A DNA stretch of 64,000 nucleotides, taken from assembly GCF_014196925.1 (NCBI RefSeq), contig NZ_JACIEN010000001.1, forward strand, positions 930,001 to 994,000, read 5' to 3'. A program made the position numbers and the translations under genes. Below, one piece after another: positions 1-64,000 of this stretch; within the stretch, counting starts at the first letter, position 1, and the number at the start of each line of letters is the position of its first letter. The notes under the pieces were generated by a model. It was given only the letters and a program-made list of their open reading frames with translations. It searched no databases and was not told where the DNA came from. The stretch comes from Chelatococcus caeni. Lineage in GTDB: Bacteria; Pseudomonadota; Alphaproteobacteria; Rhizobiales; Beijerinckiaceae.

Positions 1-247
1 CAATCTTTTCCCTTGCACCGGGCGTCGACGTCAGTTGCAATAAGCCGCAACCTGCAGCGAATGCGGGAAGGAGTATGCGAGGCATGTCCGCCGAGTAGCC
101 GTAACGGTCAACGATTGTTGAGATTTGATTTACGACGTTTCGCAAAGATTTGATTCATCGTATTGTTTAAATTCGTCTTCATCGGCGCAGGCTATCGTAC
201 TCCTCATAAAAGGCTGGAAGATCGCAATCCGGCCTGCGTAACAGGCG

Positions 248-772
248 ATGGGGCGTATGATGGGGACTGTGATGAAAACGGTAGAGCCGACGCCGGTTCA
301 TTCCATAGACGCTGAAATCGGTCCGCTCTACTTGGAAGCTCTGACCCTCGTGGAGCGGCTGCACCGGCGTCTCCTGGACGTCATCAAGGACGAGTTCGAG
401 CGCCGCGGGCGCACGGACGTCAATGCGGTGCAGGCTCTCCTGCTCTACAACATCGGCGACAAGGAGCTGACGGCGAGCGAGCTGCGCACCCGCGGCTACT
501 ATCTCGGCTCCAACGTGTCCTACAACGTGAAGAAGCTCGTCGAGATGGGCTACCTGCACCATGCACGCTCGCGGGTCGACCGTCGCTCGGTGCGCATCAG
601 CCTGACCGATCGCGGGCGCGAAGTTCACGAGATCGTGTCCACGCTCTACGACAAGCACACGCGGACGATCGAGACGATCGGCGGCGTCACCGCCGAGGAT
701 TTCCGCAACCTCAACCAGGCCCTGGTGCGGCTCGAGCGCTACTGGACGGATCAGATCCGCTACCGGCTCTGA
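248..772 (+). CDS. ldtR: MarR-family transcriptional regulator LdtR
   Basis: This is a winged-helix regulator of the MarR family and, by its position next to an L,D-transpeptidase gene, the LdtR type known from Rhizobiales. In that group LdtR controls cell-wall remodelling genes. The core runs from 'LYLEALTLVERLHRRLLDVI' near residue 28, through a recognition-helix region with 'LGSNVSYNVKKLVEMGYL', to a wing with 'SRVDRRSVRISLTDRGREV'. The first ATG is at 248. The ATG at 272 has a better placed GGGGA ribosome site 5 bases upstream and may be the true start, which would give 166 residues. The gene ends 266 bases before the transpeptidase start, and both genes point the same way. The family call is firm; the LdtR assignment is inferred from context. 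Confidence 0.88.
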   Translation: MGRMMGTVMKTVEPTPVHSIDAEIGPLYLEALTLVERLHRRLLDVIKDEFERRGRTDVNAVQALLLYNIGDKELTASELRTRGYYLGSNVSYNVKKLVEMGYLHHARSRVDRRSVRISLTDRGREVHEIVSTLYDKHTRTIETIGGVTAEDFRNLNQALVRLERYWTDQIRYRL

Positions 773-926
773 CGTTCTCTTTCCCGCGGCTCGCAAGGCA
801 TCCGGCGGCTGGCACGGCCGCCGGATGTTGCATAATTGCAGCGCCCGGATTTTTGCGCGCGGCAGGGCCGAACCGTGGCGCCGCCTGCCACAAATTGGCC
901 CGAGTGCTCCCCGACAGCTCACGCTT

Positions 927-950
927 GATTAACCGTAGACGGTTTAATTA
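927..950. promoter_or_regulatory. Inverted repeat upstream of L,D-transpeptidase (candidate LdtR operator)
   Basis: AACCGT and ACGGTT form a perfect 6-bp inverted repeat separated by AG (931-944). It is flanked by TTAA on both sides with a one-base offset. It lies about 90 bases upstream of the likely GTG start of the transpeptidase and just downstream of a MarR-type gene, as expected for an operator. That it binds LdtR is inference. Confidence 0.45.
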
Positions 951-1038
951 GGGTCAGTCGTCCGTACGGGCGGCGATGTGGCGGCGTTCTTGCGCGCCGC
1001 CGGCAGTCAGAGCGAATTCGACGATCGGGATCCCGCCA

Positions 1039-2319
1039 GTGCGCATTACGGTTTCCAAACTCAATGCCTCCGCCTTCGCCGGTGCCGTCGCCGTTGCGTG
1101 TGCCGCCCTGTCGGCTCCGGCCGCCGCCCAGCAGCCGATGGTGATCGCCTCGCAGGCCGAGTGGAGCCAGGGCTACGACGCGGCGCCGCGCATCCGCGTG
1201 CAGCGCTCCTTCATGCCCACCGTCTCGCACGAGGCGATCACGGGCACCGAGCAGGCCATTGCGCATTATCGCGACATCGCGGCGCGTGGCGGCTGGGGCC
1301 AGGTGTCGTCCAACCAGCGGCTGCGCGTCGGCGCCAAGGGCCCGGGCGTCGTCGCCCTGCGCGAGCGTCTCATCCTGTCCGGCGACCTCGAGCCGTCCGC
1401 CGGCAATTCGCCGGTGTTCGACACCTATGTCGAGGCCGCGGTGAAGCGCTTCCAGGCGCGGCACGGCCTCAATGCGACGGGCGTCGTCAACGGGCCGACC
1501 ATCTCCGCGCTCAACGTGCCGGTCGATACCCGCCTGCGCCAGCTCGAGATCAATCTGGTGCGCCTGCGCGCCCTGTCGGGCGACCTCGGCGAGCGCTACG
1601 TGATCGTCAACATCCCGGCCGCGCTCGTCGAGACGGTCGAGGGCGGGCAGGTCGTCAGCCGTCACGCCGCCGGCGTCGGCAAGATCGACCGCCAGTCGCC
1701 GATCATGAACGCCAAGATCACCGAGATCAATTTCAACCCGTTCTGGACGGTGCCGGCCTCCATCATCCGCAAGGATCTCATCCCGAAGATGCGGCAGGAC
1801 CCGAGCTACCTGTCGGACAACAAGATCCGCGTCTACAACGGTCAGGGTCAGGAAGTTCCGCCGCAGAGCATCAACTGGAACTCCGACGAGGCCACGCGCT
1901 ACATGTTCCGCCAGGACCCCGGCGCGGACCTCAATTCGATGGGCTTCGTGCGCATCAACATTCCCAACCCGCACGGCGTCTACATGCACGACACGCCGGC
2001 CAAGGGCATCTTCGGCGACGACTTCCGCTTCGTCTCGTCGGGCTGCGTGCGCGTGCAGAACGTGCGCGACTACATCACCTGGCTGCTCAAGGAGACGTCC
2101 GGCTGGGATCGCGCGGCGATCGACCAGGCGATCGCCTCGGGCGAGCGAATCGACGCCCGCCTCGCTAGGCCGGTGAACGTCTACTGGACCTACATCACCG
2201 CCTGGGCGTCGCCGGACGGCATCGTGCAGTTCCGCGACGACGTCTACAACCGCGACGGCCTCGGCGTGCAGAACGTGATGGCCGCGGCCCAGGCGGAAGA
2301 GACCGAACCGGTCAACTGA
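1039..2319 (+). CDS. ldtP: Periplasmic L,D-transpeptidase (YkuD) with peptidoglycan-binding domain
   Basis: The enzyme makes 3-3 cross-links in peptidoglycan or attaches proteins to it, acting in the periplasm. From the GTG at 1039 the protein opens with a signal peptide (hydrophobic stretch ending 'LSAPAAAQQ'). A PG_binding_1 domain follows ('LRVGAKGPGVVALRERL' to 'ATGVVNGPTISALN'), then a YkuD domain. The catalytic motif is visible as His317 ('YMHDTP') and Cys336 in 'SSGCVRVQNV'. An upstream in-frame ATG at 976 would bury the signal peptide behind 21 residues, so the GTG is preferred. Its length of 426 residues fits the YcbB-like group. An intrinsic terminator follows. The LdtP name rests on adjacency to ldtR. 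Confidence 0.88.
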   Translation: MRITVSKLNASAFAGAVAVACAALSAPAAAQQPMVIASQAEWSQGYDAAPRIRVQRSFMPTVSHEAITGTEQAIAHYRDIAARGGWGQVSSNQRLRVGAKGPGVVALRERLILSGDLEPSAGNSPVFDTYVEAAVKRFQARHGLNATGVVNGPTISALNVPVDTRLRQLEINLVRLRALSGDLGERYVIVNIPAALVETVEGGQVVSRHAAGVGKIDRQSPIMNAKITEINFNPFWTVPASIIRKDLIPKMRQDPSYLSDNKIRVYNGQGQEVPPQSINWNSDEATRYMFRQDPGADLNSMGFVRINIPNPHGVYMHDTPAKGIFGDDFRFVSSGCVRVQNVRDYITWLLKETSGWDRAAIDQAIASGERIDARLARPVNVYWTYITAWASPDGIVQFRDDVYNRDGLGVQNVMAAAQAEETEPVN

Positions 2320-2344
2320 CCTCCCGTCCCGGTTCCCGAACAAC

Positions 2345-2375
2345 GGCCCGCCCCTCGGCGGGCCGTTTGCTTTTG
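2345..2375 (+). terminator. Intrinsic terminator after the L,D-transpeptidase gene
   Basis: GGCCCGCC (2345-2352) pairs perfectly with GGCGGGCC (2357-2364) around a 4-base loop and is followed by the T-rich run GTTTGCTTTT. Confidence 0.85.
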
Positions 2376-2429
2376 CGGCCCGCGCCCGTCCATGCAGCGG
2401 GTGCGACGCCGTTGAGCGTCCCGCGCCTG

Positions 2430-2458
2430 TTGGCGCCCGCCGAGCGAAGTGTTATGCA
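2430..2458 (+). promoter_or_regulatory. Candidate sigma-70-type promoter of glyA
   Basis: TTGGCG (2430-2435) is separated by 17 bases from TATGCA (2453-2458). This would start a transcript near 2465 with a leader of about 150 bases before the glyA ATG. It is an assignment by eye with no experimental support. Confidence 0.35.
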
Positions 2459-2525
2459 CCTCTCGTGCGGGACGCGAGGACCCGCCCCCATATCGTAGGT
2501 CATCACACGAAAGGCTTGCGCCCCG

Positions 2526-2598
2526 GCTGGACGTCCCGTCCAGCGCCTCGGGAGGCGGGCGGCCCCCGATCGTCGGTGACCCGGATCAGGTGACCTGA
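2526..2598 (+). promoter_or_regulatory. Structured leader of glyA (three stacked inverted repeats)
   Basis: Three clean inverted repeats lie between the likely promoter and the glyA ribosome site. GCTGGACG/CGTCCAGC spans 2526-2544 with a 3-base loop. GCCTC/GAGGC spans 2545-2556. TCAGGT-g-ACCTGA spans 2586-2598. The last ends 16 bases before the ATG, so it could affect ribosome access or bind a regulator. I could not match the leader to the ZTP, THF, SAM or glycine riboswitch cores from memory, so its class is unknown. Confidence 0.4.
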
Positions 2599-2613
2599 AG
2601 TCGAGGTGAAGCC

Positions 2614-3918
2614 ATGAGCGCGAGCAACGCCGTTCCGTCCCATCTGTCCAACAGCTTCTTCTCGGCCGGGCTGGCGGATGCCGACCCCGAGATCGCCCGT
2701 GCCGTCGCGCTCGAGCTCGGCCGCCAGCAGACCGAGATCGAGCTTATCGCCTCCGAGAACATCGTCTCGCGGGCGGTGCTCGAGGCGCAGGGCTCGGTGA
2801 TGACGAACAAATATGCCGAGGGCTATCCCAAGCGCCGCTACTACGGCGGCTGCCAGTTCGTCGACATCGCCGAGGAGCTCGCCATCGAGCGCGCCTGCCG
2901 CCTGTTCGACTGCCGCTTCGCCAATGTGCAGCCCAATTCCGGCTCGCAGGCCAACCAGGCCGTGTTCATGGCGCTCGCCCAGCCGGGCGACGTGTTCATG
3001 GGCCTCGACCTCGCCGCGGGCGGGCACCTGACGCACGGGGCCAAGCCCAACATGTCGGGCAAGTGGTTCCGCCCGGTGCACTACACGGTGCGCGAGGACG
3101 ACCAGCGCGTCGACATGGACGAGGTCGAGCGCCTCGCCCACGAGCACAAGCCCAGGATCATCGTCGCCGGCGGCTCGGCCTATTCGCGCCATTGGGACTT
3201 CGCCCGCTTCCGCCAGATCGCGGACGCTGTCGGCGCCTATTTCATGGTCGACATGGCCCATTTCGCGGGGCTCGTGGCCGGCGGGGCGCATCCCTCGCCG
3301 TTCCCGCACGCCCATGTGGTGACGACGACCACCCACAAGACGCTGCGCGGGCCCCGCGGCGGCATGATCCTCACCAATGACGAGGACCTCGCCAAGAAGA
3401 TCAATTCCGCCATTTTTCCCGGCCTGCAGGGCGGCCCGCTCATGCACGTCATCGCCGCCAAGGCGGTGGCCTTCGGCGAGGCGCTCAGGCCCGAGTTCAA
3501 GGTCTATGCCCGCTCGGTGGTGGAGAACGCCAAGGTCCTCGCCGACACGATGGTGGAGGCGGGCTTCGCCGTCGTCTCCGGCGGCACGGACAACCACCTG
3601 ATGCTCGTCGACATGCGCCCCAAGGGCCTCACCGGCAAGGCGGCCGAGGCGGCGCTCGGCCGCGCGCACATCACCTGCAACAAGAACGGCGTGCCCTTCG
3701 ACACCGAGAAGCCGACGATCACCTCCGGCATCCGCCTCGGCACCCCGGCCTGCACGACGCGCGGCTTCGGCGTCGCCGAGTTCAGGCGTGTCGGCGAACT
3801 CATCGGCGAGGTACTCGCCGGGCTCGCCAAGAACGGCGAGGAGAACAACGCGGCGGTGGAGAATGCCGTGCGCGAGAAGGCTCACGAGCTGACGCGGCGG
3901 TTCCCTATCTATCCCTGA
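2614..3918 (+). CDS. glyA: Serine hydroxymethyltransferase
   Basis: This cytoplasmic PLP enzyme converts serine and tetrahydrofolate to glycine and 5,10-methylene-THF, the main one-carbon supply. At 434 residues it has normal length. The hallmark '[11 protein letters not shown]' (residues 42-52), '[14 protein letters not shown]' and the PLP-lysine motif '[14 protein letters not shown]' (Lys242) are all present. The ATG at 2614 is preceded by a GAGGTGAAG ribosome site. It is followed after 24 bases by nrdR, then by the riboflavin genes, the usual order in Hyphomicrobiales. The leader has unusual secondary structure. Confidence 0.97.
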
Positions 3919-3942
3919 GGCCGCCACGGCCGGAGACGCGCC

Positions 3943-4431
3943 ATGCGCTGCCCCTATTGCGGTAACCTCGACACGCAGGTGAAGGACTCGCGCCCGACGG
4001 ACGACCATTCGGTCATCCGCCGGCGGCGCATCTGTCCCGACTGCGGCGGGCGTTTCACGACCTTCGAGCGCGTCCAGCTGCGCGAGCTCATGGTGGTGAA
4101 GCGCTCGGGCCGGCGCGTGCCCTTCGACCGCGACAAGCTGATGCAGTCCGTCTCCATCGCGCTGCGCAAGCGCTCGGTGGACGAGGAGCGGGTGGAGCGC
4201 ATGATCAACGGCATCGTGCGCCAGCTCGAGAGCTCCGGCGAGACCGAGATCCCGAGTGAGAAGATCGGCGAACTCGTCATGGAAGGGCTGCGCAACCTCG
4301 ACAGCGTGGCCTATGTCCGCTTCGCCTCGGTCTATCGCAATTTCCGCGAGGCCAAGGATTTCGAGGAGATCATTGGCGAGCTGGCCGGGGGGGAGATCAT
4401 TCCCCTCAGGCGGGAGCACGAGGAAAGTTGA
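3943..4431 (+). CDS. nrdR: Transcriptional repressor NrdR
   Basis: NrdR is the zinc-ribbon, ATP-cone repressor of ribonucleotide reductase genes and acts by binding NrdR boxes when (d)ATP is bound. The N-terminal zinc ribbon has Cys3, Cys6, Cys31 and Cys34. It is followed by the ATP-cone beginning '[20 protein letters not shown]'. At 162 residues it is close to the usual 150-160. It lies between glyA and ribD, and its TGA overlaps the possible TTG start of ribD, indicating a shared transcript. No NrdR target operon is in the window. Confidence 0.97.
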
Positions 4432-5609
4432 CCGTGCCCGGACCAGCGGCCGCGCCGGAAGCCTTCTCCGCCGCGCCGTCTGCGCGTTCCCGAGAGATGC
4501 TCGATACGGGCTTCATGACGACGGCGCTCGCCCTCGGCGCGCGCAACCTCGGCCATGCCGCCCCCAACCCCTCCGTCGGTGCGGTCATCGTGGCTTCCAC
4601 GGCCGCGGGCCCGCTCGTCGTCGGGCGCGGCGTGACCCATCCCGGCGGGCGCCCGCATGCCGAGCGCGTGGCGCTCGACCGGGCCGGCGAGGCGGCCCGC
4701 GGCGCGACCATGTATGTCACGCTGGAGCCGTGCTCCCACCACGGCCGCACGTCGCCCTGTTCCCAGGCCATCGTCGAGGCCGGCATCGCCCGGGTCGTCT
4801 CGGCGATCGAGGATGCCGATCCGCGCGTGCGCGGCCAGGGCCATGCCCAGCTGCGCGCTGCCGGCATCGCCGTCGAGATCGGCCTCGGCGAGGCGGAGGC
4901 CTTCCGCCAGCATCGCGGGCACTTCCTGCGCGTCACCGAGGGCCGGCCCGCCGTGCAGGTCAAGCTGGCGCAGACGGTGGACGGCATCGCCGCCCGGCCC
5001 GGCACGCGGCTCATGATCACCGGCCGCGCGGCGAACGACCGGGTGCACCTGATGCGTGCCCATGCCGATGCCATCATGGTCGGCGTTGGCACCGTGCTCG
5101 CCGACGATCCGCAGCTGACCGTGCGGCTGCCGGGCATGGACGAGCAGTCGCCCCTGCGCATCGTCGTCGACAGCGCCTTGCGCACGCCGGCGACGGCGGA
5201 GCTCGTGCGGACGGCGAGCGCGTGGCCGACCTGGATCGTCGCCACGGAGAACGCGCCGATCGCGGCGGAGCAGGTGCTGCGTGCTGCCGGCGTGGAGGTC
5301 ATGCGCGTCGCCGCCGGGCCGGACGGGCGGGTGGATCTTGCCGCCATGCTGCAGCTCTTCGGCAGCCTCGGCCTGACGCGCATCCTGTGCGAGGGCGGGC
5401 CGGCCCTTGCGGAAGCGCTGGCGAGGGCCGATCTCGTCGACGAGGTGACGCTGATCACGGCCAGCCATGCCTATGACGGGCACGAGGCAGGCATCGCCGC
5501 GCTCGGCCCGGCGCTCGCGGCTGCGCTCGCGGGCGAGGGCGCGCTCGTGCGCTTCGGCGAGGCTCTGGCGGGCGAGGACCATCTGGCCTTTTGGGAAAGG
5601 ACGCGTTGA
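4428..5609 (+). CDS. ribD: Bifunctional riboflavin deaminase/reductase RibD
   Basis: RibD catalyses two consecutive steps of riboflavin synthesis: deamination of the diaminopyrimidine and reduction of the ribosyl side chain. The N-terminal deaminase has the zinc motif 'PHAE' (His77, Glu79) with '[12 protein letters not shown]' (Cys102, Cys111). The C-terminal reductase runs from '[14 protein letters not shown]' to '[11 protein letters not shown]'. Length is 393 residues from TTG 4428; a GTG at 4434 is an equally plausible start. The first 28 residues before '[11 protein letters not shown]' are poorly conserved in kind and could be partly untranslated. It overlaps nrdR upstream and ribE downstream (TGATG), so translation is probably coupled. 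Confidence 0.95.
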
Positions 5610-6256
5610 TGTTCACCGGCATCGTGACGGATGTGGGCGAGGTGATCGCCGCCGAGGACTTCCAGGGCACGCTGAGGCGCCTGCGCATCCATTCCGCCTA
5701 CGATCCGGCCGGCATCGCCCTTGGCGCCTCCATCGCCTGCGGCGGTCCGTGCCTCACCGTCGTCGCGGTGGGCCCGCGCGAGGGCGGCTCGTGGTTCGAG
5801 GTCGATTGCGCCGCCGAGACGCTGGCGCGCACCACCGTGCCGCGCTGGCAGGCCGGCACGCGCGTCAATCTCGAGCGGGCGCTGAAGATCGGCGACGAGC
5901 TCGGCGGCCATATCGTGACCGGCCACGTCGACGGTGTCGGCGAGATCGTCGGCTGGGACGACATCACCGAGACCGGTGGGGCGGACGATCCCTGGGGGCC
6001 GAGCGCCCGGGTGACGGTGCGCGCGCCGCGCGCGCTCGCGCCCTTCATCGCCGAGAAGGGCTCGGTGACGCTCGACGGCACGTCGCTGACCGTCAACGGC
6101 GTTGCCGATGACACCTTCTCCGTGCTGCTCATCCCGCATACCATCGCGGTCACCACGTGGCGCGATCGCAAGGTGGGCGACGCGCTCAACATCGAGGTCG
6201 ATCTGATGGCGCGCTATGCCGCCCGCCTTGCGGAGGCGCGAGCGGCGGGGTACTGA
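5609..6256 (+). CDS. ribE: Riboflavin synthase alpha chain
   Basis: The enzyme dismutates two 6,7-dimethyl-8-ribityllumazine molecules to riboflavin and the RibD substrate's successor pyrimidine. The signature start '[12 protein letters not shown]' fixes the ATG at 5609, which overlaps the ribD stop by one base. Two lumazine-binding repeats are visible, the second opening near 'HIVTGHVDGVGEIVGW'. At 215 residues it has family length. A stretch of about 100 bases without obvious regulatory structure separates it from ribH. Some databases call this gene ribC. Confidence 0.96.
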   Translation: MFTGIVTDVGEVIAAEDFQGTLRRLRIHSAYDPAGIALGASIACGGPCLTVVAVGPREGGSWFEVDCAAETLARTTVPRWQAGTRVNLERALKIGDELGGHIVTGHVDGVGEIVGWDDITETGGADDPWGPSARVTVRAPRALAPFIAEKGSVTLDGTSLTVNGVADDTFSVLLIPHTIAVTTWRDRKVGDALNIEVDLMARYAARLAEARAAGY

Positions 6257-6358
6257 CGCGAGCAAGATTTCCTGATCAACGAAGCCGCGGTCGCAACGGC
6301 CGCTGTCCCGACTGTCCGGGCGGGTTTCCCTCCCGCCGCGCAAGACGAAAAGAACATC

Positions 6359-6853
6359 ATGGCCGGTCCACGCCAAGCCCAACTCCATGCTGCGCCCCTG
6401 CCGGGCGCCCGCGTCCTCGTCGTCGAGGCACGCTTCTACGACGAACTCGCCGACGAACTGCTGGCCGGCGCGCGCGCCGCCATCGCCGAGGCCGGCGCCG
6501 AGAGCCACATCATCACCGTGCCCGGTGCGCTCGAGGCTCCGGCCATGGTCGCCATCGCGCTCGATGCGGCCGAGGCCGCCGGCCGGCCCTTCGATGCGGT
6601 GGTCGTGCTCGGCTGCGTCATCCGCGGCGAGACCGGCCATTACGACATCGTCGCCGGCGAGAGCGCGCGCGCGCTGATGGACCTGTCGGTTTCGCGCCGC
6701 ATCCCGCTCGGCAACGGCATCCTGACGGTGGAGAACGAGGCGCAGGCCTTCGCCCGCGCCCGTGTCGCGGAGATGAACAAGGGCGGCGGCGCGGCCGAGG
6801 CGGCGCTCGCCGTGCTGCGCCACAAGCGGGCGCTGGCGGAGGTATTGCGATGA
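6359..6853 (+). CDS. ribH: 6,7-dimethyl-8-ribityllumazine synthase
   Basis: This is lumazine synthase, which condenses the pyrimidine with dihydroxybutanone phosphate to make the substrate of riboflavin synthase. It forms an oligomeric cytoplasmic shell. The 'VPGALEAP' motif (residues 54-61) and 'GETGHYDIV' with catalytic His94 are intact, and 164 residues is normal. The end overlaps the nusB start as ATGA. This rib-nusB order is standard in alphaproteobacteria, where rRNA antitermination factor NusB travels with riboflavin genes. Confidence 0.96.
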
Positions 6854-7314
6854 GCCGCAGCGAGATGCGCAGCGCCGCCCGGCTCGCCGCCGTGCAGGCG
6901 CTCTACGAGATGGACATCGCCGGCACGGGTGTCATGGAGGCCGTCGCCGAGTTCGAGAACCACTGGATCGGCCGCGAGATCGAGGGCGTCACCTTCCGTG
7001 CGCCCGACGTGGACCTGTTCCGCGACCTCATCGCCGGCGTGGTGCGCGAGCAGAAGCTCGTGGACCGCCGCCTCGACGAGGCGCTCGCCAAGGGATGGCC
7101 GCTGAAGCGCGTCGAGGTGGTGCTGCGGGCCGTGCTGCGCGCCGGCGCCTACGAGCTCTTCTTCCGCAAGGACATCCCGGTCCGCGTCACCATCTCGGAA
7201 TATGTCGACGTCGCCCGCGCCTTCTACGACGAGGACGAGCCGGGCCTCGTCAATGCCGTGCTCGACGCGCTGGCGCGCAGCGTCCGGGCGGCCGAGCTCG
7301 CGGCGCGCCCCTGA
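6850..7314 (+). CDS. nusB: Transcription antitermination factor NusB
   Basis: NusB binds boxA RNA with NusE (S10) and supports antitermination of rRNA operons. The all-helical family pattern is clear: '[19 protein letters not shown]' at the start and '[27 protein letters not shown]' toward the end. The ATG at 6850 overlaps the ribH stop, giving 154 residues. An in-frame extension upstream to 6157 exists, but it runs through ribE and ribH and is spurious. thiL follows after 7 bases. Confidence 0.95.
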
Positions 7315-7321
7315 GGCGGGC

Positions 7322-8317
7322 ATGGCGGGCGGCTCACCCTTCAGCGAAGACGAGCTGATCGCGCGCTTCCTCGCGCCGCTCGCCGGGGAGGGCGGCTTCG
7401 GCCTCAGGGACGACACGGCGCTCCTGTCGCTGCCGGAGGGCGAGGAACTCGTCCTGACGGTTGATGCCGTCGTCGCCGGGGTGCACTTCCTGCCGGACGA
7501 TCCGCCGGCGTCCATCGCCCGCAAGGCCTTGCGGGTCAATCTCTCGGACCTCGCCGCCAAGGGGGCCGCGCCGCGCGGCTTCCTGCTCGTCCTTGCCCTG
7601 CCGCCCGGCTGGACGGAGGGGTGGATGGCCGATTTCGCCGCCGGCCTCGGCGAGGATGCGGCGGCCTATGGCTGTCCGCTGCTCGGCGGCGACACCGTGC
7701 GGACGCCCGGGCCCCTGACGCTGTCGATCACCGCCTTCGGTGCCGTGCCGCAGGGCACGATGGTGCCGCGCACGGGTGCGCACGAAGGTGACGCGGTGCT
7801 CGTCAGCGGCACCATCGGCGATGCCGCGCTCGGCCTCGCGCTCCACGCCGGCAAAGGCGGCGCCTGGGCGGCGGCCCTGACGGAGGAGGAGCGGGGCCAC
7901 CTCGTCGACCGCTATCTCCACCCCCGGCCGCGGACCAATCTCGCCGCGGCCGTCCGGGCGAATGCGCGGGCGGCGATGGACGTTTCCGACGGTCTCGTCG
8001 GCGATTTCGCCAAGATGCTGCGTGCCGCCCGGCTCGGCGGCGAGATCGACCTTGCGCTTCTGCCCTTGTCCGCCGCCGCGCGCTCTGCGCTCGGCGCAGA
8101 CGAGACCCTCGTCGAAGCCATCGCGACGGGCGGCGACGATTATGAAATCCTCTGCACGGTCCCCGAGAGCGGAATCGATGGGCTTGTGGAGGCTGCCCGC
8201 AGTGCCGGCACGCCGCTGACCCGGATCGGGACCGTGGGCGCCGCCGGTGGCGGGCTGACCATCCGCGACGGGGCGGGCGAGCGGCAGTTCGCCCGGGGCT
8301 CGTACGGGCATTTCTGA
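7322..8317 (+). CDS. thiL: Thiamine-monophosphate kinase
   Basis: ThiL phosphorylates thiamine monophosphate to the active cofactor thiamine diphosphate using ATP. It belongs to the AIR-synthase/PurM-like superfamily. The N-terminal 'LRDDTALL' and 'VDAVVAGVHFLPDDPP' acidic metal-binding motifs, 'KALRVNLSDLAAKGA' and the C-terminal 'MDVSDGLVGDFAKML' and 'TGGDDYEIL' motifs are all present. At 331 residues the length is normal. ATG 7322 is chosen because it directly follows nusB; an earlier in-frame start at 7202 would lie inside nusB. Confidence 0.95.
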   Translation: MAGGSPFSEDELIARFLAPLAGEGGFGLRDDTALLSLPEGEELVLTVDAVVAGVHFLPDDPPASIARKALRVNLSDLAAKGAAPRGFLLVLALPPGWTEGWMADFAAGLGEDAAAYGCPLLGGDTVRTPGPLTLSITAFGAVPQGTMVPRTGAHEGDAVLVSGTIGDAALGLALHAGKGGAWAAALTEEERGHLVDRYLHPRPRTNLAAAVRANARAAMDVSDGLVGDFAKMLRAARLGGEIDLALLPLSAAARSALGADETLVEAIATGGDDYEILCTVPESGIDGLVEAARSAGTPLTRIGTVGAAGGGLTIRDGAGERQFARGSYGHF

Positions 8318-8322
8318 GGCGG

Positions 8323-9543
8323 TTGAAGCGAGGGCGGACGGTGGTTGAGATCGACGACAGGCTCGCCCGGCGCAACGCGATCATTCTGGCGGGAGCCCAG
8401 GCCTTCGGTGCCGCCAGCCCGCCCATCGTCGTTTCGCTCGGCGGCATCATCGGCGTATGGCTGGCGCCGGACAAGGCGCTGGCGACCCTGCCGGTGAGCC
8501 TGTTCAATCTCGGCGTCGCCGCCGGCACCATCCCCGCCGCCATGCTGATGCGCCACCTCGGCCGGCGCTCGGGCTATGTCGTCGGGGCGGTCCTCGGTGC
8601 GCTCGCGGGGCTCGTCGCGGCAGGCGGCATCTATGTCGGCGCCTTCCTGATCTTCTGCCTCGGCACGTTCCTCGCCGGCAACTACTCCTCCTTCGTCCAG
8701 AGCTACCGCTTCGCGGCCACGGACGGGGCGAGCTTCGCCTTCCGTCCGCGAGCCATCTCCTTCGTCATGGTGGGCGGGCTCATGGCAGCGGTCATCGGGC
8801 CGCAGGTCGCGATCCACACGCGCGACCTCTTCCCCGAGGCGCCGTTCGTCGGCAGCTTCCTCGGCCAGGGGGCGCTCGCGCTCATCGCCCTGCCCATCCT
8901 CTTCATGTTGCGGCCGGTGCCGATGCCGGCGGCTGCCCATGGCGGCGGCCGGCCCCTGTGGCAGATCGTGCGGGCGCCGCGCTTCATCGTGGCCGTCAGC
9001 GCCGGCACCGTCACCTATGCCCTGATGAGCTTCGTGATGACGGCCGCGCCGGTCGCCATGGTCGGCTGCGGCCATACGGTGGGGGAGGCGACGCTCGGCA
9101 TCCAGTGGCACGTGCTCGCCATGTTCGGGCCGAGCTTCGTCACCGGCCGGCTCATCAACCGCATCGGCCACAGCGCCACCACCGCCCTCGGCCTGCTGCT
9201 CATCGCCGCGGCCGCGGGCGTCGCCCTGTCGGGGCTGGCGGTGGCGCATTTCTGGCTGGCGCTCGTCCTGCTCGGCGTCGGCTGGAACCTCGGCTTCATC
9301 GGCGCGACCGCCATGGTCACCGAATGCTATCGCCCGGAGGAGCGGGCCAAGGTGCAGGCCGCGAACGACTTCCTGATGTTCGGCACGGTTGCCGTCGCCT
9401 CCTTCTCCTCGGGCAAGCTGCTCGACGTCGCAGGCTGGGAGACGGTGAACTGGATCGTCTTCCCCCTCGTCACGCTCGTCCTCGTGATGATCGGTGCGCA
9501 GGAACTGGTGACCCGGCTGCGCGCGCGCCAGGTCTCCGCCTGA
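8323..9543 (+). CDS. MFS transporter, substrate unknown
   Basis: This is a polytopic membrane protein of the major facilitator superfamily with about 12 hydrophobic segments over 406 residues. The MFS loop motif between helices 2 and 3 appears as 'LMRHLGRRSGYVVGAV'. It follows thiL by 5 bases and is probably cotranscribed with it. Adjacency to thiamine and riboflavin genes hints at a vitamin-related cargo, but nothing in the sequence identifies it. The start is TTG at 8323 or GTG at 8341. A bidirectional terminator closes the operon. Confidence 0.85.
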   Translation: MKRGRTVVEIDDRLARRNAIILAGAQAFGAASPPIVVSLGGIIGVWLAPDKALATLPVSLFNLGVAAGTIPAAMLMRHLGRRSGYVVGAVLGALAGLVAAGGIYVGAFLIFCLGTFLAGNYSSFVQSYRFAATDGASFAFRPRAISFVMVGGLMAAVIGPQVAIHTRDLFPEAPFVGSFLGQGALALIALPILFMLRPVPMPAAAHGGGRPLWQIVRAPRFIVAVSAGTVTYALMSFVMTAAPVAMVGCGHTVGEATLGIQWHVLAMFGPSFVTGRLINRIGHSATTALGLLLIAAAAGVALSGLAVAHFWLALVLLGVGWNLGFIGATAMVTECYRPEERAKVQAANDFLMFGTVAVASFSSGKLLDVAGWETVNWIVFPLVTLVLVMIGAQELVTRLRARQVSA

Positions 9544-9575
9544 AGCATCAAACGGCCCAAAACGCCTCCAAACAG

Positions 9576-9627
9576 AAAAAAGCCGGGCTGCGCCACGTAA
9601 AGTCGTTTGCTTTGGCCCGGTTTTTTT
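9576..9627. terminator. Intrinsic terminator after the MFS gene
   Basis: A run of A bases, then CCGGGC (9583-9588), a 26-base loop, GCCCGG (9615-9620) and seven T bases. The A and T tracts on both sides make it potentially bidirectional. Confidence 0.7.
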
Positions 9628-9685
9628 GTTCACCTCAGCGTGAGCCCCAGAAAATGGCGAGGCTCGGGGGGTGAGACGTCGGCCA

Positions 9686-9703
9686 TCCGGCCGTACGGCC
9701 GGA
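9686..9703. promoter_or_regulatory. Perfect 18-bp palindrome upstream of hppA
   Basis: TCCGGCCGTACGGCCGGA is a perfect 18-bp palindrome 40 bases before the hppA start. It could be a repressor site or form a leader hairpin. Nothing else identifies a regulator. Confidence 0.4.
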
Positions 9704-9743
9704 AACTGTGCGTGCAATCCTCCCGCTCACTAGGGATGGAAAA

Positions 9744-11867
9744 ATGACCGCACTGATTTTGATCATAGCCGCGGGCGCGCTTTCTATCGTCTACGGCATC
9801 TATACCATTCAGTCCGTCATGGCGGCCGATGCCGGCAGCCAGCGCATGCAGGAAATCGCGAGTGCCATCCGTGAAGGTGCCCAGGCCTATCTGCGGCGCC
9901 AGTATTCGACGATCGGCATCGTCGGCGTCGTGCTCTTCCTCGCGCTCGCCTGGTATCTCGGGCTCACGGTGGCCATCGGCTTCGCGATCGGTGCGGTTCT
10001 TTCGGCAGCGGCCGGCTTCATCGGCATGAACGTGTCGGTGCGCGCCAACGTGCGCACCGCCCAGGCGGCCTCCCGCTCCCTTGCGGCGGGCCTCGACCTC
10101 GCCTTCAAGTCCGGCGCGGTCACGGGGATGCTCGTCGCCGGCCTCGCCCTTCTCGGCGTCGCCGGCTACTACACGGTGCTGACGCAGGCGATGGGCCTCA
10201 CCGTCGCCGACCGCACGGTGGTCGATGCGCTCGTGGCGCTCGGCTTCGGCGCCTCTCTTATCTCGATCTTCGCTCGTCTCGGCGGCGGCATCTTCACCAA
10301 GGGCGCGGACGTCGGCGGCGACCTCGTCGGCAAGGTGGAGGCCGGCATCCCGGAGGACGATCCGCGCAATCCGGCGACCATCGCGGACAATGTGGGCGAC
10401 AATGTCGGCGACTGCGCCGGCATGGCGGCGGACCTCTTCGAGACCTATGCCGTCACCATCGTCGCCACCATGGTGCTCGCCGCGATCTTCTTCGCCGGCC
10501 AGCCGGTGCTCGATTCCGTGCTGCTCTACCCGCTCGCCATCGGCGGCGTCTGCATCGTCACGTCCATCATCGGCACCTTCTTCGTCAAGCTCGGCGCCAA
10601 CCAGTCGATCATGGGCGCGCTCTACAAGGGCTTCATCGCCACGGGCGTATTGTCGCTCGTCGCGCTCGCCATCGTCACCTGGCTCATCTTCGGCGGCTTC
10701 GGCACGACGCTGACCACCGGCGGCGGCACCAGCTTCACGGCGGGCGATCTGTTCTGGTGCGGGGCCATCGGCCTCGTCGTCACGGCCCTCATCGTCATCA
10801 TCACCGAGTACTACACCGGCACCGACTACCGGCCCGTGAAGTCCATCGCCGCGGCCTCCGTCACCGGCCACGGCACCAATGTCATCCAGGGCCTCGCCGT
10901 CTCGCTCGAGTCGACGGCGCTGCCCGCCCTCGTCATTGTGGCCGGCATCGTGGCGACCTATTCGCTCGCCGGCCTCTTCGGTATCGCCATCGCCGTCACG
11001 GCGATGCTGGCGCTCGCCGGCTTCGTGGTCGCGCTCGATGCCTTCGGCCCGGTGACGGACAACGCCGGCGGCATCGCCGAGATGGCCGGCCTGCCGGGCG
11101 AGGTGCGCAAGTCCACCGATGCGCTCGATGCGGTCGGCAACACGACGAAGGCCGTCACCAAGGGCTATGCCATCGGCTCGGCCGGCCTCGGCGCCCTGGT
11201 GCTCTTCGCCGCCTACACCTCGGACCTCAACTTCTTCGTCGCCAATGCCGAGCGTTTTCCCTATTTCGCGGGCGTCTCGGTCGATTTCTCCCTGTCCAAC
11301 CCCTATGTCGTCGTCGGCCTGCTGTTCGGCGGCCTCCTGCCGTTCCTCTTCGGCGGCATGGGCATGACGGCGGTGGGACGGGCCGGCGGCGCCGTGGTCG
11401 AGGAGGTGCGGCGCCAGTTCCGCGAGAAGCCCGGCATCATGGAGGGCAAGGACAGGCCGGACTACGGCCGCGCCGTCGACATGCTGACCAAGGCGGCCAT
11501 CAAGGAGATGATCATCCCCTCGCTCCTGCCGGTGCTCTCGCCCATCGTCGCCTATGTCGTCGTGCTCGTCATCGCCGGCAAGAACAATGCCTTCGCGGCC
11601 GTCGGCGCCATGCTGCTCGGCGTCATCCTCACCGGCCTCTTCGTCGCCATCTCGATGACCTCGGGCGGCGGCGCCTGGGACAACGCCAAGAAATACATCG
11701 AGGAGGGACACCACGGCGGCAAGGGCTCGGATGCGCACAAGGCGGCCGTGACGGGCGACACGGTCGGCGACCCCTACAAGGACACCGCCGGCCCGGCCGT
11801 GAACCCGATGATCAAGATCACCAACATCGTCGCCCTGCTGCTGCTGGCGATCCTCGCGCATATGTAG
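9744..11867 (+). CDS. hppA: K+-independent proton-translocating pyrophosphatase
   Basis: This integral membrane enzyme couples hydrolysis of pyrophosphate to proton pumping. The 707-residue protein carries the diagnostic '[21 protein letters not shown]' type loop (shortened here) and '[19 protein letters not shown]'. A lysine in '[17 protein letters not shown]' marks the potassium-independent subclass, where K+-dependent enzymes have alanine. The true start is the ATG at 9744 behind AGGGATGGA; the in-frame ATG at 9708 lacks a good site. About 16 membrane segments are expected. It is flanked by a palindrome upstream and a strong terminator downstream. Confidence 0.96.
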
Positions 11868-11890
11868 GGAAGCGTCGCGCGCAAAAGAAA

Positions 11891-11919
11891 AACCCCGCGG
11901 CATCGCTGCCGCGGGGTTT
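11891..11919. terminator. Bidirectional terminator between hppA and bamE
   Basis: ACCCCGCGGCA (11892-11902) and TGCCGCGGGGT (11907-11917) form an 11-bp stem with a TCGC loop. A-rich sequence lies on the left and TTTCC on the right. It separates the convergent genes hppA and bamE. Confidence 0.85.
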
Positions 11920-11940
11920 CCTGTTCCCGGCAGGCGCCGC

Positions 11941-12429
11941 TCAGGCGCCGAAGGGGTTGAAGCTCGGCCCGCCGCCGCTGCCCGTCGCGCGCAGCAACTG
12001 GCCGATGAGCGACAGCTCCGAGCCGCTCGTGGGCGTCGTGCGGGTGATGAAGTCGAACACCACGCCGTCCTTGAGGCCGTAGTTGGCGACACGCTCGATC
12101 TTGAAGTTCCTGTCGAAATAGATGGCGAGCACGCGCTGCTCGACGAGCCGCGGGCGCATGAACTGCACCGGGCGCTCGAAGGTCTGGCTGATGTAGTAGA
12201 AGGTCTTGTTGCCGACCGTCGAGACGGTGGAGGGCGTGCCCATCCGCTCCAGCACCTTCTCAACGCTCGTGCCGGGCTTCATCTCGGCCACGACGCGCTC
12301 GTCGATCACATAGCCCTTGGTCAGGGTCTCGGTGGTGCTGCTGCAGGCTGCGAGCCCCATCGCCAATGTCGCGCCGACGAAACAACGCGCCGCGATGCGT
12401 TGGAAAGATAGAGACTTTCGCAATGCCAT
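11941..12429 (-). CDS. bamE: Outer membrane protein assembly lipoprotein BamE
   Basis: BamE (SmpA/OmlA) is a lipoprotein of the BAM complex that inserts beta-barrel proteins into the outer membrane. The start at 12429 gives 162 residues with an N-terminal lipoprotein signal ending in 'AMGLAACSS'. The BamE fold motif follows: 'GYVIDERVVAEMKPGTSVEKVLERMGTPS' and 'FYYISQ'. A longer in-frame reading up to 13008 crosses the divergent gene and is discarded. It is divergent from the cytochrome chaperone gene, with about 120 bases between for both promoters. Confidence 0.93.
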   Translation of the reverse strand: MALRKSLSFQRIAARCFVGATLAMGLAACSSTTETLTKGYVIDERVVAEMKPGTSVEKVLERMGTPSTVSTVGNKTFYYISQTFERPVQFMRPRLVEQRVLAIYFDRNFKIERVANYGLKDGVVFDFITRTTPTSGSELSLIGQLLRATGSGGGPSFNPFGA

Positions 12430-12549
12430 ACCGTCCACCTGTGTTATGGGACCGGGGGCTCCGCCCCGGACTTGCGATGGGACCCGCCGATGCCGTAGCG
12501 CGCACGCGGGCCTTTTGCAAGGCGTGGTGAGAAGGTTAAGAAGGTCCGC

Positions 12550-13089
12550 ATGATCTTGTCTTTTCTGCGTCGCCGGCGTCCCAACGACGTCATCGAGGAC
12601 CTCTATCAACGGGTCGCCGGGGCGGCGCGCCAGCCCGCCCTGTTCCTGGAGCTCGGTTTTCCCGATACGGCGGAAGGCCGCTTCGAGGCGCTGGCGCTGC
12701 ACGTCGCGCTCATCGTGCGGCGGCTCAACGCGCTGCCGGCGCCGGCGCCGGATGCCGGGCAGGATCTGGTCGACGTGATGTTCCGCGAGCTCGACCGCGC
12801 GCTGCGCGAGCTCGGCACCAGCGACCTTGCCGTGCCCAAGCGCATGAAGGCGCTCGCCGGCATCTTCAACGACCGCATGCGGCGCTATGCGGCCGCCGTC
12901 GATGCCGATGACGAGACGGAACTGCGGCGTCTCCTGGCGGTTCGTCTCGGTGAACCCGCCGAGCGCCACGCCGCGCTGGCCGCCTATGTGCGGGCGAGCG
13001 CGGCGCATCTCGACGGACTCAATTTCGATTCCCTGCTGCAGCAGTCGGCTCCGTTCCCGCCTGCCGCGCGATTCGGTGAAAGGACATGA
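12550..13089 (+). CDS. Ubiquinol-cytochrome c chaperone family protein
   Basis: The 179-residue protein matches the Ubiq_cyt_C_chap (CBP3-like) family, which assists assembly of the cytochrome bc1 complex in mitochondria and occurs in alphaproteobacteria. Landmarks are 'DVIEDLYQRVAGAARQPALF' near the N-terminus, 'FEALALHVALIVRRL', and 'VMFRELDRALRELGTSDLAVPKRM'. It overlaps the next gene (DUF177) as ATGA, so the two are translationally coupled. The biochemical role in bacteria is inferred from the mitochondrial homologue. Confidence 0.88.
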   Translation: MILSFLRRRRPNDVIEDLYQRVAGAARQPALFLELGFPDTAEGRFEALALHVALIVRRLNALPAPAPDAGQDLVDVMFRELDRALRELGTSDLAVPKRMKALAGIFNDRMRRYAAAVDADDETELRRLLAVRLGEPAERHAALAAYVRASAAHLDGLNFDSLLQQSAPFPPAARFGERT

Positions 13090-13634
13090 ACATGACCGCG
13101 GCGCCCGATGCGCTCCTGTCCCGCCCCGTCGCCGTTGCCGACATTCCGGCCTCCGGTCTCGAGGTCACGGTCGAGGCGAGCGACGCCGAGCGGGCGGAGC
13201 TTGCCAGACGCTTCGGCACCGGCCCCATCGCCAGGCTCGTCGGCTCGTTCAACCTGACGGGCACGAGCGAGCGCGTCCATGTGACGGGGACGGTCGAGGC
13301 GGGGGTGACGCAGACCTGCGTCGTTACGCTGGAGCCGTTCGCCAATAAGGTGTCCGAGGCGGTCGACGTCACCTTCATGTCGGCGCCGGCGCTCGAGCGC
13401 TGGCGCGCCGCCTTCGAGGTGCCGGAGGAGGACGAGACGCCCGCCGAGGACGAGCCCGACGAGATCCTCGGCGGGGCCGTCGATCTTGGCGCCGTCACGG
13501 TCGAGTTCTTCGCCCTCGGGCTCGATCCCTATCCCCGCAAGCCGGGTGCGCAGTTCGACTACGAGGGCGGCGACGAGGGCAAGACATCGCCCTTCGCCGT
13601 GTTGAAGAACCTGCCGCGGCGCGAGGAGGAATGA
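13086..13634 (+). CDS. DUF177 (YceD) family protein
   Basis: This 182-residue protein belongs to the DUF177/YceD family, linked to 23S rRNA or L32 accumulation in other organisms and usually located next to rpmF or plsX. Here plsX follows 100 bases downstream and rpmF is absent. The conserved region centres on 'VTGTVEAGVTQTCVVTLEPF' and 'DPYPRKPGAQF'. The C-terminal half has an acidic stretch rich in Glu and Asp. The start ATG 13086 overlaps the chaperone stop; the ATG at 13092 is a close alternative. Confidence 0.88.
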   Translation: MNMTAAPDALLSRPVAVADIPASGLEVTVEASDAERAELARRFGTGPIARLVGSFNLTGTSERVHVTGTVEAGVTQTCVVTLEPFANKVSEAVDVTFMSAPALERWRAAFEVPEEDETPAEDEPDEILGGAVDLGAVTVEFFALGLDPYPRKPGAQFDYEGGDEGKTSPFAVLKNLPRREEE

Positions 13635-13733
13635 GCCCCGGCGGGCATTTTCGAGTTGCGGGTGACGTGCGCTTCGCTATTGTCCGCCGTCCCTCGCACA
13701 TCGGGACGCATTTCGGGAGTTCGGGCTGAACCT

Positions 13734-14774
13734 ATGTCACGACCGGTCACCATCGCACTCGACGCCATGGGTGGAGACCAGGGTGCCGCCGTTGTGATTC
13801 CGGGTGCGGCCATCGCCCTCGAGCGGCGGCCGGACCTGCGCTTCGTCATCTACGGCAACGAGGCCGCCGTTCAGCCGCTGCTCGATGCCCACCCCGCGCT
13901 CAAGGCCGTTTCCGAACTGCACCACACCGACGTTGCGGTGCGCATGGACGACAAGCCGAGCCAGGCGCTCAGGGCCGGGCGCTACAAATCGTCCATGTGG
14001 CGGGCCATCGAGGCGGTGAAGGACAAGCGCGCCGCCGTCGCTGTGTCCGCCGGCAACACCGGCGCGCTGATGGCGATGGCCACCTTCTGCCTCAAGCGGA
14101 TGGCCAATGTGGACCGTCCCGCCATCGCCGCCCTGTGGCCGACGCTGCGCGGGGAGAGCGTCGTGCTCGATGTCGGCGCCACGATCGGCGCCGATGCGCA
14201 GCATCTCGTCGACCTCGCCGTCATGGGCGCCGCCCTCGCGCGCATCGTGCTCGACATCGAGCGGCCGACCGTCGGCCTCCTCAATGTCGGCGTCGAGGAG
14301 GTGAAGGGCAACGAGGCGGTCAAGGAGGCCGGCAAGCGCCTGCGCGAGGCCGACATCCGGCTCATCGACTACCGCGGCTTCGTCGAGGGCGACGACCTCG
14401 GCAAGGGCACGGTGGACGTGGTGGTGACGGAGGGCTTCGCCGGCAACATCGCCCTGAAGACGGCTGAAGGCACGGCCAAGCAGATCGCCCACTACCTGCG
14501 CGCCGCCATGGGCCGCACCCTGCTGGCGCGCATCGGCTATCTCTTCGCCAAGGGCGCCTTCGATGCGCTCAAGGAGAAGATGGATCCGCGCCGCTCCAAC
14601 GGCGGTGTCTTCCTCGGCCTCGACGGCGTCGTCATCAAGAGCCACGGGGGCACCGACGCCCTCGGCTTTGCAAGTGCCGTCGAACTCGCTTACGACATGG
14701 CGCGCCACTCGCTCGCCGACACGATCCGCGAGACGATTGCGCAGGTGCACCCCTCGGCTGTGGCCGAGGCTTGA
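13734..14774 (+). CDS. plsX: Phosphate acyltransferase PlsX
   Basis: PlsX converts acyl-ACP to acyl-phosphate, feeding the first acylation of glycerol-3-phosphate by PlsY. It is a peripheral cytoplasmic enzyme. The start motif '[13 protein letters not shown]' fixes the ATG at 13734. '[14 protein letters not shown]' and '[13 protein letters not shown]' are the other family signatures. Length is 346 residues. fabH follows after 14 bases, the conserved plsX-fabH pairing of membrane lipid synthesis. Confidence 0.96.
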
Positions 14775-14788
14775 GGAGTTCTCTTAAA

Positions 14789-15766
14789 GTGTCCCGAATC
14801 CGGTCGGTCGTCCGCGGTTGCGGCTCCTATCTTCCCGAACGCGTTCTGACCAACGCCGAGCTCGCCGGAATGGTCGAGACCTCCGACGAGTGGATCGTTC
14901 AGCGCACGGGCATCCGCGAGCGGCGCATCGCTGCCGACGGCGAGACGACGTCGTCCCTCGGCCTTGCCGCGGCGAAGGCCGCCCTCGACGATGCCGGCCT
15001 CACGCCGGCCGACATCGACCTCATCATCTGCGCCACGTCGACGCCGGACTACACCTTCCCGGCAACCGCCACCCAGATCCAGTCCGCGCTCGGCATGGCC
15101 CACGGCGCGGCCTTCGACCTGCAGGCGGTGTGCTCGGGCTTCGTCTTCGGCGTCGCCACGGCCGACAAGTTCCTGACGTCCGGCTCGCACCGGCGCGCGC
15201 TCGTCATCGGCGCCGAGACCTTCTCCCACATCATCGACTGGCAGGACCGCACCACCTGCGTGCTCTTCGGCGACGGCGCCGGCGCCATCGTGCTCGAGGC
15301 CGGGGAGGGGGCGGGGACGAACGCCGATCGTGGCGTGCTGACCTCGCACCTGCGCTCCGACGGCCGCCATCGCGACAAGCTCTATGTCGACGGCGGGCCC
15401 GGCTCCAACCGTGAGGTCGGACATCTGCGCATGGAGGGCCGCGAGGTCTTCCGCCATGCCGTCGGCATGATCACGGACGTCATCGAGGATGCCTTCGAGG
15501 CCACCGGCACCACGGCCGAGGACCTCGACTGGTTCGTGCCCCACCAGGCCAACCGCCGCATCATCGACGCGAGCGCGCACAAGCTCGGCATCGCGCCCGA
15601 AAAGGTCGTGGTGACGGTGGACCGGCACGGCAACACCTCGGCCGCGTCGATCCCGCTGGCGCTCGCGGAGGCGCGGGCGGACGGGCGCATCAAGCAGGGC
15701 GACCTGGTCATGCTCGAGGCCATGGGCGGCGGATTCACCTGGGGCAGCGCCCTGGTTCGCTGGTAG
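14789..15766 (+). CDS. fabH: 3-oxoacyl-ACP synthase III (FabH)
   Basis: FabH starts fatty-acid synthesis by condensing acetyl-CoA with malonyl-ACP. The catalytic triad is complete: Cys115 in '[11 protein letters not shown]', His252 in 'VPHQANRR' and Asn282 in 'HGNTSAAS', numbered from the GTG at 14789. This start has a GAGGAG site 11 bases upstream; a farther in-frame start at 14771 would overlap plsX. The 325-residue length is typical. A sigma-70-like promoter for the downstream ihfA gene lies in the following gap. Confidence 0.96.
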
Positions 15767-15842
15767 CGCCGGGCCTCATCGTCCGCTTCGGGGCAGGCGT
15801 TTTCGTGCACGTCCTTCGTCAAACGAATGGGCGATTGCACCA

Positions 15843-15871
15843 TTGACCGCGCCTGCCGCTGCCAATACCTT
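15843..15871 (+). promoter_or_regulatory. Candidate promoter of ihfA
   Basis: TTGACC (15843-15848) and TACCTT (15866-15871) are separated by exactly 17 bases, about 45 bases before the ihfA start. Confidence 0.45.
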
Positions 15872-15916
15872 GCAAATTCATATAGATAATCCTGTTTTCT
15901 GAATCGGGGCGGGAAG

Positions 15917-16234
15917 GTGGTCATGGCCGGTCGCACGGTTACGCGCGCAGATCTCTGCGAGGCGGTCTATCAGAAGGTGGGGCTTTCCCGCACGGAATCG
16001 GCGTCGCTCGTCGAAATGGTGCTCTCCGAAGTCTGCGACTGCCTGGCGAGCGGCGAGACGGTAAAGCTGTCCTCGTTCGGCTCCTTCGTGGTGCGCGACA
16101 AGGGCCAGCGCATCGGCCGCAACCCCAAGACCGGGGTCGAGGTGCCGATCGAGCCGCGCCGGGTCATGGTGTTCAAGCCCTCGAACGTGCTGCGCGCCCG
16201 CATCAACGGCGAGCGCGTCGACGACGAGGAGTGA
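15917..16234 (+). CDS. ihfA: Integration host factor subunit alpha
   Basis: IHF alpha pairs with IHF beta to bend DNA at specific sites in recombination, replication and transcription. The HU/IHF fold is clear: '[25 protein letters not shown]', '[14 protein letters not shown]' and the beta-ribbon arm '[24 protein letters not shown]'. The length is 105 residues from GTG 15917; ATG 15923 is equally likely. It follows fabH and precedes a MerR gene, the conserved alphaproteobacterial order. The partner ihfB gene is not in the window. Confidence 0.95.
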
Positions 16235-16338
16235 GCAGCCGCCGCATCGCGCCGAGGACCCGCGATGCGGCTGTGAGTATGCGGCAGGCGTCGCCGGCCT
16301 GGCAGGCGGGCGGGGCCGCAAGTGAGTAGGGGCGTGTT

Positions 16339-16929
16339 GTGGACAAAGGGCCGGACGCATTCCGGACGATCAGCGAGGTGGCGGAAGACCTCGATCTGCC
16401 ACAGCACGTGCTGCGTTTCTGGGAAACGCGCTTTTCGCAGATCAAGCCGCTGAAGCGCGGCGGCGGCCGCCGCTACTACCGGCCGGACGATGTCGACCTC
16501 CTGCGCGGCATCCGTCACCTGCTCTACGGCGAGGGCTACACCATCAAGGGCGTCCAGCGCATCCTCAAGGAGGAGGGGGTGCGCTATGTGGAGACCATCT
16601 GGCGCCAGGACGGCACGGCACCCGCGCCGGTGCCGCGGGCCGACGCCGACAATGAGGACGACGCTCCCGAATACGCCGCTGCGCCCGAGGACGGGCCGTT
16701 TCTCTTCGACGACGGCTCGCTGGCTCAGACGCGAAAGGCACCGGCGCCCGCTGCTGCGATGCCGGCGGCGCGCAGCCCGGCCGCCGAGCCGGCACCCGCC
16801 CCGACGCCAACCGGAACCTCCGGCCTCACGGCAGCGCAACTCCGCGCCTTGCAGGCCGTATTGGCGGAACTGGCGGAATGCCGGCGTCTCCTCGAGGCCG
16901 CGCGCCACGGCCCCGACGGCGACGACTGA
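16339..16929 (+). CDS. MerR-family transcriptional regulator
   Basis: The N-terminal 90 residues form a MerR winged helix ('[25 protein letters not shown]', then '[36 protein letters not shown]'). The remainder is a low-complexity Pro/Ala/Glu linker and a short C-terminal helix with '[19 protein letters not shown]'. There is no recognisable effector-binding domain. The gene starts with GTG and conserves its position after ihfA as in other Hyphomicrobiales. Its targets are unknown. Confidence 0.88.
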
Positions 16930-16940
16930 GCCTGAGCCGG

Positions 16941-17024
16941 TCAGCTCAGATAGCCGAGCAGCCACAGGATGATGATGATCGGCAGCGGAATGCCGATGAT
17001 CCAAAGCAATGCTCCACGCAACAT
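16941..17024 (-). CDS. Small hydrophobic protein, 27 residues
   Basis: An ATG at 17024 preceded by GGAGAG four bases upstream opens a 27-residue frame, 'MLRGALLWIIGIPLPIIIIL' and seven more residues. It is one predicted membrane segment with a Gly-Ile-Pro-x-Pro turn in the middle. Similar very short membrane proteins are common in alphaproteobacteria and have no assigned function. It is convergent with the MerR gene, and its stop codon lies inside an inverted repeat (CTGAGC/GCTCAG, 16932-16949). Confidence 0.6.
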   Translation of the reverse strand: MLRGALLWIIGIPLPIIIILWLLGYLS

Positions 17025-17200
17025 GGGGCTCTCCGTCTCGTTCTCTGGTCTGACAGAAAAGCCCGGCGGCACGGGATTTGTTCCTGCCCGCTGCGGGAAG
17101 CGGCAGGTCTCGAACGGCCACCGGCCGGCGGGACCGGCCAGGCCACGGCGTTCTCGTCGCTGGCTCGGACAGCTGGCCTGCGCCTGCCGGCCCGGGCGTT

Positions 17201-17611
17201 TCAGCCCACGCCGGTCTCGGTGTCCGCGGTGCGGCGGTTCAGAGCCCGCAGCAGGTCGAAGGCGAGGCGCGTCGCGACACCGTTGTCCATCAGGACCGGG
17301 AATTCGAATGGGGTGCCGGGGTCGAGGCGCAGCACCAGATCGCCGCTCGTCTCGTTCGCATCGAGCGTGAAGGAACGGACTTGCGTCGGCGCCGGGCCCG
17401 GCGGCCCATCCGGCGGGGATGCGTCGGCGCCGGCAACGAGGCGGCGCGCCTGGTTGGCGAGCGTGACGAGCACGCCGACGGGCATGCGCAGCTCCGTCCC
17501 GTCCTCGGCCCGAAGCATCACATCGCCGTTCGTCGTCCCCAGTTTCGCGCTGGCAATCTCTTTCACGATACCCTCGGCAAAATCGCTTGGTTCGAGCAAT
17601 GCGCGGATCAT
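17201..17611 (-). CDS. Hypothetical protein, 136 residues
   Basis: I do not recognise this protein. From ATG 17611 it reads 'MIRALLEPSDFAEGIVKEI', then a region with 'MLRAEDGTELRMPVGVLVTLANQARRLV', a Pro/Gly-rich linker, and a C-terminal part with 'FEFPVLMDNGVATRLAFDLL'. It is soluble with no signal peptide or membrane segment. The coding frame has the expected GC-rich third positions. It is a monocistronic minus-strand gene between the 27-residue membrane protein and a gene-poor stretch. Confidence 0.65.
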   Translation of the reverse strand: MIRALLEPSDFAEGIVKEIASAKLGTTNGDVMLRAEDGTELRMPVGVLVTLANQARRLVAGADASPPDGPPGPAPTQVRSFTLDANETSGDLVLRLDPGTPFEFPVLMDNGVATRLAFDLLRALNRRTADTETGVG

Positions 17612-17883
17612 AGCGAGCCCTCGGCCCGATGCTAGCCACGCGCCATTGCCGTAAAATGACGCAGGCGCGGAGGCCATCCCCGACGACCCGAAAGATCGTC
17701 GATGTCCCCATCATCGTTCCGCCTTCGGTCGTCACTCCACATGACAAGCGGCATGGCCCGATGCGGAATGCAGAACGTAGTAAATTCTGATTGCTTTATA
17801 ACGCCACTCTCAGTTGTGTCATATAATAGCTGCCGTTGTTAAGTCGAATGGGTAATGGAATACAAGACAGGAGTACCTGATCC

Positions 17884-18111
17884 ATGCCCAGCGGTATTCG
17901 CAGCTCTTCTCCGCCTCCGGCCTATTCGCTCGACCGGAATGATCCGGCCCAGTTCCGGGGCTGGTCGGACCGTCCACCAGCCTACAGCCCACCCGCCGCA
18001 CAGCCGCGCGGGGCTGGAACGACCTCGGCCGACGCCGTCTGGCAGCAGAGAGGGCCGGTCGCGGGCGGAGGCATCCATCCGGCCGGCAGCCTCCGGGAAT
18101 CGAACGTCTAG
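17884..18111 (+). CDS. Possible small Pro/Ser-rich protein, 75 residues
   Basis: The ATG at 17884 has an AGGAG site ten bases upstream and a TATAAT box 57 bases upstream. The predicted protein is rich in Pro, Ser, Arg and Gly ('SSSPPPAYSLDRNDPAQF', 'PPAYSPPAAQPRGAG') with no known domain. A strong hairpin at 18170-18204 could end its transcript. The composition is compatible with either a real disordered peptide or chance, so I call it with low confidence. Confidence 0.33.
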   Translation: MPSGIRSSSPPPAYSLDRNDPAQFRGWSDRPPAYSPPAAQPRGAGTTSADAVWQQRGPVAGGGIHPAGSLRESNV

Positions 18112-18169
18112 GAGGCCGGCGGCATCGTCGCCTGTGCCGCGGCAGTCGTCCGCGACAGGCTGCGCGATC

Positions 18170-18204
18170 GGGATATGCGGGGGCATCAGCGGCCCGCATA
18201 TCCC
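18170..18204. repeat. Perfect 12-bp inverted repeat
   Basis: GGGATATGCGGG and CCCGCATATCCC flank an 11-base loop. It is a very stable hairpin on either strand, possibly a factor-assisted terminator or a structured RNA element. Confidence 0.6.
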
Positions 18205-18374
18205 TGCCGCTCGTGCGGCGGGAAACAGGCCGGAAACGAACGGCGAATGGACTGCGGATGCTTATGGATGGTTCGTGCCTCGAAACGGCACATAGACGCC
18301 GCTCGTCCCCCCTGGCCGCTCCTCGCGCGGGGACCGGCCGAAACCTCAAAATGAAGGAACACGACGGGTTTGAA

Positions 18375-18452
18375 TGGTCGGAGCGGCGGGATTTGAACCC
18401 ACGACCCCTAGTCCCCCAGACTAGTGCGCTAACCGGGCTGCGCTACGCTCCG
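18375..18452 (-). tRNA. tRNA-Pro (GGG)
   Basis: The reverse strand folds as a tRNA. Acceptor CGGAGCG pairs with CGCTCCG, followed by A and an encoded CCA (18375-18377). The anticodon stem CTAGT/ACTAG encloses the loop CTGGGGG with anticodon GGG, reading CCC and CCU proline codons. The T arm contains GGTTCAAATCC. This tRNA next to ihfA-merR is the usual arrangement in Hyphomicrobiales. Confidence 0.96.
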
Positions 18453-18832
18453 ACACCCGAAGGGCGTTGTTTCTCTAGGTGTTTCGTCGCGGGAATGCAA
18501 GCCCGGAGTTCTGGCGCCCAGCCGCGCCGGCGGCTCGCGTGACGCATCCGGCGTCGGAAAGCCCCGGAAAAGTCTCGGAACCCGTTCCGCTTCGAGGTCT
18601 GTGGATATCCCGCGCCGACGCGGGGGACGGGCGGAGGCTGCCGGGTGGCCTGCCGGCACGTTCATCGCCGCCCTGCGGCTGTCCGCGGCTCGCCCCGAGC
18701 CCCTTGGCTTCGCCGCAACGAACGCATCGTGCAGACACGGCGAATGGCAGCCGGAGACTATTACCAAAAAGTAATTCCTTTGTTCAGGAACCGTTCAGAA
18801 CACTCCTCATAAACAAAAGGGGAGAAGAGGAG
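18453..18832. other. Intergenic stretch with the RcnB-like promoter region
   Basis: No gene is visible in these 380 bases. The left end must hold the tRNA-Pro promoter, reading leftward. The right end has an AT-rich patch (ATTACCAAAAAGTAATTCC around 18760-18780) and two direct GTTCAG copies 11 bases apart (18782-18787 and 18793-18798) upstream of the RcnB-like gene. The centre shows nothing recognisable. Confidence 0.5.
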
Positions 18833-19225
18833 ATGTTCATGAAAAAGATTGCCCTGGTTGTCGCATCTGCCGCCGTTCTTGTTTCAGGTGCGGCATTCGC
18901 CCAGCCCTATCCATCGCACCGCGGCCCCGATGTCCGCATCGAGCATCGCGATGTCCGGACGGAGCGTCGTGATGTGCGGATCGAGCGCCACGACCGGCAT
19001 CCGCGGCATGTCGAGCCGCAGCATCGCCCCGGCAGGCCGCACTGGGCGAAGGGGCAGCGTTTCGAGTGGAAGAAGCATCGCCACCGTGAGATCCACGCCC
19101 GCGACTACCGCCGTTATCGCCTGCAGGAGCCGCCGCGCGGCCACCGCTGGGTCGAGGTCGACGGTCGCTTCATGATGGTCAATGTCGCAACCGGCATCAT
19201 CGCGTCGATCTTCATGATGCACTGA
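18833..19225 (+). CDS. RcnB-family periplasmic protein
   Basis: A cleavable signal peptide ('KKIALVVASAAVLVSGAAFA') is followed by a highly basic His/Arg region with repeated 'DVRxERxDVRIE' elements. A C-terminal RcnB-type module follows: 'YRRYRLQEPPRGHRWVEVDG' and 'FMMVNVATGIIASIF'. RcnB proteins are periplasmic and were first linked to nickel and cobalt homeostasis; many family members have no known metal role. The His-rich segment (residues about 30-85) could bind metal. The ATG at 18833 has the site GAAGAGGAG. The protein is 130 residues and the gene ends at a bidirectional terminator. Confidence 0.82.
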   Translation: MFMKKIALVVASAAVLVSGAAFAQPYPSHRGPDVRIEHRDVRTERRDVRIERHDRHPRHVEPQHRPGRPHWAKGQRFEWKKHRHREIHARDYRRYRLQEPPRGHRWVEVDGRFMMVNVATGIIASIFMMH

Positions 19226-19247
19226 AGCCGTCGCGCAGAACGCATGG

Positions 19248-19271
19248 AAAAGCCGCCCTCGGGCGGCTTTT
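19248..19271. terminator. Bidirectional terminator
   Basis: AAAAGCCGCCC (19248-19258) and GGGCGGCTTTT (19261-19271) form an 11-bp stem with a 2-base loop and flanking A and T tracts. It lies between convergent genes. Confidence 0.88.
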
Positions 19272-19294
19272 CCTTTATGGCCTCGGCCCGTCCG

Positions 19295-19936
19295 TCACCG
19301 GCAGACGTGCCGGCGCCCGTCGTAGCCGAGATAGGTGCCCGTGCGCGGGTTGAAGGACTTGTACTTGCGCGAGCAATAGGCCACCCACGAGGAATCGTAG
19401 CGGCGCGGCGGGGAGGCGATGGCGCTGCTGGCAATCGCGCCCGCTGCGAGGCCGAAGATGCCCGCCGCCACCGCGGCGCCGGGGTCGTAGCCGTAGCCAT
19501 AGCCGTAGCCGTAATACGGCCTGTAGTAGCCGCCGTAATAATAGGGCCGATAGCGGTAGCCCCCGTAGTACGGCCGGCCGTAATAGGGTCGGCCGTAGTA
19601 GGGGCGGCCGTAGTAGGGCCGGCCATAGTACTGGCCGCCATAATAGGGCCGCGCATAGGAGGGCCGGCCGTAATAGGCGGAGCCCCGCGGGCCATAATAG
19701 CCGCCGGTGACCTGCCCAAAGGGGGTTCCGGGCGGCACGCGGATCTGCGTGCCTCCTCCGCTCCACGCGCCCGGGCCTCCGATGTACCTGTTACCGGGGC
19801 GACCCCACTGGGTGTTCTCGATGAGCGTTGCGGCCGGCGCGGTGTCCATGCGAACGATCTGCGCGCTCGCAGGCATCGCAGGGAGCGCGAGCAGCGCTGC
19901 AACGGCCGTGATGGCGAGTGTCCTGCAGACGGGCAT
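19295..19936 (-). CDS. BA14K-family secreted protein with Tyr-Gly-Arg-Pro repeats
   Basis: A signal peptide ends at 'PAMPASAQ'. The middle of the protein (residues about 75-150) is a run of 'YYGRP' and 'YYGxYYRP' repeats, encoded by near-identical 15-base units between about 19480 and 19680. A short Ala/Gly hydrophobic stretch follows. The C-terminal 'WVAYCSRKYKSFNPRTGTYL' and 'GYDGRRHVC' match the BA14K lectin-like motif known from Brucella. The ATG at 19936 has a GAGGAGG site. It is presumably surface-exposed; the ligand is unknown. Repeat number could vary among strains. Confidence 0.85.
   Translation of the reverse strand: MPVCRTLAITAVAALLALPAMPASAQIVRMDTAPAATLIENTQWGRPGNRYIGGPGAWSGGGTQIRVPPGTPFGQVTGGYYGPRGSAYYGRPSYARPYYGGQYYGRPYYGRPYYGRPYYGRPYYGGYRYRPYYYGGYYRPYYGYGYGYGYDPGAAVAAGIFGLAAGAIASSAIASPPRRYDSSWVAYCSRKYKSFNPRTGTYLGYDGRRHVCR
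19480..19690. repeat. Tandem degenerate 15-bp coding repeats
   Basis: Units close to GGCCGTAGTAGGGCC recur in phase within the BA14K gene, encoding repeats of Tyr-Tyr-Gly-Arg-Pro on the minus strand. Units differ mainly at one or two positions. They are most regular between 19570 and 19640. Confidence 0.75.
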
Positions 19937-20263
19937 GGTGCGATCCTCCTCGCGGCAACTGCGGCGTCAAACGCCGGGGACAAGCCACCGGCCGACCGAT
20001 TGCCTCGAGCGCCGATTGTCTCGGCCACGCTCCGGTGGCGCCCTTCTTCATGATAGAACGAACTGTGGCGGCAGGGCGAACGGGGGGATCACGTATGCGC
20101 GACCCTCCTGCAGACGGTGCGCGGGAGGGGGCGATGCGCGACGGCGTGATCCGTGCACGATGCGAGCGCATCCGGCGCCGGCGGCCTTCATGACGCACGC
20201 TTTTGCCGCGCCCGTGCGGCTCGGGTCTTCCCGGCCCGTGGCTGAATCCTCTAGGAATGATTC
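19937..20263. other. Intergenic stretch upstream of cardiolipin synthase
   Basis: These 327 bases hold the divergent promoters for the BA14K gene and the cardiolipin synthase gene. I see no convincing small gene, repeat or RNA here. Confidence 0.5.
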
Positions 20264-21706
20264 ATGCAGGCGTTTCTGACGGATTATTGGCCGCACCTGT
20301 TCTTTGTCCTGAGCACGATGGCCGGCCTGGCCGCGGCCGCGCACGCGGCGATGACGAAGGACGAGGTGCGGGCGGCGATCGGCTGGGCGGGCGTCGCGAT
20401 GCTGTCGCCGGTCTTCGGCGCCGCGCTCTATCTCGTTGCCGGCATCAACCGCGTGCGCCGGTCATCCGTCATGCGCAAGCGGGCGCGTACGCGCCGGGGG
20501 CGGGCCGCCGAGAACGAGGACAGCGCTGGCGACGCGCTGGCGCGCCTGCCGCTCGCGTCGCTGGCCCGGCTCGGCGACAACGTCTCCCAGTTCCCGCTGA
20601 CGCTCGGCAACAAGGTCACCCCCCTCGTCGGCGGCGATGCGGCCTATCCCGAGATGATCGAGGCGATCCGGGGCGCCAGAAAATCGATCGCGCTCGCGAC
20701 CTATATCTTCGACCACGATGCGGCGGGGCTCGCCTTCGTCGAGGCGCTCGTGGCGGCGAAGGAGCGCGGCGTCGCCGTGCGCGTGCTGATCGATGCGGTG
20801 GGCGCGCGCTATTCCAAGCCGCCGCTGCCGCTCCTGCTGCGCCAGCGCGGCGTCACCTCGGCGCTCTTCATGGGCAACATCATCGGCCTCAAGCTGCCCT
20901 ATGCCAACCTGCGCAGCCACCGCAAGATCCTCGTGGTCGACGGCAAGGTCGGCTTCACCGGCGGCATGAACATCCGCGCCCATTTCCTCACCTCGGCCAT
21001 GGGCGATCACACCGCGCGTGACACCCACTTCCGCTTCGACGGACCGGTGGTCGAGCACCTGCTCACCGTCTTCGCCGAGGACTGGCATTTCGTGACGCGG
21101 GAGCTGCTGGACGGGCCGATGTGGTTCGGGCGGGCGGCCCGGCTGGCGGGCGGGACGGAGGTGGCGGCGAGGGCGATTCCCTCCGGGCCGGACCACACGC
21201 TCGAATCGAACCACGCCATGATCATGGGCGCGCTCGCCGCCGCCGAGCGCCGGGTCATGATCTCCTCGCCCTATTTCCTGCCCGACCAGCAACTCGTCGG
21301 CGCCTTCGGCGTCGCGGCTCGCCGCGGCATCGAGGTCGACATCGTCATTCCCGACAGCAACAACCTGCGCCTCGTCGACTATGCCATGACGGCCCAGCTC
21401 GACCAGGTGCTGCGGCGAGGCTGCCGCGTCTGGCGTGCCCGCGGCGTCTTCGACCATTCCAAGCTCATGACGGTCGACGGCGTATGGAGCTACATCGGCT
21501 CGTCCAACCTCGATCCGCGCAGCCTCCGGCTCAATTTCGAGCTCGACGTGGAGGTGCACGACCCGGCGCTCGCCAGCTGGATCGAGGAGCACATCAGCGA
21601 GCGGATGGCCGATGCCGTCCCCGAAACCCTGCAGAGCCTCGCAGCGCGACCGCTGGCGGAGCGGCTGCGCAACCGGGTGGTGTGGCTGGCGTCGCCCTAC
21701 CTGTGA
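20264..21706 (+). CDS. cls: Cardiolipin synthase (phospholipase D family)
   Basis: The enzyme joins two phosphatidylglycerol molecules to cardiolipin at the inner membrane. Two N-terminal hydrophobic helices (residues about 8-30 and 38-60) are followed by two PLD domains. Each has an intact HKD motif: His219 in 'HRKILVVDGKVGFTGG' and His398 in 'HSKLMTVDGVWSYIGSSN'. The 480-residue length suits ClsA-type enzymes. The ATG at 20264 lacks a strong Shine-Dalgarno sequence. It is followed after 100 bases by a small protein gene on the same strand. Confidence 0.93.
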   Translation: MQAFLTDYWPHLFFVLSTMAGLAAAAHAAMTKDEVRAAIGWAGVAMLSPVFGAALYLVAGINRVRRSSVMRKRARTRRGRAAENEDSAGDALARLPLASLARLGDNVSQFPLTLGNKVTPLVGGDAAYPEMIEAIRGARKSIALATYIFDHDAAGLAFVEALVAAKERGVAVRVLIDAVGARYSKPPLPLLLRQRGVTSALFMGNIIGLKLPYANLRSHRKILVVDGKVGFTGGMNIRAHFLTSAMGDHTARDTHFRFDGPVVEHLLTVFAEDWHFVTRELLDGPMWFGRAARLAGGTEVAARAIPSGPDHTLESNHAMIMGALAAAERRVMISSPYFLPDQQLVGAFGVAARRGIEVDIVIPDSNNLRLVDYAMTAQLDQVLRRGCRVWRARGVFDHSKLMTVDGVWSYIGSSNLDPRSLRLNFELDVEVHDPALASWIEEHISERMADAVPETLQSLAARPLAERLRNRVVWLASPYL

Positions 21707-21805
21707 CGGCGTGCAGCGCGCGCCAGCGCACATCGTCCCGGGGCGTGGCGCTGCATGGTTCTTCCACGGCCGGCGCCGCTGCCGGCAAGAAAGGGGAGAG
21801 AAGCC

Positions 21806-22072
21806 ATGATGATGCGCGAAGCCGCCCGCATAGCCCTGGAAGAGCTGCGTGAGACGGACGACGTTGCCTGGACGCATGCGGCCACCCAGCACCGCCACGT
21901 GCTGACGGAAGCCCTGCGCCTTGCCGCCCTGCGCCCTTGCGAGGCGCATCTCGTCGGCATCATCCAGGAGATCGACGAGGAGATCGGCTTCCCCACCGCC
22001 AAGGCCATCGCCTGCGCCGTGATGCGCGCCTTCCAGGGGCGGTGCGAGGAGGATCCGTTCGGCCGGATCTGA
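21806..22072 (+). CDS. Hypothetical protein, 88 residues
   Basis: From ATG 21806, behind AAGGGGAGAG, the frame reads 'MMMREAARIALEELRETDDV' and continues with 'LTEALRLAALRPCEAHLVGIIQEIDEEIGFPTAKAIACAVMRAF'. It is mainly helical and soluble, with two cysteines. It is codirectional with cardiolipin synthase. No family is recognised. The purine-rich ribosome site and codon usage support a real gene. Confidence 0.6.
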   Translation: MMMREAARIALEELRETDDVAWTHAATQHRHVLTEALRLAALRPCEAHLVGIIQEIDEEIGFPTAKAIACAVMRAFQGRCEEDPFGRI

Positions 22073-22119
22073 AACGCTGGAAAATTCGCAATGTCAGAAT
22101 GTTACCCGCGAAGGCGGAA

Positions 22120-23364
22120 TCAGGATGCGAGCTCGCGCCGGCTCGCTTCCTCCCGCGGCGTTGCGGCCGCAATGCCCCAGATGAGCCCGAGAAGCAGGTA
22201 GAAGTGGCGCCAGTGGTCGCTGTCGATCTGGATGCCTTGCAGCGCGGTGATGAAGAACACGCTCCAGATGGGCAGGAAGTGGCGCTGAAGCGGTCCGCGC
22301 CGCAGCGTCGTGCGCCAGCCGACGAAGAAGGTCGTCAGGATGAGCACCAGATAGGTGATGCCGCCGAGCCAGCCGTAGGACGCGAAGGCGTTGAGGAACA
22401 CGTTGTGCGGCGCTGCGCCGTACATCTCGGAGGAAAACCGCAGGGGCCCGAAGCCGTTCGGCAGGTCGAGCAGGATCGGAAGGCTGCGGATCTGCCCGCC
22501 GAAGCGCCCGGTCGGGCCCATGTCGTAGGATTGCAGGCCCGCGCGTTGGGCGACCAGTTCGCCGATCTCGCCGCTGGAGAGGGCCGCGAGCACCACGACG
22601 ACGACGGCGGCCGAGAGCATCGCCACCTGGCCCACGAGCCGCGAGCGCTGGCCGCTGCTGCGGCTCGTCAGATAGATGAGCAGCATGAGCAGGCCGACGC
22701 TGCCGATGGCATTGATCCAGGCGCCGCGCGACAGCGTCAGCAGCAGCGCCAGCGTCGGCACGGACAGTTTGATCAGGCTGACGAGGAGCCGGCCGCGCCC
22801 CGTCATGATGTCCTGCACCATGAAGGCGACGGCGAGCGTCAGGTAGGGCCCGAGCACGTTCGGGTCCTTGAAGGTGCCCGAGGCGCGGCCGTAGAGCGAG
22901 AAATGGGCGCCGAGGCCGGCGATGTTCAGGTAGCCGGCGATGCCGGCGATCGCCGCCACCCAGGCCGAGGCGACGAAGCCGCCGCGGATGGCGTTCAGCC
23001 GCTCGTCGCCGTCCTGGCACAGGATGGTGGCGAAGAAGATCGCCGTGACCATCAGATAGATCGAGATGGCGACGAAGGTGACCGACTTGTGGTGGTCGAG
23101 ATAGGGAATGAGCGAGAAGACGCCGCCGAGATTGAAGACGAGCAGCAGAACGATGAGCGGCACGACGAGCCGTGGCAGCCGGATGCCGCCCGTGACCATG
23201 AAGCCGGCGAGGGCAACGAGGAACATCGCCTCATAGGGCGACGGCTCGATGATGGCCAGGGAGCCCGAGAAGGCGAGCAGCCACAGGAGCGCATGCTGCA
23301 GCCGGCGCGTGGAGATGCGCAGGCCGGCCGCGCCCGCGGCGGTGGTGTCGTCCGCGGCCGTCAA
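22120..23364 (-). CDS. O-antigen ligase / polysaccharide polymerase family membrane protein
   Basis: This 414-residue protein has about ten hydrophobic segments and a large periplasmic loop with 'SLYGRASGTFKDPNVLGPYLTL' and 'GFGPLRFS', typical of the Wzy_C (O-antigen ligase/polymerase) family. It is probably the polymerase or ligase of the exopolysaccharide locus. The start is a TTG at 23364 overlapping the upstream gene's stop as TTGA, so it is translationally coupled to the sugar transferase. A longer in-frame reading to 24090 lies antiphase to that gene and is not real. Confidence 0.82.
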   Translation of the reverse strand: MTAADDTTAAGAAGLRISTRRLQHALLWLLAFSGSLAIIEPSPYEAMFLVALAGFMVTGGIRLPRLVVPLIVLLLVFNLGGVFSLIPYLDHHKSVTFVAISIYLMVTAIFFATILCQDGDERLNAIRGGFVASAWVAAIAGIAGYLNIAGLGAHFSLYGRASGTFKDPNVLGPYLTLAVAFMVQDIMTGRGRLLVSLIKLSVPTLALLLTLSRGAWINAIGSVGLLMLLIYLTSRSSGQRSRLVGQVAMLSAAVVVVVLAALSSGEIGELVAQRAGLQSYDMGPTGRFGGQIRSLPILLDLPNGFGPLRFSSEMYGAAPHNVFLNAFASYGWLGGITYLVLILTTFFVGWRTTLRRGPLQRHFLPIWSVFFITALQGIQIDSDHWRHFYLLLGLIWGIAAATPREEASRRELAS

Positions 23365-24908
23365 TAGGCGTTCTCCGACTTGAGGAGGGCAGGCGGCGTC
23401 TTCAGGAGGATCACCAGGTCGAAGAGCACCGACCAGTTCTCGATGTAGAACAGGTCGTGCTCGACGCGGCGCTGGATCTTCTCCTCCGTGTCGGTCTCGC
23501 CGCGCCAGCCGTTGATCTGCGCCCAGCCGGTGATGCCGGGCTTGACCTTGTGGCGGGCGAAATAGCCGTCGACGACCTTGTCGTAGAGCCGGTTCTCGGC
23601 CTTGGCGTGCAGCGCGTGCGGGCGCGGCCCGACCAGCGAGAGGTTGCCCTTGAAGACGACATTGAAGAGCTGCGGCAGTTCGTCGAGCGAGGTCTTGCGG
23701 ATGATGCGGCCGACGCGGGTGACGCGCGGGTCCCCCTTGGTGACGAGCCGCGCGGCCGTGGCATCGCTCTGGTCCACGTACATCGAGCGGAACTTGAAGA
23801 CCTCGATGAGCTCGTTGTTGAAGCCGTACCGCTTCTGGCGGAAGAGCACCGGCCCGGGGGAATCGAGCTTCACCGCAAGCGCCGTGAGAAGCAGCAGCGG
23901 CGACAGCAGCATGAGCAGGATGGCGCCCACGACCTTGTCGAAGAGCCACTTGAGCACAAGGTCCCAATCGGCGATCGGCTTGTCGAAGACGTCGAGCACC
24001 GGCACCGAGCCGATGTAGGAATAGGCGCGCGGGCGCAGCCTGAGCTGGCTCATGTGGGCAGCGAGCCGGATGTCCGTCGGCAGCACCCACAGCTTGCGCA
24101 GCATCTGCAGGATGCGCGCCTCGGCCGTGATCGGCAGCGTGAAGATGATGAGGTCGACCTGCGTGCGCCGGGCGAAGGTGACGAGATCGTCGACCGTGCC
24201 GAGCTTGGGATAGCCGGCCACGACATCGGGCGAGCGGTCGTCGCTGCGGTCGTCGAAGAAGCCGCAGATGCGCACGCCCGTGTCGCGCTGCGCCGCCAGG
24301 GCCTCGATGAGCCGCTCGGCCGCCTCTCCGCCGCCGACGATGACGGTGCGCCGGTCGAGCCGGCCGGCACGCGTCAGATGCGTCACGGCGAGGCCGAGGA
24401 CGAGCCGGACGAGGAAGAGCCCGGCAAGCCCGGAGCCGTACCAGCCGAGCAGCCAGACCCGGGAGTACTCCTCGCTCGTCTTGGTGAAGAAGAGGGCCGC
24501 GACGGCGAGGAGGAAGATGACGCTCCAGCTCGCCAGGACCCGGAAGGCCTGCGTCAGGACGGAGCGCATTGCCCCGATATGATACAGGCCCGCCGCCTGC
24601 AGCGCTGCGACCGTCGCGAGGGCGAAGACCGGCAGGAGCCCGAGGTAGGAGAGGGGATAGCCGTGGTTCGGCGCGATATAGATCGCGAGCGCGGCGTAGC
24701 CCGTGGCGAGAACCACGGCGATGTCGGCGAGGCGGGCCGCACCCGTGATGATCACGGGCGAATAGGTCGGCCGCACGGGCAGCGCCGCCATGCGCTCGGC
24801 GAGCGGCGACAGGCGTGGCTCCTTCTCGTCCGCGGAAGCGGGCCCAGGCTGTGCCGGTTCGGCCGCGGCGGCGTGGTCGAGCAGATCGCGAATATCAAAA
24901 TTGGACAT
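23361..24908 (-). CDS. Undecaprenyl-phosphate glucose-type phosphotransferase (exopolysaccharide initiation)
   Basis: This membrane enzyme transfers the first sugar phosphate onto undecaprenyl phosphate. It has four to five N-terminal hydrophobic segments, a CoA_binding_3-like central domain ('VIVGGGEAAERLIEAL'), then a bacterial sugar transferase domain with 'FKFRSMYVD', 'KTSLDELPQLFNVVFKGNLS', 'LVGPRPHAL' and 'KPGITGWAQINGWRGETDT'. The ATG at 24908 gives 515 residues. The class matches WcaJ/PssY/ExoY-type proteins, though the actual sugar cannot be read from sequence. It heads the pair with the downstream polymerase. Confidence 0.9.
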   Translation of the reverse strand: MSNFDIRDLLDHAAAAEPAQPGPASADEKEPRLSPLAERMAALPVRPTYSPVIITGAARLADIAVVLATGYAALAIYIAPNHGYPLSYLGLLPVFALATVAALQAAGLYHIGAMRSVLTQAFRVLASWSVIFLLAVAALFFTKTSEEYSRVWLLGWYGSGLAGLFLVRLVLGLAVTHLTRAGRLDRRTVIVGGGEAAERLIEALAAQRDTGVRICGFFDDRSDDRSPDVVAGYPKLGTVDDLVTFARRTQVDLIIFTLPITAEARILQMLRKLWVLPTDIRLAAHMSQLRLRPRAYSYIGSVPVLDVFDKPIADWDLVLKWLFDKVVGAILLMLLSPLLLLTALAVKLDSPGPVLFRQKRYGFNNELIEVFKFRSMYVDQSDATAARLVTKGDPRVTRVGRIIRKTSLDELPQLFNVVFKGNLSLVGPRPHALHAKAENRLYDKVVDGYFARHKVKPGITGWAQINGWRGETDTEEKIQRRVEHDLFYIENWSVLFDLVILLKTPPALLKSENAY

Positions 24909-25027
24909 GCTTGAACTTCGGCAGGACAAAAGGGAGGTCTCGCCGAGGCAATCGCAAGTTGTATGCCACCGCTCGGGCGGGGCCCATTCCCGCGGCGATG
25001 GCCTAGCACGGGCGTCTGGCGAATGTC

Positions 25028-26155
25028 TTAACGCAGGGCCGCGCGGTAGGCGTCGAGCACCGAGGCGACCATCTGCGGCAGCGAGAAGCGCTCGCGCACG
25101 AAGGCGCGCAGCGCGGCGTCCTCGGCCTGGGCTTCGGCCTCCGGCATGTCGAGGCGGCGACGCAGCGCGCCAGCAAGGGCTTCGGGCGCATCGGCGGGGA
25201 CGAGACGGCCCGCCTGCGGCCCGAAGATTTCGGGGATGCCGCCGACAGCGGTCGCGACGAGCGGCATCGCGGCGGCCGTGGCTTCCAGCACGACATAGGG
25301 CAGGGACTCGGCCCGGGACGGCACGACCATCACCCGCGCCAGCGCGAGCGCCTCGCGGATCGGCATGGGCCGCTGGAAGGTCACGGCCTCGCCGAGCCCG
25401 CGGTCCGCGGCATGGGCGCGGATGGCCTCCTCGTCCGGGCCGGCGCCGACGAAGACGGCGGTGAGCTGGCGGCCTTCGGTGCGCAGCTGCGCCAGCGCGT
25501 CGATCAGCGTGTCGATGCCCTTGAGGTGGCGAAGCTCGCCGATATAGAGCACGTCTCGCGTGCCGGAACGTGGCACCTCGTCGAACTCGGCCTCGTGGAG
25601 GCCGTTGTAGACGACGGCGGAACGGGCCGCGAGGGAGCCGAGCGCCTCGGCGGCGAGCCGTGCGATATAGGCGCTCTCGAACAGGAAGAAGTCGGTCCTG
25701 CGGGCAAGGGCGCGCTCGGCGGCCATGTAGAGCCGGTGCTGCGCCGTGCCCGGCGGGTAGTGGAAGCTGCCGCCATGCGGCGTATAGACGCGCGCGGGAC
25801 GGCGCCTGTCGGTCCGCGCGGCCAGCCGGGCGTAGAGGCCGCCCTTGGCGCCGTGGCCGTGCACCACGTCGGGTCCGAGATGGGACACGAGCGCGCGCAC
25901 GCGCAGGGCGCCCGCAAGGTCGCCGAGCCCCGGCAGGCGCGCCATGGGCAGGCGCGTGACGCCGAGCGAGAGATCGCCGCCGAGCGCGGCGAGGGTTGCT
26001 TCCGCCCGCTCGCCGCCGGTCGTGGCGTCGCAGACGATGCCCACCCGGTGGCCGAGCTGCGCCTGCCCGCGCGCGAGGTCGACGACGTGGCGGAACAGGC
26101 CGCCGACGGGCGCGCGCAGGACGTGCAGGATGCGCAGGGATGCGGGATCGGGCAT
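25028..26155 (-). CDS. Glycosyltransferase family 4
   Basis: This cytoplasmic GT-B glycosyltransferase of 375 residues has an N-terminal acceptor domain starting 'SLRILHVLRAPVGGLFRHVV' and a C-terminal donor domain with 'YIGELRHLKGIDTLIDALAQL'. The donor-binding E(x7)E region reads 'PSRAESLPYVVLEATAAAMP'. It sits 26 bases downstream of the export lipoprotein gene and probably adds a sugar to the lipid-linked repeat unit. The ATG at 26155 is preferred over upstream in-frame codons because it begins the conserved domain directly. Confidence 0.9.
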   Translation of the reverse strand: MPDPASLRILHVLRAPVGGLFRHVVDLARGQAQLGHRVGIVCDATTGGERAEATLAALGGDLSLGVTRLPMARLPGLGDLAGALRVRALVSHLGPDVVHGHGAKGGLYARLAARTDRRRPARVYTPHGGSFHYPPGTAQHRLYMAAERALARRTDFFLFESAYIARLAAEALGSLAARSAVVYNGLHEAEFDEVPRSGTRDVLYIGELRHLKGIDTLIDALAQLRTEGRQLTAVFVGAGPDEEAIRAHAADRGLGEAVTFQRPMPIREALALARVMVVPSRAESLPYVVLEATAAAMPLVATAVGGIPEIFGPQAGRLVPADAPEALAGALRRRLDMPEAEAQAEDAALRAFVRERFSLPQMVASVLDAYRAALR

Positions 26156-26181
26156 GGTGTTTCGTCCGGGCTGGCGGCGGC

Positions 26182-26745
26182 TCAGAACCACCGCTCCTTG
26201 ATGACGATGGTGTCGCCCGGCTTGATCGGATAGGTCGCCGGCAGCGGCCCGGTGACGGCCTTGCCCGGCGCCTGGCGGGTGACGAGCGCTTCGCTCTCCA
26301 CCGCGCGGGGGGTGAAGCCGCCGGCGATGGCGGCGGCGGTCTGCACCGTCATGCCGGCCACGAAGGGATATTGGCCGGGATTGCGCACCTCGCCGAGGAT
26401 GAAGAACGGCCGGTAGGCCTCGACGTCCACGCTGACCGACGGTTCGCGCACATAGCCGGCGGCGAGCTTGCGTTCGATGGCCTTGGCGAGCTGCTGCGTC
26501 GTCAGGCCACGCGCCGGGATGGTGCCGACGAGCGGCATGGCGATCTTGCCCGAGGCATCCACGGTATAGATATTGGACAGGCTGTCCTGCCCGAAGACGA
26601 TGATGCGCAGGCGGTCGCCGCTGTCGAGCGTGTAGACCTGCGGACGGGGCACCGCCTCCACCGTCATCGGTTCACGCGACGTCTGGGTACAGGCGCCGAG
26701 CGAGGCGCAGAGGAGGGCGAGGGCGATGGCCGGAAAGCGCGACAT
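26182..26745 (-). CDS. Polysaccharide export lipoprotein (Wza/GumB-like)
   Basis: The protein forms or contributes to the outer-membrane channel for exopolysaccharide. The start at 26745 gives a lipoprotein signal with lipobox 'CASLGAC', then a Poly_export domain ('YTLDSGDRLRIIVFGQDSLS') and one SLBB-like repeat ('FFILGEVRNPGQYPFVAGMTV'). At 187 residues it is the short form, lacking the C-terminal helix of E. coli Wza. It is divergent from the co-polymerase gene at 26917, as expected for a shared control region. Confidence 0.9.
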   Translation of the reverse strand: MSRFPAIALALLCASLGACTQTSREPMTVEAVPRPQVYTLDSGDRLRIIVFGQDSLSNIYTVDASGKIAMPLVGTIPARGLTTQQLAKAIERKLAAGYVREPSVSVDVEAYRPFFILGEVRNPGQYPFVAGMTVQTAAAIAGGFTPRAVESEALVTRQAPGKAVTGPLPATYPIKPGDTIVIKERWF

Positions 26746-26862
26746 GTGACCGTCATCGGAAACTGCAGGACGAGACGCATCTAACGCCGCTATGGTTAAC
26801 AAAAGTTGATTTTTGCGTATGCCGATGGCCTTTGCCGTCCATCAGGCTGGCTTAACCTGGCG

Positions 26863-26898
26863 GCAACGCCTTGTGTGCAACGTTGAGGCGTTGCTTTT
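26863..26898 (+). promoter_or_regulatory. Attenuator-like inverted repeat upstream of the co-polymerase gene
   Basis: GCAACGCCT (26863-26871) pairs perfectly with AGGCGTTGC (26886-26894), followed by TTTTTC, 23 bases before the ATG. A second GCAACGTTG copy (26877-26885) lies in the loop and can pair with either arm, giving competing structures. It resembles an intrinsic terminator placed in a leader. Function is inferred. Confidence 0.45.
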
Positions 26899-26916
26899 TC
26901 GTATTTTGAGGCGCCG

Positions 26917-29085
26917 ATGTCGAAGGAAGTCGCGGCCGGGGGGGCTCCGGCCGGCGGGGACGATCTCGATCTGGGGGTGATCTGGCGCGCGCTGGTGCGG
27001 CGCCGGATGTGGATCGCGTTGCCGACCCTTCTCGCCTTCGTCGGGGCGTTCCTGATCGTCAATCTCATCACGCCGCGCTACAAGGCAGAGACGAGCGTTC
27101 TCCTCGTCAGCGGCGACACCTTCTACACGCGCCCGGAAGGCGGTGCCGGTGCCGCTTCCCAGTTCGACGAGGAAGCGGTGCAGAGCGAGGTGCAGGTCAT
27201 CATGTCGCGCGATCTGGCGCGCGACGTCATCGGCAAGCTCGGCCTCGTCGGCAATCCCGAGTTCGACCCGGATGCGCGGGTGCTCGGCCTCAGCCAGCGC
27301 GTCATGCAGTGGATCGGCCTCGGCGGCTCGGGCAAGGCGCGCCCGCCAGAGGAGCGGGTGCTCGCCACCTACTACCAGCGTCTCAATGTCTTCCCGCTGC
27401 CGCGATCGCGGGTCGTGGCCATCGAGTTCTCGTCGGCCGACCCGGACCTCGCCGCCCGCGCCGCCAACACGATCGCCGAATCCTATCTCGACTTCCAGCG
27501 CGCCGTGAAGCAGAGCGCGACGCAGGCCGCCTCCCAATGGCTGGCCGAAACCATCGAGCCGCTGCGCAAGCAGGTCGCCGAGGCCGAGGCGAAGGTGGAG
27601 GATTTCCGCGCCCGCCACGGCCTCATGAGCGGCAGTGCCGGCGAGGTGACGCTGCCGGCCCAGCAGCTCGCCGAGCTCTCGGCGCAACTCTCCGCCGCCC
27701 GCTCGGTCCAGGCCGAGGCCGAGGCGAAGGCGCGTCTGATCCGCGACATGATCGCCTCCGGCCGGGTTTTCGACATTCCCGATGTCGCCAACAACGAATT
27801 CATCCGTCGCCTCCTGGAACAGCGCATCGCGCTGCGGGCGCAACTCGCCCTCGAGGAGCGGACGCTTCTGCCGGCCCACCCGCGCATCAAGCAGCTCAAC
27901 GCCCAGATCGCGGACCTGGAAAACCAGCTCCGGCAGGAGGCCCAGCGCACCGTGCGTTCGCTGGAGAACGAGGCGAGCCTCGCCGCTGCGCGCGTCGAAA
28001 GCGTGCAGAAGGCCTTCGACACCCAGAGCGCCGTGGCCGCGAAGGCCAAGGAATCGGAGGTGGAGCTGCGTGCGCTCGAGCGCGAGGCGCGCACCCAGCG
28101 CGAGCAGCTCGAGACCTACCTGACCCGCTATCGCGAGGCGCAGGCGCGCGAAGTGGAGAACGCGAGCCCAGCGGATGCGCGCATCGTCTCGCGCGCCGTG
28201 GTGCCGGGCACGCCGAACTTCCCAAAGAAGGTGCCGATCATCGCCATCGTCACCCTGGTGGCCTTCTCGCTGGCGGCGACGCTCGTCATCGCGCTGGAAC
28301 TCCTGTCCGGGCGGGCCTTCGTCCCGGCGGCCGCACCGCTGGCCTATCTGCCGCCGGCGCAGGCCGTCTCCGAGCCGCCGCGCGTCGAGCCCGCTCCCGC
28401 CGCGCCGCCCGTGGCGGACGAGCCGGTCGTTGCAGCGGCCGAAGCGCAGGCGCCTCCGCAGCCGCGCGATGAGGGGAGTGCTGCCGCGACGGCGGAGGCA
28501 GGCGCGGCCTCCGGAGCGCTGGCGCCGCTGCTGGCACGGCTCGGTGATCGTCCCGCGGAGGGACGGGGCCGGCGCGTGCTGGTGACGGAGGCCGCGGCCG
28601 GTGCCGGCGCCGCGCCGCTCGCGCGCACGCTGGCCGATGACCGCGTCAGGACCGAACGCACGATTCTGCTCGACCTGACGGCGGAGGGAGCGGCGCGCGG
28701 CGCCGGACGCCCCGGCCTCGCCGAGCTAGCGTCGGGCAGCGCTTCCTTTTCCGACGTCATCGGGCGTGATGCCGGCACCCGGTTGCACCACGTCTCGGCC
28801 GGCACGAACCTCGCCGCTGCCCTCGCCGCGAAGCCCGGCGCGCTCGAATTGCCGCTGCTCGCCCTCGACCAGACCTACGAGTGGGTGATTCTCGTCGTCG
28901 ATGCGGCGGGTCTCGAGGCGCTCGCCGCGCATGTCCTGCCGCATGTCGACCATGCGGTGCTCGTCTCGGAAGAGGCCGAGCAGGCCGAGGCGACGCGCGC
29001 GGCCTACGGGCGCCTCGCCGATGCGAAGGCGCGCGACATCATCGTCGTCGTGCCGCAGGCGGACGGCGCGCGCGCCGCAGCCTGA
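26917..29085 (+). CDS. GumC/Wzc-type polysaccharide co-polymerase with degenerate kinase domain
   Basis: This inner-membrane protein controls chain length and export of the polysaccharide. A Wzz domain follows the first membrane helix (residues about 31-51). A long coiled-coil region contains 'EKVEDFRARHGL'-like and 'LEERTLLPAHPRIKQLNAQI' elements, and the second helix spans about 440-460. An Ala/Pro-rich linker leads to a C-terminal BY-kinase-like domain. Its Walker A site is destroyed: the expected GxGK(S/T) reads Gly562-Ala-Gly-Ala-Ala566. Walker A' keeps 'ILLDLTAEG'. There is no Tyr cluster at the C-terminus. It is therefore a co-polymerase with a pseudokinase domain, 722 residues long. 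Confidence 0.9.
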   Translation: MSKEVAAGGAPAGGDDLDLGVIWRALVRRRMWIALPTLLAFVGAFLIVNLITPRYKAETSVLLVSGDTFYTRPEGGAGAASQFDEEAVQSEVQVIMSRDLARDVIGKLGLVGNPEFDPDARVLGLSQRVMQWIGLGGSGKARPPEERVLATYYQRLNVFPLPRSRVVAIEFSSADPDLAARAANTIAESYLDFQRAVKQSATQAASQWLAETIEPLRKQVAEAEAKVEDFRARHGLMSGSAGEVTLPAQQLAELSAQLSAARSVQAEAEAKARLIRDMIASGRVFDIPDVANNEFIRRLLEQRIALRAQLALEERTLLPAHPRIKQLNAQIADLENQLRQEAQRTVRSLENEASLAAARVESVQKAFDTQSAVAAKAKESEVELRALEREARTQREQLETYLTRYREAQAREVENASPADARIVSRAVVPGTPNFPKKVPIIAIVTLVAFSLAATLVIALELLSGRAFVPAAAPLAYLPPAQAVSEPPRVEPAPAAPPVADEPVVAAAEAQAPPQPRDEGSAAATAEAGAASGALAPLLARLGDRPAEGRGRRVLVTEAAAGAGAAPLARTLADDRVRTERTILLDLTAEGAARGAGRPGLAELASGSASFSDVIGRDAGTRLHHVSAGTNLAAALAAKPGALELPLLALDQTYEWVILVVDAAGLEALAAHVLPHVDHAVLVSEEAEQAEATRAAYGRLADAKARDIIVVVPQADGARAAA

Positions 29086-29095
29086 CGGCATCCTG

Positions 29096-30283
29096 TCAGG
29101 CTGCGGGAGAGGGCTTCAGCCGCTGGTAGAGCGCCGACAGTCTTTCCGACTGCTTGACGCGACGCTTGGCCCAGACCGCGGCCTTGAGCGGCGGGGCAAG
29201 GAGCCGTCCCTTCGCCGACACGGGGACGATGCCGTCGCGCAGCTCCATCACCTCCTTGCAGAAGACGCGCTTGTACGGCAGGTCGCCGACGCCGAGATCG
29301 AAATGCGTGAAGCCTTCGGCGGTCATCGCCTCGATCATGTAGACGAACAGGACCTCCGCCGGGCTCGAGCGCGAGATCTCCGGCCGCTGGTCGAAGGAGT
29401 GGAACATCACGCTGATATGCGTGCCCCAGACGGTGCCCGCCCGCGTCGCGACGATCTCGTCGCCGATGAGCAGGGCGTAGAGCCGGAGCGGCGGCGGGCT
29501 GCCGTCGGGCTGCGGCAGGCAGGCGGCCAGCAGAAAGGCCTGGATGCCCGGATCGGCGAAGGGATTGGCGATCTTCTGCGCGGCGAAGCGCTCGGCCTTC
29601 TGGGCGAGGAAGGCGGCAAGCGCGCGCCGCACGTCCTCCTCGCTCTCCATCAGGCGGGGAACGAATGCCCCGCGCTCCGACAGGGCCCGTTCCTTCGACT
29701 TGAAGACGCGACGGCGCTTGGGGCTCAGGATGCGCGTGCGCGCCTCGGCGGCCGGGAAGTCGACGGTGAGCTGATAGCCGTTGCTCGGGCTCGGCTGGGA
29801 CATGACGGCGGCGAGCGCGTTCTCCTGTCCGTGCCAGGCCTGTGGCTGATGGCGGAAGGTGAAGAGGTCGATGCCGGCAGCCCGGCCGGCCCGCTGCAGC
29901 ACTTCTGCCCATTCGTCCGCGGACGGCGCGGCCCCGTGGGCCAGGAGCGGCATGTGGAAATTGGCATGGCCGGCGCCCGGCATGGTCGCCATCGTCAGTC
30001 CCAGGCGGGAGAAGACGTCGAGCGGCAGCAGCGCCCGCACCGTGCCGGCGCCGTCGCGCACCCTAAGGAGCATCCGCTTCGGCCGCCGGCTCTCCTGCCA
30101 GCAATGGTCGTAGGCGCTGACCCAGGCATGGGACTGGTAGGGCGACATGAGCGCCTTGCGCTCGAAGTCGCGCCAGCAGGAGGCGATGGCCGCCGGATCG
30201 TCGAGGACGTCGACCTCAAGGCCGACGCTTGCGTCCTGCACTGCCGCCGGGGCATCGTCGAAGACGTCGAGGGTAGTCGTCAT
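29096..30283 (-). CDS. CelD/BcsL-type GNAT acetyltransferase
   Basis: The protein has the tandem GNAT (Acetyltransf_6, CelD-like) layout found in exopolysaccharide and cellulose clusters. The central motif is 'ILSPKRRRVFKSKERALSERG' (shortened) and the C-terminal one 'AEGFTHFDLGVGDLPYKRVF'. It probably acylates a polysaccharide precursor; the substrate is unknown. The start is ATG 30283 (395 residues) with AGGA nine bases upstream, or 30292. It is convergent with the co-polymerase gene, with 10 bases between the stops, and divergent from the deacetylase. Confidence 0.82.
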   Translation of the reverse strand: MTTTLDVFDDAPAAVQDASVGLEVDVLDDPAAIASCWRDFERKALMSPYQSHAWVSAYDHCWQESRRPKRMLLRVRDGAGTVRALLPLDVFSRLGLTMATMPGAGHANFHMPLLAHGAAPSADEWAEVLQRAGRAAGIDLFTFRHQPQAWHGQENALAAVMSQPSPSNGYQLTVDFPAAEARTRILSPKRRRVFKSKERALSERGAFVPRLMESEEDVRRALAAFLAQKAERFAAQKIANPFADPGIQAFLLAACLPQPDGSPPPLRLYALLIGDEIVATRAGTVWGTHISVMFHSFDQRPEISRSSPAEVLFVYMIEAMTAEGFTHFDLGVGDLPYKRVFCKEVMELRDGIVPVSAKGRLLAPPLKAAVWAKRRVKQSERLSALYQRLKPSPAA

Positions 30284-30391
30284 CGCTCCCATTCCTGCAA
30301 AGACCTGTTCCAGAATGACGCAATATTCCGCATCCGCGCCGGTGCGCGGGCGGTTCTGTCCTTCCTCTAGCAAGGAAACGGCCAAGGAAGC

Positions 30392-31447
30392 ATGAATCTA
30401 CGCAGCATGATCATCAGCTTCGGGATGCAGGCGATCAGCCTGACGGGGGCGGACCGCTGGCTGGCCGGCGCGGCGCGGGGCAGGGGGGCGATCCTGATGC
30501 TGCACCATGTGCGCCCGGATGCCGGCCGCGGCTTTGCGCCCAATGCCCTTCTGGAGGTGACGCCCGGCTTTCTCGACGAGGTGCTGACGCTCGCGAAGGC
30601 GGAGGGCTTCTGCTTCGTGCCTCTCGACGAGGTGCCGGAGCGGCTCGCCGATCCGCGTCCCGACGCCGCGCCCTTCCTGGCGCTGACCTTCGACGACGGC
30701 TACCGCGACAATGTCGTCCATGCGCAGCCGGTCCTCGAACGGCACGGCGCCCCCTGGACGGTCTTCGTCACCAGCGGTTTCGCCGACCGCACGGCACGGC
30801 TGTGGTGGCTGGAGCTGGAGGAGGCCGTGCGCCGTCTCGATCACGTGGCGGTCGACGATGGTGACCTCGCCTTCGCCCATCCGGCCCGGACCGATGCCGA
30901 AAAGAGCGCGGCCTTCGAGCAGCTCTACTGGGCGCTGCGACGCGGACCGGAAGAGCGGCTGCTCGCGGTCATCGCGGGTCTTGCCGAGCGGGCGGGCGTC
31001 GATGGCCGTGCGCTCGTCGAGGAACTCTGCCTCGACTGGGCGGAGATCGCGGCGCTGGCGCGCGTGCCGGGCGTCACCATCGGCGCCCACACGCTGACCC
31101 ATCCGATGCTGGCGAAACACGATGCGGCGCGGGCGCGCGAGGAGATCGAGCGCTCCCGGGCCATCATCGCCGAGCGTGTCGGGCAGCCGGTGCGGCACTT
31201 CGCCTATCCCGTCGGCGATCCGACGTCGGCGGGACCGCGGGAATTCGCCATCACCCGGGAGGCCGGCTTCGCGACCGCCGTGACGACGCGTCCGGGCCAT
31301 CTCTTCGTGGAGCACGCGCAGCATCTGACCGCGCTGCCGCGCGTGTCCCTCAATGGCCTCTACCAGACGAGGGCGGCGGCGCGGGCGCTCCTGTCGGGCG
31401 TGCCCTTCCTCTTGTGGAACCGGGGGCGCAAGCTCGACGTCGCTTGA
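30392..31447 (+). CDS. Polysaccharide deacetylase (NodB-like)
   Basis: The carbohydrate esterase family 4 signature is seen in 'LALTFDDGYRDNVVHAQPVL', containing the catalytic Asp and metal-binding Asp. Further motifs are 'IGAHTLTHPML' with its two His residues and 'RHFAYPVGDP'. No signal peptide is evident, so a cytoplasmic or membrane-associated role is likely. The 351-residue protein lies next to exopolysaccharide genes and probably removes acetyl groups from a sugar intermediate. ATG 30392 is preceded by AAGGAAG. Confidence 0.9.
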   Translation: MNLRSMIISFGMQAISLTGADRWLAGAARGRGAILMLHHVRPDAGRGFAPNALLEVTPGFLDEVLTLAKAEGFCFVPLDEVPERLADPRPDAAPFLALTFDDGYRDNVVHAQPVLERHGAPWTVFVTSGFADRTARLWWLELEEAVRRLDHVAVDDGDLAFAHPARTDAEKSAAFEQLYWALRRGPEERLLAVIAGLAERAGVDGRALVEELCLDWAEIAALARVPGVTIGAHTLTHPMLAKHDAARAREEIERSRAIIAERVGQPVRHFAYPVGDPTSAGPREFAITREAGFATAVTTRPGHLFVEHAQHLTALPRVSLNGLYQTRAAARALLSGVPFLLWNRGRKLDVA

Positions 31448-31468
31448 ACAGGTCTGCGCAAGGGATTC

Positions 31469-31684
31469 TCAAGTCTCGCTTTTGTCCTTGCGCTCCATCC
31501 ATCGCACCAGCGGCAGCAGGGGAATGATCCAGCCGATGCCGACAACGGCGTAGAAGAGGAGCTCGACGCCCTTCGCCATCTCGGGCAGGCGGCTCTGCGC
31601 GAGTGCCATGACGACGAGCGCATAGACGCAGACGAAGATCAGCATCGCGATGGTGCCGACGAGCTTGCGTGTGCGCCGTTGCAT
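31469..31684 (-). CDS. DUF2842 family membrane protein
   Basis: This 71-residue protein has two membrane helices ('LVGTIAMLIFVCVYALVVMA' and 'LLFYAVVGIGWIIPLLPLV') and ends with the basic 'RWMERKDKSET'. It matches the DUF2842 family of short alphaproteobacterial membrane proteins of unknown function, often found near COX15, as here. It is divergent from the heme A synthase gene, with 133 bases between. Confidence 0.85.
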   Translation of the reverse strand: MQRRTRKLVGTIAMLIFVCVYALVVMALAQSRLPEMAKGVELLFYAVVGIGWIIPLLPLVRWMERKDKSET

Positions 31685-31817
31685 GGGGGCTCCTCATCCG
31701 GTTCCAGGGTGCGGCGGTGCGGCTCGTTGTGCCGCCGCCTGCAAAGGCCTATGTCTCGCGGGACGAACGAGGCCGCAAGGGCCTTGCAGCCGCAGGAAGT
31801 AGACAGTTTCACGCGCC

Positions 31818-32912
31818 ATGAACAGTGCCGTTTCCATTTCCGTCCCGCAGGTCGACCGGGAGGCCTCGCGCCGCATGGCGCCGGTCCGGGCATGGCTCTG
31901 GCTGCTCGCCGGCCTCGTGCTCGTCATGATCCTCGTCGGCGGCGCGACGCGCCTCACGGATTCCGGCCTGTCGATCACCGAATGGAAGCCGGTCACCGGC
32001 GCCCTCCTGCCGATGAGCGAGGAGGCCTGGCAGCGCGAGTTCGACCTCTACCGCCAGATCCCGCAATACGAGCTCGTCAACAAGGGCATGACGCTCGCCG
32101 AGTTCAAGTCGATCTATCTGTGGGAGTGGGGGCATCGCCAGCTCGGCCGCTTCATCGGGCTCGCCTTCTTCCTGCCGCTCGCGTTCTTCGCCTGGCGTGG
32201 GCAGGTGCGCGGGCGCCTGCTGCTGACCATCGCCGCCATCGGCGCCATGGGCGGGCTGCAGGCCACTGTCGGCTGGATCATGGTGGCCTCCGGCCTGAAG
32301 CCGGGCATGACGGCGGTCGCGCCGGTCAAGCTCATGCTGCACATGCTCATCGCCTGCGGCATCCTCGGCGCCCTCGTCTGGGTCGCGACCGGCCTCGGCC
32401 GCTTTGCGCCGGAGCATGCGCCGGCGCGCCTCAGGCGCACCGCCTCCCTGCTGATCGGTCTCACCGTGCTGCAGATCGCCCTCGGCGCGATCGTCGCCGG
32501 GCTCGACGCGGGCCTCTCCTACAACACCTGGCCGCTGATGGACGGGCGCCTCGTGCCCGCCGTCGGCACGCTCTTCCCGATCACGCCGTGGGCGGAGAAC
32601 TTCGTCGAGAGCATCGCCCTCGTGCAGTTCAACCACCGCCTGGGCGCCTATGTGCTGCTCGCTCTCGCCCTGTGGCATGCGGTGGACGCTTTGCGCAGCA
32701 TGCCGGGGAGCGCGACGGCGCGACGGGCCACGCTGCTCGCGGCGCTCGTCGTCGCCCAGGCGCTCGTCGGCATCACCACCCTGCTGCTCGTCGTGCCTTT
32801 GTGGGCCGCGCTGCTGCACCAGGGTCTCGCCGTGCTGCTGCTCGGCGCCTGCGTCCATCACCGGCGCCGGATGCCCGAGCTGGCGCCGCTCGCGGTGCCG
32901 GCCCGGGCCTGA
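31818..32912 (+). CDS. ctaA: Heme A synthase COX15/CtaA
   Basis: The enzyme oxidises heme O to heme A for aa3-type cytochrome oxidase in the inner membrane. It has eight hydrophobic segments over 364 residues. The paired histidine motifs are visible: 'EWGHRQLGRFIGLAFF', 'VKLMLHMLIACG', 'QFNHRLGAYVLL' and 'ALLHQGLAVLLLG'. The N-terminal 'GGATRLTDSGLSITEWKPVTG' motif is family-typical. It suggests the organism respires with a heme A-containing oxidase, although oxidase genes are not in the window. Confidence 0.95.
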   Translation: MNSAVSISVPQVDREASRRMAPVRAWLWLLAGLVLVMILVGGATRLTDSGLSITEWKPVTGALLPMSEEAWQREFDLYRQIPQYELVNKGMTLAEFKSIYLWEWGHRQLGRFIGLAFFLPLAFFAWRGQVRGRLLLTIAAIGAMGGLQATVGWIMVASGLKPGMTAVAPVKLMLHMLIACGILGALVWVATGLGRFAPEHAPARLRRTASLLIGLTVLQIALGAIVAGLDAGLSYNTWPLMDGRLVPAVGTLFPITPWAENFVESIALVQFNHRLGAYVLLALALWHAVDALRSMPGSATARRATLLAALVVAQALVGITTLLLVVPLWAALLHQGLAVLLLGACVHHRRRMPELAPLAVPARA

Positions 32913-33364
32913 GGCCGCGAGCCTTTTCCGCTGTGCGCCGCCGCGCCGGCAGGCTGGTGCAAGCCTTTCCCCGTTAATCCTCGGGCGACATCCCATCGGA
33001 TGTCGACGGCTTTAGTCCGAATGGATGAGTCGTGTGCTCGCGCACGTCCGCGGGCGGCGGTCGCGCTCAGGATAAAGCTGCGTTAAGGTTCGCTTCAGGC
33101 GGACGACGGCCGTGGCTGATGGAGGGCACGTCGATGGCGGGCATGGTGACGATCTTCCACGCGGGTTTGTGGCCCGGGATCGCTGCATCCTGCATCTGCA
33201 TGGCCGAGCTCGCGGAGGGCGCGACGCGCCGGCGCACGGGCCGCCCGCACTCAGCTGCACGCGAACTCTTCCAGCCGCGGCCGGTTGTCGCCACGGTGTC
33301 CGAGGCGGGCCGCCGCATCCGGCCGCCCGCCGATTCCAGCTATCACTGCTGAGGAGGCGGCGGC
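32913..33364. other. Intergenic stretch between ctaA and the sulfhydrylase genes
   Basis: About 450 bases between convergent genes. It contains one possible small frame at 33134-33352. I see no clear terminator, repeat or RNA. Confidence 0.4.
33134..33352 (+). CDS. Possible small protein, 72 residues
   Basis: ATG 33134 has GGAGGG seven bases upstream. The frame reads 'MAGMVTIFHAGLWPGIAASC' then 'ICMAELAEG' and a basic tail with Arg-rich and Pro-rich segments ending in Cys. There is no known family. The Cys-x-Cys pair near residue 20 is notable. It could be a chance frame in GC-rich DNA. Confidence 0.28.
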   Translation: MAGMVTIFHAGLWPGIAASCICMAELAEGATRRRTGRPHSAARELFQPRPVVATVSEAGRRIRPPADSSYHC

Positions 33365-34657
33365 TCAGGAGGCCGCCGCCAGCGCCTGGTCGATGTCGGC
33401 GATGATGTCCGCCGCGTCCTCCAGCCCGATCGACAGGCGCACCACATTGCCCGCAACACCTGCCTTCGCCCGTTCCTGCGGCGGCATGTTGCGGTGCGTG
33501 GTCGTCGCCGGATGGATGGCGAGCGAGCGCGTCTCGCCGATATTGGCGATGTGCGAGAAGAGCTTCAGCGCCGCGATGAAGCGCGTCGCAGCCTGGTCCC
33601 CGCCCTTGAGCGCCACCGTGAAGACCGAGCCTGCCCCCTCCGGGCTGTAGCGGTCGGCGATCGCCTTGCCGGGATGGCCCTCGATGGAGGGATAGCTCAC
33701 CTCCGCCACGGCCGGGTGGGCGGCAAGGTGCTGCGCCACGGCCTTGGCATTGGCGCAGTGGCGCGCCATGCGCAACGGGAGCGTCTCAATTCCGGTCAGC
33801 GTCAGGAAGGCGGTGGCCGGCGAGATGCCCGGGCCGAGGTCGCGCAGGCCATAGAGGCGGGCCGCGACGGCAAAGGCGTTCTTAGGGAAGGCCTCGGCGA
33901 GCACGATGCCTTCGTAGTCGCCCCAGGGCGCCGAGATGAGCGGGTAGCGCGCGTCGCCCGCCCAGTCGAAGCTGCCACCGTCGACGATGATGCCGCCGAT
34001 GACCTGCCCGTGGCCGCCGAGGAACTTCGACGTCGAATGGAAGACGATGTCGGCCCCGTGCTCGAACGGCCGGATGAGATAGGGGCTCGCCAGCGTGTTG
34101 TCGACGATGAGCGGCACCTTGTGGCGCTTGGCGATGGCCGAGATCGCCTGAAGGTCCACGACGCTGCCGCAGGGATTGACGATGGATTCGACGACGATCG
34201 CCTTCGTCTTCCCCGTCACGGCGGCCGCGATGCTGGCGGGGTCGGTCGGGTCGGCGAAATGGACCTTGAGGCCATGGCGCTGCTCGAGGCGGCGCATGAG
34301 GCCGAGCGAGCCGCCGAAGAGGCGGCTGGCGGCGACATATTCGTCGCCGCTTTCCATGAGCGTCAGGAGGATGACGAGGAGTGCCGCCTGGCCGGAGCCG
34401 ATGGCGACCGATAGGGTGCCGCCCTCGAGATCAGAGACGCGGCGCTCCAGCGCCGCCGTCGTCGGGTTGCTGCCGCGCGAATAGGAGAAGCCGATCTTGC
34501 GCAGGGCGAAGATGTCGGCCGCCTCCTCGGGATCGTCGAAGACGAAGCCGTTCGTCAGGTAGATCGGCGTGGTGCGGGCCCCCGTCGCCGGGTCGGGCGC
34601 CGCACCCGCATGCACCGCCCGCGTGGCAAAGCCCGTCTTGTTACACTCAACGCTCAT
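33365..34657 (-). CDS. O-acetylhomoserine sulfhydrylase-type enzyme (copy 1)
   Basis: This PLP enzyme of the Cys/Met metabolism family probably converts O-acetylhomoserine with sulfide or methanethiol to homocysteine or methionine. At 430 residues it is full length. The PLP lysine is Lys211 in 'VFHSTSKFLGGHG', and the cofactor tyrosine motif reads 'YSRGSNPTTAALE'. It lies 25 bases downstream of a paralogue in the same orientation. The two copies differ considerably in sequence (here 'FALRKIGFSYSRGS', there '[14 protein letters not shown]'), so this is an old duplication or separate acquisition. Substrate preference cannot be read. Confidence 0.88.
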   Translation of the reverse strand: MSVECNKTGFATRAVHAGAAPDPATGARTTPIYLTNGFVFDDPEEAADIFALRKIGFSYSRGSNPTTAALERRVSDLEGGTLSVAIGSGQAALLVILLTLMESGDEYVAASRLFGGSLGLMRRLEQRHGLKVHFADPTDPASIAAAVTGKTKAIVVESIVNPCGSVVDLQAISAIAKRHKVPLIVDNTLASPYLIRPFEHGADIVFHSTSKFLGGHGQVIGGIIVDGGSFDWAGDARYPLISAPWGDYEGIVLAEAFPKNAFAVAARLYGLRDLGPGISPATAFLTLTGIETLPLRMARHCANAKAVAQHLAAHPAVAEVSYPSIEGHPGKAIADRYSPEGAGSVFTVALKGGDQAATRFIAALKLFSHIANIGETRSLAIHPATTTHRNMPPQERAKAGVAGNVVRLSIGLEDAADIIADIDQALAAAS

Positions 34658-34682
34658 GGGTCACGCTCCGCAACGGGCAGGC

Positions 34683-35963
34683 TCAGGCCGACAGGGCCTG
34701 GTCGAGGTCGGCGATGAGATCGGCCGGGTCTTCGAGGCCGATGGACAGGCGCACCACGTCCGGCCCGGCGCCGGCCGCCACCTTCTGCTCGTCGCTGAGC
34801 TGGCGGTGGGTGGTCGAGGCTGGGTGGATGACGAGCGAACGCGTGTCGCCGATATTGGCGAGGTGCGAGAAGAGCTGCAGCTTCGAGACGAGGTTGACGC
34901 CCGCCTCATAGCCGCCCTTGAGGCCGAAGGTGAAGACGGCGCCGGCGCCCTTCGGGCAGTAGCGCCTGGCGAGCGTGTAATAGCGGTCGCCCTCGAGGCC
35001 GGGATAGCTCACCCAGGCGATGGCCGGATGGGAGGCGAGGTGCTGCGCCACCGTGAGCGTCGAATCCGACACGCGCTGCATGCGCAGCGGCAGGGTCTCG
35101 ATGCCGTTGAGGATGAGGAAGGCGTTGAAGGGCGACAAAGCCGGGCCGAGGTCGCGCAGGCCGAGCACGCGCGTCGCGATGGCGAAGGCGAAGTTGCCGA
35201 AGGTCTCGCCCAGCACCATGCCGCCGTATTCCGGCCGCGGCTTCGACAGCATCGGATAGCGCTCGTCGCCGACCCAGTTGAAGGTCCCGCCGTCGACGAT
35301 GAGGCCGGCGATGGAATTGCCGTGGCCGCCGAGGAACTTGGTGGCCGAATGGACGACGATGTCGGCCCCGTGCTCGAAGGGGCGCCACAGATAGGGCGTC
35401 GCCATCGTGTTGTCGACGATGAGCGGGATGTTGGCCCGCTTGGCGATGGCCGAGATGGCGGCGATGTCGACGATGACGCCGCCCGGGTTGGCGATCGACT
35501 CGACGAAGATCGCCTTGGTCTTGGGCGTCAGGGCCCGCTCGAAGGTGGACAGGTCGTCCGGGTCGGCCCACACCACGTTCCAGCCGAAGCTCTTGTAGGA
35601 ATGGTTGAACTGGTTGATCGAGCCGCCATAGAGCTTCTTCGAGGCGATGAACTCGTCGCCCGGCTGCAGCAGGGCGTGGAAGGTCAGGAACTCCGCCGCA
35701 TGGCCGGAAGCGACGGCGAGCGCCGCCGTGCCGCCCTCGAGCGCCGCTACGCGCTCCTCCAGCACCGCGCAGGTCGGGTTGCCGATGCGCGTGTAGATGT
35801 TGCCGAAGGCCTGCAGGCCGAAGAGCGAGGCCGCGTGGTCGACGTCGTCGAAGACGAAGGAGGTCGTCTGGTAGATGGGCGTGGCGCGCGCGCCGGTCGC
35901 CGGATCGGGCTGGGCACCGGCGTGGATGGCAAGCGTATTGAACCCGGGCACACGGTCGGCCAT
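34683..35963 (-). CDS. metY: O-acetylhomoserine aminocarboxypropyltransferase / sulfhydrylase (copy 2)
   Basis: The second full-length sulfhydrylase paralogue has 426 residues. It has Lys209 in '[15 protein letters not shown]' and the '[15 protein letters not shown]' phosphate-binding region typical of MetY. It is promoter-proximal in the pair. About 37 bases upstream of the ATG is an inverted repeat (36000-36017). The ATG at 35963 has a GGAGGAGA-type site. I looked for a SAM-responsive riboswitch in the short leader and see none. Confidence 0.92.
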
Positions 35964-35999
35964 GGAACATCTCCTCCGGCATTCGCTTTAAAAGGCGTT

Positions 36000-36017
36000 C
36001 GTTCGTAATAACGAACG
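36000..36017. promoter_or_regulatory. Inverted repeat upstream of metY (candidate operator)
   Basis: CGTTCGT-aata-ACGAACG is a perfect 7-bp inverted repeat with a 4-base centre, 37 bases upstream of the metY ATG. It resembles TetR- or MarR-type operators. The regulator is unknown. Confidence 0.45.
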
Positions 36018-36073
36018 ACGCGTTTGCCGTCAACGAGGAGGAGAGAACGAGGAGCCGTGTGTACGCTGTCCGC

Positions 36074-36574
36074 TCAGATCTTCTCGCCGGGCAAGCGGCT
36101 GGCCTGCTTCACCCAGGCGGCGAACTGCTCTTCATCGAGACCGCCCTCGTGGATGTCGAGATAGCGCACGTCCTTGTGCTTGGACGCGCCGGGCGGAACG
36201 GGATCGAGCGACGCGCCGCGGAAGAATGTCACCTTCACGTATTTCGTGAAGCAATGAAAGCTCAGGAACCAGCCCTGGCCCTCCACGCCGTAGAAGGGTG
36301 AGTTCCACTTAACGGCCTTCGTGACGCCCGGGACGGCCCGCACGATCAGCGTGTCGAGGCGGCGGCCGAGCTCGCTCTTCCAGCCCGGCATGGCCGCGAT
36401 ATAGGCCTCTATGGGGGCATCGCCGTATCCCTTGGGGATCTGGGGATTGCCCCCGGAGAGAAGAACGACCCCGCCCGGCTGCGCCGCTTCCGTTGCAGCC
36501 CCGGTGGCGGTCTTCGTCCTTGCCGTTTTCGCAGGCTTGGCCGCTTTCGCAGGTTTGGCGGGGGGCTTCGTCAT
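36074..36574 (-). CDS. DUF1801 domain protein
   Basis: A 166-residue protein whose C-terminal two thirds match DUF1801 ('YIAAMPGWKSELGRRLDTLIV', 'VKWNSPFYGVEGQGWFLSF', 'VKVTFFRGASL'). The N-terminal 40 residues are a Lys/Ala/Pro/Thr-rich tail with 'KPAK' repeats, resembling nucleic-acid-binding tails of some bacterial proteins. It is the last gene of a minus-strand run with an ArsR regulator, an SRPBCC protein and a small membrane protein. The function of DUF1801 is not established. Confidence 0.85.
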   Translation of the reverse strand: MTKPPAKPAKAAKPAKTARTKTATGAATEAAQPGGVVLLSGGNPQIPKGYGDAPIEAYIAAMPGWKSELGRRLDTLIVRAVPGVTKAVKWNSPFYGVEGQGWFLSFHCFTKYVKVTFFRGASLDPVPPGASKHKDVRYLDIHEGGLDEEQFAAWVKQASRLPGEKI

Positions 36575-36578
36575 CCGT

Positions 36579-36809
36579 TCACTGCTCCTGCGGGATGTGG
36601 CGCATGGTACGCCACCGCGCGGCATGGGGCTGCACGAACATGTAGAGGCCCGTGGGAAACAGCAGGAAGAGCGGGACGAGCGCCAGGAGATAGACCCAGA
36701 AGCGCGGCTCCGTGCCGCCCCACATGGCGACGACGTTGGCGATGAAGCCCACGGTGAAAGCAACCGACAGCCACCGGTGGAAACGGCGGATCGACGCGCT
36801 CCAGTTCAT
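36579..36809 (-). CDS. Small two-helix membrane protein, 76 residues
   Basis: From ATG 36809 the protein has 'RWLSVAFTVGFIANVVAMW' and 'FWVYLLALVPLFLLFPTGLYMFV' as membrane helices and a cytoplasmic tail. It resembles small integral membrane proteins that accompany SRPBCC genes in Hyphomicrobiales, but no function is known. Its stop is 4 bases before the DUF1801 start, so the genes are cotranscribed. GGGAGG lies close upstream. Confidence 0.72.
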   Translation of the reverse strand: MNWSASIRRFHRWLSVAFTVGFIANVVAMWGGTEPRFWVYLLALVPLFLLFPTGLYMFVQPHAARWRTMRHIPQEQ

Positions 36810-36862
36810 CGGGAGGTCCTTTTTTTCTTCCGGGACGGCTTCGACGGCCGGCGGCCTCTGCC

Positions 36863-37273
36863 TCAATCGATCCGCGTCAGGACTTCTTCCAGCGCCGAGA
36901 GGAACCGCGGCCAGCCCGCCATGGCACCCCGGTAATAGGGCTGCTGATCCGGCCGGAAGCCCGTCTGCTCCATGCGCAGGTGGGTGCCGGTCTCCGTCGG
37001 CGTCAGCGTCCAGGTGACGACGCTCTCGAGGTCCTTGGTGTCCCACCTATAGGACAGCCGCTTGTCGGGCTCGACGGTCTCGACCCGGCAGTCGACCGCG
37101 CCCCAGTCGGCGGTGAGGTTGAAGCGGTGGTTCACCACCGGCTTGAAGTCGTTCTTCATGAGCCATTCCTCGATGAGGTGCGGCTGTGTGAGGGCGCGCC
37201 AGAGCTTTTCCGGCGGATAGGGGAATTCCCGTTCGACGACGACGGAAAGGCGTTCGGTGGCTGTGTCGCTCAT
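36863..37273 (-). CDS. SRPBCC (AHSA1-like) domain protein
   Basis: The 136-residue protein is a single START/AHSA1 hydrophobic-pocket domain: 'VEREFPYPPEKLWRALTQPHLIEEWLM', 'YRWDTKDLESVVTWTLTPT' and 'GTHLRMEQTGF'. It overlaps the upstream ArsR gene as ATGA. ArsR-SRPBCC pairs are common in bacteria; the ligand and role are usually unknown. It is not the eukaryotic Hsp90 co-chaperone despite the family name. Confidence 0.9.
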   Translation of the reverse strand: MSDTATERLSVVVEREFPYPPEKLWRALTQPHLIEEWLMKNDFKPVVNHRFNLTADWGAVDCRVETVEPDKRLSYRWDTKDLESVVTWTLTPTETGTHLRMEQTGFRPDQQPYYRGAMAGWPRFLSALEEVLTRID

Positions 37274-37596
37274 TGGTCCATTCTCTTGAGCAGGTCTTCA
37301 AGGTCATCGAACCTGGCCTGCCAGAAACCCGACATCTGCCTGGTCCAGTCAACCAGCGGGGCGAGGGCGGCGCGCTGCGCGCTGTAATGCGTCTGGCGGC
37401 CCTCGTGACGGTCGCGCACCAGCCCCGCCCGCTTCAGGATCCCGAGATGTTTCGAGACCGCCGGCTGGGAGACCCCCGCCTTGGCCGTCAGCGCGGCGAC
37501 CGTCTGGTCTCCGTCGCGGCACAGCCGCTCGAAGATGGCGCGCCGCGTCGGATCGGCGAGCGTCCTGAAGAGGAGGTCGTGGGCTTGCGATGTCAC
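37270..37596 (-). CDS. ArsR-family transcriptional regulator
   Basis: A 108-residue winged-helix repressor with 'LFRTLADPTRRAIFERLCRDG' and the recognition helix 'AGVSQPAVSKHLGILKRAGLV'. It has no metal-binding cysteine motif in the alpha-3 helix (ELCVCDL is absent), so it is not a classical metal sensor. It heads a four-gene minus-strand operon with an SRPBCC protein, a membrane protein and a DUF1801 protein. An inverted repeat 14 bases upstream of its start is a likely autoregulatory site. Confidence 0.9.
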   Translation of the reverse strand: MTSQAHDLLFRTLADPTRRAIFERLCRDGDQTVAALTAKAGVSQPAVSKHLGILKRAGLVRDRHEGRQTHYSAQRAALAPLVDWTRQMSGFWQARFDDLEDLLKRMDQ

Positions 37597-37609
37597 GATC
37601 GATAACTTT

Positions 37610-37634
37610 CCAGCTATGAATAATCCATAACTGG
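37610..37634. promoter_or_regulatory. Interrupted inverted repeat upstream of arsR-type gene
   Basis: CCAGcTATG (37610-37618) and CATAaCTGG (37626-37634) are mirror halves with one mismatch position, separated by 7 bases. They lie 14 bases upstream of the ArsR start codon, the normal place for autoregulation. A further CTATGGAT copy lies at 37639-37646. Confidence 0.5.
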
Positions 37635-37797
37635 CGGGCTATGGATGAGTCAATGGGCTCCCTGGCCGAGGGCGCTGGCGCGTGCTCGATGGGGATGCTT
37701 CCGGCGAAGGCAGGCCGTCGATCCGCCGGGAATTGCCCTGGCGGGTCATTGGCGATTGGAAAGGGTGGGAAGGGGAACGGCTCTGCCGGAGCGTTCC

Positions 37798-37819
37798 GCC
37801 GTTCGCTCGAACGAACGGC
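37798..37819. repeat. 8-bp inverted repeat adjoining the CoA-binding protein gene
   Basis: GCCGTTCG and CGAACGGC flank CTCGAA and end one base before the stop codon of the minus-strand gene. It is a possible terminator hairpin without a T tract. Confidence 0.4.
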
Positions 37820-38401
37820 CTATCGGTCGCCCGGCTTGAAGATGGTGCGCTTCTGGAAGCCCTTGTCGGCCATGGCCGGCTTCTTGGCCGAGATGATGCG
37901 CGAATTGATCCCCTGCCAGCCGATCTCGCCTGAGAGGCGCCCGTATTCGATCTTCGGGCAGCGGTTCATGACCACCTTGAGCCCCCGCGCCTCGGCCCGC
38001 TCGGCGGCCGCATCGTTGCGCACCGACAGCTGCATCCAGATGACCCTGGGCAGCGGCGAGAGCGCCAGCGCCTCGTCCGTCACCGGGCCCGCGGCCTCGG
38101 AGTTGCGGAAGATCTCAACCATGTCGACCGGGTGGGGAATGTCCGCGAGGCGGCCGTAGACCGTCTTGCCGAGCAGGGTCTTGCCGGCGAGGCCCGGGTT
38201 GATCGGGATGACGTCGTAGCCCCGTTCGAGGAGGTATTTCGTGACGATATAGCTCGGCCGGGCCGGATTGGCCGAGGCGCCGACGAGCGCGATCGTCTTC
38301 ACGCTCTTCAGGATATCGCGGATATAGGCATCGGAATAGTTGTCATGCTCCACGGCGCCGGGCGCCGCGGCCCGGGTGGAGGAGGGGGCGTTCGGGATCA
38401 T
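37820..38401 (-). CDS. CoA-binding protein (YccU-like)
   Basis: The 193-residue protein carries a Rossmann-like CoA_binding_2 fold: '[20 protein letters not shown]', '[20 protein letters not shown]' and '[21 protein letters not shown]'. The family includes E. coli YccU and YneT, with no assigned reaction. It overlaps the upstream hydratase-like gene as ATGA, suggesting one transcript and related substrates. Confidence 0.9.
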
Positions 38402-39213
38402 CGGCCCTGCCAGTTCGGTTCGCGTTTCTCGATGAAGGCGCCGATGCCCTCTTCGGCATCGCGCGCCAGCATGTTCTCCACCATCACGGCGCTGGCGTGC
38501 CGATAGGCGTCGCTCAGGCCCATCTCGAGCTGTTCGTAGAAGGCGCGCTTGCCGATCTTCAGGGTCAGCGGCGACTTGGCGGCGATGGTGCGCGCCATGG
38601 CGAGCGCCGCCGCGAGCGCCTCGCCTTCAGCGACCACGCGGTTGACGAGGCCGAAGCGCGCCGCGTCCTGCGCGTCGACCATCTCTCCCGTCAGCAGCAT
38701 CTCCATGGCGTGCTTGCGCGGGACGTTGCGCGACAGCGCGACCATCGGCGTCGAGCAGAAGAGGCCGATGTGGACGCCCGGCGTGCAGAACCGTGCCGCC
38801 GCCCCCGCGACGGCGAGGTCGCAGCTCGCCACCAGCTGGCAGCCGGCCGCGGTCGCAACGCCCTCGACGGCGGCGATCACTGGCTGCGGCAGGCGCACGA
38901 TGCGCTGCATCATGGCCGAGCAGGTGCCGAGCACTTCCGTGAAATAGGCGCGTCCACGGTCGGGATCCGCGCGGCGGGCGGTCATCTCCTTGAGGTCGTG
39001 CCCCGCCGAGAAGACCGGGCCCGCGGCCGCAAGGACGACGACGCGCACGTCCTGCCGGCTGGCGATGCCGTCAAGCTCCTCGCTGACGGCGGCCATCAGC
39101 GCCTCGCTCAGGCTGTTGCGGGCCTTCGGCCGGTTGAGCGTGAGGAGTGCGATGCCCTCCTCGGGCTCCTCCACGAGGAGCGCGGGCGTGTCGATCGTCG
39201 TCTCGGTATTCAT
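38398..39213 (-). CDS. Enoyl-CoA hydratase-like protein (ECHDC3 type, catalytic Glu missing)
   Basis: A 271-residue crotonase-fold protein. The oxyanion-hole segments '[10 protein letters not shown]' and '[19 protein letters not shown]' are present. At the two positions where hydratases have catalytic Glu it reads Gln in 'GCQLVASCD' and no Glu in '[13 protein letters not shown]'. This pattern fits the ECHDC3 subgroup rather than a true hydratase. The start is ATG 39213. It is translationally coupled to the CoA-binding protein gene. The true reaction is unknown. Confidence 0.87.
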
Positions 39214-39339
39214 GCATTCCTCGCCGGGCGCGGGCGCCGAAGGCCGGTTTGCCGATCTGCCTATTGTCGGCGGCGTCACGGCATGCTGCAACCAAGGCAA
39301 TATGGTCGAGATCCATGAAACGGGAAGGGGGATGCGCGC

Positions 39340-39783
39340 ATGGCGGCATGGGCAGAGTTGCAGCCGGTGATGAGCGTGGCCGAGCTCGAGGCGTTCCTGG
39401 ACAGGGAATTTCCCCAGATCCACGCCGGCGGGCGCATCTATGGCGTCGAGGCGGTGGGGCCGATGTCGGCGCGCCTGCGCTGCGCCTATGACGAGCGCCA
39501 CATCCGCCCGGGCGGCACCATCTCGGGGCCGACCATCATGGCGCTCGCCGATCTTGCTCTCTACGTCGCCATCCTCGGCGCCATCGGCCCGGTCGGCCTC
39601 GCCGTCACCACCAACCTGTCCTTCAACTTCCTGCGCAAGCCCGGCCGGCGCGACCTTCTCGCCGACTGCCGCCTGCTCAAGCTCGGCAAGCGCCTCGCCG
39701 TCGGCGAGGTCACCATCTTCTCGGACGGGGAGGAGGAGCCCGTCGCCCATGCGACAGGGACCTATTCCATCCCGCCGCGGTGA
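39340..39783 (+). CDS. PaaI-family thioesterase (hotdog fold)
   Basis: The 147-residue protein has the hotdog-fold pattern with 'IRPGGTISGPTIMALADLALY' as the active-site helix and 'TNLSFNFLRKPGRRDLLADCRLL' as the following strands. Such enzymes hydrolyse acyl-CoA thioesters. It is divergent from the enoyl-CoA hydratase-like gene and may act in the same acyl-CoA chemistry. The substrate is unknown. Confidence 0.88.
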   Translation: MAAWAELQPVMSVAELEAFLDREFPQIHAGGRIYGVEAVGPMSARLRCAYDERHIRPGGTISGPTIMALADLALYVAILGAIGPVGLAVTTNLSFNFLRKPGRRDLLADCRLLKLGKRLAVGEVTIFSDGEEEPVAHATGTYSIPPR

Positions 39784-39793
39784 AGAAAATTGC

Positions 39794-39807
39794 GGTATTA
39801 TAATACC
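39794..39807. promoter_or_regulatory. AT-rich perfect 14-bp palindrome upstream of rplM
   Basis: GGTATTATAATACC is a perfect palindrome within the only AT-rich island of this gap, 10 bases after the thioesterase stop and about 180 bases before rplM. It could be an operator or part of a promoter. Confidence 0.35.
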
Positions 39808-39866
39808 ATTATAGGTAAGTTATTGATATTTAACGGGTTGTCCGCGTTGACGCCTCGCCACCGCGC

Positions 39867-39895
39867 TTGACGCGGGCGCCGGCCTCATGTAGAGC
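39867..39895 (+). promoter_or_regulatory. Candidate promoter of rplM-rpsI
   Basis: TTGACG (39867-39872), 17-base spacer, TAGAGC (39890-39895). It lies 95 bases upstream of rplM, with preceding CGCTTGAC context typical of alphaproteobacterial ribosomal promoters. Confidence 0.45.
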
Positions 39896-39989
39896 ACGCC
39901 CACCTTGAACGGCGCTGCCCCGTGCGGCGCCGTTGCAGTGTTCCCGCGGGGTCCTCGAGAAGGTCTCCGCATCATCTCGGAAGAGACCC

Positions 39990-40454
39990 ATGAAGACCTA
40001 TTCGGCAAAGCCGGCCGACGTCGAGAAGAAGTGGGTGCTCATCGATGCGAAGGGCCTCGTCGTCGGCCGCCTCGCCTCGATCATCGCCATGCGCCTGCGT
40101 GGCAAGCACAAGCCCTCCTTCACGCCTCACGTCGACTGCGGCGACAACGTCATCGTCATCAACGCGGACAAGGTGGTGCTCACCGGCCGCAAGCGTGAGC
40201 AGAAGGTGTACTACCACCACACCGGCTATCCGGGTGGCATCAAGGAGCGCACCGCCAAGTTCATCCTCGAGGGCCGCTTCCCCGAGCGCGTCGTCGAGAA
40301 GGCGGTGGAGCGCATGCTCCCGCGCGGCCCCCTGGGCCGCAAGCAGCTCGGCAACCTGCGCGTCTACGGCGGTTCGCAGCATCCGCACGAGGCTCAGCAG
40401 CCCGAGGCGCTGGACGTCGCCGCGCTCAATTCGAAGAACGTGAGGAGCGCCTGA
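39990..40454 (+). CDS. rplM: 50S ribosomal protein L13
   Basis: This is early-assembling large-subunit protein L13. The family pattern is plain from '[20 protein letters not shown]' through '[16 protein letters not shown]' and '[20 protein letters not shown]' to the C-terminal '[11 protein letters not shown]'. The ATG at 39990 begins the conserved sequence; an in-frame ATG at 39933 would add 19 unrelated residues. Length is 154 residues. rpsI follows after 2 bases. Confidence 0.98.
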
Positions 40455-40456
40455 TC

Positions 40457-40939
40457 ATGGCCGAGACCCTCCAGAGCCTTTCCGATCTCGGCCAGGCGGT
40501 TGCCCCGCAGGCCGTGTCCGAGGCGCCCGTGCACGAGCAGAAGCTCGACAAGCTCGGCCGCGCCTATGCCACCGGCAAGCGCAAGGACGCCATCGCGCGC
40601 GTCTGGATCAAGCCCGGCGCCGGCAAGATCGTCGTCAACGACCGTGAGCTCGACGTCTATTTCGCGCGTCCGGTGCTGCGCATGATCCTGCAGCAGCCGC
40701 TCGTGCTGACCGAGCGCGTCGGCCAGTACGACGTGATGGTCAACGTCACCGGCGGCGGCCTCTCCGGCCAGGCCGGTGCTGTGCGCCACGGCCTCGCCAA
40801 GGCGCTGACCCACTACGAGCCGGAGCTGCGCTCCGTCCTCAAGAAGCAGGGCTTCCTGACGCGCGACAGCCGCGTCGTCGAGCGCAAGAAGTACGGCCGC
40901 GCCAAGGCCCGCCGTTCCTTCCAGTTCTCGAAGCGCTGA
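40457..40939 (+). CDS. rpsI: 30S ribosomal protein S9
   Basis: This is small-subunit protein S9, whose basic C-terminal tail reaches the P-site tRNA. It shows '[19 protein letters not shown]', '[15 protein letters not shown]' and the end '[16 protein letters not shown]'. At 160 residues it has the N-terminal extension usual in alphaproteobacteria. It is cotranscribed with rplM and ends at a strong terminator. Confidence 0.98.
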
Positions 40940-40967
40940 TCGCCTCGCGTTTCACGCTTTCCACGCG

Positions 40968-40999
40968 AAAAGGGCGGCCCTCGGGCCGCCCTTTTGTTT
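40968..40999 (+). terminator. Intrinsic terminator after rpsI
   Basis: AAAAGGGCGGCCC and GGGCCGCCCTTTT form a 13-bp stem with a 2-base loop, followed by more T bases. Confidence 0.9.
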
Positions 41000-41028
41000 T
41001 CGGCTCTCGCCTGTGCGCACCAGGCGAC

Positions 41029-41370
41029 TCATCGCCTATCCGCCGGCGGCCCCATCCCCATGGCATTGATCACGTCCTGCGGCACCCGGTAGTCGCGGTA
41101 GAGCTGGGCGCTCGAGCGCAGGCCGCAGGCCTCGCGCTGGACGACGAGGTGCCACAGCGCGGTGCCCGCCTGCCGCACCAGCCGTTTCCGGTCGGCGTCG
41201 GTGCCTCTGCCGGCATCGCAGGCCTCGATGGCGGCGAGCGCGGCTTCGAGCGCCCGCCCCAGACGCCCGAGGGCGGAGGCGCTTTCCTGCAGCATCTCCT
41301 GCTGCAGGGCGTCATAGGCCATGCCGGTTGTATCGGCGCGGGAGGTGAGGCGAGGGGGACGCAGGCTCAT
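41029..41370 (-). CDS. DUF6665-like hypothetical protein
   Basis: The 113-residue protein begins 'MSLRPPRL', is largely helical ('EMLQESASALGRLGRALEAAL'), and ends with 'LWHLVVQREACGLRSSAQLY' and 'YRVPQDVINAMG'. It resembles the DUF6665 family of Hyphomicrobiales as I remember it; function is unknown. ATG 41370 is preferred because the 'RPP' N-terminus is part of the family pattern. It lies just upstream of a rhodanese gene on the same strand. Confidence 0.7.
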   Translation of the reverse strand: MSLRPPRLTSRADTTGMAYDALQQEMLQESASALGRLGRALEAALAAIEACDAGRGTDADRKRLVRQAGTALWHLVVQREACGLRSSAQLYRDYRVPQDVINAMGMGPPADRR

Positions 41371-41407
41371 CGGCTGCCCGGCTCACATTGCCTTTATCGC
41401 TGCCGCA

Positions 41408-41836
41408 TCACTTCGCGGCCACCGGCCGCTGCTCCCGCAGTTCGAAGCGCCCGGTCGGCCCGCCGGCCTCGCGCCAGGCGGCGAAGCCGCCGCCGAGATG
41501 GGCGACGGGCTTGAGCCCCATCCGCGCGGCGGTCGCCGCGCCGAGCGCCGAGCGCCAGCCGCCGGCACAGAAGAAGATGAAGCGCTTGTCCTGCGAGAAG
41601 ACCGACTTGTGATAGGGGCTCTCCGGGTCGATCCAGAACTCCAGCATGCCGCGCGGGCAATGGAAGGCGCCGGGAATGGTGCCCTCGCGCTCCAGCTCGC
41701 GCGGGTCGCGCAGGTCCACGAAGACGACGTCGTCGCGGCCGTGCAGGGCGATGGCCGCCGGCGCGTCGAGGGTCTCGACCGCGCGCTCGGCCTCGGCGAG
41801 CATCTTTTTGTAACCCAGGGTGATGTTCTGCGGCAT
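41408..41836 (-). CDS. Rhodanese-like domain protein
   Basis: A single-domain sulfurtransferase of 142 residues from ATG 41836. The active-site Cys90 lies in 'RFIFFCAGGWRSALGA', and the CH2A-like motifs 'VVFVDLRDPRELEREGTIPG' and 'LGGGFAAWREAGGPTGRF' complete the domain. It transfers sulfane sulfur to thiols or cyanide; the physiological acceptor is unknown. An earlier start at 41869 is possible but lacks conserved sequence. Confidence 0.9.
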   Translation of the reverse strand: MPQNITLGYKKMLAEAERAVETLDAPAAIALHGRDDVVFVDLRDPRELEREGTIPGAFHCPRGMLEFWIDPESPYHKSVFSQDKRFIFFCAGGWRSALGAATAARMGLKPVAHLGGGFAAWREAGGPTGRFELREQRPVAAK

Positions 41837-41980
41837 CGTCTCGATCCTCCCGTCGCCCGCGGCTGGCACGCCATGCTAGCGCGGTCGCCTCTTCCTTGGG
41901 GAGATCGCGGCGCGCAGATTGTTCCCGCACCGGCCATCGGGCACGATGTTCGTGATTGGACATCTATATGGGGATGGCAC

Positions 41981-42679
41981 GTGGAGGTTTTCAGCCCGGC
42001 GGACTATGTCGCCCTCGGCTTTTTCGTCGTCGCCTGGATCGGCTACAAGATCGTCGTCGAGCACTCGCGCTTCGCCGAGCAGAGCCTCAACGTGATGATG
42101 AACAACTATCGCCACGTCTGGATGGCGCGGATGCTCGAGCGCGAGTTGCGCATCGTCGACACCACCATCATGGCGACGCTGCAGAACGGCACCGCCTTCT
42201 TCGCCTCGACCTCGCTCATCGTCATCGGCGGCGCGCTCGCCCTGCTGCGTTCGACAGACGAGGTGCTCACCCTCGTCGCCGACCTGCCCTTCGGCCTGCA
42301 GACCACACGCATCGCCTGGGAGCTGAAGGTCATCGGCATCGTCATCATCTTCGGTTACGCCTTCTTCAAGTTCTCCTGGTCCTACCGCCTGTTCAACTAT
42401 GCCGCGATCCTCATCGGCGCGACGCCGGCGGCGGAGAAGGACAGGGCCGCAGATGCCGCGGCCCGGGCGGCCGCCGCGCGGGCGGGGCAGATGGCGGTCG
42501 TCGCGGGGCGCCACTTCAACCGCGGCCAGCGCGCCTTTTTCTTCGCGCTCGCCTATCTCGGTTGGTTCCTCAGCCCCTATCTCTTCTTCTTCTCGACGGC
42601 CGCGGTGCTCGTCGTCATGGCGCGGCGCCAGTTCTCGTCGGAGGCGCGGGCCGCGCTCGACGTGCGGGAACGCGATTGA
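41981..42679 (+). CDS. DUF599 family membrane protein
   Basis: From GTG 41981, behind GGGGATG, the protein has 232 residues and four membrane segments, including 'YVALGFFVVAWIGYKIVV', 'TSLIVIGGALALL' and the C-terminal 'FFALAYLGWFLSPYLFFF'. It matches DUF599, membrane proteins of unknown function. A charged Ala/Arg/Lys-rich loop lies near residues 145-170. A longer in-frame reading upstream crosses the rhodanese gene and is rejected. Confidence 0.85.
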   Translation: MEVFSPADYVALGFFVVAWIGYKIVVEHSRFAEQSLNVMMNNYRHVWMARMLERELRIVDTTIMATLQNGTAFFASTSLIVIGGALALLRSTDEVLTLVADLPFGLQTTRIAWELKVIGIVIIFGYAFFKFSWSYRLFNYAAILIGATPAAEKDRAADAAARAAAARAGQMAVVAGRHFNRGQRAFFFALAYLGWFLSPYLFFFSTAAVLVVMARRQFSSEARAALDVRERD

Positions 42680-42710
42680 CGCGGCGGCCCGGGAGGGGCA
42701 GGCAGGAGCG

Positions 42711-42986
42711 ATGACAGCCGATGCGACTCGCGACGCCGAAATCGCCACCCTCATGCTCACGCTCGCCGCTGAATGCGGACCGGGCAAGACGCTCGACCCC
42801 ACCGCGGTCGCCCGCGCCCACGCCGGCCCGCACCCGGATGCCTGGGGCCCGCTGATGCAGCCCGTCCGGCGCGTCGCCGTGGCCCTCGCGCACGAGGGAC
42901 GCCTCGTCATCTACCGCAAGGGCAAGCCGGTCGACCCTGACGACTTCCGCGGCATCTACCGCATCGGGCTGCCGCGCGTGGAGTGA
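42711..42986 (+). CDS. DUF3253 family protein
   Basis: A 91-residue soluble protein matching DUF3253: 'IATLMLTLAAECGPGKTLDPTAVAR', 'WGPLMQPVRRVAVALAHEGRLVIYRKGKPVDPD' and 'RGIYRIGLP' (quoted in pieces). The fold is probably a small winged helix. The ATG at 42711 has a GGCAGGAGC site. It is 31 bases downstream of the DUF599 gene and codirectional. Function is unknown. Confidence 0.85.
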   Translation: MTADATRDAEIATLMLTLAAECGPGKTLDPTAVARAHAGPHPDAWGPLMQPVRRVAVALAHEGRLVIYRKGKPVDPDDFRGIYRIGLPRVE

Positions 42987-43081
42987 TCGTTTCCAATACC
43001 GCAGCGCGACGGGCGCGGCGCGTGCGCTGATTCCCTCTCCCGCTGGGCGGGGAGGCTCCCGCCCTCGATCCGCGCCGGGGA

Positions 43082-43873
43082 TCATCCCCTGGGAAGCAGC
43101 GTCGGCGTGTAGCCCATCAGGCGGTAGGCCACGAGGCCGACCCATTCCTTGGCCGAGAGGTCCGCGAGGCGTAGCCCCTCCGAGAAGGTGCGGAAGGGGC
43201 GATAAAAGTCGTCCGGCTTGCCGTCGGCGTGGAAGTCGACGGGATAGGGCACCACATCGAAGCCGACGGCCTCGAAGCAGCCGACGGCACGCGGCATGTG
43301 ATAGGCCGAGGTGACGAGCAGCCAGCGCTCGCCCGGCCGCGGCTGCACCAGGTCGCGGGTGAAGAGCGCATTCTCCCGCGTGTTGCGGGAGCGGTCCTCG
43401 TAGAGGACATTCTCCGTCCGCATGCCGACGGCCGTGAACAGCGCCCGCGCCGCATCGGCCTCCGTATATTCCTCTTCCGTCAGCAGGCTGGCCGAGCCGC
43501 CGGTGAAGACGATGCGGGCCTCGGGCAGAAGGCGCGCGAGCTCGATCGTCGCCGTCATGCGCGCGGCGGCATCGGTGAACTTGATCTGATGGCGGTTCAT
43601 GCCGATGGCGCCGCCGAGCACGATGACGCCGGCGACGGGCTCGCCATCGAGGCGCGGCACGGCCGCGAAGCGGTCCTCGAGGACCCGCATCGAGATGCGG
43701 GCGAGCGGCGAGGCCCCGACGATCAGGAAGCCGATGATGCCGATGGCCACGAGGCCGCGGCCGAGGCGGCGGTAGCGCGAGAAGAGCAGCACGAGCCCGA
43801 TAAGCGTGATGACGGTCAGCACGTTGCTCGGCGTGACGAAGAACCAGAAGATCTTCGAGAGATAGAAAAACAT
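43082..43873 (-). CDS. YdcF/ElyC-like DUF218 envelope protein
   Basis: Two N-terminal membrane helices ('LSKIFWFFVTPSNVLTVITL' and 'RGLVAIGIIGFLIVG') precede a DUF218 domain with 'VAGVIVLGGAIGMNRHQIKF', 'ARIVFTGGSASLLTEEEYTE', 'YEDRSRNTRENA' and 'LLVTSAYHMPRAVGCFE'. Family members such as E. coli ElyC affect envelope carbohydrate and peptidoglycan synthesis. The protein has 263 residues. It is followed on the same strand by no partner; the next minus-strand gene upstream encodes a periplasmic LprI-like protein. Confidence 0.88.
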   Translation of the reverse strand: MFFYLSKIFWFFVTPSNVLTVITLIGLVLLFSRYRRLGRGLVAIGIIGFLIVGASPLARISMRVLEDRFAAVPRLDGEPVAGVIVLGGAIGMNRHQIKFTDAAARMTATIELARLLPEARIVFTGGSASLLTEEEYTEADAARALFTAVGMRTENVLYEDRSRNTRENALFTRDLVQPRPGERWLLVTSAYHMPRAVGCFEAVGFDVVPYPVDFHADGKPDDFYRPFRTFSEGLRLADLSAKEWVGLVAYRLMGYTPTLLPRG

Positions 43874-43906
43874 GGCTGCCCCGTATTGCCCGCCTGGTGC
43901 CCGCGA

Positions 43907-44458
43907 TCAGCGGGTCTCGCTCAGCCGCCGCAGCAGCCGCTCGACATGGATGGTGCGCTCGGCCACCTCCCTGAGCTCGCAGCCCGCCTCGAAGACCGCC
44001 GCGCGCGGTGAGGCGGGGAACGCCTGCGAGATGAAGCTGCAGTTGAGGTCCGCATAGCTCTCCCAGGCCTGCTGCACGGCCGTGAAATGGGTGCGTGCCG
44101 CCCCGTCGAGCTTGCCGTCGAGGGCGGCGATCGCGCTCGTCATGCGCTCGCGCCAGACGGCGACCTCACGGCGTGAGCAGGCGATCTCCGCCGCGCGGCG
44201 ATCGCCCTCGTCGCGCCGCGCGCAGACGAGCGCGATGGAGCCGATGCAGGCCGACGGGGCGCGGCCGCTCTCGCCGAGGCACTGGGCCATCGCGTCACGA
44301 TCGGCGGCGATGACCTCACCGGCGCTTTTCAGCTCCGTCGCAGCCGCGGGGGCGGGAAGTCCCACCGCGGCGAGCGCGAGAAGGCCGGCAACCGCCGCGG
44401 CGGTGCGTCGGCCAGATCTCGGCATGGGAGGCTGCGGCATCGAATCCCGTTCCTGCAT
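43907..44458 (-). CDS. Periplasmic LprI-like (DUF1311) protein
   Basis: A signal peptide ('TAAAVAGLLALAAVGLPAPA') leads to a 140-residue domain with four or more cysteines ('MAQCLGESGRAPSACIGS', 'LVCARRDEGDR', 'IACSRREVAVW', 'YADLNCSF'), the pattern of DUF1311/LprI N-terminal domains. LprI in mycobacteria inhibits lysozyme; other members have no known function. The starts 44458 and 44440 are both possible. The role here is inferred from fold only. Confidence 0.78.
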   Translation of the reverse strand: MQERDSMPQPPMPRSGRRTAAAVAGLLALAAVGLPAPAAATELKSAGEVIAADRDAMAQCLGESGRAPSACIGSIALVCARRDEGDRRAAEIACSRREVAVWRERMTSAIAALDGKLDGAARTHFTAVQQAWESYADLNCSFISQAFPASPRAAVFEAGCELREVAERTIHVERLLRRLSETR

Positions 44459-44574
44459 GGTGGGATCATGGCGTCAGGCTGCAGCCCCGCGTCAAGCGGC
44501 GATGCCTGCGCCGGACTGGCGAGAAGCCGCAGCGCCGGGCGAGAAGGATCTAGGCAACCGCCGCCGCTCGCGCC

Positions 44575-45411
44575 TCAGGCGGCCTTGTCCCAGGCGGGCG
44601 CCCAGGAGGGATCGATCATGCGCCCGTCGGGCCTGGCGAGGGCGCTGATGCGCGCCATCTCGTCCTCGTCGAGCGCAAAGTCGAAGATGTCGATGTTCTG
44701 CGCGATGCGCTCGCGGTTGGCGGATTTCGGGATGGCGACGACGCCCGGCTGCTGGACGTGCCAGCGCAGCACCACCTGGGCCGGCGTCTTGCCGTGCCGC
44801 TCGGCGATCTCGATGACCGCACGCTCGTCGAGCAGCTGGCCGCGGCCGAGCGGGCAATAGGCCGTGAAGGCGAGGCCGTGGCGACGGCAGGCGTCGAGGA
44901 CCTTCGACTGGTCGAGGTAGGGGTGATATTCGCACTGGTTGGCCACCAGCGGCTCGTCCGAGCGCGCCACCGCCTCGTCGAGGAGCGCGACGGGGAAGTT
45001 GGAGACGCCGATGTGGCGCGTGAGCCCGTCGCGCCTCGCCCGGCCGAGCGCCTTGATCGTCTCCTTCAGCGGGATGCTGGCGTTCGGCCAGTGGATGAGC
45101 AGCAGGTCGACCGCGTCGAGGCCGAGGCGCCTGAGGCTCGCTTCGGCCGAGCGCATCACGTTGCTCTCCGAGAGGTCCTCGTACCAGACCTTCGTCGTCA
45201 CGAAGAGCTTGTCGCGGGAGATGCCGGAGGCGCGGATGCCCTGGCCCACGGCCTCCTCGTTGCCGTAGCGGGCGGCGGTGTCGATGTGGCGGTAGCCCGC
45301 CTCGATCGCCCACTGGACGGCAGCGATGCAGGCGTCATTCGTTGCTTCCCAGGTGCCGAGCCCGAGAGCGGGAATGGCGGCGCCGTTGGCTTCGACGAGC
45401 GGAGCGGTCAT
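44575..45411 (-). CDS. Aldo/keto reductase
   Basis: An NADPH-dependent AKR of 278 residues. The catalytic tetrad is complete: Asp44 and Tyr49 in 'IDTAARYGNEEAVG', Lys74 in 'VTTKVWYEDL' and His107 in 'LLIHWPN'. The cofactor motif 'AIPKSANRERIAQN' is near the C-terminus. The pattern is close to 2,5-diketo-gluconate reductase (DkgA/B)-like enzymes, but the substrate cannot be fixed. It sits 54 bases downstream of an LpxO-like gene on the same strand. Confidence 0.92.
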   Translation of the reverse strand: MTAPLVEANGAAIPALGLGTWEATNDACIAAVQWAIEAGYRHIDTAARYGNEEAVGQGIRASGISRDKLFVTTKVWYEDLSESNVMRSAEASLRRLGLDAVDLLLIHWPNASIPLKETIKALGRARRDGLTRHIGVSNFPVALLDEAVARSDEPLVANQCEYHPYLDQSKVLDACRRHGLAFTAYCPLGRGQLLDERAVIEIAERHGKTPAQVVLRWHVQQPGVVAIPKSANRERIAQNIDIFDFALDEDEMARISALARPDGRMIDPSWAPAWDKAA

Positions 45412-45465
45412 GCGGGATACCTCGTTCGTTCGGACGTCGGTTGCGGGGCCGGCCGCGGGCGCGGC

Positions 45466-46302
45466 TCAGCCGGCGGCCTTGCTGTTGCGCAGCGCCTCGG
45501 CCTGAGCATAGAAGCGCTTTTCCCACTCTTTGTGATTGTCGAGCCCCTCGCGGATGAAGGGCGTGAAGACAGCGATGTTGAGCAGCAGCCAGTTGACGAG
45601 GTTCGCCGGGAAGCGCAGCGGCTTGACGAAGTCGACAAAGAGCACGACGCGCGTCTTGTCCGTGTGGTTCCAGGCCTCGTGGTTGTAGGCGTCGTCGAAG
45701 ACGAGCGCCTTGCCCTCTTCCCAGTGGCAGATCTGCTTGTCGACGCGGATGGCGAGCTTGTCGCGCGGCTCGGGCACGATGAGGCCGAGGTGCAGGCGCA
45801 GCACGCCGTTGTAGGGCCCGCGGTGCGCCGGCAGGTGCTTGCCGGGCTCGAAGATGGAGAACATCGCCGTCTTGAGGCCCGGGATCTTCTGCACGATGCG
45901 CCAGGTCTCGGGGCACTGCTTGATGTTCTGCTCCGACGTGAGGCCGTAGCCGGCGAGGAAGAAGGTCTTCCACCCCGTGTCCTTGCTGATGGTCTTCACG
46001 TCCGTCGAGATGTCCTGGAAAGACGGCAGGTCCGCCTGGCGCACCAGCACCTTCTCCAGTTCGGTGCGGATGAGGGGCCACTCGCGCTCGATCTCCGCCA
46101 CCCAGGGGAAGGTGGCATTGTCGTAGACGGGCGGGTTGCCGACCTTGGAATAGTTGAGGTTGAGCTTCTCGGCCCAGGCGACGATGCCCATGAGCACGCG
46201 CGTGACGAGGCTCGGCCGGTCCATGGGGGCGATGCCCTCGGTGCCGAAGGTCTGCGTCGCGCCGCCGGCCGTGGCCGTGGAGGTGTGGGCTTCCTGCTTC
46301 AA
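45466..46302 (-). CDS. Aspartyl/asparaginyl beta-hydroxylase family protein (LpxO-like)
   Basis: This Fe(II)/2-oxoglutarate-dependent dioxygenase has 278 residues. The metal-binding histidines lie in 'KHLPAHRGPYNGVLRLHLGL' and 'FDDAYNHEAWNHTDKTRVVL'. The order and spacing resemble LpxO, which hydroxylates the secondary acyl chain of lipid A. A hydrophobic C-terminal segment ('LVNWLLLNIAVFTPFI') could anchor it to the membrane. An LpxO role is inference; a peptide or other lipid substrate is possible. Confidence 0.85.
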   Translation of the reverse strand: MKQEAHTSTATAGGATQTFGTEGIAPMDRPSLVTRVLMGIVAWAEKLNLNYSKVGNPPVYDNATFPWVAEIEREWPLIRTELEKVLVRQADLPSFQDISTDVKTISKDTGWKTFFLAGYGLTSEQNIKQCPETWRIVQKIPGLKTAMFSIFEPGKHLPAHRGPYNGVLRLHLGLIVPEPRDKLAIRVDKQICHWEEGKALVFDDAYNHEAWNHTDKTRVVLFVDFVKPLRFPANLVNWLLLNIAVFTPFIREGLDNHKEWEKRFYAQAEALRNSKAAG

Positions 46303-46588
46303 AGTTCCTGCTCCCGGTCCTGGGTGCCCCGCGCCAATGGTCTTGCGGTTTCGACCGCGCTCAACCGTAGTTAGCTAATGACAGCCGCCGTTGGCCGCAA
46401 CGGCCCTGAATGCGATTCTACCGTCCGCTGCATGCAAAAGAAGCGGGGCCGACAGCAGATTGGAGCTGTTCGAAACAGCAACGAGCGCTCGCGCCCGCCG
46501 CTGCGACCGCGGGCAGTTCGATCGTCGGCGATGGCGATTTTATGACGGGAGAACTGCCGCGCTGATGCAGGCTGACGATCAGCCAATA

Positions 46589-46620
46589 CTTTGAAAGCGC
46601 TGTCTCTAGTTTGAAAGCGC
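46589..46620. repeat. Two direct copies of TTTGAAAGCGCT
   Basis: The 12-base sequence occurs at 46589-46600 and 46609-46620, exactly 20 bases (two helical turns) apart. The core AAGCGCTT is palindromic in the second copy, like LacI-family half sites. Confidence 0.5.
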
Positions 46621-46641
46621 TTGTGTTCCACTCTGCAAGGT

Positions 46642-46725
46642 CATGGCCGGGCTCGTCCCGGCCATCCACGTCTTTGACGTTGCTCTTTGTCTTAAAAGCG
46701 TGGATGCCCGCGACAGGCGCGGGCA
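46642..46725. repeat. Palindromic intergenic element with two hairpins
   Basis: ATGGCCGGG/CCCGGCCAT (46642-46664) and ATGCCCGCG/CGCGGGCAT (46703-46725) are two hairpins. They are linked by an outer inverted repeat ATCCACG/CGTGGAT (46663-46669 and 46698-46704). The layout is that of dispersed palindromic repeats common between genes in Hyphomicrobiales. Confidence 0.65.
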
Positions 46726-46793
46726 TGACGCGGGGAGCCGCCGCACGTCATGGCCGATTGCAGCGCGGCGGTTGTGATTCGCGCCCGCCGCCG

Positions 46794-47966
<1,173 letters not shown>

Positions 47967-48146
47967 GGCGGCCTCCTCCTCTGATCTTGGTCCCTCTTAT
48001 ACGCGCATGGGCGGAAGCCTGTCAGCGCACTGGGCCGTGCGCCGATGCCAAGCCGGCGCCTCGGCCTCGCGCACACCCATTAGCCCGTCATTAAGCGGGC
48101 GCTGCTAGCGTCCAGCCATCTTTATGTCGAAAGCCCCGGAGCGCCC

Positions 48147-49523
48147 TTGCAACCGTCCCCGCAGCATCTCGAGCCGAAGGCTCCCGCGGGATGGCGCCGC
48201 GTGGCACAAAGGCTCGCCTCGCGCCAGGTGCTGTCGGCGGCGACCACGCTCGCCATTCGCGTCGCCTCGGCGGGTATCGGCTACGTGGTGCAGTTCGCGC
48301 TGGCGCGGGCCCTCGGCGCGTCGGAATACGGCATCTTCGCCCTCGCGTGGCTGTGGGTGACGATCGGCGGTTTCGCCGGCTGCTTCGGCTTCAGCCAGAC
48401 GGTGGTGCGCTTCCTGCCGCGCTATCGGCAGAAGGGCGACATGGCCCTGCACGACGCCTTCCTCACCGTCGGGCGGCGGGTCGTCGCCCTCGTCTCCGGC
48501 GTTCTCGCCCTTGTCGGCGCCGCCGTGACGCTTCTTGCCGGCGGCTGGGCCGGCGGGGTTGCGCCCTTCCTCATCGCGGCCGCCTGCGTGCCCGTCTTCG
48601 CCTATGCCGACCTGCTCGAGGGCACGGCACGCTCGCGCGGCTGGCTCGGCCTCGCCTTCATCCCGCCCTACATCCTGCGGCAGCTCCTCGTGCTCGGCCT
48701 GGTCGCCGGTGCCTACGGCCTCGGCTGGCCGGGCACGGCCGTCACGGCGATGGCCGCCACTTTCGTCGCGCTCGTCATCGCGGCGGCCGTCCAGCACGTC
48801 CTCCTCACGCGCCGGCTGCCCAAGGCGGACGTGCCGAAGAAGAACCTGCGCCGCGTGCTGCCGCTGTGGCTGCGCTCGGGTGGGCTCCTCTTTCTCGCCG
48901 ACGGCGCGCGGCTCCTGCGCACCTATGGCGACACCATCGTGCTCAGCGCCTTCCTGCCGCCGGCGGCGGTCGGCATCTACTTCGCCGCGACCCGTGTCGC
49001 CTCGGTGCTGGGCTTCGTCGAATATTCCGTCAGCGCCGCGATGGGCTACCGCTTCGCCACCATGGCGGCGAGCGGCGACCGGCATGCCCTCGCGCGCCGC
49101 GCGGTCCATGCGGCCGTCGTCACGCTGGTGCCGGTGCTCGTCGGCGGCCTCGTGCTGTGGCTCATCGGCGGCTTCGTCCTCGGCCTGTTCGGCGAGGCCT
49201 TCGTGGCCGGCACGGCGGTGCTGCCGCTGCTCATCGCCGCGCAGGTGCTCCGCGCCGCGGTCGGGCCGGCCGACGACCTGCTCAACGTGCTCGGGCGCGA
49301 GCGCTGGACCTTCATCGGCCAGCTCGCCGGGCTCGTCGTCAATGTCGCGACGGGGCTCGCCCTGGTGCCGGTCCTCGGCATCGTGGGGGCGGGGCTCGCC
49401 TCCCTCGCCGCCATGGCGGCGACGACGGCCATCCTCGGCATCGGCGCGTGGCTCCTTCTCGGCGGTCACCTGCGCGGCGGGACGGCATCGGGCGGCCGTA
49501 TCGGGCCGGGGGGGCAAGCGTGA
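48147..49523 (+). CDS. Polysaccharide flippase (Wzx/MATE-like membrane protein)
   Basis: The 458-residue protein has 12-14 hydrophobic segments and the polysaccharide-synthesis family pattern ('ASAGIGYVVQFALARALGAS', 'EYGIFALAWLWVTIGG', 'QTVVRFLPRYRQKGD'). Wzx proteins flip lipid-linked sugar repeats across the inner membrane. The start is a TTG at 48147, the first in-frame start near the domain. A CelD-type acetyltransferase follows, so this is a second polysaccharide mini-cluster 17 kb from the main exopolysaccharide locus, which lacks a flippase. Confidence 0.85.
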   Translation: MQPSPQHLEPKAPAGWRRVAQRLASRQVLSAATTLAIRVASAGIGYVVQFALARALGASEYGIFALAWLWVTIGGFAGCFGFSQTVVRFLPRYRQKGDMALHDAFLTVGRRVVALVSGVLALVGAAVTLLAGGWAGGVAPFLIAAACVPVFAYADLLEGTARSRGWLGLAFIPPYILRQLLVLGLVAGAYGLGWPGTAVTAMAATFVALVIAAAVQHVLLTRRLPKADVPKKNLRRVLPLWLRSGGLLFLADGARLLRTYGDTIVLSAFLPPAAVGIYFAATRVASVLGFVEYSVSAAMGYRFATMAASGDRHALARRAVHAAVVTLVPVLVGGLVLWLIGGFVLGLFGEAFVAGTAVLPLLIAAQVLRAAVGPADDLLNVLGRERWTFIGQLAGLVVNVATGLALVPVLGIVGAGLASLAAMAATTAILGIGAWLLLGGHLRGGTASGGRIGPGGQA

Positions 49524-49567
49524 TCGGGGGATCGGGACTGAGGAGCATGCCGGGTTCGGGGGAGGGA

Positions 49568-50752
49568 ATGATGAGAGTCGCATTTCACGGAAGCACGCAT
49601 CCGCCCAATGCCACCTACCGATGCGTCATGACGACGGTGGCGGACCTGCTGCCGCACCGCGAAGCCTGGGAGAGGCTGGCGAAGTCGGCGGTCGAGCCCA
49701 ATCCGTTCTATGAGCCGGACGCCTTGCTGGCGGCCGCCCGCTATGTCGAGGGGGGCACGCTCTGGGTCGTCGCCATCTGGCGCGACGGGAGGGAAGGGGG
49801 CGAACTCGCCGGGCTGTTCCCGCTGCAGTTCGGCGCCCTGAGGCAGGGCGTCCTCTGGCCGCTGCCGAGCCTCTACGTCAACCACATGTTCTCCGCCACC
49901 AGCGCGCCCCTGATCTCCGAAAGCGATCCGGAAGGCGTGTGGGAAGCCTTCCTCGGTGATCTCGGCAACCTCTGCCGGGGCGGCGCGGTCCTCAAGTGCC
50001 CCCGCCTGCCGCGCGGGCGCGGCGCGTCGATCGCGCTCGAGAACGTCATGGCCAGGCAGGGCCTCAGCCACGCATGGCTGTACGGATACACGCGGCCGGC
50101 CGTCGAGAGCGACCTCTCCTACGACGCCTATGCCGCGCGCTATTCGCCCAAGCGCCGGCGCAACCTGCGCCGCGCCGAGCAGCTTCTGGCATCCCAGGGG
50201 GAGGTGACCTTCCACAGCGTCCGGGGGCCGGGGCCCGAGGCGGCGCGCGCCTATGCGGATTTCCTCGCCCTCGAGGCGGCCGGCTGGAAGGGGGCCGCAG
50301 GCACCGCCCTCGCCAAGAGCGAGGCCACCCAGGGTTTCGGCGAGCACCTGTTCGGGCCGCAGCGCGTGGCCGATGGCGTCGCCTTCGACGTGCTGGCCGT
50401 CGCCGGCCGGGCCGTGGCGATCAACGTCAATCTCGTGCGTGGCGGCGTCGTCTATGCGGCCAAGAGCGCCTATGACGAGAGCCTGTCGCAGGCGAGCCCG
50501 GGCACGCTGCTCGATCTTCACCTCCTGCGCCGCACGCTGGACGAGAAGGCTTACGCGCGGCTCGATTCCTGCGCCCAGCCCAACCATCCGCTCGCCGCCT
50601 ACTGGCTGGAGGAGCAGGAGGTCGGTGCCGTATTCCTCGCCACGACGGCGAGCACGCCGCGCTGGTATTTCGACATGATGCTCCTCACCGTGCGCCAGAC
50701 ACGGCGCCTGCGCGAGCAGGCGAAGGAGCTGATCGAGCGCTTCTGGCAGTAG
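49568..50752 (+). CDS. CelD/BcsL-type GNAT acetyltransferase (second copy)
   Basis: A 394-residue protein with the CelD layout: an N-terminal domain with 'LPHREAWERLAKSAVEPNPFYEP' and a GNAT core with 'YSPKRRRNLRRAEQLLASQG' and 'VAINVNLVRGGVVYAAKSAY'. It resembles the protein at 29096-30283 in architecture but not in detail. ATG 49568 or 49571 follows GGGGGAGGG; ATG 49547 is also in frame. It starts 45 bases after the flippase gene and is probably cotranscribed. Likely role: acylation of a polysaccharide precursor (inferred). Confidence 0.82.
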   Translation: MMRVAFHGSTHPPNATYRCVMTTVADLLPHREAWERLAKSAVEPNPFYEPDALLAAARYVEGGTLWVVAIWRDGREGGELAGLFPLQFGALRQGVLWPLPSLYVNHMFSATSAPLISESDPEGVWEAFLGDLGNLCRGGAVLKCPRLPRGRGASIALENVMARQGLSHAWLYGYTRPAVESDLSYDAYAARYSPKRRRNLRRAEQLLASQGEVTFHSVRGPGPEAARAYADFLALEAAGWKGAAGTALAKSEATQGFGEHLFGPQRVADGVAFDVLAVAGRAVAINVNLVRGGVVYAAKSAYDESLSQASPGTLLDLHLLRRTLDEKAYARLDSCAQPNHPLAAYWLEEQEVGAVFLATTASTPRWYFDMMLLTVRQTRRLREQAKELIERFWQ

Positions 50753-50804
50753 GCGACGGAAGGCGGGCCGGCGCGCCGGCCCGCGAGCGCCCGCCGGCCG
50801 GTCC

Positions 50805-51587
50805 TCAGAGCTCGCCCGCCTTGAACTTTTCCCACATGTCCGCCGTGCCGTAGAAGGCGTTGCGGTCGACGTCGCCCGTCACGCCCGGTACGCGGCCCGT
50901 GGTGGTGAACTGCCAGAAGCTCCAGCGCCGGCCGTTGTAGCGTTCCTCCGGCTCGGCGGCGACGGAGCGCAGCCAGAAGTGATAGCCCGGCAGCTCGTTC
51001 TCCAGCACCTCCTGGTGGAAGGTGATGTCGGTGTAGATGATGGGCCGCTTGCCCGTATGCGCCTCGAGCTCGGCCAGCATCAGCCGGATCTTTTCGAGCG
51101 CCACCTCGCGCGGCACCTTCTGCGGGCAGGTCTTGGAATGGCCGTTCCACTCGACGTCGAGGACGGGCGGCAGCGCGTCGGGGTCGTTCGGGATGTGTTG
51201 GCGGAACCACTGCGCCTGCTCGTGCGCCGGGCGGCACCAGTAGACGAAGTGATAGGCGCCGCGGGGGATGCCGGCCGCACGCGCTCCCGCCCAGTTCTTG
51301 TAGAAGCTCGGGTCGATGTGGTCGCCGCCCTCGGTCGCCTTGATGAAGACGAACTGGGTGCCGGCGCGCCGCACGGCCGCCCAGTCGATCTCGCCCTGCC
51401 AGCGCGACACGTCGATGCCCTGGATCGGGTAGCGGTGCGCCTTGGCAACGCCGGGATGCGGCTTGCGATCGCCCTTGTCGGGATAGAACGTGTCGATGGA
51501 GGAGCAGGCGACGAGGGCGAGGGCGGTGAGGGAGGTGACGGCGAGGCGGCGGAGCATCGGGCGGCGGGCGCTCATTGGAAGGGACAT
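50805..51587 (-). CDS. Glycoside hydrolase family 25 muramidase lipoprotein
   Basis: A lipoprotein signal with lipobox 'LVACSS' precedes a GH25 (Lyz1/Chalaropsis-type) domain. It has the opening 'IQGIDVSRWQGEIDWAAVRR', 'FVFIKATEGGDHIDPSFYKN' and the catalytic Asp-x-Glu in 'PPVLDVEWNGH'. The enzyme cleaves the N-acetylmuramyl backbone of peptidoglycan in the periplasm or outside the cell. It has 260 residues. GH25 enzymes are frequent in phages but also in bacterial envelopes; the lipoprotein signal favours a cellular role here. Confidence 0.9.
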   Translation of the reverse strand: MSLPMSARRPMLRRLAVTSLTALALVACSSIDTFYPDKGDRKPHPGVAKAHRYPIQGIDVSRWQGEIDWAAVRRAGTQFVFIKATEGGDHIDPSFYKNWAGARAAGIPRGAYHFVYWCRPAHEQAQWFRQHIPNDPDALPPVLDVEWNGHSKTCPQKVPREVALEKIRLMLAELEAHTGKRPIIYTDITFHQEVLENELPGYHFWLRSVAAEPEERYNGRRWSFWQFTTTGRVPGVTGDVDRNAFYGTADMWEKFKAGEL

Positions 51588-51623
51588 GCCGCGACGATTC
51601 GTTTCAATAGATTGACGAACCCT

Positions 51624-53027
51624 TTACGACAGCCCGAACCACAGGGTGGCGATCCCCAAAAAGGCGAAGAACCCGATCACGTCCGTCGTCGTCGTCACGA
51701 AGGGGCCTGACGATACGGCGGGGTCGACCCCGAGCCGGTTCAGGGTCAGCGGGATGAGGATGCCGCCCAGCGCCGCCACCGACAAGACGGTGAGGATGGC
51801 GAGGCCGATGACGAAGCCGAGGTCGCGGATGCCGAACCACATCACCGCCACCGTGCCGAGGATGATGGCGAAGCCGACGCCGTTGCAGATGCCGACCGCG
51901 ACCTCGCGGCGGATGATGCGCCAGGTGTTGGAGCGGCGTAGCTCCTGCGTCGCGAGCGCGCGCACCGTCACCGTCATCGTCTGCGTGCCGGCATTGCCGC
52001 CGATGGAGGCGACGATCGGCATGAGGACGGCGAGCACAACCATCTGCTGGATCGAGGCCTCGAACAGGTGGATGACATTGGCCGCCACGATGGCCGTGAT
52101 GAGATTGGCGAAGAGCCACGGAAAGCGGCTGCGCACCGTGTACCAGATGGTATCCGACAGCTCCTCGTCGCCCTTGACGCCACCGAGCGCCTTGAGGTCC
52201 TCGTCCGCCTCCTCCTCGATGACGTCGACGATATCGTCGATCATCATCACGCCGACGAGGCGCTTGGCCTCGTCGACGACGGCGCAGGAGACGAGGTTGT
52301 AGCGCTGGAACAGCCGCGCCGCCTTCTCCTGGTCGTCGGTCGCCTCGATGAGGTGCTGGTCCTCGTTCATGACGTCGCTGATCTTCACCGGCCGCTTGGT
52401 GCGCAGAAGGCGGTCGAGCGGCACCGTGCCGATCAGCTGGTAGGAAGGGTCGACGACGAAGATCTCGTAGAAGGTGTCGGGCAGGTCCTCGGTGTCGCGC
52501 ATGTAGTCGATGGTCTGCCCCACCGTCCAGAACGGCGGCACGGCGATGAACTCCGTCTGCATGCGCCGCCCGGCCGAATCCTCCGGATAGTCCAGCGAGC
52601 GCTGCAGCGCCACGCGCTCGGGCGGCGGCAGTTGCCCGAGCACCTCGGCCTTGTCGGCCTCGTCGAGGTCCTCGAGAATGTAGACGGCATCGTCGACGTC
52701 GAGCTCGCGCACGCCCTCGGCGATGTTGGCGTTCGGGATGCTCTCGAGCAGCTCCTCGCGGATCGCGTCGTCGACCTCGGTGAGGGCCGCGAAGTCGAAG
52801 TCGCTGCCGAGCAGCGCGACGAGCCGCGGGCGGTCGTCATAGTCGAGCGCCTCGATGAGGGCGCCGAGATCGGCCTCGTGGAGCGGGGCGGCGAGGCGGC
52901 GCAGATCTTCGGCATCGCCGTCGGCAATGGCCTCGGAGACGCTTCCCAGGAAGCTCGGATTGACGTTGCCTTCCTCGTCCCGGAACGCGAGCGCCTCGGG
53001 CGCCGTCTCGTGCTCGACGTTCACCAT
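51624..53027 (-). CDS. mgtE: Magnesium transporter MgtE
   Basis: MgtE is a gated Mg2+ channel of the inner membrane. The cytosolic N domain ('LHEADLGALIEALDYDDRPRLVALLG'), paired CBS domains ('IFVVDPSYQLIGTVPLDRLL', 'AVVDEAKRLVGVMMIDDIVDVI') and five C-terminal membrane helices are all visible. The pore region contains 'VLAVLMPIVASIGGNAGTQTMT'. At 467 residues it is full length. Magnesium bound to the CBS domains closes the channel in characterised homologues. It lies 36 bases upstream of the muramidase gene. Confidence 0.96.
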   Translation of the reverse strand: MVNVEHETAPEALAFRDEEGNVNPSFLGSVSEAIADGDAEDLRRLAAPLHEADLGALIEALDYDDRPRLVALLGSDFDFAALTEVDDAIREELLESIPNANIAEGVRELDVDDAVYILEDLDEADKAEVLGQLPPPERVALQRSLDYPEDSAGRRMQTEFIAVPPFWTVGQTIDYMRDTEDLPDTFYEIFVVDPSYQLIGTVPLDRLLRTKRPVKISDVMNEDQHLIEATDDQEKAARLFQRYNLVSCAVVDEAKRLVGVMMIDDIVDVIEEEADEDLKALGGVKGDEELSDTIWYTVRSRFPWLFANLITAIVAANVIHLFEASIQQMVVLAVLMPIVASIGGNAGTQTMTVTVRALATQELRRSNTWRIIRREVAVGICNGVGFAIILGTVAVMWFGIRDLGFVIGLAILTVLSVAALGGILIPLTLNRLGVDPAVSSGPFVTTTTDVIGFFAFLGIATLWFGLS

Positions 53028-53160
53028 GCTGATCCGCCCGCTGGTGTGAGGTTCGACGCCCTTCTAGGTGCGGTCCCTGCGGAAGACAACCGCCCACACG
53101 CGGCTTTGTTGCACGATCGAGGCCCTGTGGCCCGGCTGCCTCACGGGCGAAGGCGGCGTC

Positions 53161-53704
53161 TCACAGGCCGAGCTGCGGCCCGCGCGGCGCCGTGCCGCCG
53201 ACGACGAGCACCCAATAGTCGCGCCCGCCCGCCCGGGCACGGGCGAAGCCGATGTTAGTCGCGCCCGCCCGCCCGGGCACGGGCGAAGCCGATGTGGGAG
53301 GCGGGGTTCTGCAGCATGTTCCGGCGGTGCTCCGGCGAGCGGCGCCAGTCCTCCATCGCTTCCTCGAGGGAGCGCTGTCCCATGGCGATGTTCTCCGCCC
53401 CGTGCGTGAAACGCCGCCCGGTCCCGTCCATGCGGCTCCAGAACGAGCCGGCGGCCTCGTGCGAGAGCACATCCTTCTCGGCCATGGCGCGGGCCTGCTG
53501 CCGCGCCGCCGCATTGAGCGCCTCGTCCGGCGTCACCGGCCCGAGGCCGCTCGCGGCACGAAAGCGCGAAACCGCGCCCGCTGCCGCCGGGGCGGCCTCC
53601 GAGGAAACGGTTTCGACGCTCTGGCGCTTGGAGGCGGCCATGGTGCAGGCACTGAGCGCGAGGGCGAGCGAAACGAGCAGGGCAGGGATCTTCATGAAGG
53701 TCAT
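53161..53704 (-). pseudogene. CAP/SCP-domain lipoprotein, frameshifted by a 40-bp tandem duplication
   Basis: The gene starts at 53704 with a lipoprotein signal (lipobox 'LALSAC') and encodes a CAP-superfamily domain ('FRAASGLGPVTPDEALNAAA', 'HGAENIAMGQRSLEEAMEDW', 'HRRNMLQNPASHIGFARARA'). A perfect 40-bp duplication at 53216-53295 shifts the frame and creates a TAA just after 'GGRD', ending the protein at 53255. Beyond the duplicate, the original frame continues as 'GGRDYWVLVVGGTAPRGPQL' to a stop at 53161. The lost part is the last beta strand of the CAP fold. Deleting one copy restores a 167-residue protein. The truncated form (149 residues) may still be made. Confidence 0.82.
53216..53295. 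repeat. Perfect 2 x 40-bp tandem duplication
   Basis: The 40 bases 53216-53255 are repeated identically at 53256-53295, without any mismatch. Each unit contains the GC-rich run CGCCCGCCCGCCCGGGCACG. Because 40 is not a multiple of three, the duplication shifts the reading frame of the CAP-domain gene. Confidence 0.97.
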
Positions 53705-53943
53705 CGGCAGGGTGGGGAGGGAGGAGAGCCCCGATCCATGTCCGACGTTGCCGGCCTCTTTGTGGCAAGGCTCGGCGAAAACGCGGGCCTGCGGGAAGCC
53801 GTCGGCTCACCGATGAACGGCAGGGGAGAAAAATGTGGTGGCCGGCTGCACGGGCGTTGGCCGGCCAGTCCTCCGACTGGAGCTCAAAATTCTCAGGTGA
53901 TTGAAAAATGATCGGCGACTTGTGATCGGTTGTCCGCGGCTGG

Positions 53944-54159
53944 CTAGCCAACGGTTCGAATGGTCAGTGTGAGACTGCTTTCGTCTTCCTCAATTTCCGC
54001 ATCGAGGTAATCGATTGCATCTTGATTCATGTAAAGAAAGTGAATGATTCGCCCATAGGCCGCGTCAGGAATGTCGGTGGCTATTTCCGCCATCGCGCGA
54101 CTCTTGTCGTCGGTCTTCTTCCAAAAGATTATGGCGTCCATGACTTCGTCGAACGTCAT
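53944..54159 (-). CDS. 71-residue protein coupled to luxI
   Basis: The start ATG (54159-54157) overlaps the luxI stop codon as ATGA, with GAGGGG seven bases upstream, so translation is coupled to LuxI. The protein is acidic and helical at first ('MTFDEVMDAIIFWKKTDDKS', 'PDAAYGRIIHFLYMNQDA') with an acidic stretch 'DAEIEEDESS' and a short C-terminal beta segment. I recognise no family. GC content by eye is near 50 percent, well below the surroundings. A role in quorum sensing, for example as a modulator of LuxR or LuxI, is inferred from coupling only. Confidence 0.75.
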   Translation of the reverse strand: MTFDEVMDAIIFWKKTDDKSRAMAEIATDIPDAAYGRIIHFLYMNQDAIDYLDAEIEEDESSLTLTIRTVG

Positions 54160-54806
54160 AAGTGCAGCCCCTCGGAATGCTGAACTGGTTCTCGCGTTGA
54201 TCTGTCCCGGCCGTCGAGCGGGGCAAGGACCGGTCCCGTCAAGCCGCCGACCGTTCGGACCTTGCGCAGGGCCTGAGGAGCAATCTCGATCAGCCCGGCC
54301 ATGGTCATGGCGCCGTCCACCTCATCGGGCAGCCCGAGAGGCTGAACGCGGAACCCGGCCTCATGAAAGCGTGGCAGCCACCAGGTCTCGAACACCGCGG
54401 AGACGGCCTGCAATCCGTTCCGCAGGCCATATTCCTGCAGGGCAGCCATGAGTTCCATGTTGACGCGGCCGCCGCGAAACTCCTTCACCACGAAGAAGCG
54501 CGACCACTCCATGATGTCGGGGCCCTGGGGGATGCCGCGCTCGGCTGCCAGATGCGGAAAGACCTCCGACAGCATATGCGACCGGGTTGTGGGAAATAAT
54601 CTATGTCCACCGGCTATTCTGCCGTTTTCGATGGCAAGGAAATAGACCGTGTCCGCGGTGTCATAGCTGTCTTGTTCGATGCCGTTTCCTCTGTCCAGGT
54701 TCTGCCATTTTCGTTCATCGACGAAGATCTCGTGCCGGATGCGGTATGACCTTTCTATCATATCGCCGTATTTGTGCCTGTTTATCGCGTCTACGACGTG
54801 GATCAC
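54156..54806 (-). CDS. Acyl-homoserine-lactone synthase (LuxI family)
   Basis: The enzyme makes an N-acyl-homoserine lactone from S-adenosylmethionine and an acyl donor. All invariant family residues are present, numbered from the GTG at 54806: Arg24, Phe28 and Trp34 in 'YRIRHEIFVDERKW', Asp46 and Asp49, Arg69 in 'GGHRLFP', Phe83, Glu100 and Arg103 in 'IMEWSRFFV'. The GTG start, with AAGGGATA just upstream, begins the typical 'IHVVDAINRH'; an in-frame ATG at 54851 would add 15 atypical residues. The protein has 216 residues. luxR lies 81 bases upstream and an overlapping small gene follows. The acyl chain cannot be predicted. Confidence 0.95.
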   Translation of the reverse strand: MIHVVDAINRHKYGDMIERSYRIRHEIFVDERKWQNLDRGNGIEQDSYDTADTVYFLAIENGRIAGGHRLFPTTRSHMLSEVFPHLAAERGIPQGPDIMEWSRFFVVKEFRGGRVNMELMAALQEYGLRNGLQAVSAVFETWWLPRFHEAGFRVQPLGLPDEVDGAMTMAGLIEIAPQALRKVRTVGGLTGPVLAPLDGRDRSTREPVQHSEGLHL

Positions 54807-54870
54807 GGGTATCCCTTTTCCGCTGCGTTGTTCGCACGGAGAGGGAATCATAAAATTTATGGTTAATTAA

Positions 54871-54886
54871 TTGTACTTGTATGCAA
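54871..54886. promoter_or_regulatory. Weak dyad between luxR and luxI (candidate lux-type box)
   Basis: TTGTACTTGTATGCAA has imperfect dyad symmetry (TTG.A......T.CAA) in the AT-rich gap upstream of luxI. It is shorter and less regular than a classical 18-20 bp lux box, so it is only a candidate LuxR site. Confidence 0.25.
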
Positions 54887-54887
54887 C

Positions 54888-55604
54888 CTAGGGGTAGATG
54901 CAGCGCCGCTGCATGGCCATGACCACGGCCTGGGCCTTGGTGTTGGCGCCGAGTTTCTCGGCTGCGGTGCGAATGTGGTGGCCGATGGTCCTCGGCGTCA
55001 GCCCGAGGATTTCTCCGACCTCCAGAACCGTCTTGCCCCATGCGGTCAGCAGCAGCACGTCCTTCTCGCGGTCTGTCAGCTGAACCGACTGGGCCTTTCT
55101 CGTCTCGTCGACGACCCGGAGCCGTTCGGCCGCATACATCGTCAGAAGATGCAATCCGCGCCTTGCTTCACCCGTCAGCGACAGCGACGCGCCGGCGAAC
55201 GAGGCGCATCCGGTGCCGTCGAAGCCGTGCAGGGGGACGCTCCAGCCTTCCTTCAAACCATAGTCGCGCGCCGACGTCATGACGGTCCTGGACCGCCCCC
55301 TCGGGATCGGGCAGTCGCTCCAGAAGAAAGGGTCGTTCGTCTTGAAGCAATGCTCCGCGACTGGATCGCTGTCGATGAGGCGGTGCCGAGTATAGAAGTC
55401 GTACCACGGATCGGACCACCGCTTTGCGTAGATCATGTCGCGGAAGTTCTGATATTTATTGGGTATTCTGGTGAAGATGAAGTATGTGGCGCCATAGCGC
55501 TCCGCGAACTGCACGACACCGTTCATGATGGTATCGGTGTCGGTCGTCGATTCCAGGTCCTCGATCGATCTAAGGACTTCGGCGGCAACTGCTTCTCTGG
55601 GCAT
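54888..55604 (-). CDS. LuxR-type autoinducer-binding transcriptional regulator
   Basis: The 238-residue protein has an N-terminal autoinducer-binding domain and a C-terminal GerE-type helix-turn-helix ('LTDREKDVLLLTAWGKTVLE', 'IGHHIRTAAEKLGANTKAQ'). Ligand-pocket residues are visible in 'RWSDPWYDFYTRHRLIDSDP', including the Trp, Tyr and Asp-Pro conserved in TraR/LuxR, and Trp in 'PFFWSDC'. The ATG at 55604 has GGAGGGGGA seven bases upstream. The gene directly precedes luxI on the same strand, so the pair is a complete quorum-sensing circuit. A hairpin CGGGGC/GCCCCG (55620-55638) adjoins its ribosome site. Confidence 0.94.
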   Translation of the reverse strand: MPREAVAAEVLRSIEDLESTTDTDTIMNGVVQFAERYGATYFIFTRIPNKYQNFRDMIYAKRWSDPWYDFYTRHRLIDSDPVAEHCFKTNDPFFWSDCPIPRGRSRTVMTSARDYGLKEGWSVPLHGFDGTGCASFAGASLSLTGEARRGLHLLTMYAAERLRVVDETRKAQSVQLTDREKDVLLLTAWGKTVLEVGEILGLTPRTIGHHIRTAAEKLGANTKAQAVVMAMQRRCIYP

Positions 55605-56355
55605 CCGACCATCCCCCTCCGGGGCTGGAACGGCCCCGAGGCTGCTCTTAATTTTGCCGCATTTTATTAACGCCGTATTGATGTGGAATTCACGGGCGCA
55701 GCCACGCGGGGCAGGGGCGTTCTTGCGCCGGGCCGGTTTCGGCTTGTTATGACGTGCAAGATCAGAGCGTAGGGGGCGGGAGTGGCCGGGAATTGGCGGG
55801 AACGCGCGTCCTCGGGGCGCCCGAAGGGACCGCGCTTCAGGCGGACCTGACCGGGACCTTCAAGAGGCCGTTCCCGGAACAGGTCGCGTTCTTCCACGGG
55901 CAAGCTCGCCAATCTCGTGCCGACAAGCACGTGGCGCGACCTGGAGCGCGAGGCGCACGATTCGACCTTCATGGTGCCGGCGCCATGAAGGCGGACCTGC
56001 TCGCCGACCTCGCCGCGACCGTCGACAAGGCGGTCACGCAGGGGCTCACCCTCCGGCTGGCGTGCGCCATGTGATGCGCTCCCATGGCGATGCTGGGCGG
56101 GAGGAAGCACGCGGGCAGCGGGCCGTGACGGCGAACAATGTGCTGCGGCAAGCTTCGGCGGTCACCTTCCGGTGTGGCTTGCATCGCTTTTCTCGACCGT
56201 TTCCGCTCGAGGCAGCAGGGTCGGGTTTCGAGAATCCTCCGCCGGTCAGCGGCCGGGAGATGCGGTGCCTGCGATGAGTGAGTCTGCGAAGAGCGCGACA
56301 CGCGTCATGGACTTCATGATGCCTGGCGAGCGGAATGCTCTAGGTGTGAACGCCG
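55605..56355. other. Gene-poor stretch with phage remnant
   Basis: About 750 bases between luxR and the sugar dehydrogenase gene. The only coding relic I can support is the phage head-morphogenesis fragment at 55841-56053. The rest (55640-55840 and 56054-56355) has no convincing gene, RNA or repeat. Confidence 0.5.
55841..56053 (+). pseudogene. Remnant of phage Mu F/SPP1 gp7-like head morphogenesis gene
   Basis: Three short segments in two frames join into the N-terminal part of a phage minor head protein: 'ADLTGTFKRPFPEQVAFFHG', then 'GKLANLVPTSTWRDLEREAH', 'DSTFMV' in the shifted frame, then 'GAMKADLLADLAATVDKAVT' back in the first frame. An extra base in GGG at 55898-55900 and a compensating change near 55975 account for the shifts. 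The conserved remainder (PF04233-type core) is missing. The family match is from memory of homologous sequences. It marks the decay of a Mu-like prophage at this locus. Confidence 0.5.
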
Positions 56356-57870
56356 TCATTCGGCCGGGGCCGGAACCCGACCGTCTTCGGGACCGACGGC
56401 CGGCGCTATGTCGGTCTGCGGCGGCTCGGGCACTGCGCCTTCGGCGGGCGCTGCCCGACCGTTGGCCGGCGGCGCGCCCGGGTCCTGCGGCGCTGCTTCC
56501 GGGACCGTGGCGCTGGTGACGGGGTCGCTCGGCATCGGCTCCGGCGTCACCGAGCCGTCGGCGGCCGCGACGCGCCAGACCGTGTTGCCGGCGTCGTCGG
56601 CGATGAGCAGCGCGCCGGTGCCGTCGATGGCGAGGCCGACCGGCCGGCCGCGCGCCTCGTCGCCCTCGAGGAAGCCGGTCACGACGTCCCGGGCCATGCC
56701 GGCCGGGCGGCCGTTCTCGAAGGGAATGTAGACGACCTTGTAGCCGTTGAAGGCTCTGCGGTTCCAGCTGCCCCGGTGCCCGACGAAAGCGCCGTTGCGA
56801 TAAGCCTCCGGCATCGCCGAATTGTTGGTGAAGGCGAGGCCGAGGGCTGCGACGTGGCTGGAGAGCGCATAGTCCGGCTTGATCGCCTTTTCGACGAGAT
56901 CCGGACGCGGCGGCACGACCCGTTCGTCGACATGCTGCCCGAAATAGCTCCAGGGCCAGCCGTAGAAGCCGCCGTCCCGCACCGAGGTCAGATAGTCGGG
57001 CACGAGGTTGGGGCCGAGCTCGTCGCGCTCGTTGACTACCGTCCACAATTCCCCTGTTTCGGGATGGATGTTGAGCCCGTTGGGATTGCGCAGGCCGGAC
57101 GCGAAGATGCGCGCCGCGCCGGTCACGCGGTCGACCTGCCAGATCGCCGCGCGCCCTTTCTCGGCCTCCAGCCCGCGCTCGCCGGCATTGGAGTTGGAGC
57201 CGACGGAGGCGTAGAGAAAGCGGCCGTCCGGGCTGAGCGCGAGGTCCTTGGTCCAGTGATGGTTGATCGGGCCGCCGGGAAGCGGCGTCAGCACGGTCGG
57301 CCGCGCGTCGATCGCCGTCTCGCCGAGCCGGTAGGGATAGGCCAGGATGGCGTCGGCGGCGGCGACGTAGAGCGTGTCCTCGTACCACGCCACGCCGAAG
57401 GGCGAGTTGAGGCCGGTCAAAAGGTCGACGCGTTCATCGACCACGCCGTCGCGGTTGGTGTCGCGCAGGAGCGTGATGAGGTTCGTTTCCTTTTCGTCGC
57501 CGCCGCCACCGGCGGCCATGTCCATGATGAAGTCGCGAATGATGTCCTTCGGGCGGTTGAGCGGCTTGTCCGGAGGCGCCTTGGACTGGACGACGAGCAC
57601 GTCGCCGTTGGGCAGCGTGTGCACGGTGCGCGGATTGGCGAGATCCGTCGCATAGGGCGTGGCGACTAGATCCTCGGGGACGGCCGGCTTCTCGCCTTCA
57701 TGCCAGCCCACGACTTCCGCCACCTTGAGGTCCGGAAGCAGGTCGTTCCGCGGCGCGGGCAGGACGGGGTCGGGACCGTATTGCTGCGACACGTCGAAAT
57801 TCTCGTCGCCGCAGCCGGAGATCAGGAGAGCGGCACCGACGATTGTGGAGAGGGCGAAAGTTCTAGACAT
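56356..57870 (-). CDS. Soluble-type PQQ-dependent sugar (sorbosone/glucose) dehydrogenase lipoprotein
   Basis: A lipoprotein signal ('LLISGC') leads to a six-bladed beta-propeller of the GSDH/L-sorbosone dehydrogenase family: 'ATPYATDLANPRTVHTLPNG', 'VDLLTGLNSPFGVAWYEDTL', 'GPINHHWTKDLALSPDGRFL', 'ASGLRNPNGLNIHPETGELW' and 'FVGHRGSWNRR'. The last 65 residues are a low-complexity Pro/Ala/Glu tail. It would oxidise a sugar in the periplasm with PQQ; no PQQ synthesis genes are in the window. The DUF2231 gene upstream overlaps its start by 8 bases. Length 504 residues. Confidence 0.88.
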   Translation of the reverse strand: MSRTFALSTIVGAALLISGCGDENFDVSQQYGPDPVLPAPRNDLLPDLKVAEVVGWHEGEKPAVPEDLVATPYATDLANPRTVHTLPNGDVLVVQSKAPPDKPLNRPKDIIRDFIMDMAAGGGGDEKETNLITLLRDTNRDGVVDERVDLLTGLNSPFGVAWYEDTLYVAAADAILAYPYRLGETAIDARPTVLTPLPGGPINHHWTKDLALSPDGRFLYASVGSNSNAGERGLEAEKGRAAIWQVDRVTGAARIFASGLRNPNGLNIHPETGELWTVVNERDELGPNLVPDYLTSVRDGGFYGWPWSYFGQHVDERVVPPRPDLVEKAIKPDYALSSHVAALGLAFTNNSAMPEAYRNGAFVGHRGSWNRRAFNGYKVVYIPFENGRPAGMARDVVTGFLEGDEARGRPVGLAIDGTGALLIADDAGNTVWRVAAADGSVTPEPMPSDPVTSATVPEAAPQDPGAPPANGRAAPAEGAVPEPPQTDIAPAVGPEDGRVPAPAE

Positions 57871-58282
57871 GACGCGCTCCCCAGCGTCCGAACAGTCCGG
57901 TGACCAACATGGCGAAGACGGTCAGGATCGACACCGTCATTCCCCAGGGGACAACCGCCGTCCACCCGTCGGCTGTGTGGATGAAATTGTTGAGCGTGGC
58001 GAGCAGCAGCACGACGATGCCGCCGCTCACCGCCGGCCAGGAGAGCCATATCCGGCGGAAGGCCCAGTCGAGCAGGAGGGCGATTGCCGCGAGGATGCCG
58101 AAAACCAGCCCCGCAAACAGCAACCATTCGGAGAAGTGGAGCCAGAGCAGGTTCAGCGTGTGCCAGTAGGCGATGTCGGTCAGAACCGTGAGGCTGAAGC
58201 AGGCGATCGGAAATGAAAGAAGGACGGCGTGGACCAGATCCATCGCCGAGGCCCGCGCGGGCCATGGGCGGTCGTACGTCAT
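57863..58282 (-). CDS. DUF2231 family membrane protein
   Basis: The 139-residue protein has four membrane helices ('LVHAVLLSFPIACFSLTVLT', 'WLLFAGLVFGILAAIALLL', 'AVSGGIVVLLLATLNNFIH' and 'MTVSILTVFAMLVTGLFG') and a His pair typical of DUF2231. It overlaps the sugar dehydrogenase gene, with which it is often paired in Hyphomicrobiales. It may act as a membrane electron-transfer partner, but this is inference. Confidence 0.87.
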   Translation of the reverse strand: MTYDRPWPARASAMDLVHAVLLSFPIACFSLTVLTDIAYWHTLNLLWLHFSEWLLFAGLVFGILAAIALLLDWAFRRIWLSWPAVSGGIVVLLLATLNNFIHTADGWTAVVPWGMTVSILTVFAMLVTGLFGRWGARHV

Positions 58283-58662
58283 CGGCTCACCTGCCGTGTG
58301 GTTTCGGTCTAAAGGGGGATACTAATGGGAGCCGCTTTTGTTCCCGTCATCTTCGCATCAACGGGCGGCCGGCGAAAAAACCAGACGGTGCAGTACAGCA
58401 GATCGGCGACACGGCTATGTTTTCGATCGTTCTGCTCTACGTGCTTGCTGCGACCGTAATTTGCACTTTGCGCCCGGGCCGCGAGCAGCGGACCTGCGAG
58501 GCGCGATCGGCGCCGTCAACGTGAGCAGCTGAACGAGGGCAGCCTGCCACTCCGGCTTGCGCGCCAGAGCGGTGGAATCCACCACAGTTGCAGCTGGCCC
58601 GGCCAAAACAAAAACGGCGATCCCTTGCGGGATCGCCGTTCGGAGCCTTCGGCTCGAAATCG
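58283..58662. other. Intergenic stretch before tRNA-Leu
   Basis: No supported gene in 380 bases. It holds the leftward terminator of tRNA-Leu (58605-58640). A 35-codon hydrophobic frame at 58417-58524 lacks a ribosome site and is not called. Confidence 0.5.
58605..58640 (-). terminator. Intrinsic terminator of tRNA-Leu
   Basis: On the minus strand AACGGCGATCCC and GGGATCGCCGTT form a 12-bp stem around a 4-base loop, followed by TTTGTTTTG. Confidence 0.88.
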
Positions 58663-58747
58663 TGGTGCGGTCGAGAGGACTCGAACCTCCACTCCTCTCG
58701 GAACTACCACCTCAAGGTAGCGCGTCTACCAGTTCCGCCACGACCGC
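58663..58747 (-). tRNA. tRNA-Leu (GAG)
   Basis: The reverse strand gives acceptor GCGGTCG paired with CGACCGC, discriminator A and encoded CCA (58663-58665). The anticodon stem CTACC/GGTAG has the loop TTGAGGT, giving anticodon GAG. A long variable arm, as in class II tRNAs, is present. Total length is 85 bases. Confidence 0.96.
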
Positions 58748-59069
58748 AACCGCTTCGTGGAGACGTCCGTCTCCGGAAGCGGGCTGGGATGTAACAGATC
58801 GATGTCGGCTCCACAAGTGCCCCGTTGCGGCCTGTGCAAAAACTCCCCACAGGTGCTGCACGGGCCAGCTCCAGCGGCGCTCTCCCCGGCGTTTTCCTCG
58901 TTCCCTCAGGCTATTCCGCCGGGACTGCGGGGCAGTGCCGCTACTTTCGAACTTGTCGAACGCCAAATCCCGCCCCACTTTCTGCGGCGGAGCCGCGCGG
59001 TTGCGTCGGCTTGCCACGGGATGGGGACGACGTTCGTTGCTGAAGGCGAGAGACGAGTTGGGCGGCCTG
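58748..59069. other. Intergenic stretch between tRNA-Leu and lipB
   Basis: Contains a compound inverted repeat right behind the tRNA 5' end: GGAGACG/CGTCTCC (58759-58774), nested within CGCTTC/GAAGCG (58751-58781). Beyond it I see no gene or named element. Confidence 0.5.
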
Positions 59070-59747
59070 ATGCTGCCGCAGGCGGGCGCACCGCCCGTCG
59101 AATGGCGCATCAGCGACGGCTATGTCGGCTATGAGGAGGCCGTGGCGGCGATGGAGGCGCGCGTCGCGGCGATCGCGGCGGGCGAGGCGGCCGAATGCGT
59201 CTGGCTGCTGGAGCATCCGCCGCTCTATACCGCCGGGACCTCGGCCAACGACGCCGATCTCGTCGAGCCGGGGCGTTTCCCCGTCTTCCGCTCCGGCCGC
59301 GGTGGCCAGTTCACCTATCACGGGCCCGGCCAGCGCGTGGCCTATGTCATGCTCGACCTCTCGCGGCGCACGCAGGACCTGAGGGCCTTCGTCGCGGCGC
59401 TGGAGGCCTGGCTGATCGCCACGCTCGACGGCTTCAACGTGCGCGGCGAGCGGCGCGAGGACCGTGTCGGCGTCTGGGTGCGCCGGCCGGAGAAGGGCGC
59501 GGCGGCTGAGGACAAGATCGCCGCCATCGGCATCCGCGTGCGCCGCTGGGTCACCTTCCACGGCATCAGCCTCAACGTGGAGCCGGACCTTTCGCATTTC
59601 TCCGGCATCGTGCCTTGCGGCGTGCGCCAGCACGGCGTCACGAGCCTCGTCGATCTCGGCATCCCCGTCACCATGCCGGAGGTGGATGCCGCGCTCAGGG
59701 CGAGCTTCGAGGACATCTTCGGGCCGGCCGTTCCCGTCCCGGCCTGA
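59070..59747 (+). CDS. lipB: Octanoyl-ACP:protein transferase LipB
   Basis: LipB moves octanoyl from ACP to lipoyl domains, the first step of endogenous lipoate synthesis. Active-site Lys149 ('EDKIAAIGI') and Cys183 ('[12 protein letters not shown]') are present, with '[20 protein letters not shown]' as the substrate-binding region. From ATG 59070 the protein has 225 residues; a TTG 15 bases earlier behind a purine-rich stretch is possible. Longer in-frame readings run into the tRNA-Leu region and are rejected. lipA is not in the window. Confidence 0.94.
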
Positions 59748-59885
59748 AGCCGGCCCGTCCGTCGGTCCCGGAAACACCCTCTCCAAATGCGCCTTGGCAT
59801 CGGCGCACGTTGCCGGATCGCGGGCACGGCGCCATAGTCCGGCCAACGGCCCGCACTGCGGGCGACAGCCGTTGGGGAGGGACGC

Positions 59886-61493
59886 GTGCCGGCCATCGAG
59901 AGCGCGATCGATTCGACATCCGCCGATTTTCGCGCCAATGCCGCCGCCTGGGCCGAGCTCAGGGCGGAACTCGACGCCCGGCGGGCCGAGGTGGCGGCCG
60001 GCGGGCCGGCGAAGGCGCGCGAGCGGCACCTGGCGCGCGGCAAGCTCCTGCCGCGCGAGCGCGTCATGCGCCTCATCGATCCAGGTTCGCCCTTCCTCGA
60101 GATCGCGCCGCTTGCGGCCTTCGGCATGTATGGCGATGCCATCCACGGCGCCGGGCTGATCGCGGGCATCGGCCGGGTCGAGGGCCGTGAGGTCATGATC
60201 GTGTGCAACGATTCGACCATCAAGGGCGGCACCTACTACCCGATGACGGTGAAGAAGCACCTGCGCGCCCAGGAGATCGCGCGCGAGAACAGGCTGCCCT
60301 GCATCTATCTGGTCGATTCGGGCGGGGCCAACCTGCCGCACCAGACGGAGGTGTTCCCCGACCGGGAGCATTTCGGCCGCATCTTCTACAACCAGGCGAC
60401 GCTGTCCTCGCTCGGCATCCCGCAGATCGCCGTCGTCATGGGCTCGTGCACGGCCGGCGGCGCCTATGTGCCGGCCATGTCCGACGAGACCATCATCGTG
60501 CGCCGGCAGGGCACCATCTTCCTTGGCGGCCCGCCGCTGGTGAAGGCGGCGACCGGCGAGGTCGTCTCGGCCGAAGACCTCGGCGGGGCCGACGTGCACG
60601 CCCGCCAGTCCGGCGTCGCCGACCATTACGCGGTGGACGACGTGCATGCGCTCGCGCTCGCGCGCCGCATCGTCGCCAATCTCAACACGATGAAGAAGAG
60701 CGACATCGCCCTGACGACGCCGGCCGAGCCCGTCTACGACCCGGCCGAGCTCGAGGGCCTCGTGCCCACCGACCTCAAGAAGCAGTACGACATCCGCGAG
60801 GTCATCGCCCGGCTCGTCGACGGTTCCGAGTTCGACGAGTTCAAGCGCCTCTACGGCACGACGCTGGTGACCGGCTTTGCCCGCATCTGGGGTGTCCCCG
60901 TCGGCATCATCGCCAACAATGGCATTCTTTTCTCCGAATCGGCGCTGAAGGGCGCCCATTTCATCGAATTGTGCTGCCAGCGCCGCATCCCGCTGCTCTT
61001 CCTGCAGAACATCTCCGGCTTCATGGTGGGGCGGCAGTACGAGGCCGGCGGCATCGCCAAGGACGGGGCGAAGCTCGTCACGGCGGTGGCCTGCGCCCGC
61101 GTGCCCAAGATCACGGTGCTCGTCGGCGGCTCCTTCGGCGCCGGCAACTACGGCATGTGCGGGCGGGCCTATTCGCCGCGCTTCCTCTTCACCTGGCCCA
61201 ACAGCCGCATCTCGGTGATGGGCGGCGAGCAGGCGGCGAGCGTGCTCGCCACCGTCAGGCGCGACAACATCGAGGCCGAGGGCAAGACGTGGAGCGCGGA
61301 GGAGGAGGAGGCCTTCAAGGCGCCCATCCGCGACCGCTACGAGGAGGAGGGCAACCCCTACCACGCCACCGCGCGCCTGTGGGACGACGGCATCATCCTG
61401 CCCTCCGAGACGCGCCGCGTGCTGGGCCTCGCCTTCTCTGCCTGCCTCAACGCCCCGGTCGAGGAAACGCGTTTCGGCGTGTTCCGGATGTGA
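59886..61493 (+). CDS. Acyl-CoA carboxylase beta subunit (methylcrotonyl-CoA carboxylase type)
   Basis: A full-length carboxyltransferase (535 residues) transferring CO2 from biotin to an acyl-CoA. It shows '[20 protein letters not shown]', '[20 protein letters not shown]', '[20 protein letters not shown]', '[16 protein letters not shown]' and '[14 protein letters not shown]'. The '[19 protein letters not shown]' type sequence and overall pattern fit methylcrotonoyl-CoA carboxylase beta (MccB), which would follow isovaleryl-CoA dehydrogenase (46794) in leucine breakdown. The biotin-carrying alpha subunit is not in the window. The start is GTG 59886. Geranyl- or propionyl-CoA substrates are alternatives. 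Confidence 0.86.
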
Positions 61494-61702
61494 AGGTGCA
61501 AACGGCGCCCTCTCTTCGCAGGCGGGGAGAAGGAGCGACCGTCCGGCACCGTCCTCGCACGGCCGTGCATTCCCTCTCCACATTGCCGGCATTCCGCCTG
61601 CCGGCCTCCACATTGCCGCTGTGACCGGCTAGTCTTCCTCCCATTAAACCGTTTCAGATCGGACAAGCGCCGCAGGAGCGGCCGGGGACAGGGAGACGTC
61701 GC

Positions 61703-62461
61703 ATGGCATCGAAGGGCAAGGTGGCACTCATCACGGGGGCGGGATCCGGCGTCGGGCGAGGGGTGGCGCTCGCCTTCCTGAAGGACGGCTACAGCGTCGT
61801 CCTCGCCGGCCGCCGCAAGGAGGCGCTGGAGGAGACGATCCGCCTCGCGGGTGTTCCCGCCGACCAGGCGCTCGCGGTGTCCACCGATGTGACCGATCCG
61901 GCCTCCGTCAAGGCGCTCTTCGCCGCCTGCAAGGAGCGCTTCGGGCGGCTCGACGTGCTGTTCAACAACGCCGGTGTCTCGGCGCCGGGCCTGCCGCTCG
62001 AGGACCTGACCTTCGAGCAGTGGAAGGCGGTGGTCGATACCAACCTGACCGGGCCCTTCCTGTGCACGCAGGAGGCCTTCAAGCTGATGAAGGACCAGAG
62101 CCCGCGCGGCGGGCGCATCATCAACAACGGTTCCATCTCGGCCTATGCGCCGCGGCCGAATTCCGCGCCCTATACGGCGACGAAGCACGCGATCTCGGGC
62201 CTCACGCGCTCGACGTCGCTCGACGGGCGCAAGTACGACATCGCCTGCGGGCAGATCGACATCGGCAATGCGGCGACCGACATGGCCGCCAAGATGGCCG
62301 AAGGCGTGCCGCAGGCGGACGGCTCCATCAGGAAGGAGCCGCTGATGGACGTGACCCACGTGGCCAACGCGGTGCTGCACATGGCGAGCTTGCCGCTCGA
62401 GGCCAATGTCCTCTTCATGAACGTGATGGCGACGAAGATGCCCTTCGTCGGCCGCGGGTGA
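61703..62461 (+). CDS. Short-chain dehydrogenase/reductase
   Basis: A classical SDR of 252 residues. The Rossmann motif is '[10 protein letters not shown]' (residues 11-20), with 'NNAG' at 88-91. The catalytic residues are Ser144 or Ser146, Tyr157 and Lys161 ('[14 protein letters not shown]'). The basic 'LAGRRKE' after strand 2 suggests NADP(H). The substrate is unknown. A RidA-family gene follows after 95 bases on the same strand. Confidence 0.9.
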
Positions 62462-62556
62462 GCGGCACGAGGCCCGTTGCGCCCGCCGGGGGCTTCCCGC
62501 GGCGGGCCGGGCAGGGTAAGCGGGGGCGTCCGTTTCTCTGACCTTCAGGAGTGAAC

Positions 62557-62907
62557 ATGTCTTCGATCGAACGCATCGGCGTCGGCCCGCGCATGAGCGA
62601 GGCGGTGGCCTTCGGCAATCTCGTCTTCCTCTCCGGCGAGGTCGCGGACGACACCTCGCAGGACACGGCCGGCCAGACGCGCCAGATCCTCGCCCAGATC
62701 GACGAGACGCTGAAGAAGGCCGGCACCGACAAGACCAAGATCCTCAAGGCCAACATCTGGCTGGCCGACATGGCCGATTTCGCCAAGATGAACGAGGTGT
62801 GGGACGCCTGGGTGCCGCAGGGCAACACGCCGGCCCGCGCCACCGTCGAGGCCAAGCTCGCGACCCCGGCCTACCGGGTCGAGATCATGGTGGTCGCGGC
62901 GCGCTGA
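62557..62907 (+). CDS. RidA/YjgF-family protein
   Basis: A 116-residue YjgF/RidA protein. Canonical RidA enzymes hydrolyse reactive enamine/imine intermediates from PLP enzymes. The family pattern is seen in 'AVAFGNLVFLSGEVADDTSQ', 'ILAQIDETLKKAGTDKTKIL' and 'PARATVEAKLATPAYRVEIM'. The Arg of 'PARATVEAKL' that binds the substrate carboxylate in RidA is present. The start is ATG 62557 behind CAGGAGTG; GTG 62551 is an alternative. A terminator follows. Confidence 0.9.
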   Translation: MSSIERIGVGPRMSEAVAFGNLVFLSGEVADDTSQDTAGQTRQILAQIDETLKKAGTDKTKILKANIWLADMADFAKMNEVWDAWVPQGNTPARATVEAKLATPAYRVEIMVVAAR

Positions 62908-62930
62908 GCCCCGGCCAGCGGCTGAGAACG

Positions 62931-62965
62931 AAAGGCGCGGCGCCCCGGTGCCGCGCCTTTTCTTT
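62931..62965 (+). terminator. Intrinsic terminator after the RidA gene
   Basis: AAAGGCGCGGC (62931-62941) pairs with GCCGCGCCTTT (62950-62960), followed by TCTTT. Confidence 0.82.
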
Positions 62966-63061
62966 GGGGCGCATCGCCCTTGCCGCGGCGCGGCAGCTTC
63001 ATCAGACTGTCAGAATGTCGGGCTAGGAGCAGCGCCTCACTCGGCCCCCTCATTGCAGAAG

Positions 63062-63919
63062 ATGCCGCAACCGACCGGAGGCAAGGTGCAGGCCGACGTC
63101 GCCCGTCTGAGGCACCGCTACGCGCGGCAGGTCACGATGCGGCTCGTCGCGAGCGACGAGCGGCTTCGCGACGCCTTTGCCGCGGTCCCGCGCGAGCGCT
63201 TCGTGGGACCAGGCCCCTGGCGCCTCGTGACGCCGTTCGGCAGCGAGATGACGCCCGATGCCGACCTGCGGCACGTCTATTCCGACATCGCGATCGAGTG
63301 CCATCCGGTGCGCGGCAGGGACGATGGCGAGCCCTCGCTGCACGCCCTCGGCATCGCGGCCCTCGGCCTTGGCGCCGGCCAGGCCGTCGCCCATGCCGGC
63401 TGTGGCACGGGCTACTACAGTGCGGTCATGGCCGAGCTCGTGGGCGGCGCCGGCCGCGTGGACGCCCATGAGGACGACCGCGTGCTCGCGGAGCGGGCAA
63501 GGTCCGCCCTCGCGCCGTGGCCGCAGGCGAGCGTGACGGAAATGCCGTCGGCGTCGTTGCCGGCCTACGACGCGGTCTATTGCGAGGCGGCCGGAACCGG
63601 CCCCGACGAGGCGTGGCTCGCGGCGGTGAAGGACGGCGGACGGATCGTCTTTCCGCTGACGGACGCCTTCGGGCGCGGCGCGCTCGTCTGCCTGTCGCGC
63701 CGGGGCGACGTCTTTGCCGTCGCGCCGCTCGCGCGCGTCACCGTCACGCCGCCGGCCTTGCCGGGCGGCGCCGGGGTCGATGCGCGTCTCGCCGAGGCTT
63801 CGGCAGCCGGCAGGCTCATGTCCGTTCGGGCGCTCTACCGGGGGGCGCCGTCCGTCTCCGATCCGGCGGTCGTCCGGGGCGACGGCTGGTGGCTTTCCTC
63901 GCGCCCGCTTGATCTCTAG
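63062..63919 (+). CDS. Protein-L-isoaspartate O-methyltransferase-like protein
   Basis: A SAM-dependent methyltransferase of the PCMT family with 285 residues from ATG 63062. The N-terminal pattern 'LRDAFAAVPRERFVGPGPWR' is typical. The SAM motif appears as 'AVAHAGCGTGYYSAVMAELV', with 'VDAHEDD' as the acidic ribose-binding strand end. The canonical 'GSGSGY' of PCMT is changed to 'GCGTGY'. The C-terminal 70 residues are an extension not found in E. coli Pcm. A true isoaspartate repair activity is not certain. Confidence 0.8.
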   Translation: MPQPTGGKVQADVARLRHRYARQVTMRLVASDERLRDAFAAVPRERFVGPGPWRLVTPFGSEMTPDADLRHVYSDIAIECHPVRGRDDGEPSLHALGIAALGLGAGQAVAHAGCGTGYYSAVMAELVGGAGRVDAHEDDRVLAERARSALAPWPQASVTEMPSASLPAYDAVYCEAAGTGPDEAWLAAVKDGGRIVFPLTDAFGRGALVCLSRRGDVFAVAPLARVTVTPPALPGGAGVDARLAEASAAGRLMSVRALYRGAPSVSDPAVVRGDGWWLSSRPLDL

Positions 63920-64000
63920 CGCAGCCGCCGGACGCAATTCCGACAACTTTTCGTCGATCCGCCGGAACCAACGGCTCCGTTCGGGTGTTGATCTGGCGAA

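Follow-up and report, generated by a model that had tools for sequence, protein, structure and literature searches.

A perfect 40-bp tandem duplication close to the 3' end of a gene for a CAP-domain lipoprotein was found in the window (the whole 64-kb stretch of Chelatococcus caeni DNA that was analysed), and it is probably a recent, lineage-specific loss-of-function mutation that is revertible in principle. In the proposed course of events, a single event would have copied 40 bp head to tail, the junction between the copies would have made a TAA stop codon, and the +40 shift would have moved the final 18 codons into another frame, so that the protein, cut just before its last beta strand, would not fold and the gene would be a young pseudogene. 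Contraction from two copies to one by slippage would be possible; regaining two copies would take a fresh rare event, and the duplication is best read as a one-way loss able to revert, not as a switch. It is known from one assembly of one strain.

The repeat and the reading frame of the CAP gene

The features of the locus, all on the reverse strand, are as follows.

53255..53704 (-): truncated CAP-domain (PF00188) lipoprotein ORF, 149 aa (ORF list, profile match, relatives' alignment)
53256..53295 (-): 40-bp unit, copy 1 in gene order (sequence and Tandem Repeats Finder)
53216..53255 (-): 40-bp unit, copy 2 in gene order, identical to copy 1 (sequence and Tandem Repeats Finder)
53255..53257 (-): stop codon TAA formed by the copy junction (sequence, alignment with relatives)
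53161..53217 (-): stranded 3' end of the CAP gene (YWVLVVGGTAPRGPQLGL plus stop), no longer in frame with the 5' part (relatives' alignment, translation)

Read directly from the sequence, 53216-53295 is an exact head-to-tail repeat of two 40-bp units, and Tandem Repeats Finder returned the same interval with a period of 40, 2.0 copies, 100% matches and no indels, which confirms the perfect duplication that an earlier note on this DNA had described. The duplication is far above chance expectation, a rough calculation with a per-base match of 0.28 predicting about 5e-18 exact adjacent 40-mers in 64 kb. The 64-kb window contained no further exact tandem array whose unit measured 10-400 bp. Sampling of 60 further stretches of the same genome (1,200,000 bases, 97 of them N, taken from contigs C1, C2, and C6 of 19) gave 16 bp as the longest exact tandem unit, and a genome-wide habit of short duplications finds no support in this sample; the longest unit in 20 stretches from two relatives (400,000 bases) was 14 bp. 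Clustered exact 14-16-bp tandem repeats were seen in the same genome near 565251-565826 of contig C1 (L120 15251-15826).

The copy junction reads GAC TAA CAT, and in the TAA (53257-53255) the first two bases end copy 1 and the third begins copy 2. The earlier note had stated that the second copy shifts the frame and gives a stop after GGRD, with the lost end still encoded intact downstream. Translation and the relatives' alignment agree on the frame shift, the position after GGRD and the downstream YWVLVVGGTAPRGPQLGL; the placing of the stop inside the second copy does not hold, as it straddles the junction. The last 18 codons and their stop are intact and out of frame by +40, which is not a multiple of three.

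The PF00188 match covers residues 44-147 (profile positions 3-107 of 117) with an E-value of 7.2e-19, and its score of 69.2 bits against a curated cut-off of 21.1 places the product in the CAP superfamily by profile. The first ATG is missing in C. sambhunathii, which makes the second (53695-53693) the more likely start. LSAC stands at residues 17-20, with a cysteine that is invariant in an alignment of five sequences; this may be a lipobox motif and the N-terminus a putative lipoprotein signal, and the gene product is predicted to be a surface or envelope lipoprotein.

The lost strand and the age of the duplication

Of 60 related genomes, 50 gave a CAP-like match; 30 loci were among the matches listed, and removal of the window's own left a homologue set of 29 (L007-L035). 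The earlier note had claimed the loss of the last core strand and had proposed a comparison of the C-terminus with homologues as a check. The comparison bears the claim out: 28 of the 29 homologues among the matches listed extend at least 8 residues beyond the truncation point, and the sole homologue without an extension (L019) stops at its own contig end. Counted from the printed tails, an aromatic-tryptophan pair opens the last strand in 27/29 homologues (among the matches listed), with YF in its place in L027, while a stricter scripted strand pattern matched 18/29 (likewise among the matches listed).

Modelling of the full-length C. sambhunathii protein by AlphaFold2 with five sequences (pLDDT 85.5, pTM 0.76) placed the last strand at E147-157, beyond the end of the window protein, so that the truncation falls at the start of this strand. 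Compared with CAP structures, the model was closest to Borrelia BB0689 (4d53, TMt 0.84), with GAPR-1 (4aiw) at TMt 0.62. The window protein, modelled with the same five sequences, gave a pLDDT of 49.2, a pTM of 0.30 and no strands, which suggests that the truncated protein fails to fold, although a low AlphaFold2 score from five sequences is no measure of stability. A complete alpha-beta-alpha sandwich with the last core strand is thus absent from the window protein. It ends before the last beta strand and is therefore most probably unfolded, which would make the gene a young pseudogene, and from the homologues and the modelling together I infer a loss of function. Among known proteins, the gene product resembles BB0689 in its PF00188 domain and in the fold of the full-length relative's model, and the RSP1200 product of Rhodobacter sphaeroides as a bacterial CAP/SCP protein (a family-level comparison with no orthology claimed); unlike both, the window copy is without its last strand. 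Elsewhere the genome has another CAP-like gene, with an uninterrupted frame and a C-terminal YWALIVASP (L054 9875-10393), so that the loss may be tolerable.

The close relatives compared were C. sambhunathii DSM 18167 and C. composti DSM 101465, with one genome per species. As would be expected for a pseudogene created by duplication, the orthologues of both sister species (L004, L005) have one copy, an open frame and a full C-terminus, with amino-acid identities of 86% (C. sambhunathii) and 84% (C. composti); DNA of a third congener (G002) was only 67% identical over the aligned part. The single copy in both close relatives agrees with the earlier note in calling the event recent. Both window copies carry a two-base change, CAC to CGT (H to R), that is seen in neither relative, and the duplication would therefore be younger than this change unless the copies were homogenised later. 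The two copies have not diverged (0 differences). The neighbouring MgtE and GH25 genes have a dS of 0.17 to C. sambhunathii (~0.085 per lineage), and copies as old as the split from this species would be expected to show ~6.8 differences (80 sites x 0.085) where none was observed; a rough model with unconstrained copies gives the duplication, at 95%, an age of less than about 0.44 of that split.

Upstream of the stop, the window lineage had 7 private amino-acid changes, C. sambhunathii had 9 and C. composti had 13, and the comparison with C. sambhunathii gave a dN of 0.068 and a dS of 0.457 (versus the dS of 0.17 in MgtE and GH25). Judged by these values, this part of the gene shows neither decay nor relaxed selection. 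Such an undecayed 5' part fits a young loss, and it equally fits an assembly error or a gene that is still used. The 81 bases at 53158-53238 are identical base for base with C. sambhunathii. The idea that the 3' end is unusually close to this species was rejected, as identical runs of up to 125 bases occur nearby. As far as compared, the duplication appears to be recent and specific to the window lineage among the congeners.

Alternative readings of the repeat

The earlier note had offered three readings, a reversible switch, a strain-specific loss and an assembly artefact. A strain- or species-specific loss is the most likely of these on a comparison with two congener species of one genome each, an assembly artefact ranks second, and a switch is unlikely. 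Phase variation was the first reading examined and was dropped, given a junction that carries a stop and a one-copy form that has no repeat. The idea of a slipped-strand contingency locus is that the 40-bp copy number toggles the protein or its tail reversibly within the population, and genes for surface and envelope proteins are often phase-varied. The locus shares with such systems a head-to-tail repeat of exact, adjacent copies, a unit length that is not divisible by three, an intact tail downstream, and a predicted surface or envelope lipoprotein as product. Unlike them, it has two copies and a stop built by the copy junction; any array of two or more copies therefore ends at the first junction, and three or four copies would be of no help. 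The full protein comes from one copy only, and whereas a contingency locus keeps its repeat tract in both on and off states, the one-copy 'on' form has no 40-bp repeat to slip on. The duplication borders are also without microhomology (the left flank ends CCAA and the unit ATGT; the unit begins TAG and the right flank GGG), and around the site in C. sambhunathii, which like the other close congener has one copy, there are only 5-base direct repeats, 30-51 bp apart. A search for the junction pattern with two mismatches allowed found it in 1/149 family genomes, the window's own, and was effectively informative for close congeners only, because DNA divergence at family distance makes most of the 149 genomes uninformative. 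Exact tandem repeats of this size can contract by slippage, through RecA-independent deletion, and two copies may still fall back to one. Duplication is the basis of a reversible state in Burkholderia thailandensis, where the phase variation is described as IS-mediated and RecA-dependent (PMC9946442); no insertion sequence was seen at the 40-bp repeat. Taken together, an on/off or tail-switching tract is hardly credible here.

An assembly or consensus error deserves more weight, though I consider it doubtful. Under this reading the genome really carries a single copy, and the assembly entered a 40-bp overlap a second time in GC-rich sequence that is hard to read. A doubled overlap is possible because the unit has a GC content of 77.5% (68.5% in the window) and the assembly is a draft of 5.43 Mb in 19 contigs; besides, self-folding of the doubled stretch is slightly stronger than that of shuffled sequences (z -1.77, 11/200 shuffles as good), the CAP gene is otherwise undecayed, and the 1.2-Mb sample contains one run of 97 N. 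A 21-base word is common to the two 300-base flanks of this run, abutting the gap on the right and lying 266 bases away from it on the left, which is evidence neither for nor against doubled overlaps. On the other side, the repeat lies in the interior of a 1.83-Mb contig, the window is free of N, and the 1.2-Mb sample holds no other exact tandem unit of >16 bp, so that doubled overlaps do not form a general pattern; the absence of similar cases and of N counts mildly against an error. Ordinary reads are also long enough to span 80 bp. The undecayed sequence could likewise mean that the truncated 149-aa lipoprotein is functional and kept by selection: private amino-acid changes are not in excess (7 vs 9 and 13), and the open part keeps residues that are invariant across the five sequences, including L80-S81-H82, A103-E104-N105, and H126-R127-N129. 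The extension of nearly all homologues beyond the truncation and the poor score of the model without the last strand speak against this, and the event appears to be too young for undecayed sequence to imply selection, which makes a functional short protein very improbable.

Origin of the duplication and the rearranged upstream region

For the preferred reading of a recent loss by duplication, a reasonable route to the extra 40 bp would be the filling in of a staggered break and subsequent end joining. In animal cells, small tandem duplications are described as arising when staggered breaks are filled in and then end-joined, a mechanism set out for human and mouse cells with Pol alpha-primase, CST, and 53BP1 (PMC8355091). 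In contrast to the human and mouse factors named there, Ku alone was sought here, and a Ku (PF02735) gene is present in the genome. The case resembles gene inactivation by small tandem duplications of tens of bp in its single extra exact copy, which shifts the frame and brings a stop, in the one-copy state of near relatives, and in the lack of microhomology at the borders. To judge from the border bases, microhomology in the form seen here was not used in the formation of the duplication, and its lack shows which routes were not needed, not which route was used. Replication slippage at the GC-rich stretch may be an alternative route. A strong DNA hairpin as the cause found no support, with a z of -1.77 for the doubled stretch and of about 0 for single units (the two relatives' stretches in the single-unit test begin one base before the unit). 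Literature searches returned no close bacterial precedent with exact units of tens of bp, and no claim is made that none is in print.

The body of the CAP gene may have a history of its own. The stretch 53296-53720 differs from C. sambhunathii by 14.3%, compared with 5.6% in 48000-53215 and 6.4% beyond 58600. A change of site classes among the window, C. sambhunathii, and C. composti was placed best at 53264-53279 (support 53202-53335, 0/1000 shuffles), an interval that overlaps the repeat, with sites treated as independent and the relatives' single copy placed arbitrarily against the two window copies; pairwise distances alone gave a wider boundary of 53111-53548, with its best point at 53520. 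In a check of 26 blocks, 53296-53720 had the highest distance to C. sambhunathii (0.143; 0.029-0.089 in the 25 others) and also the highest ratio of this distance to the other two (0.89; 0.26-0.82 in the others), the ratio falling just outside the range of the other blocks, some of which show mosaicism too. The stretch is possibly a recombinant tract, and the border is treated as a lead because of site independence, arbitrary copy placement and the marginal ratio. The 40-bp duplication could then be the scar of an imprecise recombination, in which the foreign 5' three quarters of the CAP gene were taken up and the left crossover wrote a 40-bp overlap twice, with either the window lineage or C. 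sambhunathii as recipient. I regard this as quite unlikely. If the window lineage was the recipient, the foreign part was possibly imported together with a 4.9-kb LuxI/LuxR block upstream of the gene, which contains the following features.

Within 53711-58595: 71-aa ORF without a Pfam match
54156-54851: LuxI-type autoinducer synthase
54888-55604: LuxR-type regulator
56356-57870: glucose/sorbosone-dehydrogenase-like protein
57863-58282: DUF2231 membrane protein

The 4.9-kb block (53711-58595) is missing at the corresponding place in C. composti, which is collinear on both sides, and BLAST homology to the relatives ends 6-12 bp before the first ATG of the CAP gene. A search of 149 family genomes, with two candidates scored per genome, gave the following among the matches listed. 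In the two close congeners the matches were confined to the CAP gene, the far edge and a single short, weak stretch; in the third congener (G002), a different contig matches part of the LuxI-type gene at 67%; in other genera, it was the dehydrogenase gene that gave the strongest matches. In C. sambhunathii, 58611-61493 is inverted (L056 9648-12529) and adjoins the CAP gene. The three Chelatococcus species thus have three arrangements upstream of the gene, and the missing block in C. composti together with the inversion in C. sambhunathii marks the 5' side of the CAP gene as a rearrangement point.

As found, the duplication matters little, adding one further case of a small tandem duplication that breaks an envelope gene. 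If recombination at the border were true, it would tie bacterial short tandem duplications to imprecise crossover at imported DNA. The locus also illustrates a simple test for telling a contingency locus from a scar, namely whether the repeat is still present in the 'on' state and whether higher copy numbers restore the frame.
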